Virus record (IMG/VR): IMGVR_UViG_3300023284_000153
Coordinates: 1-25,266 of that record
Origin: a virus
Reading direction: 5' to 3' (one strand)
DNA: 25,266 bases
Of this stretch, positions 1-25,266 are shown in pieces. A program made the position numbers and the translations under genes. The notes beneath the pieces are model-generated. The model ran no database searches. It saw only the letters and a list, made by a program, of their open reading frames with translations, and was not told the origin of the DNA. The stretch's first letter is position 1. Every line of letters begins with the position of its first letter.

Positions 1-1
1 G

Positions 2-610
2 GGGGCACTTAATATTGACGGGTCTAGGATTGAAGGCCAGAAGCCCGCAGTTCCACAGCCAGCATTTAATTCTCCAACAGGTAAAATATATGGGTTCAAA
101 GCAGGAGAAGGCAGAAACGGAGAAATGTCTGATAATTCACAGGGCCGATGGCCTGCCAACCTGATACATGACGGGAGCGAAGAAGTAGAGAGGCGGTTTC
201 CTGAAACTAAAAGCGGAACAATATTACCGCACCATAAGGCAAGAGAATCAGAAAATAATTGTATGAGTGGAAAGAATTATGCTCGAACTGGCCGGACATC
301 TATTGGCGATGAGGGCTCCGCTTCTCGGTTTTTCTATTGTGCCAAGGCTTCAAAGGAAGAAAGGGAACGCCATAACTTACATCCCACAGTCAAGCCCATT
401 TCGTTAATGGAATATCTCATTAAGCTAGTTACTCCCAAAAATGGGACGGTTCTTGATCCTTTCGCCGGTAGCGGCTCCACACTGATAGCTGCTAAGAAGT
501 TGGGCCATAAATATATTGGCATAGAATTGAATCCTGAATATATCGAGATAGCTAAGAAACGGCTTGAAAGAGCCGCCCACGAACCAGATTTATTTGAGGT
601 TATTGGCTAA
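2..610 (+). CDS. Site-specific DNA methyltransferase, C-terminal part (5' end outside window)
   Basis: The frame is open from base 2, so the gene begins upstream; the internal ATG at 125 is not the true start. The visible 202 residues begin with GALNIDGSRI, followed by GRWPANLIHDG, both typical of the C-terminal half of phage N6-adenine/N4-cytosine methyltransferases. Near the end DPFAGSGSTLIAAKKLG is the SAM-binding motif I, followed by YIGIELNPEYIEIAKKRL. Finding motif I at the C-terminus implies the beta-class motif order, with the catalytic (D/N/S)PPY motif upstream of the window. The enzyme would methylate phage DNA, probably to evade host restriction; base and recognition site cannot be told. 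It ends 34 bases before rtcB. Confidence 0.93.
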   Translation, partial: GALNIDGSRIEGQKPAVPQPAFNSPTGKIYGFKAGEGRNGEMSDNSQGRWPANLIHDGSEEVERRFPETKSGTILPHHKARESENNCMSGKNYARTGRTSIGDEGSASRFFYCAKASKEERERHNLHPTVKPISLMEYLIKLVTPKNGTVLDPFAGSGSTLIAAKKLGHKYIGIELNPEYIEIAKKRLERAAHEPDLFEVIG

Positions 611-644
611 TGAAAACTGTAATTACATTGAGAGGAGGTAGATA

Positions 645-1871
645 ATGTCAAGCTATAAAGTCATTCTTTCGCCCAAAAGAAATTTCCCTATCAAAACATG
701 GACGGCACACGTTCCAATAGAAGACGAAGCAAAAAAACAGCTTTACAATATTGCAGACATGTCGTTCGTTGATGGACTTTCGGTAATGCCGGACGTGCAC
801 TGGGGAATGGGTGCGACTATCGGGAGCGTTATTATTAGCCGTAAAGCCGTTATGCCTTCGGCGGTCGGCGTCGATATCGGTTGTGGTATGATAGCTCAAG
901 AGACATCATTAACAGCAGAGCAAATCCCAGACAAGATTAAAATAGTTCGTGAGTTTATCGAAAAAGCTGTGCCGCATGGCAAGACCTTTACGAAAAAGGA
1001 TATCGGAGCGTGGCACGACGCACCATCAGACGTAAATGATGCGTTCAAGCCATTGGTCAATGGCGCTGTAAGCATATTTGAGAAACACCCGAAAGTTATA
1101 CGTGCCGACATTTTGAACGGTCGCAACCATCTCGGAACCTTGGGTGGCGGAAACCATTTCATTGAACTATGCACGGACGAACGCGGCAAGGTTTGGGTTA
1201 TGTTACACAGCGGGTCTCGTGGAATTGGTAACACCATTGGCCGATATTTTATCGAGAAGGCTAAGAAACTAATGGACAAATTCTTGATAGAGTTGCCGGA
1301 TAGAGACTTGGCTTACCTTCCACTTGGCACACAGGAATACAAAGACTACGTCGGGGCTGTAAATTGGTGCCAAGACTACGCACGGATAAACCGCGAAGTA
1401 ATGATGCGCCGGACTATCGAGGCCATGGTAGGCAGTAGTTTATTCCCGTCGTTTTCACTCGAAGAGATGGCCATCAACTGTCACCACAACTATGTCACTT
1501 GGGAGAACCACAAAGGGAAGAACGTAATCATTACTAGAAAGGGAGCCGTTCGTGCCCGTGAAGGCGATCTTGGAATAATCCCCGGAAGTATGGGGGCGAA
1601 GAGTTACATCGTAGAGGGGCTAGGCAATCCCGAGAGTTTCCACTCTTGCAGTCACGGTGCAGGGCGGGCGATGTCAAGAAAGCAAGCGGAAAAACAATTT
1701 ACTTTGAGCGATCATGAAAAGGCCACGACCGGCGTTGAATGCCGAAAGGATGAATCAGTAATCGATGAAACCCCCGGCGCATACAAAGACATTGACAAGG
1801 TGATGGAATCTCAGGGTGATTTAGTGAAAATTCGACACACCTTGAAACAATTTCTTTGCGTAAAGGGATAG
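645..1871 (+). CDS. rtcB: RtcB-type RNA-splicing/repair ligase
   Basis: A 408-residue protein, the same length as E. coli RtcB and also ending in CVKG. RtcB joins 2',3'-cyclic phosphate (or 3'-phosphate) and 5'-OH RNA ends using GTP and Mn2+. All signature motifs are present: SVMPDVHWGMGATIGS (about 46-61), GVDIGCGM with metal ligand Cys80, LGGGNHF with His171, LHSGSRG with His188, the CHHN pair His280/281, and SCSHGAGR with the guanylylated His337. ARAEGD-like (REGDLG) and GSMGAKSY segments complete the active site. It therefore looks catalytically intact. A strong AGAGGAGGT ribosome site sits just before the ATG. In a phage the likely role is repair of tRNA or other RNA cut by host defence nucleases. 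No archease gene was seen next to it. Confidence 0.97.
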   Translation: MSSYKVILSPKRNFPIKTWTAHVPIEDEAKKQLYNIADMSFVDGLSVMPDVHWGMGATIGSVIISRKAVMPSAVGVDIGCGMIAQETSLTAEQIPDKIKIVREFIEKAVPHGKTFTKKDIGAWHDAPSDVNDAFKPLVNGAVSIFEKHPKVIRADILNGRNHLGTLGGGNHFIELCTDERGKVWVMLHSGSRGIGNTIGRYFIEKAKKLMDKFLIELPDRDLAYLPLGTQEYKDYVGAVNWCQDYARINREVMMRRTIEAMVGSSLFPSFSLEEMAINCHHNYVTWENHKGKNVIITRKGAVRAREGDLGIIPGSMGAKSYIVEGLGNPESFHSCSHGAGRAMSRKQAEKQFTLSDHEKATTGVECRKDESVIDETPGAYKDIDKVMESQGDLVKIRHTLKQFLCVKG

Positions 1872-1900
1872 TTGACACGTGCCTCCCACTAGATTAGAGT
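1872..1900 (+). promoter_or_regulatory. Sigma70-type promoter
   Basis: Perfect -35 TTGACA at 1872-1877, a 17-bp spacer, and -10 TAGAGT at 1895-1900 (4 of 6 to TATAAT). It lies in one of the few true intergenic gaps, just after the rtcB stop. Transcription would start near 1906-1908 and read into the hairpin at 1950-1988 and then the replication initiator gene. Confidence 0.6.
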
Positions 1901-1949
1901 CTTTGGTATGGAAACGGGTAGATTCGAGAGAGGTCTTTTTTCTTCATAC

Positions 1950-1988
1950 AGCCCCCCGCCCGTTTCCAAACGTTAGGGGGCTTTTTTT
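1950..1988 (+). terminator. Rho-independent terminator or attenuator directly before the initiator gene
   Basis: AGCCCCC (1950-1956) pairs with GGGGGCT (1976-1982), and an inner CGTTT/AAACG stem (1961-1965, 1968-1972) lies inside; a run of seven T (1982-1988) follows and ends at the ATG of the next gene. The GGGGG arm is also the only Shine-Dalgarno-like sequence before that ATG. Upstream GGAAACGGG (1910-1918) is a perfect complement of CCCGTTTCC (1959-1967), a possible antiterminator. The hairpin is seen directly; attenuation is inference. Confidence 0.65.
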
Positions 1989-2774
1989 ATGCCTAAACAT
2001 CCGGCGATTACAGCCGTGAAAGACGTGATCAAAACGCTATTAAAAGAGAAGCCGATTGCTTATAGGCGAGACTTCGCTCATTTGTTCGGCGGTGTTATGC
2101 CAGCCTTGTTTCTTAGTCAGTTGTTCTTTTGGTCAGACTTGGGAGAAGACGAAAACGGCTGGATTTATAAGACCATGGAAGAGTGGGAAAAGGAAACCGG
2201 CATGACGCGAAGTGAGCAAGAGTCGGCCAGAAGGAAGCTAAAAAAGAAGAAGGTTTTGCTAGAAAAATACTTCCGTAGAAGCGGCAAAAAGCTATATAAG
2301 GTCGATATGGATGTGCTGACAAATGCACTTTTGAAGCAATCGGGAATGCAGGATATAAGAACGGTCAAGCCGATATCCCGCAATGGCCGTTCCGATATCC
2401 CGCAATCTATTACAGAGATTACTCCAGAGACTACGTCAGAGATTACAACAGATATTAAGAATGCGGGCGTTAAAGAGCCCGCCCCTTTTCAAATATTAGC
2501 TGAGGATTGGTGTGAGTTTGTAAAGATCGATATTAAAGATCTCACAGCCAAAGACTGGAAAGCAATACATCAGCACATTAAGAAGGGCGCGGATATTGAA
2601 CAGCTCAAAGCCCTATCCGGGGCTGCATGGAAAGAGAAGAAACACGACCTGACAACCTTGTATCATTCCAGGGCTTCATTGCTTCCCAAGATCAAACCGA
2701 AGGATGAAAAGCTGTTTTGGACAGTCGAAGAAATGATGGAGAGGGACAGACAATCAAAAACAAAGACGAACTAA
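1989..2774 (+). CDS. Phage replication initiator / replisome organiser
   Basis: A 261-residue protein. The N-terminal 110 residues (AYRRDFAHLFGG, LFLSQLFFWSD, then a helical TMEEWEKETGMTRSEQ region and a basic KLKKKKVLLEKYF stretch) resemble the winged-helix DNA-binding domain of phage replication organisers. A low-complexity linker around residues 137-160 (SITEITPETTSEITTDI) is encoded by tandem 12-bp DNA repeats, as in initiators that carry the origin inside their own gene. The C-terminal 90 residues would bind the loader or helicase. The ATG abuts the terminator T-run; the only SD-like sequence is GGGGG inside the hairpin. The following gene for an AAA+ loader supports the assignment. The function rests on motif resemblance and context. 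Confidence 0.75.
   Translation: MPKHPAITAVKDVIKTLLKEKPIAYRRDFAHLFGGVMPALFLSQLFFWSDLGEDENGWIYKTMEEWEKETGMTRSEQESARRKLKKKKVLLEKYFRRSGKKLYKVDMDVLTNALLKQSGMQDIRTVKPISRNGRSDIPQSITEITPETTSEITTDIKNAGVKEPAPFQILAEDWCEFVKIDIKDLTAKDWKAIHQHIKKGADIEQLKALSGAAWKEKKHDLTTLYHSRASLLPKIKPKDEKLFWTVEEMMERDRQSKTKTN
2370..2460 (+). repeat. Iteron-like repeats, candidate replication origin
   Basis: Inside the initiator gene a 15-bp sequence CCGATATCCCGCAAT occurs at 2370-2384 and again at 2392-2406. It is followed by three 12-bp-spaced copies of CAGAGAYTAC starting at 2413, 2425 and 2437, and a degenerate fourth (CAGATATTAA) at 2449. Exact periodicity and location within the initiator gene match the lambda-O type of origin. 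Origin function is inferred. Confidence 0.5.
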
Positions 2775-3307
2775 TTAAGAAGTATGTTGATCTCATGAGA
2801 GAAAGACTTTCCGGCGCTTTAGGCGACTTGCCTGAAAATGGACTGTGGGAATCTCAAACACGAGCCGCCAATAATTCGCCACCGCTATGGATTTTCGGTA
2901 AAGCGGGAACAGGAAAAACAACGGTGGCCCACAGGATCGCGCTGGATATTTACAAGTCAGGACTAGAACCATATGAAAACGGCTACTCATGCAAGGAGAA
3001 CGAACCTAAACCAATACCATTTATGGCTTACTCACTTTGTCGAGAATTTCAAAAGGCGAGCCTAGACAACGAAGACTATGAACCAACCGACCTTTTGTAT
3101 GTGATCGATGATATCGACAAGATCAAAATGACTGAATTCCGAGAGGAGCAATTTTTCATATTCTTTGACCGCTGCCTAAAATTAAAACGAAAGCTGATAG
3201 TTACTAGCCAGAAGAGCATGAAAGAATTCTCCCAGATGTTCTCAGGTGATTTTGTAGGCGCAGTTAACCGGCGCTTGGATGCTATTTTTAAGGAGGTAGA
3301 ATTATGA
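2717..3307 (+). CDS. DnaC-like AAA+ ATPase, probable helicase loader
   Basis: Walker A GKAGTGKT (residues 61-68 from the TTG start), Walker B LLYVIDDID (126-134), a sensor-1-like IVTSQ (161-165) and an RR pair (185-186) define a small DnaC/IstB-type P-loop ATPase. It would load the replicative helicase together with the initiator encoded just upstream. The start is uncertain: the longest frame begins with TTG at 2717, overlapping the initiator by 58 bases, while the first in-frame ATG is at 2795 and gives 170 residues; neither has a convincing ribosome site. It ends in a 4-base ATGA overlap with the next gene. Confidence 0.85.
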   Translation: MDSRRNDGEGQTIKNKDELIKKYVDLMRERLSGALGDLPENGLWESQTRAANNSPPLWIFGKAGTGKTTVAHRIALDIYKSGLEPYENGYSCKENEPKPIPFMAYSLCREFQKASLDNEDYEPTDLLYVIDDIDKIKMTEFREEQFFIFFDRCLKLKRKLIVTSQKSMKEFSQMFSGDFVGAVNRRLDAIFKEVEL

Positions 3308-3699
3308 ACAATCAGTTACAAGAAAGGCTAATCAAAAGCATGGATGAAATTGCAAGCTGGATAGAAAGCTCGAAGGAATTTGCAATAGAACATGCACCGG
3401 AAGTTGCTCAAGAGATTCTTACAAGAGGATTAATGGCAGGCTGGACGCATATTATCGTATCGGTTCTGTTTTTCGCGGCGGGAATTATCTTATTCAGAAT
3501 AGGAAGCACTGTGATTATTCATCGTGATTATGGTGATACAAAATATAAATCATCGAGATTTGAAGGCGGGCAATGGTTAGCTTTAATAGCTGGAAACATT
3601 ATTGGCTTAGTAATACTCGGAACAGGATTTTATAAGATTGCGATAATTACCATGACACCAAAACTATATCTCTTGGAGCACATCAGGAGATATCTGTAA
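3304..3699 (+). CDS. Small membrane protein, phage type
   Basis: A 131-residue protein with a soluble helical N-terminus (about 1-45, including SKEFAIEHAPEVAQEIL) and two hydrophobic segments, about 46-66 (HIIVSVLFFAAGIILF) and 90-110 (LALIAGNIIGLVILGTGFY). The layout resembles unnamed phage membrane proteins whose N-terminus carries a HAPxxxQE-like motif. Strong AAGGAGGT ribosome site at 3291-3297 and ATGA overlap with the loader. A holin-like role is possible but not shown. Confidence 0.8.
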   Translation: MNNQLQERLIKSMDEIASWIESSKEFAIEHAPEVAQEILTRGLMAGWTHIIVSVLFFAAGIILFRIGSTVIIHRDYGDTKYKSSRFEGGQWLALIAGNIIGLVILGTGFYKIAIITMTPKLYLLEHIRRYL

Positions 3700-3722
3700 A
3701 TGAGATCCTTGGAATTAATCAA

Positions 3723-4064
3723 ATGAATCAAGAGGTTGGAATTGTGACCGAAGAGGTTAAAATACTTAGGGATGCGCTTGATAAATGTTTTACTGAAAGC
3801 ACCGTAAACGAACCTGTATTATATGAACAAGCATTGTCTAAAATATGCGGCATAAGTAGAGAAGCCTTGAAACAAACTAACCTGAGAAAGGAACTACCGA
3901 ATGGGCAAGATATGGGAGATTTGCAACGGCGCAAGCAGGATGCCATTTTACAAATACACCATTACTCCCAAGTTATCAAAACCCTTGATGAGCATATGAC
4001 ACATGAACTGAAAAATGACGGCAATACCAAATTTATCGACAAAGAGACTGAGGAGGCATATTAG
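3723..4064 (+). CDS. Hypothetical protein, ILRxAL family member 1
   Basis: A 113-residue protein with TEEVKILRDALDKC at residues 9-22. The same EVxILRxAL motif opens five other small proteins in this window. The remainder is charged and helical (DLQRRKQDAILQIHHYSQVIKTLDE). A 9-codon micro-ORF (3700-3726) starts immediately after the upstream stop and ends overlapping this ATG, possibly coupling translation. No membrane segment or known domain. Confidence 0.75.
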   Translation: MNQEVGIVTEEVKILRDALDKCFTESTVNEPVLYEQALSKICGISREALKQTNLRKELPNGQDMGDLQRRKQDAILQIHHYSQVIKTLDEHMTHELKNDGNTKFIDKETEEAY

Positions 4065-4373
4065 ATGACTAAGAAAACGAAGATATATAAAAAGGCGCTT
4101 GAAAGAATCAGGCATGGCCGTGATAAGAACAATGATGGGCTGCCATTGATGAGACATGCGCTCTTGGGAATTGCCATAGATGCATTGGAAGAGGGTGCTA
4201 GAATTATAGACGAGCCGAGTGAGGAGGATAGAAATTTTATTGATAGGATGGAGTCTCGACTTGAAGGAATGATTGTCCCAAAGAATGCAACCACTATAGA
4301 TATTTTGAGATTAACAAATGAAGATTTAGGGGCTGTGCTATCTAAACTAAAACAGGCCTGGGGAATGAAATGA
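4065..4373 (+). CDS. Hypothetical protein, ILRxAL family member 2
   Basis: A 102-residue soluble protein. Its N-terminus TKIYKKALERI aligns with the ILRxAL motif, the middle has ALEEGARIIDEPSEEDR and the end has KLKQAWG. The last two segments closely match the protein at 7272 (EADAIKDGPSEEDR and KLQQAWG), and the DNA under PSEEDR is nearly identical (AGTGAGGAGGAYAGAAA). Ribosome site GAGGAGG at 4050-4056. Function unknown. Confidence 0.75.
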   Translation: MTKKTKIYKKALERIRHGRDKNNDGLPLMRHALLGIAIDALEEGARIIDEPSEEDRNFIDRMESRLEGMIVPKNATTIDILRLTNEDLGAVLSKLKQAWGMK

Positions 4374-4621
4374 GATCAGTAGGAGAATACATGGCCTCAG
4401 AACTTCGGCAACCTAATCCCGAAGCGGCGGCCCTTTTCAAAAAACTAGCGGCTGAAAGTAAAGACATTGAGGAAGAAAAAAAACAGCCCGAAGGCAAGAC
4501 TGTAAAATTCAACTGCATGGACTGCGGCATACTTACAGAATTCCCAGATACAGACACAGCTTTAGATGGGGACTGTAAGAAGTGTGGAAAGCCCATTTTC
4601 AGAGTGAAGGATAAGAAATGA
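4370..4621 (+). CDS. Small zinc-ribbon protein
   Basis: An 83-residue protein with a C-terminal ribbon: CMDCG about residue 49 and CKKCGKPIF about residue 70, i.e. two CxxC knuckles that would bind one zinc. The N-terminal half is acidic and helical (AAALFKKLAAESKDIEEE). It overlaps both neighbours by ATGA. Function unknown; possibly a nucleic-acid or protein adaptor. Confidence 0.78.
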   Translation: MRSVGEYMASELRQPNPEAAALFKKLAAESKDIEEEKKQPEGKTVKFNCMDCGILTEFPDTDTALDGDCKKCGKPIFRVKDKK

Positions 4622-4800
4622 GCGCAAATGACGACAAATATTTACGAGCGATAGCAAAGATAATGGATAGGCTGATTAATGGGCCGGGCTGTAAGAGGGG
4701 TTCGAGATATTATGAATCTGCCGCCTTAGCTGAATATGAGTTTCTAAGAAAAAAGACAATAGCAATTACCGTGGAATTTCAAGAGGAGAACAAAGCGTAA
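4618..4800 (+). CDS. Hypothetical protein (60 aa)
   Basis: A small soluble protein starting at an ATGA overlap and ending one base into the next start (TAATG), so it sits inside an unbroken translational chain. It contains LRAIAKIMDRLINGPGCKRG and is mixed in charge. Not recognised. Confidence 0.65.
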   Translation: MSANDDKYLRAIAKIMDRLINGPGCKRGSRYYESAALAEYEFLRKKTIAITVEFQEENKA

Positions 4801-5198
4801 TGACTAAACAACCCAGATTATTTGAAAAGGTAGCAAGAGGTTATTTCAATATAGGCCAGAAAGAAATATTTTTCAGAAGCAAGTGGGAGGCTAACTATGC
4901 GTTATATCTAAACTTACTTAAAAAAAATGGCGACATCAGGAAATGGGAATATGAAGCCGACCTTTTTGTATTCAATGAAATTAAGTTTGGAACGAGAAGC
5001 TACAAGCCTGATTTCAAGATAACCAAACGAAATGGATCAATTTATTATGATGAGGTCAAGGGATGGATGACACCAAAAAGCAAAACACAATTAAAAAGAA
5101 TGAAGAAATACTATCCTGAGATAGTAATAAATGTTATAGGCAAAAAAGAATATACAGAGATTAAAAATAAACTTGGCAAGGTATTGAGGTTTTTCTAA
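4800..5198 (+). CDS. DUF1064-like PD-(D/E)XK nuclease
   Basis: A 132-residue protein with the DUF1064/phage endonuclease pattern: RSKWEANYALYL with Glu30, IRKWEYE, then YKPDFKI with Asp71 and DEVKGW with the E85-V-K87 motif. Glu30, Asp71, Glu85 and Lys87 fit a PD-(D/E)XK active site. Such proteins are thought to cut branched or damaged DNA during phage recombination or to act as Holliday-junction-like nucleases; the exact substrate is not known. Its place three genes before recA fits a recombination role. TAATG overlap at both ends. Confidence 0.82.
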   Translation: MTKQPRLFEKVARGYFNIGQKEIFFRSKWEANYALYLNLLKKNGDIRKWEYEADLFVFNEIKFGTRSYKPDFKITKRNGSIYYDEVKGWMTPKSKTQLKRMKKYYPEIVINVIGKKEYTEIKNKLGKVLRFF

Positions 5199-5422
5199 TG
5201 AAAACTAAAACATTAACTACGGAAGTAGAAATTCTTAGGGATGGGCTTGTGAAGGCAAAAGAATTAATAGGCAATTCAATTCCATATATTGACGCAGAGG
5301 ATGTTAATGGTGTATTGGAAATTCTCAATAAGACCATTAAACAAGCCGACGCAATAAAGGTCAGGCCGGATGATTTGGACAAGATCGAGCCAGCGCGAAC
5401 GGAAAGACTTGAGCATTCGTAA
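5198..5422 (+). CDS. Hypothetical protein, ILRxAL family member 3
   Basis: A 74-residue soluble protein. TTEVEILRDGLVKA (residues 7-20) and QADAIKVRPDDLDK (about 49-62) align with the head and tail motifs of the other family members (compare EADAIKDGPSEEDR at 7272). It starts one base into the nuclease stop and ends 11 bases before recA. Function unknown. Confidence 0.75.
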   Translation: MKTKTLTTEVEILRDGLVKAKELIGNSIPYIDAEDVNGVLEILNKTIKQADAIKVRPDDLDKIEPARTERLEHS

Positions 5423-5433
5423 GGGGGGATAGA

Positions 5434-6456
5434 ATGAAAAGCAAGAAAACTAAGAAGACCAAAGAGGAAGGATTCAAGCCGAAAGAAAACCTGAAACTTG
5501 CTATACAGGAAATTAATAAAATATTTGGACCAGGAGCACTCATGAGACTAGGAGAAAATAAACACACCAAGGCCCCGTCAATATCTACCGGCACGATAGG
5601 ATTAGATTTGGCTACTGGTATAGGCGGCGTTCCCAAGGGAAGGGTGATTGAAATATTTGGCCCGGCTGGATCTGGGAAGACAACCCTTGCGCTTCACTTA
5701 GTTGCAGAATGCCAGAAGAAAAAAGGCACAGTTGCATTTATAGATTCGGAACATGCTTTAGACGTAGACTATGCTAAAAACTTGGGCGTAAATATTGACG
5801 ATTTGCTTTGTTCACAGCCGGAAACCGCCGAAGAAACTTTAGAGATTGCAGATACTTTAGTAAAATCCAAAGCAGTAGATTTAATTGTAATTGATTCTGT
5901 CGCTGCTATGTGCACGAAGGCGGAACTTTTAGGAACGATGGGCCAGTCTCATGTTGGATTGTTACCGCGTTTAATGTCTCAGGCTTTACGTAAGCTCACG
6001 GCTACAGTTCACAAGACCGGAACTTGTTTGGTATTCATAAACCAGATTCGCATGAAGGTTAACATGGGGCCGTTTATGGGAAACCCCGAAATAACACCCG
6101 GAGGTCATGCGCTTAAGTTTCACGCTTCGATGAGAATAGACGTAAGGCACATTGCGAAAATAAACAAAGACGAAAATACCATAGGGTCAAGGGTGAGGGT
6201 GCGACTTGTCAAGAATAAAATGTCGGCCCCTTACCGATTTGCAGAACTTGACTTGATATTTGGCAAGGGATTTTCACGGGAAGCAAGCCTGATAGAAACC
6301 GGAATCATGAAAGGAATTATTGATCTCAAAGGGTCCTGGTATTCTTTTGGGGACGAAAAGCTGGGACAAGGAAAGTCTCAGGCCGGTGAACTTCTCAATG
6401 CGTCACCAAATTTAGAAGCCGAAATAATCAAGAAAATCATGGAGGTGCAAGAATGA
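5434..6456 (+). CDS. recA: RecA recombinase
   Basis: A 340-residue RecA, slightly shorter than the E. coli protein. Walker A GPAGSGKT (76-83), FIDSEHALD with the catalytic Glu106, Walker B DLIVIDSVAA (149-157), and the DNA-binding loop L2 beginning INQIRMK (203-209) and ending NPEITPGG. The C-terminal domain includes GSWYSFGDEKLGQG, as in bacterial RecA. It would carry out strand exchange in phage recombination or recombination-dependent replication. L2 reads NMGPFMGNPE instead of the usual GVMFGNPE, two residues longer. Ribosome site AAGGGGGG just before the ATG; ATGA overlap with the next gene. Confidence 0.96.
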   Translation: MKSKKTKKTKEEGFKPKENLKLAIQEINKIFGPGALMRLGENKHTKAPSISTGTIGLDLATGIGGVPKGRVIEIFGPAGSGKTTLALHLVAECQKKKGTVAFIDSEHALDVDYAKNLGVNIDDLLCSQPETAEETLEIADTLVKSKAVDLIVIDSVAAMCTKAELLGTMGQSHVGLLPRLMSQALRKLTATVHKTGTCLVFINQIRMKVNMGPFMGNPEITPGGHALKFHASMRIDVRHIAKINKDENTIGSRVRVRLVKNKMSAPYRFAELDLIFGKGFSREASLIETGIMKGIIDLKGSWYSFGDEKLGQGKSQAGELLNASPNLEAEIIKKIMEVQE

Positions 6457-6662
6457 AAATAGTAGCAACCGTTACAGATGTTGGTAGCGTTATCCACGCT
6501 GGTGGTCGTGCGGAATCCGTATCAGCTATTATTGAGATTCCGGATAACAGTGTGCCGGAAATTATTAAGCAGTATTTCAAAAGTAAGAAATGGGCATCGG
6601 AGGAGAAAAATCAACATTTCTATAAAGATTTGACATTTTCACTTCTTGAAGAAGATGAATGA
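6453..6662 (+). CDS. Hypothetical protein (69 aa)
   Basis: A small protein coupled to recA by an ATGA overlap. A beta-rich N-terminal half (MKIVATVTDVGSVIHAGG, SAIIEIP) is followed by an acidic end. No known domain; the position suggests expression with recA. Confidence 0.72.
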   Translation: MKIVATVTDVGSVIHAGGRAESVSAIIEIPDNSVPEIIKQYFKSKKWASEEKNQHFYKDLTFSLLEEDE

Positions 6663-6728
6663 GTTGAGAAAATCAAATGACTAATAAGAACCCCAGCGGA
6701 ACCCCGCTAATCCCGAGGAGGTGACAAG

Positions 6729-7136
6729 ATGAGCGTCAGAAAAAAGCCGAAAAGAAAATGCAAGGTTTGTCACGGCTGGATTGATTCGAAGGGTGAAAAG
6801 CAAATAGGACGGGCTTTTGAGTGGGCAGAATATGAGGAAGCCAAGAAATCAAAAATCCAATATGTAGAATACCCACCGGAACACAGGGCAGACTTTATCG
6901 AATCAGAACTAAATATGGCCCATTGGCATATTAGTAGTGCGGCTGTAGGGATGCAGAAAGGTGGATATACTGGAAAATTGTGGAATAAAGTTTTACGGGC
7001 TAGTGATGCGATTGAAGAGGCTAGGATGATATTTTGTAAAAAGAAACCGCCGACACAGAATGTAGACCATGAAGAAGAAGGCCATCCTATTGATATATGT
7101 GAGTGCTCTATTAAGAAGTTATGGGTTCCAGAATGA
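6729..7136 (+). CDS. Hypothetical protein with CxxC knuckle
   Basis: A 135-residue protein. The basic N-terminus RKKPKRKCKVCHGWI has one CxxC pair and further Cys/His lie at the end (DICECSIKK), so it may bind zinc. A textbook ribosome site CGAGGAGGTG precedes the ATG. A 15-codon micro-ORF at 6677-6724 ends inside that ribosome site. Not recognised. Confidence 0.75.
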   Translation: MSVRKKPKRKCKVCHGWIDSKGEKQIGRAFEWAEYEEAKKSKIQYVEYPPEHRADFIESELNMAHWHISSAAVGMQKGGYTGKLWNKVLRASDAIEEARMIFCKKKPPTQNVDHEEEGHPIDICECSIKKLWVPE

Positions 7137-7279
7137 CCACACCCGAAACACCGAAGCCCCTTACTGAGAAGGAACGCAAGGACCGGCTTGAAGAGTTGGG
7201 GATAACAGAGGAAGACATAGCGGAAACTGCTTATTATTGGCCTTGGGATACCAGGGGGACGCTAGGGCAAAATGACTGA
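7133..7279 (+). CDS. Short acidic hypothetical protein (48 aa)
   Basis: Starts at an ATGA overlap with the preceding stop and ends 8 bases inside the next gene. Residues 11-31 (TEKERKDRLEELGITEED) look like a charged helix, followed by an aromatic YYWPWD. Continuous coupling on both sides supports translation. Function unknown. Confidence 0.6.
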   Translation: MTTPETPKPLTEKERKDRLEELGITEEDIAETAYYWPWDTRGTLGQND

Positions 7280-7523
7280 GAGAGAGAAGATACTCAGGGA
7301 TACGATACAGAAAGCTATTGCTCATGCCGACTACACAAACCCGGAAGGTATAATTCACAAACTAAGGGAAATTCTCGAAGAAGCCGATGCAATAAAGGAC
7401 GGGCCTAGTGAGGAGGACAGAAAAGAATTAATTCGAGTCTGTGAATGGGTAAATATGCATCCTAACCTGAAACATGATCGCATACTCTGGGCATTGAGAA
7501 AACTACAACAGGCATGGGGATAG
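7272..7523 (+). CDS. Hypothetical protein, ILRxAL family member 4
   Basis: An 83-residue soluble helical protein: EREKILRDTIQKA (3-15), LEEADAIKDGPSEEDR in the middle and RKLQQAWG at the end. It is the clearest relative of the gene at 4065, sharing PSEEDR and the QAWG terminus in protein and DNA, and shares the ILR(D)xxxxKA head with the other members. Function unknown. Confidence 0.77.
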   Translation: MTEREKILRDTIQKAIAHADYTNPEGIIHKLREILEEADAIKDGPSEEDRKELIRVCEWVNMHPNLKHDRILWALRKLQQAWG

Positions 7524-7524
7524 A

Positions 7525-7650
7525 ATGACCGAAAAGTCAAAATTAACCGCCGATGATATCGGAGACGGATGTGGGTGCCTTATTTTATTTGGAATTGTGG
7601 TATTTGGTATTGCTCTTGCTATGTCGATTGCGGATATACTTGGTATATGA
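7525..7650 (+). CDS. Small single-pass membrane protein (41 aa)
   Basis: Residues 1-15 are polar and acidic, then GCGCLILFGIVVFGIALAMS forms one transmembrane helix. It starts one base after the previous stop. It is the first of five consecutive membrane or secreted proteins. Function unknown; size and topology would suit a holin or a small membrane effector. Confidence 0.65.
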   Translation: MTEKSKLTADDIGDGCGCLILFGIVVFGIALAMSIADILGI

Positions 7651-7657
7651 GGATAGA

Positions 7658-7687
7658 ATGACAGAACAATACGAGAAATGGTATAAT
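7658..7687 (+). promoter_or_regulatory. Extended -10 promoter
   Basis: -35-like ATGACA at 7658-7663 (5 of 6), an 18-bp spacer, and TGGTATAAT with the -10 at 7682-7687 and the extended-10 TG at 7679-7680. The strong ribosome site AAAGGAGGT (7702-7710) follows the expected start site (about 7694). It would drive the membrane-protein cassette. The same bases also lie in a 21-codon micro-ORF (7658-7723), so the region may have two uses. Confidence 0.55.
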
Positions 7688-7715
7688 ACTAGAACCAAAT
7701 TAAAGGAGGTAAATC

Positions 7716-7817
7716 ATGTTTGAACTTGTAGCAATAGTTTTGACTTTAGTAGGCGGGATCTGTATTGGAACTAGATGGGGCCAAAACATTCCGTTAATTA
7801 ATAAGCTCTCTAAATGA
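7716..7817 (+). CDS. Very small membrane protein (33 aa)
   Basis: Preceded by one of the best ribosome sites in the window (AAAGGAGGT, 6 bases from the ATG). FELVAIVLTLVGGICIG is a single membrane helix with a short basic tail ending NKLSK. It ends in an ATGA overlap with the next gene. Function unknown. Confidence 0.65.
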   Translation: MFELVAIVLTLVGGICIGTRWGQNIPLINKLSK

Positions 7818-8086
7818 AAATAGTTAAGCGGGTATTGATAGGGCTGGCTGTGATAGCGGCTGTGTATCTTGCGTTTACAAACTGGGAGATTTTAGCCGGT
7901 ATCGGTGCAGCAATAGCGGCAATATTTGGCGGTAAGAAAGCACTAAAAGCCAAACGCGATAAACACGAAAACAGAATCAAAAATAGGGAGAAGCAAACGA
8001 ATGCTAAATTGGCTAAAGTTGGTAAGCGCACTTCTTTTAAGTCTCGGGTTGACAACCGGAACAAACGCGCAAGAAAACGAAAGTAA
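7814..8086 (+). CDS. Membrane protein with strongly basic tail (90 aa)
   Basis: Two short hydrophobic segments (about 7-22, LIGLAVIAAVYLAF, and 27-39, LAGIGAAIAAIFGG) are followed by about 50 residues very rich in Lys/Arg (KKALKAKRDKHENRIKNREK to RNKRARKRK). The last 86 bases overlap the next gene in another frame. Topology predicts a cytoplasmic, nucleic-acid-binding or scaffold-like tail. Its charge pattern does not match a usual spanin. Function unknown. Confidence 0.68.
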   Translation: MKIVKRVLIGLAVIAAVYLAFTNWEILAGIGAAIAAIFGGKKALKAKRDKHENRIKNREKQTNAKLAKVGKRTSFKSRVDNRNKRARKRK

Positions 8087-8414
8087 CATAATTGAGTTTG
8101 AGCTGATCGAGAAGGGTGAGCCGGTTCCTTACGACGCGGCAATCATTGATGAAATAGAATTCAAGCGATATGAGACAAACGAGATACTAGCTCATGCCTG
8201 CTTTACTAATGAAGTTGATCTTAAGGGAATAATCGAAGTAGACAAAAAGCTGCGCAAGATTTACAGGGTCAAGACCGCGCTTACAGTTCTAGGCGGGATT
8301 AAAAACATAGTCGGCCTTGGTATGTATTTATCAGGAGTCAAAGAATTCAAAAAGTGGGGCGCTGGGTTAATGGTTTTAGGGACTGTAGAAATCAGCATAG
8401 GCATTTCAATATGA
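8001..8414 (+). CDS. Exported or membrane protein with N-terminal signal peptide
   Basis: A 137-residue protein. Residues 1-24 (MLNWLKLVSALLLSLGLTTG then TNA) look like a Sec signal peptide with a possible cut after TNA; no lipobox Cys. A polar domain rich in Glu follows (NIIEFELIEKGEPVPYDAA), then two hydrophobic segments near the end (about 94-112 and 119-137). The first 86 bases are shared with the upstream gene in another frame. Nested-start geometry recalls Rz/Rz1 pairs, but the protein is longer and not a lipoprotein. Confidence 0.7.
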   Translation: MLNWLKLVSALLLSLGLTTGTNAQENESNIIEFELIEKGEPVPYDAAIIDEIEFKRYETNEILAHACFTNEVDLKGIIEVDKKLRKIYRVKTALTVLGGIKNIVGLGMYLSGVKEFKKWGAGLMVLGTVEISIGISI

Positions 8415-8653
8415 GTTTTTGGAATGGCATGATTCCTGTATTCGGTGTGATAGGTTTTTACATCGGTATGAGAATACATGATTATGTGGACGCACGCAGG
8501 ATGGCTAAAATAATTCAGGAAAGCGACAGAAGATTCCAAAAAGAAGAAGAGGAAAGAATAAAACGAGGAGAAGAATTGCCTTCGCATTTTCCTAGCATGG
8601 AAGATTTTCACATACAGACATTTAATCCGCCAAGCAGAATTATTAGGCTATGA
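8411..8653 (+). CDS. Small membrane-anchored protein with charged coil
   Basis: The ATG at 8411 overlaps the upstream stop (ATGA) and is preferred over the longer GTG frame from 8354. The 80-residue product has one N-terminal membrane helix (NGMIPVFGVIGFYIGM) followed by a charged helical stretch (RRFQKEEEERIKRGEE). This N-in single-pass plus coiled layout is loosely like an inner-membrane spanin. Function unknown. Confidence 0.68.
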   Translation: MSFWNGMIPVFGVIGFYIGMRIHDYVDARRMAKIIQESDRRFQKEEEERIKRGEELPSHFPSMEDFHIQTFNPPSRIIRL

Positions 8654-9414
8654 GCATAAAAGTTCAATCATTAATAAACCGATCTATCAAAGTATCATCT
8701 CCAATAGGCCGTAAATTATTTGTGAATGCGCCAATAAACCGCAAACTATTTGTAAGCTCTGAAATGTCAGTTCCTATATTTGCACCCACGATTCCGACCA
8801 AAGTTACTTTTGATGTGCCTCCAGACGGAGTGATAGCAAATGGCGCGGGGGTTCCAGGATTTGAATCTATAATCAAGGGATATACATTCGGGACAAACGG
8901 AGAAGTCAGGCAAGTATCTGGTATAGGGCGGACAACTTCCCTTGCTAATACGGACGGCGCGTTTTTCACATTAGAAGATGATCTTAATCTTTTGAATGTT
9001 GATACCACATGGGAGGTCACGCAGAAAATAAAAGTGACATCGATATCATCCGGCAATAGATACATGTCGATGGTAAGGGGAAGCAAGACGACAACCAAAA
9101 TAGCGTTATGGCCTACGGATGTTATTTTAATAGCTCAGATGCTTGGTGATTTGAGGGTTGCCTTTTTTTACAGAAACACAAGCGGGACATTGACTCAACT
9201 TGCGCTTTTCAGTAACGCATACACTGTTGGCGTGGAAACAAACATGGAGATCAAAAAGGATGCAACAGATTACACATTCACATTAGGCGCGGTATCTTCT
9301 CCGATTGCTAGAAGCTCAGTGCAATCAGAGACGAATAACTTCTACACAGTTGGGGCATTCGCAACTATCATTAATATTCATGTCGGCGAGAACGACGATA
9401 TCGAAAGGAAATAA
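8650..9414 (+). CDS. Beta-rich phage protein, possibly LamG/concanavalin-like
   Basis: A 254-residue protein coupled by ATGA overlap. The N-terminus repeats an 11-15-residue unit (NRSIKVSSP, GRKLFVNAPI, NRKLFVSSE). From about residue 50 a beta-rich domain rich in Thr, Ser and Gly follows, with alternating hydrophobics (DTTWEVTQKIKVTSISSG, LRVAFFYRNTSGTL, TNMEIKKDATDYTFTLG), as in LamG-like jelly rolls of virion surface or tail-associated proteins. No catalytic motif seen. It could be a receptor- or glycan-binding decoration protein; weakly supported. Confidence 0.7.
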   Translation: MSIKVQSLINRSIKVSSPIGRKLFVNAPINRKLFVSSEMSVPIFAPTIPTKVTFDVPPDGVIANGAGVPGFESIIKGYTFGTNGEVRQVSGIGRTTSLANTDGAFFTLEDDLNLLNVDTTWEVTQKIKVTSISSGNRYMSMVRGSKTTTKIALWPTDVILIAQMLGDLRVAFFYRNTSGTLTQLALFSNAYTVGVETNMEIKKDATDYTFTLGAVSSPIARSSVQSETNNFYTVGAFATIINIHVGENDDIERK

Positions 9415-9444
9415 TGACACCTAAAGAAATTGAGGTGAATAAGC

Positions 9445-9603
9445 ATGAGACTTAAAATGAGTCTGGACACAATGCCATACCCTAGAGGCAAAAAGCCAAT
9501 ATCGAGTATATTGCATCTTAGTGACGAACAAATGAAAAAACGGTTCCCACATGCTAAGAGAAAAAAGAGAGCATCTTTTCGGCGTAAGAAGTGTAATCAA
9601 TGA
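9445..9603 (+). CDS. Small basic protein, copy 1 of a duplicated pair (52 aa)
   Basis: A strongly basic protein with GKKPISSILHLSDEQMKKRF and PHAK, nearly repeated in the protein at 14710 (KRPISSVLHLSDERMKKRF, PHAK). Ribosome site GAGGTGA at 9432-9438. The tail KRKKRASFRRKKCNQ is very basic and may bind nucleic acid. The conservation between two distant copies supports real coding. Confidence 0.7.
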   Translation: MRLKMSLDTMPYPRGKKPISSILHLSDEQMKKRFPHAKRKKRASFRRKKCNQ

Positions 9604-9618
9604 GCGCAGGGGTATAGA

Positions 9619-9825
9619 ATGACAAGCACACTTTTTGAAAATAATGATCCGGGTGAACAAAATCTCAAGGTCTGGGTAGGTGGGCAGTTCAAAGAATATT
9701 CGTCATGGCCCATGAGAGAAATAACTGACCCGGTTAACGGTGTCACCGAAGAGCCCGCCTTTCCCGATCCTGTAACTAACTTCTCTCAGTTGACAGCCGG
9801 GGCCGGGTGGATATTGGTAACATGA
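9619..9825 (+). CDS. Hypothetical protein (68 aa)
   Basis: A small acidic protein with Trp-rich and Pro-rich segments (LKVWVGGQFKEYSSWPMRE, PAFPDPVTNFSQL) and ending GWILVT. Ribosome-site-like AGGGG about 9 bases before the ATG. It may be a minor structural or accessory protein; not recognised. Confidence 0.65.
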   Translation: MTSTLFENNDPGEQNLKVWVGGQFKEYSSWPMREITDPVNGVTEEPAFPDPVTNFSQLTAGAGWILVT

Positions 9826-9827
9826 AT

Positions 9828-9835
9828 GGTATAAT
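9828..9835 (+). promoter_or_regulatory. Extended -10 element (weak promoter candidate)
   Basis: TGGTATAAT with TATAAT at 9830-9835; no good -35 at 16-18 bp. A start site would fall near 9842, the ATG of the next gene, which has no visible ribosome site. It repeats the TGGTATAAT seen at 7679-7687. Confidence 0.3.
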
Positions 9836-9841
9836 AATCAC

Positions 9842-10213
9842 ATGGTAGACGAGCTGGAAATATTCAAGGATTCATTCGGTCAGGAAATAACAGTTCAGCT
9901 AATAAAAGATAACTCTAACGAAACAATTAACGACGCTACTTCATTCGAAGTCCATATTGAGAAACCAGATCTCGCTCAAACGGTTATTGTAAGGACCACT
10001 GGCATAACAAAAGTAGATTCTAAGAATGTAGAGTATTCAACCGAAGCTACGGAAACCGACTTAAATGGAACTTATAAAGTGAATGTATTCTTCAAGAAAA
10101 CCGGCGAGGCATCGATACCTGGTGTGACATTCTTTTATCATGTAGTGCCATTATTTTCCGGCCAAGGCAATTTACGCCGTGGCACAAACTTATTATCAGG
10201 AGCTACTTCATGA
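9842..10213 (+). CDS. Hypothetical beta-sandwich-like protein
   Basis: A 123-residue protein with alternating hydrophobic strands (EITVQLIKDN, SFEVHIEKP, YKVNVFFKK, VTFFYHVVPLF), suggesting an Ig-like or BppU-like beta fold found in phage baseplate or decoration proteins. No SD; a micro-ORF (9822-9848) overlaps the upstream stop and this start, and an extended -10 lies just before it. ATGA overlap with the next gene. Confidence 0.7.
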   Translation: MVDELEIFKDSFGQEITVQLIKDNSNETINDATSFEVHIEKPDLAQTVIVRTTGITKVDSKNVEYSTEATETDLNGTYKVNVFFKKTGEASIPGVTFFYHVVPLFSGQGNLRRGTNLLSGATS

Positions 10214-10452
10214 ACATACCAGAGATTTTGAAAAACGCTAAGGCATGGGCCGACGAACTCAAAGCGGCTAAGTGGAAACGAATTGAGCTTAATGCATCGG
10301 GAAGAAAAATCGATCCCGTATATGGCCTTGCTTGGAAAGATCCAAAAGACGGAAAAACTTATGATTTGAAAAACGCATATAGTATTTTGAAGCATCCGCC
10401 CGAAACAAAACCTTCGAAGCCAAAGAAGCCAGAGAAGACACCGGAGAAATAA
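10210..10452 (+). CDS. Hypothetical protein with Pro/Lys-rich tail (80 aa)
   Basis: An N-terminal helix (PEILKNAKAWADELKAAKWK) and a WKDPKDGKTYDLKNAYSIL segment, then a low-complexity PETKPSKPKKPEKTPEK tail. ATGA overlap with the preceding gene. Function unknown. Confidence 0.68.
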   Translation: MNIPEILKNAKAWADELKAAKWKRIELNASGRKIDPVYGLAWKDPKDGKTYDLKNAYSILKHPPETKPSKPKKPEKTPEK

Positions 10453-10459
10453 ATCGCCT

Positions 10460-10657
10460 TTGAAACTATCTGATTTACTAAGCGAACTTGAAACCGCCGC
10501 CACATCTTATATTGAAATCGGTAAACAAAAAACCCAAGGAAGTAAAGCAAGGCGAAAGCTGGAAAACCGCGCCTATGGAATTAGATACACTGTCAAGTTG
10601 ATGAAAGAAATATTGAGAAGGGAGATATTTAAGAAAACGGAGACACAAGCGAAATGA
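10460..10657 (+). CDS. Small helical basic protein (65 aa), TTG start
   Basis: KLSDLLSELETAATSYIEIG followed by a basic helix (SKARRKLENRAYGIRYTVKL). TTG is the first possible start after the previous stop; GGAGA lies about 12 bases upstream. ATGA overlap with the next gene supports the frame. Function unknown. Confidence 0.6.
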   Translation: MKLSDLLSELETAATSYIEIGKQKTQGSKARRKLENRAYGIRYTVKLMKEILRREIFKKTETQAK

Positions 10658-10779
10658 TAAAATCAGTTTTCAAGTTTATTGTAGACGCGCTTTTTGACCC
10701 AGATGATAAAGATCCATGGAGTAGAATTGTTCACACAAGATCAAAGCCAGATACTCCAAGGCCAAGTCCACACAAATGA
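10654..10779 (+). CDS. Small hypothetical protein (41 aa)
   Basis: Starts and ends in ATGA overlaps. KSVFKFIVDALF is amphipathic, followed by FDPDDKDPW and a polar Pro-rich tail. Membrane association is possible through the N-terminal helix. Not recognised. Confidence 0.55.
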   Translation: MIKSVFKFIVDALFDPDDKDPWSRIVHTRSKPDTPRPSPHK

Positions 10780-10964
10780 TAGCCAAACTCATAAGGTGGT
10801 TTAAGGAGATATTCACATTCAATGATTATGGTTATTTACCTAATGGTGAACATTTTCAAAAATTAAGTAATGGTAATTGGATTAGAGGTGGATATTCGCC
10901 GATAGAAAATCCAGAAAGGCCGCTGGGGCCGCCGCCCGGATATAAAGGTAAGTGGCCATTATGA
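10776..10964 (+). CDS. Small hypothetical protein (62 aa)
   Basis: AKLIRWFKEIF is an amphipathic helix, followed by YLPNGEHFQKLSNGNWIRGG and a GPPPGYKG segment. Its start resembles that of the previous gene (hydrophobic and Lys, ending in F), so the two may be relatives. ATGA overlaps on both sides. Confidence 0.62.
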   Translation: MIAKLIRWFKEIFTFNDYGYLPNGEHFQKLSNGNWIRGGYSPIENPERPLGPPPGYKGKWPL

Positions 10965-11197
10965 CAAGAAAGAAATTTGATTCATTGAGTCTTGATGAGC
11001 AAATGGCGCTTATATGTATTTGCGGTGAACACAATTGCACCCCTAAAGATATTGGAGATATCACAGTTGAACAAAAGAAATACTATGAATGGTCGTGGAG
11101 CTTTCCTTTTCTGAAAATCATAAAAAAAACGAGCGCGTCAGTAACTTGGACTAAACAGTTGAAATTGGCGACCATTGAAGGAAGAATAAGTGTCTAA
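10961..11197 (+). CDS. Hypothetical protein (78 aa)
   Basis: The ATG at 10961 overlaps the upstream stop by ATGA and is preferred over the GTG at 10952. DEQMALICICGEHNCTPKDI has several Cys and a His (C-x-C...H-x-C), possibly binding metal. The C-terminal half is basic and aromatic (YYEWSWSFPFLKIIKK). Function unknown. Confidence 0.65.
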   Translation: MTRKKFDSLSLDEQMALICICGEHNCTPKDIGDITVEQKKYYEWSWSFPFLKIIKKTSASVTWTKQLKLATIEGRISV

Positions 11198-11444
11198 CGT
11201 ATCACGTGTTGAATTCCGACCCACCTATCATGACTATAGCAGATCAGAAAGTTACTTCGACACAAAAGAACCGGCCTCAAATAAATGCTGTATATGCGGC
11301 TCACCGATTAAACTTAAAAACAACAAAGACGACGGCGTATGTCCTAAAGAAGATTGCACTAGGGAAAGATTCTTCAAAGAAGCTCATAGTATGCTAGAGA
11401 ACGGGAGAGGTGATAAATTCGTAAGGCCAGGAGAACAAATATGA
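11190..11444 (+). CDS. Small zinc-ribbon protein, GTG start
   Basis: An 84-residue protein with CCICGSPIK (about 33-41) and CPKEDC (about 51-56), a probable zinc ribbon. The GTG at 11190 overlaps the upstream gene by 8 bases and TAAGTG geometry supports it. The rest is polar and charged. Function unknown. Confidence 0.68.
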   Translation: MSNVSRVEFRPTYHDYSRSESYFDTKEPASNKCCICGSPIKLKNNKDDGVCPKEDCTRERFFKEAHSMLENGRGDKFVRPGEQI

Positions 11445-11668
11445 GAGTGAAAATCTGGATGATTAAGCACTGGATGACAAGGGCATGGGAAGAAATGCTT
11501 ATGAAGATTGTCTGGATGCTTCCCAAGAAGATTGTGATGTGGTCATTTGTTAGAGTGACGGCTCATGCCACAACTGGAAAGTGGTCTAAGCAGATTGTCC
11601 CTGAATTAACAGCTATGGACGCGCTAAAAAGATGGGAGGATAAGTCAAAGGAACCAGCAACTACATGA
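11441..11668 (+). CDS. Phage hypothetical protein, Trp/Met-rich N-terminus
   Basis: A 75-residue protein resembling a recurring unnamed phage type: a Trp- and Met-rich amphipathic N-terminus (WMIKHWMTRAWEEMLMKIVW), LPKKIVMWSFVRVTAHATTG in the middle and LTAMDALKRW near the end. It may associate with membrane. ATGA overlaps at both ends. Confidence 0.73.
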   Translation: MRVKIWMIKHWMTRAWEEMLMKIVWMLPKKIVMWSFVRVTAHATTGKWSKQIVPELTAMDALKRWEDKSKEPATT

Positions 11669-11808
11669 CAGATATTGAACTATTAGGAGATAAGCTCAAG
11701 GCCTTTATTTATCACCCGCATCCAACACCTGACGAAAGATTACAAGCTGAAAAGATACTGACTGATCTTTTGACCATTGCAGAACCTCTTGGTATGACAA
11801 CCAAATAG
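11665..11808 (+). CDS. Small hypothetical protein (47 aa)
   Basis: Coupled by ATGA overlap. Mostly helical and acidic: DIELLGDKLKAFIYHPHPTP then DERLQAEKILTDLLTIAE. It is the last gene before the short gap ahead of the terminase region. Function unknown. Confidence 0.6.
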   Translation: MTDIELLGDKLKAFIYHPHPTPDERLQAEKILTDLLTIAEPLGMTTK

Positions 11809-11825
11809 ACCTAATACACTATAAT
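11770..11825 (+). promoter_or_regulatory. Promoter candidates before the small terminase gene
   Basis: A perfect -10 TATAAT lies at 11820-11825 in the gap before the terminase gene, but its -35 is poor (ATGACA at 11794-11799, 20-bp spacing). A second arrangement, TTGACC (11770-11775), 17 bp, TATGAC (11793-11798), overlaps the end of the upstream gene. The position suits a late promoter; evidence is weak. Confidence 0.33.
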
Positions 11826-11843
11826 TAACTAAATGTTGGGAAT

Positions 11844-12266
11844 ATGGGTAAAATAAGTAACTTGTCAGTAAACCAGAAGAAGGACCGCGCTCTTAAAGTT
11901 ATTAAGGCAATCCCACACGAACCGCCTAAATATGCTATAGCTAAACTCATGGGTATAGACGGTGAAACTCTAAGAAGATGGCAGAAGCAAGACAATCAAT
12001 TCAACGATGATCTTGAGGAGATCCTTTTAGAGAAACGAGCTAGGTTAGTAGACACGGCTAAAGAAGGCTTACTCCGCTGCATTGAAGATAATCACTACCC
12101 AGCGATCAAAGATACTTTAAGGATTCAAGATCCTGATAACTGGGCCGAACCAGAAGAGAGTAACACTACCACGGTCAACATTATGTATTTACCCATCGGG
12201 CCGGGAAGGAACGGAACCAATGGCAAATCAAAGAAGATAGTTAATGGGAGGCATAAGCTGAAATGA
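11844..12266 (+). CDS. Putative terminase small subunit
   Basis: A 140-residue protein. Residues about 27-50 (PPKYAIAKLMGIDGETLRRW) form a helix-turn-helix like the DNA-binding domain of phage small terminases, followed by a helical stretch (EEILLEKRARLVDTAKEGLL) and TLRIQDPDNWAE, a segment common near the end of such proteins. It would recognise the packaging site and recruit the large subunit, encoded about 4.5 kb downstream. The intervening accessory genes are unusual. ATGA overlap with the next gene. Confidence 0.7.
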   Translation: MGKISNLSVNQKKDRALKVIKAIPHEPPKYAIAKLMGIDGETLRRWQKQDNQFNDDLEEILLEKRARLVDTAKEGLLRCIEDNHYPAIKDTLRIQDPDNWAEPEESNTTTVNIMYLPIGPGRNGTNGKSKKIVNGRHKLK

Positions 12267-12451
12267 TCGACACGTTGATTCTTTTATTCATGCTAGGATT
12301 AGGATTGTTTTGCACGTGGAAAGCTGGATATCATCATGGTAAAGCTGAGGTATGGGAAGAAGTTCTTGAGCGCGACAAAAAGACTTATCGAGATATCCGG
12401 CATATAATGGCAAGACCAACGGAGCTAGAAGATACGGACAGACTGAAATGA
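12263..12451 (+). CDS. Small membrane protein (62 aa)
   Basis: One N-terminal membrane helix (LILLFMLGLGLFCTW) followed by YHHGKAEVWEEVLERDKK, a charged helix. ATGA overlaps on both sides. Such an N-terminal anchor with a cytoplasmic helix is common among phage accessory proteins; function unknown. Confidence 0.7.
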   Translation: MIDTLILLFMLGLGLFCTWKAGYHHGKAEVWEEVLERDKKTYRDIRHIMARPTELEDTDRLK

Positions 12452-12681
12452 AGGGATGGACAAGAGTTCACAGGCCACTTAACAATGAAACAAAGTCAAC
12501 ATTCTCAGCAGAAGATTGGAGGCTGATGGCACACCAATTAGCAACAGCGGCTCTTGATTGCTTGAATAACCATAGAAGCGATGAAAGGGACATCATAGAA
12601 TCCGACATTAGAAAATACAAAGCAATGTGTGACCGTGATGACCCGAGATCACAATTTGAAAAGGATCAAGGTTTAGGCTGA
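12448..12681 (+). CDS. Hypothetical protein (77 aa)
   Basis: A soluble protein with EDWRLMAHQLATAALDCLNN and ESDIRKYKAMCDRDD, likely helical. Coupled upstream by ATGA overlap and ending one base before the next ATG. Not recognised. Confidence 0.65.
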   Translation: MKGWTRVHRPLNNETKSTFSAEDWRLMAHQLATAALDCLNNHRSDERDIIESDIRKYKAMCDRDDPRSQFEKDQGLG

Positions 12682-12682
12682 A

Positions 12683-12994
12683 ATGACAAGACGCGGATTC
12701 ATTAAGAGGATAGGAGGAGTGGCGGCGGATGCTTTGGCTGTAGCGACTATTCCGGCGACAGCAGCCACAGATATTTACACAGTATCAATCACACCTAAAG
12801 GGCTAGAAAGCACATCATTTGAAATAGAATCATTTGCCAATCTATTTGGAGTATTTAGGAATGGTAGAACTGACGATGAATTGGCACACTATCTTAAAAG
12901 GAGAATAATAAATGATCGCCTTGGATATGGAGAGCAATGGCTAGAAACTGAAATTAATCCTCCTATGAAGATTAGAAACGAACCTAGGTTCTAA
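12683..12994 (+). CDS. Protein with twin-arginine (Tat) signal peptide
   Basis: A 103-residue protein beginning MTRRGFIKRIGG, matching the Tat consensus (S/T)RRxFLK, followed by a moderately hydrophobic AADALAVATIP and an ATAA cleavage region. The mature part (about 75 residues) is soluble with TVSITPKGLESTSFEIESF and LAHYLKRRI. Tat export carries folded proteins across the inner membrane. The cargo has no recognised domain and no cofactor motif. The signal is clear; whether it is used by the host is inference. Confidence 0.72.
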   Translation: MTRRGFIKRIGGVAADALAVATIPATAATDIYTVSITPKGLESTSFEIESFANLFGVFRNGRTDDELAHYLKRRIINDRLGYGEQWLETEINPPMKIRNEPRF

Positions 12995-12995
12995 A

Positions 12996-13139
12996 ATGAT
13001 CGAACACGAAATATCTTTGATGTCCGAACATTGCCAGAGCTGTGGTGGCGCGTCACAAGCTATAAATGAAATCGGCCTAGAGTTTTGCCCAAGTGACTTC
13101 GTATCATTCGATGATATAGCCGACCTATTGGAAGATTAA
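12996..13139 (+). CDS. Small Cys-containing protein (47 aa)
   Basis: Starts one base after the preceding stop. HCQSCGGASQ contains a CxxC knuckle and a third Cys (FCPSDF) lies 17 residues on, suggesting half or a degenerate zinc ribbon. The end FDDIADLLED is acidic. It precedes the longest coding gap of the region. Confidence 0.6.
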   Translation: MIEHEISLMSEHCQSCGGASQAINEIGLEFCPSDFVSFDDIADLLED

Positions 13140-13144
13140 AAGCC

Positions 13145-13172
13145 TTGACGCCCGACCCTAAATAAGTAGAAT
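13145..13172 (+). promoter_or_regulatory. Sigma70-type promoter
   Basis: TTGACG (13145-13150), 16-bp spacer, TAGAAT (13167-13172), each 5 of 6 to consensus, in a true intergenic gap. Transcription would start near 13179, just before the inverted repeat at 13183. Confidence 0.55.
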
Positions 13173-13182
13173 GTAAACAATG

Positions 13183-13307
13183 ATCCGGTTAAGCAAATCC
13201 CACAAATCTCCCTCCAAGTCCAATCTTAGGAATCTTAACCGGATTTCACAACGTCAGTGTGTAGGCGTGACAGCCGGGAGAGACCGGCGCATTTCAGGGG
13301 GTGATAT
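13183..13307 (+). other. Structured non-coding leader
   Basis: The 168-base gap 13140-13307 has no gene. After the promoter, ATCCGGTTAAG (13183-13193) and CTTAACCGGAT (13234-13244) form a perfect 11-bp inverted repeat with a 40-base interior. A second hairpin, GCCGG-GAGAGA-CCGGC, lies at 13273-13288. AGGGGG, a ribosome-site-like sequence, follows 15 bases later before the ATG at 13308. No T-run, so neither is a normal terminator. It could be a 5' leader, a small RNA or a protein-binding site. Confidence 0.5.
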
Positions 13308-13439
13308 ATGAGCTGTGACTATTGCGGGTGTATTGTTGGTTATTCAGTGAGAGAGCAGGTTGACTATGGTCGATTTATTGTGTCTTGGAAATGCATGTAT
13401 TGTGGAGTTTTATCATTTATTAGAAAGGAGGTGTGTTAA
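13308..13439 (+). CDS. Mini zinc-ribbon protein (43 aa)
   Basis: CDYCGCI at residues 3-9 and CMYCGVLSF at about 29-37 form two CxxCG knuckles, a complete four-Cys zinc ribbon. It is the first gene after the structured leader. It ends with TTAATG overlap onto the next gene. Function unknown. Confidence 0.68.
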   Translation: MSCDYCGCIVGYSVREQVDYGRFIVSWKCMYCGVLSFIRKEVC

Positions 13440-13606
13440 TGGAAGATGAGCTAGATAGGGAGAAGTATCTTGCTAATGAGGTGCAAAGGGCAATTAAGAA
13501 GCTATCAGCAATAGAGGGGAGTGATGACTTGGGTATGATATACGATCTCATTAAAAGCGCTGAATGGATCTTGAAGGAGGCAAGAGAGAGCAAGATATAT
13601 ACATGA
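13439..13606 (+). CDS. Small helical protein (55 aa), possible distant ILRxAL relative
   Basis: The ribosome site AAAGGAGGTG sits just before the ATG. LANEVQRAIKKLSAIEG and LIKSAEWILKEARES resemble the two-helix head/tail layout of the ILRxAL family, but the ILR core is missing, so membership is doubtful. ATGA overlap with the next gene. Confidence 0.62.
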   Translation: MEDELDREKYLANEVQRAIKKLSAIEGSDDLGMIYDLIKSAEWILKEARESKIYT

Positions 13607-13740
13607 GACATATTGCTAATTTGCTTGGCATTGCGTCATTTGTAGTTCTTCTATGGCACGATTGGATTGTGGCTGTTTGCGTGTTCTTTTTTGTGCTTGG
13701 CGATAATGCTGATAAATATAAGGAGATGAAGGATGATTGA
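13603..13740 (+). CDS. Small membrane protein (45 aa)
   Basis: One or two short hydrophobic stretches (IANLLGIASFVVLLW and WIVAVCVFFFVLG) separated by HD, then a charged tail DKYKEMKDD. ATGA overlap with the preceding gene and an 8-base overlap with the next. Function unknown. Confidence 0.6.
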   Translation: MRHIANLLGIASFVVLLWHDWIVAVCVFFFVLGDNADKYKEMKDD

Positions 13741-13969
13741 CCTAATGGGATCTGATAAGATTCTCAATGATCTGTCTGGTAAGGAAAAATACGCGCTGTA
13801 TAAGATGTCGGAGCATTGTTTTAACTTGCTACAGCATCCCAAGGACGGCGGTTATCCGTCACCGGCAAATACAAAGAATGTTTTAGTAAACGCAATCGCT
13901 GCCGCATATCTAGCTGGCAAGGAAGGCGACCTTAAGGAGGAAACCAATGATACTAGACCGACCGCTTAG
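13733..13969 (+). CDS. Hypothetical protein (78 aa)
   Basis: A soluble protein with GKEKYALYKMSEHCFNLLQH and NVLVNAIAAAYLAGKEGD, probably helical. AAGGAGATG and GGATG precede the start at 13733. It overlaps the next gene by 23 bases. Not recognised. Confidence 0.68.
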   Translation: MIDLMGSDKILNDLSGKEKYALYKMSEHCFNLLQHPKDGGYPSPANTKNVLVNAIAAAYLAGKEGDLKEETNDTRPTA

Positions 13970-14351
13970 AGAAGTCCCCACCCGTGCGCTCTATGCGTTA
14001 CACAAGGGGATTGAGAGGCAACGAGGGTTAATATCTAAGGGTTTTAGAAGTAGGGACGGATACACTTGTGCCGTTGGGTCACTGGGGGATGTCACCATAC
14101 CAGACGATGTAGATTTTAGGGATGATCTTATTGGTAATTTGGTAAAGATAAATTTACTTAGTCGATTTAGCCCCAAGGATGGCGTATGGGTTAATGGGGC
14201 AATATTTATCATTCAGCTAAACGACAGATTCAAGGGAACCCCCCAAGAAAGACGTGAGTTCATGCTTAGGCACATAGTAAAAGAACTAATGATCCGGCGG
14301 GAATATGTTAATCCAAAGCCCGCGCCTAAAAAGGAGCTGGCAAGGACATGA
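13947..14351 (+). CDS. Hypothetical protein (134 aa)
   Basis: Preceded by a good ribosome site (AAGGAGGA). It has an alternating helix and strand pattern: TRALYALHKGIERQRGLI, then GYTCAVGSLGDVTIPDDVDF, GVWVNGAIFIIQLNDRF and a Pro/Lys-rich end. No known motif. It ends in an ATGA overlap. Confidence 0.7.
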   Translation: MILDRPLREVPTRALYALHKGIERQRGLISKGFRSRDGYTCAVGSLGDVTIPDDVDFRDDLIGNLVKINLLSRFSPKDGVWVNGAIFIIQLNDRFKGTPQERREFMLRHIVKELMIRREYVNPKPAPKKELART

Positions 14352-14674
14352 TTTTAGATGGACTAACATTGGATCAACATCTTGATGCAGTCAAGGCGAT
14401 TCACAAAAGAGAGACGGCAGGACTTGAGGAGGCCAAGCATGATTCATTTGAAATGGGCCGTGAGAACTGGGAGCGAAACATGGACCTGATCGGACATTCA
14501 TTGGTTCTTCTGAGACGTGAGAAATCAAAGGCATATCCAGAAGGATGCTGGTGTGATGCTTGCTTGAATAATCCTAACGTGACTGAGCATACCAAAGCCT
14601 GCAAAAATGCACAGACAACATTGGGCATACTTGGATACGAACCACAAGACCCAATCAAAAGTAGCATGGTATGA
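14348..14674 (+). CDS. Hypothetical protein with Cys cluster (108 aa)
   Basis: A charged N-terminal helix (LDAVKAIHKRETAGLEEAKH) and a CWCDACLNNPNVTEHTKACK region with four Cys and a His that could bind zinc. ATGA overlap with the upstream gene. Function unknown. Confidence 0.68.
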   Translation: MILDGLTLDQHLDAVKAIHKRETAGLEEAKHDSFEMGRENWERNMDLIGHSLVLLRREKSKAYPEGCWCDACLNNPNVTEHTKACKNAQTTLGILGYEPQDPIKSSMV

Positions 14675-14709
14675 AAGCTAAGAGCTGATAGAATAACAGG
14701 AGAGAGAGA

Positions 14710-14862
14710 ATGATTCATAACTCCCAAAAAAAATTGATCGTATGTCCGATACCACAGAGCAAGGGCAAAAGGCCAATATCCAGCGTATTGCATTTGAGTG
14801 ACGAACGAATGAAAAAACGGTTCCCACATGCTAAGAGCGCAAAAAGGTATAGCTGGAATTAG
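14710..14862 (+). CDS. Small basic protein, copy 2 of a duplicated pair (50 aa)
   Basis: Matches the gene at 9445: GKRPISSVLHLSDERMKKRF and PHAK here against GKKPISSILHLSDEQMKKRF and PHAK there, with different N- and C-termini. Ribosome site AGGAGAGAGA just upstream. The stop overlaps the GTG of the next gene (TAGTG). Confidence 0.7.
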   Translation: MIHNSQKKLIVCPIPQSKGKRPISSVLHLSDERMKKRFPHAKSAKRYSWN

Positions 14863-15248
14863 TGAAAGACCGGCCTCTACATTTCTTTACCTTCTTAACA
14901 GGCTTATTCATGTTGGCTGCTGTGATCGTGTTTCTTTTGGCCGGGTGTTCTGAGTCGCAACCTGTTGAGCCAATAACCTATGAGGCCACTGAAAAGGAAG
15001 CAAGACGGGCAGATATGATAACTATTCTTAATCATACCCTAGGCACAAACGGCCCTAGATATTACGCAATAGTTAGTAATCTATGCAAGACAGGAAAAAT
15101 ACAGCACTCATCCCATAAGCTGATACAGGATCAAAGAGCCGAAATTGAGAAAAGAATGTCACAAGATCAGGGACCGGCTTATGTGCAAGAATTCCGCCAG
15201 AACATTCAGGATCTACAGAACAGGGTTTATGAGTTGGAGAATCAATGA
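14862..15248 (+). CDS. Lipoprotein with C-terminal coil, GTG start
   Basis: A 128-residue protein. The signal peptide (LHFFTFLTGLFMLAAVIVF) ends in lipobox LLAGC, so Cys29 would be lipid-modified and the protein anchored in a membrane. The mature part ends in a coiled-coil-like segment (VQEFRQNIQDLQNRVYELEN). Phage lipoproteins of this kind include outer spanins and superinfection-exclusion proteins; there is no endolysin nearby to favour lysis. ATGA overlap with the next gene. Confidence 0.73.
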   Translation: MKDRPLHFFTFLTGLFMLAAVIVFLLAGCSESQPVEPITYEATEKEARRADMITILNHTLGTNGPRYYAIVSNLCKTGKIQHSSHKLIQDQRAEIEKRMSQDQGPAYVQEFRQNIQDLQNRVYELENQ

Positions 15249-15430
15249 GCCCAGAAGTAAAGATTCTAAGGAATGCGCTTGAGCAAATATCAAAGTTTTC
15301 TCCTAGCACCCCATCATTAGGAGATTATTCGTATAGGTTTTTACAGCAGAGGGCCCGAGCATCCCTAAAGGAAGCCGACAAGGTAAGAGATGGTGAGAGC
15401 GCCGATGTTCAAGAATATTGGAGAGGTTAA
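15245..15430 (+). CDS. Hypothetical protein, ILRxAL family member 5
   Basis: A 61-residue protein: SPEVKILRNALEQISKF at the N-terminus and ARASLKEADKVRDGESAD near the end, matching the head and tail motifs of the family, with a variable Ser/Pro/Tyr middle. ATGA overlap with the lipoprotein gene. Function unknown. Confidence 0.72.
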   Translation: MSPEVKILRNALEQISKFSPSTPSLGDYSYRFLQQRARASLKEADKVRDGESADVQEYWRG

Positions 15431-15458
15431 GGAATGACCACAACTAAGGAATACTAGA

Positions 15459-15584
15459 ATGAAATACAGATGCCCACACTGTAAACAAATTCTTACTAGA
15501 AAATCCCGTAAGAAATGGATACCAAGCATCTGTGCGGATATGGGCAGGGACGTCAGGTTGCAAAGGATCGATAAAAAGAAGTGA
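15459..15584 (+). CDS. Small basic Cys protein (41 aa)
   Basis: YRCPHCKQILTRKSRKKWI has a CxxC knuckle; another Cys (ICADMG) follows, and the end is basic (RLQRIDKKK). It resembles small phage proteins with a RCPHC start and a KKWIxxxC middle. A 7-codon micro-ORF (15434-15457) bridges the gap from the upstream gene. Confidence 0.6.
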   Translation: MKYRCPHCKQILTRKSRKKWIPSICADMGRDVRLQRIDKKK

Positions 15585-15603
15585 CCCCGTATGGCGCTGC
15601 TGA

Positions 15604-15852
15604 GTGACAGAAAACAACGGGGTCAATTGGGAACACCATGGACATACACGAGCATTCAAATTACAAGACAACCACATAGCATTCGTTCCATGCCCATCAA
15701 ACATAGATCAGAAAATATGCTATAAGGATGTTAATGTTGTGAAGGGCGATCACTATATAAAAACAACGCCTATGGAATGCGAAGACGGCCACCCTTACCT
15801 TGTTTGGTTTTCGCCTCAAAACAATACATATCTGGTATCATCTACGGAATGA
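15604..15852 (+). CDS. Hypothetical protein (82 aa), GTG start
   Basis: A soluble, His- and aromatic-rich protein (WEHHGHTRAFKLQ, HYIKTTPMECEDGHPYLVW). The GTG lies in the loop of an 8-bp inverted repeat (GACCCCGT 15583-15590, ACGGGGTC 15617-15624). No ribosome site is evident. ATGA overlap with the next gene. Confidence 0.63.
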   Translation: MTENNGVNWEHHGHTRAFKLQDNHIAFVPCPSNIDQKICYKDVNVVKGDHYIKTTPMECEDGHPYLVWFSPQNNTYLVSSTE

Positions 15853-16079
15853 TCCCACACACTAACGGAATGAGTAAGGCAATATGCCCAGAGTGTAAGT
15901 TTGAGAACTGGTATGACACGGCGCACATGCAAGAGTTGCATAAAGGAAGATATGCAAATCTTCTACCTACCAAAGTAGAATGCGGAAGATGTAAAAGCAC
16001 CACCGTAAAAATAAACAACCAAAAGGAATGCGAATGGCACAAAGTCGGTGAAGGAATAGAGCGTGAGGCGATAGCATGA
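15849..16079 (+). CDS. Small zinc-ribbon protein (76 aa)
   Basis: The ATG at 15849 overlaps the upstream stop by ATGA and is preferred to the longer frame from 15777, which runs through the upstream gene. CPECKFENWY and CGRCKSTTV form a four-Cys ribbon about 35 residues apart; a further Cys/His (CEWHK) follows. It ends in ATGA overlap with the three-Cys-motif gene. Confidence 0.68.
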   Translation: MIPHTNGMSKAICPECKFENWYDTAHMQELHKGRYANLLPTKVECGRCKSTTVKINNQKECEWHKVGEGIEREAIA

Positions 16080-16786
16080 GTGACAAGTCTGGAATCGAAT
16101 GGACAGATGCCACTTGGAATCCTGTTACTGGATGCACAAAGATTAGTCATGGGTGCGACAATTGTTACGCTGAAACTTTCGCGGAACGATGGCGCGGACT
16201 TAAGGACCACCATTACGAACAGGGTTTTGATTTGAAATTATGGCCGGACAGAATGTCTATACCGTTAAGGTGGTCAAGGCCAAGAAAGATATTCGTTAAT
16301 AGTATGTCAGATTTATTTCACAAGGACGTCCCAAGCGATTTCATTGAATGGGTATTTTCAATAATGAAAAAATGTCCACTCCATACGTTCCAGGTTCTTA
16401 CGAAACGTTCCGAGAGAATGAAGTTATTTAATTGGCGACGGAATATGTGGGCTGGAACATCGGTAGAATCAAAGAATTATCAATTTAGAATTGATAGACT
16501 CAGAGAAACAAACGCGGAGACAAAATTCCTATCGTTAGAACCTCTTTTGGGCCCACTAGATAACCTTAACTTGGATAGTATCGGGTGGGTAATTGTTGGA
16601 GGTGAATCTGGGCCGGGAGCTAGACCAATGGAGGAAAGCTGGGTTAGAGAAATTCGTGATCAATGCATTGAACAGAGCGTGCCATTTTTCTTTAAGCAAT
16701 GGGGAGGCGTGAACAAGAAAAAGACTGGCCGCTTATTGGATGGACGGGAATATAACGAGATGCCTAAAGATAAAGTTCTAGCCTAA
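16076..16786 (+). CDS. DUF5131 family (phage Gp37/Gp68) three-cysteine protein
   Basis: A 236-residue protein with the family start IEWTDATWNPVTGCTKISHG and the CDNCYAE motif: Cys20, Cys27 and Cys30 form the C-x6-C-x2-C cluster. Further family blocks are FVNSMSDLFHKDVP, FQVLTKR, LSLEPLLGPL, WVIVGGESGPGARP and PFFFKQWGG. The cluster suggests an iron-sulfur, radical-SAM-like enzyme, but the reaction is not established. Family members are often found with the TcmP partner; none was seen in this window. It is coupled to a zinc-ribbon gene and precedes the large terminase. Confidence 0.9.
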   Translation: MSDKSGIEWTDATWNPVTGCTKISHGCDNCYAETFAERWRGLKDHHYEQGFDLKLWPDRMSIPLRWSRPRKIFVNSMSDLFHKDVPSDFIEWVFSIMKKCPLHTFQVLTKRSERMKLFNWRRNMWAGTSVESKNYQFRIDRLRETNAETKFLSLEPLLGPLDNLNLDSIGWVIVGGESGPGARPMEESWVREIRDQCIEQSVPFFFKQWGGVNKKKTGRLLDGREYNEMPKDKVLA

Positions 16787-16793
16787 GCAGCTC

Positions 16794-18122
16794 ATGTCCC
16801 TAGCAGTTAACGAAGTAAAGTATGAGCTAAGTAAAAAGCAGCAGCGCGTAAACGATCTTCTAATTGACCCTGATATTATCGAGCTTGCTTTAGACGGCGC
16901 TAGAGATTCAGGGAAGACCTGGATCATACTCAAATTCATAATCAGTATCTTGATGAGGTTCCCGGGGGCGCGGGCTTTAACAACTAGATTTCGTTTCGTA
17001 GACTGCAAGAATATTCTTTGGAAGCAATCCATGTGCGATATTCTCAAGCAAGACTTCGGGCCGGAAGGAACCGGGTATCAAATAAACTGGGCTGACCTAA
17101 TCTGTGAATTCTCTAATGGATCTCAGATATACGGCACTGGCCTAGACAATAAGGAACGCGCTGAGAAAGCATTAGGCGGTAAGTTCTGCATAATCTTTCC
17201 GAATGAAGCGTCACAGATTAGCTACGACTCATATCAGACTGTAAAGGGATCGCTTCAACAGGAGATACCAGGTTTCGCTAATAAACTAATCCTAGACTGG
17301 AACCCTAGAACTAAAAAGTCATGGCAGTATATGAGATTCGTATTGAGGAAGGATGAAGAGGGAAACGCGATACGAAACAAGAGCATAGCACGTATAGGGC
17401 CGTGGCTGCCTACTGATAATCCAAGTATGACCCCGCAAAGACTAAACACACTGAATAGTTTGACTGGGACAGCCCATAAAAGATTCGCCCTTGGGCAATA
17501 TGTGGAAGATGTAGGCCTGATGTATCCTAACTTCGGCGATGCCTTGGTAGACGACTTTGACATACCAGATGATTGGCCCATAGATACGGTTACTGACTTC
17601 GGGTTTACCAATCCTTTCTGTATTCATTGGTGGGCCTTCGATAAATCAAACGAGACTTATTATTTGTTCGATGAGTATTACGTAGCTGGTAAAATCGTAG
17701 AGGATCACTGTAAGTTGCTCAAGGGTAAGTTCGATTCGAGGCGGCCAGTTGCGAACGTATGCGATCACGACGCGGAAGACCGTAAGACCATGGAACGCCA
17801 CTTAGACATTAAAACTACAGCGGCTATCAAAAGAGACAAGCCGCATTCGTTTGATCTTGTAAGATGTTTCCTATCTGCGAAGAAAGGTATAAAATTGCGT
17901 ATATTCAGGTCGGTTGTTAATACAATCGAGGAGGCGGACGGTTACGAGAAAAAACCAGGAAAGGAATATAAGAATGCGCCCGAGGAAGCAAACGAGGTTA
18001 ACAATCACGGCATGGACAATTTAGCTTACAAATCCCGCGAAGTTGAGAAGAAACATTTGAAGCCAGTCCGTAAGGTAGTCGGGTTCGCTTCGATAGGACA
18101 AGAATCTAAATGGAATATGTAG
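16794..18122 (+). CDS. terL: Terminase large subunit
   Basis: A 442-residue packaging motor and nuclease. The ATPase half has Walker A GARDSGKT (35-42), Walker B FCIIFPNEA (131-139, acidic pair formed by the usual NEA variant) and DWNP (168-171). The nuclease half has VTDFGFTNP (Asp268) and CDHDAEDR (Asp324, Asp326), the RNase-H-like metal site. It would cut and pump DNA into the prohead through the portal encoded next. The ATG at 16794 has a weak ribosome site. The stop codon adjoins the portal ATG. Confidence 0.95.
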   Translation: MSLAVNEVKYELSKKQQRVNDLLIDPDIIELALDGARDSGKTWIILKFIISILMRFPGARALTTRFRFVDCKNILWKQSMCDILKQDFGPEGTGYQINWADLICEFSNGSQIYGTGLDNKERAEKALGGKFCIIFPNEASQISYDSYQTVKGSLQQEIPGFANKLILDWNPRTKKSWQYMRFVLRKDEEGNAIRNKSIARIGPWLPTDNPSMTPQRLNTLNSLTGTAHKRFALGQYVEDVGLMYPNFGDALVDDFDIPDDWPIDTVTDFGFTNPFCIHWWAFDKSNETYYLFDEYYVAGKIVEDHCKLLKGKFDSRRPVANVCDHDAEDRKTMERHLDIKTTAAIKRDKPHSFDLVRCFLSAKKGIKLRIFRSVVNTIEEADGYEKKPGKEYKNAPEEANEVNNHGMDNLAYKSREVEKKHLKPVRKVVGFASIGQESKWNM

Positions 18123-19484
18123 ATGGCTGAAACAGTAACACAATCCGGCCACACTAACGGCAAGCACATAAGAATACCGGCGGCGGTTGCAGGTGAGTTT
18201 GCAGAGTTAGGTAAGACCGGCCTTAGAGAACAAGGCGGCCAGATATTCGAAGAGTTTCTACGCGAACTAGATACACCTCGTAAATATCATCTTTACAAAG
18301 AGATGTATGAGAACTCATCGCCTGTATTCTCATCGGTCTCTGCAATACAAAGATTAGCGCGGCAAGTTATATGGAGAACCGAAGCGGCTGACAAATCCCC
18401 GCAAGCAAAGAAGGATGCTGAATTTCTTAAAAGCAATATGGATGACATGTCGGAATCATGGATCGACTATGTAGACGGCGCATTACAAGGCATGATTATA
18501 AACGGCTGGAACGGTAACGAGATTGTATACAAGAGACGGCAAGGGAAGTTTCCGGGCGAAGACGAGGAAGGCAAGCAGCTTCCTAAGAGTCAGTTCAAAG
18601 ACAAGTTAATTGGATGGCGCAAGATTCCCATAAGACATCCTGAAACTTTATGGAAGTGGGAGTTTGACGATCACGGCGGGGTTAAAGGAATGCACCAACA
18701 GGTTTTATTCCAAAGCGGCGGCCAAGCATTTATCCCTATTGAGAAACTTGTTTTATTTAGGACGACCACTTTCAAAGGCAACCCCGAAGGATTTAGTGCG
18801 CTACGTCCGGCTTATCCTTCGTGGGTGTTTTATAAAAACATACAGAAGATTTTAGGCATTGGCATTGAGCGCGATCTTACAGGGCTTCCGGTGATGTGGG
18901 TTGACCCGGCGCTCATGGAACCCAATGCAAAGCCTGAATTCAAAGCCGCGCTTAAACAAGCTATCCAAATAGTCCGTAAGACGAAACGCGACGAGCAAGA
19001 AGGATTAGTTTTGCCTAGCGTATTCGATGAGAACGGTAACCAGCTTGTAAAATTCGAGCTTGTAACTACGGGCGGCAAGCGTCAGTTCAGCATGGTAGAA
19101 GTTCTTAAGTTCTACAGGCAGGAAATCTATAACACCTTCATGGCGAGCTTTTTAATTCTAGGCGAAGATAAGTCAGGTTCGTTTTCGCTTTCATCTAACA
19201 TGACTAAGCTATTCGCAATGGCGGTCGGCGGCTTCTTGGATATCTTCACCGAAGTAATGAATAGGTTCGCAGTTCCTAGATTGTTTGAGATCAACGGATT
19301 TCAGAGAGAGCTATTACCAAGAATCGAACACGGCGACATAGAAACCAGGGAAGCATCTAGCGTAGTCGAAGCATTAACTAAGATGGCGCTTGCAGGATTC
19401 GAAGGTCTAGGGACTAAGGAACAAGTTGACGCCATACTAGAAGACTTGAGACTCCCTGCTTCTAAAGAGCCTGCTGAACTCTAA
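18123..19484 (+). CDS. Portal protein, Mu gp29-like (DUF935)
   Basis: A 453-residue protein with the DUF935 pattern: YEMYENSSPVFSSV-type N-terminal region, ALQGMIINGWNGNEIVY, IPIRHPETLWKWEFDD, FRTTTFKGNPEGFSALRPAY, LPSVFDENGN and EVLKFYRQEI. It forms the dodecameric vertex ring for DNA packaging and head-tail joining. Position directly after the large terminase and before the minor head protein is standard. It starts immediately after the terminase stop. Confidence 0.92.
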   Translation: MAETVTQSGHTNGKHIRIPAAVAGEFAELGKTGLREQGGQIFEEFLRELDTPRKYHLYKEMYENSSPVFSSVSAIQRLARQVIWRTEAADKSPQAKKDAEFLKSNMDDMSESWIDYVDGALQGMIINGWNGNEIVYKRRQGKFPGEDEEGKQLPKSQFKDKLIGWRKIPIRHPETLWKWEFDDHGGVKGMHQQVLFQSGGQAFIPIEKLVLFRTTTFKGNPEGFSALRPAYPSWVFYKNIQKILGIGIERDLTGLPVMWVDPALMEPNAKPEFKAALKQAIQIVRKTKRDEQEGLVLPSVFDENGNQLVKFELVTTGGKRQFSMVEVLKFYRQEIYNTFMASFLILGEDKSGSFSLSSNMTKLFAMAVGGFLDIFTEVMNRFAVPRLFEINGFQRELLPRIEHGDIETREASSVVEALTKMALAGFEGLGTKEQVDAILEDLRLPASKEPAEL

Positions 19485-19487
19485 ATA

Positions 19488-20399
19488 ATGCCAGAAGTTT
19501 TAGTCCAAAAACAGATTCGAACCGAAACCGCAATCCTCCGACAGCTTGAGCGTAAGTTAAGACCACAAGCTAGAAGGGAGTTCCAAAAGACACTAGAGAA
19601 ATTCAGGGATCAATTAAGTATCAAAGCAATAGCCGAAGCGTTTGAAACGGGCGGCCCTAATGCAGTTGAAGCATTGATTGACTTCGAAGATCTCAATGAG
19701 AAGACACGGGCAAGCATGACTCCTGTATACGCGGCTGGCGTGGCACTGGGAATTAAAAGACTCGCGCCTTCATTTAGAAAGTCATTACGGGGAGCACTAC
19801 CAAAACTCAGGGAAGTTAACATACCAATACAAACAAGCACGGCATCAATTAGAAGATTCACACAGCAAAGCGTAGGGAGTTTAATAACTTCGATAGATCC
19901 TACAAACAGACGTGCGATTAGAGACATCGCATTACGGGCCGTTCAACGTGGGGACGCACCAAGAGACGCCGCTAAGTTAATTAGAAACACAGTCGGATTA
20001 AGACCGGATCAAGCCGCTTCAATAGATAAGTTCAAACAGAATTTAATAGGCCAAGGCGTGACCGGCGCACGTCAAGATAAGCTAGTAGAGAACTTTTCTA
20101 GGCGTAAGATTCGAGAACGATCAACTTTGATAGCTAATACGGAAATGTCGAAAGTGACATCACAAGCTCAATTATCTATGGCGGATCAAATGGCAGAGCA
20201 AGGGATAGTTCAAAGAGATCAATTATTTAAGCAATGGATTACGACACCAGGGACTCCCGAAGACAGTTGCGACGATGCCGACGGCCAAGTTGTAAGGCTT
20301 GATGAGCTTTTCGATGTCGGAGAGTTCGGTGCGCACACTGCGAGTCCTGCGCACCCAGGCTGCATCTGTGAGATTGCATTTTTAGTCAAAGCTTCATAA
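19488..20399 (+). CDS. Minor head / head morphogenesis protein (Mu F, SPP1 gp7-like)
   Basis: A 303-residue protein. A long basic helical N-terminal region (LRQLERKLRPQARREF) leads to the C-terminal head-morphogenesis domain: TLIANTEMSKVTSQAQLSMA, QWITTPGTPEDSCDDADGQV, and the closing HPGCICEIAF with Cys and His that may bind metal. It would act in procapsid assembly next to the portal. It ends before a terminator region. Confidence 0.9.
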   Translation: MPEVLVQKQIRTETAILRQLERKLRPQARREFQKTLEKFRDQLSIKAIAEAFETGGPNAVEALIDFEDLNEKTRASMTPVYAAGVALGIKRLAPSFRKSLRGALPKLREVNIPIQTSTASIRRFTQQSVGSLITSIDPTNRRAIRDIALRAVQRGDAPRDAAKLIRNTVGLRPDQAASIDKFKQNLIGQGVTGARQDKLVENFSRRKIRERSTLIANTEMSKVTSQAQLSMADQMAEQGIVQRDQLFKQWITTPGTPEDSCDDADGQVVRLDELFDVGEFGAHTASPAHPGCICEIAFLVKAS

Positions 20400-20409
20400 A
20401 ATACCGTAT

Positions 20410-20461
20410 GCGGGAGATTCTTTTTATTTTTTTAGCACTCCTTAAAACCAATCTCTCCCGC
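20410..20461 (+). repeat. Inverted repeat around a T-rich loop
   Basis: GCGGGAGA (20410-20417) is perfectly complementary to TCTCCCGC (20454-20461), extended by TT/AA with a bulge. The 36-base interior contains a T-rich stretch (20419-20433). It lies in the 111-base gap after the minor head gene and directly before the terminator hairpin. Confidence 0.5.
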
Positions 20462-20466
20462 CCATC

Positions 20467-20507
20467 GCCCTTAGGGGTCGGGGGGATTCCTCCGACCTCG
20501 GGCTTTT
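20467..20507 (+). terminator. Rho-independent terminator after the head genes
   Basis: GCCC (20467-20470) pairs with GGGC (20500-20503), and GGGGTCGG (20474-20481) with CCGACCTC (20492-20499, one G-T pair), with a TTA bulge; TTTT follows at 20504-20507. It would end or reduce transcription from the terminase-portal-head unit. The next gene starts only 4 bases later. Confidence 0.6.
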
Positions 20508-20510
20508 GAA

Positions 20511-20840
20511 ATGATGACCAAAACCAGAACAGCAGAAAATATAGTCAGGTCGCATGAATCAATAGTTCGCGCCTACGAAAGGGATTTTAGAAAGCGACTC
20601 AGGGGAACAAAGCTGGCTAAAGAATCCGTAGGTGGAAATACTTGGCTTGTTCCTGGCGCACCTGTTACAAGTGCATTATTCGAAGTGGATTTCGGCGGAG
20701 GCAATTGGCAGAAATTTGATTATGTAAAATTCAGAAGTTGGTCAGCAGCTCGAAGGATAAACAGAAAGATATATAACGGGCGAACTTATTACACGCTATC
20801 AACAAAAATATCACGGCCTACGGAACTATCTCATGCATGA
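20511..20840 (+). CDS. Hypothetical protein (109 aa)
   Basis: A basic N-terminal half (HESIVRAYERDFRKRLRG) and a beta-rich second half (NTWLVPGAPVTSALFEVDFG, NGRTYYTLSTK). Two ATGs in a row (20511, 20514); no ribosome site, because the terminator is directly upstream. First gene of an accessory block within the head module. Not recognised. Confidence 0.65.
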   Translation: MMTKTRTAENIVRSHESIVRAYERDFRKRLRGTKLAKESVGGNTWLVPGAPVTSALFEVDFGGGNWQKFDYVKFRSWSAARRINRKIYNGRTYYTLSTKISRPTELSHA

Positions 20841-20865
20841 GCTTATGTTTAAGGTGGCAATAAAT

Positions 20866-21090
20866 ATGGATCTAAAAAAATTAGAGGCGATAGAAAAACA
20901 TGAATTCACAGATAAAAATCTAAAATCATGCAGGGTATCACTTAGGCAGGCTGTAGACGATGCCCGGTTCCTTATTCAACAACTCAAAGAAGTTATAAAT
21001 TTTAATAATAAATATAAAAAAACTATAAACCATATAAAAACATGCGATTCGATGGACTGTGTAAAAGCGTGGGCTGAAAATATAACATAA
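20866..21090 (+). CDS. Hypothetical protein (74 aa)
   Basis: The ATG at 20866 is preferred because AAGGTGG (20851-20857) lies 8 bases before it; a longer form from 20833 would overlap the upstream gene by 8 bases. Helical and basic (LKKLEAIEKHEFTDKNLKS, ARFLIQQLKEVINFNN), with two Cys near the end (CDSMDCVKAW). Locally AT-rich. Function unknown. Confidence 0.62.
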   Translation: MDLKKLEAIEKHEFTDKNLKSCRVSLRQAVDDARFLIQQLKEVINFNNKYKKTINHIKTCDSMDCVKAWAENIT

Positions 21091-21320
21091 TGGGAATTCC
21101 GATAAACCCAAGAATTACATTTGCCGATGGCGTGAAACAATACTGGGTAGTCTGTCCGGGATGTGGAACTATGGGAAAAGTTGATAAAGACCAGGTTGAG
21201 GGTAAGGTCTCAATTGTTTGTCCTGAATGTGAATACCACGAAACTCACGATTTGAGACCATTGTTTGAATCGTATGAAGCACAAAAACAGAAATTATCTA
21301 ACCAAGGAGAAAAATCATGA
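21090..21320 (+). CDS. Small zinc-ribbon protein (76 aa)
   Basis: CPGCGTMGKV (about 21-30) and CPECEYHETH (about 43-52) form a four-Cys ribbon. TAATG overlap with the upstream gene and ATGA overlap downstream. Possibly nucleic-acid binding; function unknown. Confidence 0.7.
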   Translation: MGIPINPRITFADGVKQYWVVCPGCGTMGKVDKDQVEGKVSIVCPECEYHETHDLRPLFESYEAQKQKLSNQGEKS

Positions 21321-21454
21321 ACTTTGAGAAACTAGACAATGCTATCGAGGAGGCTGCAAAGAAATTGGTCATGCCATTTACCCCATCGAAATATTCGGGT
21401 GATTACAAATATTGGAGTGGCTTACATGAAGCAAGGGAGTTATTGAAAAACTAA
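21317..21454 (+). CDS. Small hypothetical protein (45 aa)
   Basis: Ribosome-site-like AAGGAGA 7 bases before the ATG and an ATGA overlap upstream. NFEKLDNAIEEAAKKLVMPF then YKYWSGLHEARELLKN suggest two helices. Ends one base before the next ATG. Not recognised. Confidence 0.63.
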   Translation: MNFEKLDNAIEEAAKKLVMPFTPSKYSGDYKYWSGLHEARELLKN

Positions 21455-21455
21455 A

Positions 21456-21716
21456 ATGCCGTCGCCTGAACAAATTTACCGTCTAAAAGCTCAGGATGGG
21501 CGCATGATTAAAATACAAGGCATAAAAGAAGAGGATATGAGAGTAACTATGCTCAGATCATTTGAGATTAAATGCTGTGGATGCGGTGAAAAGGATATGA
21601 ACAAACTAGAAACCATAACTATCACAATGCCATATGATAAGGTCACTCTAAAGCCAGAGGCATATATCTGCTATAGTTGCACCGATAAAATTAGGAGGAA
21701 GGATTCCCAAGTATGA
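21456..21716 (+). CDS. Small zinc-knuckle protein (86 aa)
   Basis: A beta-rich start (YRLKAQDGRMIKIQGI), a CCGCGEKD knuckle around residue 40 and a CYSCTDKIRR knuckle at about 72: a four-Cys zinc site. The end is basic (RRKDSQV). ATGA junction with a downstream micro-ORF. Function unknown. Confidence 0.7.
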   Translation: MPSPEQIYRLKAQDGRMIKIQGIKEEDMRVTMLRSFEIKCCGCGEKDMNKLETITITMPYDKVTLKPEAYICYSCTDKIRRKDSQV

Positions 21717-21798
21717 AACGAATACCATTAACTCAGGTGGGGCATAGGTGAGTGATTTCTTCCACATTATGAAATTAAAGAGGCTAGGCGAACTATGA
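21713..21798 (+). other. Two overlapping micro-ORFs bridging a gene gap
   Basis: ATG 21713 (12 codons, stop 21749-21751) overlaps the upstream stop by ATGA; GTG 21748 (16 codons, stop 21796-21798) overlaps the first micro-ORF by GTGA and the next gene's ATG (21795) by ATGA. The chain may carry ribosomes across the gap. The peptides match nothing known. Confidence 0.35.
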
Positions 21799-21968
21799 GA
21801 ATAGGATTTTTCACGGCGCTATTTTTGATCTTTCTAATATTGAAATTGACAGATTCAATTGATTGGTCTTGGTGGTGGGTTTTTTCTCCAATGTGGATCG
21901 CTCTAATTATTGCGGGTCTCATTGCTATTATCGGAGCGATTGCTTTTGTGATTAAGGATGCGAAATAA
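21795..21968 (+). CDS. Transmembrane Fragile-X-F-type small phage protein
   Basis: A 57-residue protein with two membrane helices: FFTALFLIFLILKLTDSI, a WSWWWVFSPMWIA bridge, and IAGLIAIIGAIAFVI. The FFxxLFLIFLxLKL then WSWWWV pattern is that of small phage membrane proteins annotated as transmembrane Fragile-X-F proteins; the role is unknown. TAATG overlap with the prohead protease gene. Confidence 0.78.
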   Translation: MRIGFFTALFLIFLILKLTDSIDWSWWWVFSPMWIALIIAGLIAIIGAIAFVIKDAK

Positions 21969-23368
21969 TGCCTACCCCAGAATATCTATCCAAACTAGTA
22001 GATCAAGCTAAATCATTTCTACCGGCGCACTTATTTAAGGCGTTTATAGCTTACGCACGTGGTCATGCTGGAGGCAAAGCGAAAGCCCGTAACAGAAAGA
22101 AAGATGAGGAAGTTATAAGGGCGGCGCTTGGATTGGATTCTGTCAAGAAAGGATTCATAAACGGTGACCCGGAAGTGGGGGTTCATCCTCACGCTCTATT
22201 AAGAAACCAAAGTAAGACAATGCAGGACGGCCCTCATTTACACTTTTGGGTAATGCCTGATGGTGAGGTTGTAATTAACCGCGAAGATGGGACACACGAA
22301 CATAAGCTAGATTCAAATACCGCCGACAAAACAGAGAAAGATGGCGCGCATACCCATGTCCTTTTATTGAAAGACGGAACGGAGTTGGTAACTGAGAAAG
22401 GCGGCGAGCATGAACACGCTTTGCTAGTTGAGACTACGGCCTTTGATGGACTGCATACGCATAAAATAAAAGTGGACGGCGGGACAATTGAGAGCTTAAC
22501 GGCTGGGCAGTTCATAGAAAGATTCGGACCGTTCGACGATCAGACAATACCGCTTATATCTGCAAAGTTTATTACTCAGGATATAGCCAATCATATAATG
22601 CAGGCGGTAAATGTTCGCATGGAAGATTCGGAACCGTCGGGATCTGATCAAGCCGTATTAGCTGCTATGGGCATGACGATTAAAAAGCAGTTCGTTACTC
22701 AGACCATAATCATATCCAAGGATCTTCATGACAAGGCAAGCGATGCAAGGAAGGAAGCGTTAACATTTGTCACTGAGGAGGAAGGCAGAGAGATGAAAGC
22801 CGTTGACGAAACCAGCACTTCATATAGATTTCAGATAAGGAACCCTGATAACTTCACAAGGCTAAGAACTTTCAATCCTCCCAAGACAGAAGGGATATCA
22901 ATTGTAGGCGGCCCACTTAAGGCCGGAATCGATAAGGCTATTCACAGACCGGAAGACCAAAAGAAAAAGACCGAAGAGGTAAGCGATGAAATAACTGTGC
23001 CCATTATGAAGAGAGAAAAAGACCGTCAGTTAGTATATGGGATTGTTCTTGAAGCCGACTCAGTTGATACTCAAGGCGAGTTCATGAAGGCCGATCAGAT
23101 TGAAAAGACGGCCCATGCTTATATTCAAAAGTCACGAGTCATAGGATTAGGTCATACTAAAGTCGCCGATGCTGCGTTAGTTGAGACGGTCATACTTCAT
23201 AAAGGGGACGTGTTCTACGGAACCAAGATTAAAAAGACATCATGGGCGATAGGTGTATTTGTTAAGGACGCGGCTATATGGAAAAAGGTTGAGAAAGGTG
23301 AGATCAATGCTTTCTCAGTTGGCGGCTTTGGAAAGATAGTTAAGGGGAAACTAGATCAAGCCGCTTGA
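21968..23368 (+). CDS. XkdF-like prohead protease fused to an HxH-repeat domain
   Basis: A 466-residue protein. Residues 1-60 hold a HAGGKAKARNRKKDEEV segment. Residues 73-165 contain six HxH motifs (73/75, 90/92, 110/112, 128/130, 148/150, 163/165) in a repeating DGxHxH pattern every 15-20 residues, probably metal-binding. The C-terminal part (about 350-460) is the XkdF-type serine protease: LVYGIVLEADSVDTQGEF, SRVIGLGHT (His396), WAIGVFVKDAAIW and EINAFSVGGFGK (Ser450). It would mature the procapsid by cutting scaffold and capsid proteins. The His-rich insert is not usual for prohead proteases I know. It ends at a TGA from which a coding-like sequence continues in the +1 frame. Confidence 0.87.
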   Translation: MPTPEYLSKLVDQAKSFLPAHLFKAFIAYARGHAGGKAKARNRKKDEEVIRAALGLDSVKKGFINGDPEVGVHPHALLRNQSKTMQDGPHLHFWVMPDGEVVINREDGTHEHKLDSNTADKTEKDGAHTHVLLLKDGTELVTEKGGEHEHALLVETTAFDGLHTHKIKVDGGTIESLTAGQFIERFGPFDDQTIPLISAKFITQDIANHIMQAVNVRMEDSEPSGSDQAVLAAMGMTIKKQFVTQTIIISKDLHDKASDARKEALTFVTEEEGREMKAVDETSTSYRFQIRNPDNFTRLRTFNPPKTEGISIVGGPLKAGIDKAIHRPEDQKKKTEEVSDEITVPIMKREKDRQLVYGIVLEADSVDTQGEFMKADQIEKTAHAYIQKSRVIGLGHTKVADAALVETVILHKGDVFYGTKIKKTSWAIGVFVKDAAIWKKVEKGEINAFSVGGFGKIVKGKLDQAA

Positions 23369-23402
23369 AGTAAAAGACGAACCAAGTGAGAAGGACGAAA
23401 AA

Positions 23403-23477
23403 TTGAAATGGGATGACCCTGCTGATAGAAAAAAGCTGATGGAAATATTCGACCTTGAAGAGATACGGCGCGGATAA
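23403..23477 (+). CDS. Possible small ORF or out-of-frame protease tail (24 aa)
   Basis: An open +1-frame stretch runs from 23355 through the protease stop to TAA at 23475-23477 and encodes an acidic, protein-like tail (VKDEPSEKDEKLKW, ADRKKLMEIFDLEEIRRG). The first usual start is TTG 23403, preceded by GAGAAGGA. It may be a small gene, or a tail joined to the protease by frameshifting or lost by a mutation or sequencing error. Confidence 0.35.
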   Translation: MKWDDPADRKKLMEIFDLEEIRRG

Positions 23478-23478
23478 A

Positions 23479-23622
23479 ATGACCAAAGAGGTTAGGATTC
23501 TCAGGGACGCGCTTGAGAAAATGGCTACAGGGAAAACAGACGGGGGATTTCCGTTGTCCGTATTTGATTATCAGGAGCGTTCAAAAAATTCCCTCGAACA
23601 AGCCGACGAAATAATTAATTGA
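23479..23622 (+). CDS. Hypothetical protein, ILRxAL family member 6 (47 aa)
   Basis: TKEVRILRDALEKMATGK at the N-terminus and KNSLEQADEIIN at the C-terminus match the head and tail of the family; the middle is variable. It starts one base after the previous frame ends and its stop overlaps the TTG start of the XRE gene. Function unknown. Confidence 0.72.
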   Translation: MTKEVRILRDALEKMATGKTDGGFPLSVFDYQERSKNSLEQADEIIN

Positions 23623-23942
23623 CGGGCGAGAAACTAAAACGACTTAGAATAAAACGCGGCTTGTCTCAGTCTGCACTTGCTACCAAATCAGAAGTATCTC
23701 AGAAAACAATATCCAGGATCGAAAGCGGGCAGACTGGAATACTTATGCTTAGAGGAGATGCGATCAAAAGGATTTCGTTGGCTCTTGATATCCCGCCAGC
23801 ATTAACCATGTCTTCCGGTAATGGTATTTTTTCTATAAGCGATTCTGAAAAGGATTTGATAAAAGATATTCGCCAACTTCCAGAACAAAAAAAGGTAAGA
23901 GTAAAGCGTTACGTAGAGTTCGAATTAGTCTGCACTGACTAG
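23619..23942 (+). CDS. XRE-family helix-turn-helix transcriptional regulator
   Basis: A 107-residue cI/Xre-like protein. LKRLRIKRGLSQSALATKSE, VSQKTISRIESGQTG and AIKRISLALDIPPALT form the five-helix HTH_3 domain; the C-terminus (LIKDIRQLPEQKKVRVKRYV) is a short helical dimerisation-type region. TTG start with a 4-base TTGA overlap; no SD seen. It has no LexA-like peptidase domain, so it would not self-cleave. A 15-base palindrome lies about 50 bases downstream. A regulator at this place inside the head genes is uncommon. Confidence 0.83.
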   Translation: MTGEKLKRLRIKRGLSQSALATKSEVSQKTISRIESGQTGILMLRGDAIKRISLALDIPPALTMSSGNGIFSISDSEKDLIKDIRQLPEQKKVRVKRYVEFELVCTD

Positions 23943-23984
23943 AAACCTATATACCTGAATCATAGCTAAAAGCACGGTTTTTAA

Positions 23985-24013
23985 TTGACCGTCGCGTGCG
24001 CGATACGCACAAT
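23985..24013 (+). promoter_or_regulatory. Promoter with embedded palindrome, possible operator
   Basis: TTGACC (23985-23990), 17 bp, CACAAT (24008-24013, 4 of 6). Within and overlapping it, GTGCG-CGATA-CGCAC (23996-24010) is an inverted repeat and TCGCG-TG-CGCGA (23992-24003) a second. It sits between the XRE gene and the scaffold-like gene. Operator function is inference from position. Confidence 0.42.
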
Positions 24014-24025
24014 ACTAATAATGAT

Positions 24026-24880
24026 ATGGCAAATGAACTTAAGCAACTCGAAACTTTCGAGATTTCGCTTGTGCCCAAAGGCGCTAACAAAAAAGTTTTC
24101 ATGGTTAAAAAATCCGAGGGAGGTGTAAATATGGACACCAAGCAAATAGAGGAAATCTTAAATACGGAAGTTCCGGACGATGAGGCGATCACCGCTGCAT
24201 TCAAGGAAGCCAAGATTGAGAAGGCGACCGACAAGCAGAAGAGTGTAATCTCAGGCGCGGTCAGACTTCTTAATTCAATCTCAGGAGACATTCCCAAGTT
24301 GGGTTCTATTATCAGTGGGCTCGCAAAGTTGCAAGGCCCGGAAGCCAAACAGGAACCCGAGAAGGAAAAGCCTGAAATGAAAAAGAAGGAAGAGATCAAG
24401 AAAGAAGATCTTTCCGGCCTAACCCCTGAAATGCAGGCAAGCATCAAAGCAGTAATGAAATCCAGTGAGGATCTTAAAGGTCAGGTTGCAAATGTCGAAA
24501 AGAGCAACCAGGAACTCAAAGACGAAATCGAAACAAAGAAATTCGTCACCAAGGCCGAAGGTCTTACTGATCTTGGCATCGAAGCTGACAAGCTGGGCCC
24601 GGTTCTCAAGTCTCTATCAGAGAAGGACCCCGAAGCCTACAAAGAGCTAGAGCCGATTCTTGAGAAAGCGAACACGACTATTAAGAAGTCTGCGTTTGCA
24701 GAAATCGGCACTTCAACGAACGGCGGCGGAACTTCTTGGACAAAGATTGAGAAGATGGCTGAGGAATTGGCAGGAAAAGATAACACTATAACTAAAGAGC
24801 AAGCCATGTCCAAAATTCTAAAGACTGAGGAAGGCATAAAGCTCATGCAAGAATATCGCGCTGAAAAGGGAGGCAAATAA
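24026..24880 (+). CDS. Scaffold-like capsid assembly protein
   Basis: From the ATG at 24026 the product has 284 residues; a GTG at 23996 would add ten but lies in the palindrome. FEISLVPKGANKKVFMVKKS near the N-terminus is a recurring feature of proteins encoded between XkdF proteases and capsid proteins. The rest is highly charged and helical (EPEKEKPEMKKKEEIKKEDL, SSEDLKGQVANVEKSNQELK), as expected for a scaffold removed by the protease. No enzyme motif. The stop overlaps the next ATG (TAATG). No SD is visible. Confidence 0.7.
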   Translation: MANELKQLETFEISLVPKGANKKVFMVKKSEGGVNMDTKQIEEILNTEVPDDEAITAAFKEAKIEKATDKQKSVISGAVRLLNSISGDIPKLGSIISGLAKLQGPEAKQEPEKEKPEMKKKEEIKKEDLSGLTPEMQASIKAVMKSSEDLKGQVANVEKSNQELKDEIETKKFVTKAEGLTDLGIEADKLGPVLKSLSEKDPEAYKELEPILEKANTTIKKSAFAEIGTSTNGGGTSWTKIEKMAEELAGKDNTITKEQAMSKILKTEEGIKLMQEYRAEKGGK

Positions 24881-25266
24881 TGGCCAACGAAGCAATCCTA
24901 CAGGAAATAAGTATACCGGCTGGGGCTGACCTAAGCACTAATCAGTTTTTTGCAGTAAAGCTCTCAAGTGGAACTGCTGTATTGGCGGGTGCAGGTGAAC
25001 AGGCTTACATTTTACAGAACAAACCGAACAACGCAGGCAAAGAAGTTACAGCCAATATAGCCATCGGTGGACAGTCAAAAGCCGTCCTTGGTGGAACTGT
25101 GGCAGCCGATGATTTTCTTGCAGTTGATGCAAGCGGAAAGCTCATCAAAGCCGTTGCAGCTAACCTAGCTAATGTAGACGCCACTGGGGGCGTGACTGAG
25201 CCGGTGAAAGGTTCTCATATAGTAGGACAGGCACTTGCTGGTGGTGCAGCCAATGAGATCGTATCT
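24880..25266 (+). CDS. Capsid cement/decoration protein, DUF2190-like (partial)
   Basis: The first 129 residues are in the window and the frame is open at the edge. ANEAILQEISIPAGADLSTN, a TANIAIGGQSKAVLGGTVAA segment, ADDFLAVDASGKLIKAV and IVGQALAGGAANEIV follow the small Gly/Ala-rich beta pattern of DUF2190 cement proteins that stabilise the capsid surface. Expected just before the major capsid protein gene. Ribosome site AAGGGAGG lies in the end of the upstream gene. Confidence 0.78.
   Translation, partial: MANEAILQEISIPAGADLSTNQFFAVKLSSGTAVLAGAGEQAYILQNKPNNAGKEVTANIAIGGQSKAVLGGTVAADDFLAVDASGKLIKAVAANLANVDATGGVTEPVKGSHIVGQALAGGAANEIVS

Follow-up and report, generated by a model that had tools for sequence, protein, structure and literature searches.

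A possible transcription and translation attenuator before the replication initiator gene of an uncultured phage

The leader between a promoter and the replication initiator gene of this phage is read as an attenuator that would act on transcription and probably also on translation of the initiator, with a probability of roughly 0.7. This reading is predicted from sequence and folding, and a comparison with one related phage, in the following called the relative, supports what the original prediction had offered as a possibility. The window, i.e. the whole stretch of DNA analysed, comprises 25,266 bases and is the full length of an uncultured virus record.

Promoter, leader and replication genes

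The genes and promoter elements at this locus are listed with their window coordinates.

645-1871: RtcB RNA-ligase gene, upstream of the leader (Pfam, E 4e-123)
1872-1877, plus strand: -35 box TTGACA, hexamer and spacer length unchanged in the relative
1895-1900, plus strand: -10 box TAGAGT, the relative having TATGGT at this position
1989-2774, plus strand: replication initiator gene (O-like), 261 codons, matching phrog_9773 'replication initiation O-like' (E 7e-32)
2717-3307: DnaC-like helicase loader, after the replication initiator gene

Since an O-like initiator begins at 1989 and a DnaC-like helicase loader follows, the leader stands before the replication module. The stop codon of the RtcB gene (1869-1871) directly abuts the -35 box at 1872. 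Database matches of RtcB bear on the upstream gene only and were set aside as evidence on the leader.

The promoter of the original prediction, TTGACA-17-TAGAGT, is present at 1872-1900 and corresponds to TTGACA-17-TATGGT in the relative. It agrees with the consensus at 10 of 12 positions and is the best plus-strand match within 1000-4000, a region in which the total number of promoter-like sites is the same as in shuffled sequences. As the -10 box ends at 1900, transcription is expected to start 5-7 nt after it, at approximately 1905-1907. The predicted leader from the promoter to the ATG at 1989 has a length of about 83 nt (1905-1988), close to the 80 bases claimed before, and does end in a terminator hairpin with a T-run at this ATG. 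The hairpin and the sites overlapping it are composed as follows.

1950-1956, plus strand: 5' arm of the terminator hairpin, AGCCCCC, pairing with 1976-1982 in both phages according to folding
1961-1972, plus strand: inner stem-loop of the terminator, CGUU UCCA AACG, with C1961-G1972 being U-A in the relative
1975-1980, plus strand: AGGGGG, resembling a Shine-Dalgarno sequence of the replication gene and located in the 3' arm of the terminator
1976-1982, plus strand: 3' arm of the terminator hairpin, GGGGGCU
1982-1988, plus strand: T-run of the terminator (T7), adjoining the ATG at 1989; six T in the relative

Taken alone, the terminator hairpin folds better than nearly all shuffled sequences (z -2.75; relative z -2.66). 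For the whole leader, the fold energy is unremarkable in the window (z -0.81), with z -2.50 in the relative. The GGGGG arm had been described as the only ribosome-site-like sequence of the gene, and this was confirmed: AGGGGG in the 3' arm forms a duplex of -9.3 kcal/mol with the anti-Shine-Dalgarno sequence and is the sole good ribosome site for the ATG at 1989. Several other genes of the window, unlike the replication gene, have a separate site of the AGGAGG type. In the relative, AAGGGGG (-10.7 kcal/mol with the anti-Shine-Dalgarno sequence) is located before a TTG made from the T-run, the choice of the start codon being uncertain. With the Shine-Dalgarno sequence in the terminator arm and the T-run at the start codon, one hairpin would block both transcription and translation.

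Two competing pairings and their conservation

The interior of the terminator hairpin is also one strand of a second helix, the putative antiterminator.

1906-1919, plus strand: 5' strand of the antiterminator (pre-emptor) helix, 13 pairs with 1958-1971, of which 13/13 are kept in the relative
1958-1971, plus strand: 3' strand of the antiterminator helix, also the interior of the terminator hairpin

The perfect 9-nt complement between GGAAACGGG (1910-1918) and CCCGTTTCC (1959-1967) was found and is longer than had been claimed. It is extended by U1909-A1968 and U1919.G1958 and, beyond the single mismatch A1908.A1969, by U1907-A1970 and G1906-C1971, which results in 13 pairs (1906-1907 and 1909-1919 with 1958-1968 and 1970-1971). 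Judged from the promoter, the 5' strand of this complement would be the extreme 5' end, the first 14 nt, of the predicted RNA. It forms the single complement pair in the window, with no second leader target sequence there, and the gapped complement pattern occurs once in the window and in none of the shuffles. The claim that the two pairings exclude each other stands for nested structures, but not strictly, since an H-type pseudoknot would be conceivable if the first helix were shortened to 10 bp, with an 8-nt third loop.

For the search for relatives, IMG/VR was scanned with the replication protein, the helicase loader, RtcB, the terminase, the portal protein and the leader DNA pattern, and genome scans were added. 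The relative, IMGVR_UViG_3300010939_000011 (35,615 b), was found via the terminase (approximately 76% amino acid identity); no other true relative of the leader was obtained in the IMG/VR and genome scans. Further matches of the leader pattern consisted of a 17-mer within unrelated sequence, without the remaining leader, and were discarded. No such leader precedes thirty-odd distantly homologous replication genes, and the leader therefore belongs to this phage lineage. The locus L129 has an ordinary terminator and a separate ribosome site before its gene. The window leader gave no match in blastn against phage and plasmid records, and the leader of the relative, compared with phages only, gave a weak one (E 0.4, Lactococcus phage PLgT-1). 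In Rfam, no family reached the gathering score in the window, and only chance-level matches (E 0.12-10) were obtained.

Promoter, leader and hairpin share 75% DNA identity between both phages (window 1872-1987, relative L089 2396-2282) and are located before homologous replication genes, the products of which are 44% identical in amino acid sequence. The upstream gene differs, being rtcB in the window and another gene in the relative, but the block is kept, so that promoter, leader and initiator form a conserved unit. Since rtcB is missing from the corresponding place in the relative, it may be a recent neighbour.

A comparison of the arms in related phages had been suggested as a check. The relative has kept the terminator, the T-run and the Shine-Dalgarno sequence within the arm, and it has kept the segment 1910-1918 and its partner with compensatory changes. 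The 5' strand changes from GGAAACGGGU to GGCAACGGGA and its partner from GCCCGUUUCC to UCCUGUUGCC, with 13 of 13 standard pairs in the antiterminator of both phages. Two pairs are doubly changed (A1912-U1965 to C-G, U1919.G1958 to A-U) and one singly (G1916-C1961 to G.U); as a control, sliding the partner by 1-3 columns left 31-50% paired. The terminator is paired at 11 of 11 positions in both phages, with a double change of C1961-G1972 to U-A and a change of C1952-G1980 to U.G. Base 1961 is common to both structures, changed once and is still paired in both foldings. Differences are found at 7 of the 42 paired and 18 of the 33 unpaired positions. Seven random substitutions on 42 positions keep both structures with P 6.8e-5, and random substitutions keep the antiterminator alone with P 0.002-0.004. 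Letter shuffling between the two sequences reached 127/500, a test that is powerless with only two sequences; the covariation as a whole comprises these two sequences and three double changes. As segment, partner and terminator are kept with compensatory changes, selection probably acts on both foldings.

These data bear on two explanations in which the leader RNA does not switch. One is an ordinary terminator of the upstream operon beside an ordinary promoter of the replication gene, with a complement arisen by chance. In its favour, neither promoter-like nor terminator-like sites are commoner in the window than in shuffles, but a terminator downstream of the promoter would stop transcription from the very promoter of the gene. 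Furthermore, a perfect complement of 10 nt was reached in only 3 of 5000 dinucleotide-shuffled 5' parts, the complement is kept with double changes, and the block stays in the relative despite the different upstream gene; we consider this explanation very improbable. The other is an inverted repeat acting at the DNA level, with the arms as half-sites for a phage repressor or the initiator. Arms changing in step would also be consistent with co-evolution with a DNA-binding protein. Nevertheless, this is extremely improbable, as the 13-mer has no further copy with 0-1 mismatch in the window, the 9-mer does not recur exactly in the examined parts of the relative, and 2 of the 13 pairs are G.U in one or the other phage, a feature that fits RNA but not half-sites in DNA.

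Predicted folding and the proposed switch

When the leader was folded at growing length, the antiterminator dominated in both phages until the 3' arm (1976-1981) was made. At full length, antiterminator and terminator states were calculated at -21.9 versus -24.7 kcal/mol in the window and -25.3 versus -20.9 kcal/mol in the relative, i.e. the favoured state is the terminator in the former and the antiterminator in the latter. Folding with and without the 5' segment, also suggested earlier, gave the terminator in both phages once the 5' strand was removed. The 5' strand has yet another partner: 1906-1912 (GUAUGGA) can pair with 1943-1949 (UUCAUAC), which aids the terminator state in the window; this hairpin is not kept in the relative and is therefore outside the conserved design.

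In the attenuator reading, RNA polymerase would start near 1905-1907, and the first 14 nt of the emerging RNA (1906-1919) would pair with 1958-1971, the inner strand of the terminator. Since this helix would form before the 3' arm 1976-1982 exists, the nascent RNA would by default be antiterminated, with the gene transcribed and the AGGGGG ribosome site free. If a protein or a trans RNA captured the 5' strand, or if this strand paired elsewhere, the hairpin 1950-1956/1976-1982 with its T-run would form. Transcription would then stop at the start codon, and the ribosome site would be buried in any transcripts that escape. From the modelled folding we infer default readthrough, ended by capture of the 5' strand, as the natural reading. 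Only tentatively, and with less than even confidence, do we suggest that the leader is a self-contained phage RNA switch of about 83 nt, the first 14 nt of which would be both antiterminator and sensor for the replication initiator. Having no antisense gene, it would answer a trans RNA or protein, possibly among the phage's own products, and exert a plasmid-style copy-number or timing control of DNA replication.

Promoter, leader and terminator with T-run also make up a complete unit, conserved in both phages, that might produce an independent small RNA of about 83 nt acting elsewhere or, in trans, on the mRNA that arises when its own terminator is passed, with the replication gene read only by readthrough. 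A precedent is IsrK, a documented terminated leader RNA of a prophage that acts on its readthrough mRNA (PMC4825925). In a pure small RNA, however, the long 5' pairing, which compensatory changes have preserved, would counter the terminator. The Shine-Dalgarno sequence in the terminator arm and the junction of T-run and start codon, found in both phages, tie the element to the gene and would be left unexplained by a stand-alone RNA. Simple two-strand folding gave other contacts instead of a pairing of nascent and finished leader through the complement. A stand-alone small RNA is thus regarded as unlikely.

The leader also contains a short open frame.

1908-1976, plus strand: open frame METGRFERGLFSSYSPPPVSKR with stop codon (MET...SPPPVSKR), not supported as coding

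If this frame were translated from the 5' end, the position of the ribosome or its stalling (PPP) could select the fold or couple translation to the replication gene, as in a leader-peptide attenuator. Both phages have an open frame with an ATG in the conserved 5' segment and a common SPPPV, and the frame of the relative runs to a TGA near the possible gene starts. Against translation, 1-3 nt separate the ATG from the predicted 5' end, so that the frame has no Shine-Dalgarno sequence. Differences in the loop are distributed 8/5/5 over the codon positions, with 2 of 10 residues identical, which indicates no coding constraint in the loop, and the identical residues are mostly found where the RNA helices are. 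The translated open reading frame, coding constraint and Shine-Dalgarno sequence typical of trp/his-type leader peptides were not found at the leader, and control by a leader peptide is considered improbable.

Known attenuators and further features of both phages

Attenuators that join termination with masking of the ribosome site are textbook elements in the control of plasmid replication initiators. In repC of the Staphylococcus aureus plasmid pT181, the terminator directly precedes the start codon and its 3' arm includes the ribosome site, so that one hairpin blocks transcription and translation (PMC5703833, PMC5435934). Common to pT181 and the leader described here are the untranslated stretch between promoter and replication initiator, the terminator that adjoins the start codon and has the Shine-Dalgarno sequence in its 3' arm (in both phages) and the upstream pre-emptor strand, which keeps the terminator from forming (PMC5703833, PMC5435934). 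In contrast to repC, the gene controlled would be a phage O-like initiator and not that of a rolling-circle plasmid, the leader has only about 83 nt, and the pre-emptor is formed by the 14 nt at the 5' end of the predicted RNA, which pair with the hairpin interior and not with the outer 5' arm. No consensus-like promoter of at least 8/12 was found on the minus strand of the window within 1920-2300, so that the countertranscript, a hallmark of pT181-type attenuators, was not found here, although on paper the leader operates as they do; the relative has one minus-strand promoter-like site (9/12), which is not common to the window. Premature termination in the leader also controls the replication initiator RepR of pIP501 and pAMbeta1, the pIP501 leader being 329 bp long and accompanied by the antisense RNAIII and the repressor CopR (PMC4981023), whereas no antisense promoter was found for the phage leader.

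If the attenuator works as read, the logic of plasmid initiators would set when the phage begins to copy its DNA. New in this case would be that a compact element at the 5' terminus of a phage transcript attenuates a replication initiator in the manner of plasmids; the leader is unusually short, and its switch strand would be the extreme 5' end. Such a leader would be a compact model of co-transcriptional folding and raises the question of the trans signal that sets phage replication.

Among phages, the C4 RNA of P1-P7 places antirepressor genes under leader pairing and premature termination. In the satellite phage P4, replication genes are controlled by leader pairing and premature termination via the CI RNA (PMC4825925). 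For both P4 CI and C4, a processed trans RNA matches two separate targets, whereas one complement and no Rfam match are found here. With IsrK (isrK-orf45-anrP of the prophage Gifsy-1), the leader would have in common a terminated leader RNA, a readthrough mRNA and alternative foldings (PMC4825925). IsrK differs in controlling an antirepressor operon, by a translational switch via a separate open reading frame, and the leader described here has no Rfam match. By analogy, a dual role as small RNA and mRNA is possible.

Several other features of the two phages were recorded. The 3' end of the replication gene (window 2425-2775) has 70% DNA identity to the relative, the 5' half being without a DNA match, and the last residues of the protein, DRQSKTKTN, are identical in both; this conserved end could hold a protein-protein contact or an origin. 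A protein of 150 amino acids is encoded between replication initiator and helicase loader in the relative (L089 1027-1479, minus strand) but not in the window; by eye only, it reads like an HNH homing endonuclease. The phage in the window has its own RecA (5434-6456, E 1e-112) and a small XRE/RstR-like regulator (23619-23942), encoded late within the structural region. A direct repeat of 83 nt (87% identical) is present at 9487-9569 and 14764-14846, 5.3 kb apart, and both copies encode the common peptide KPISS-LHLSDE-MKKRFPHAK in two small reading frames. A DUF5131 protein (window 16076-16786, E 1.5e-96) is weakly similar to 'radical SAM mobile pair protein A', and a DUF5131-like gene, recognized by eye, is located in a different place and on the opposite strand in the relative (L088 15549-16271).
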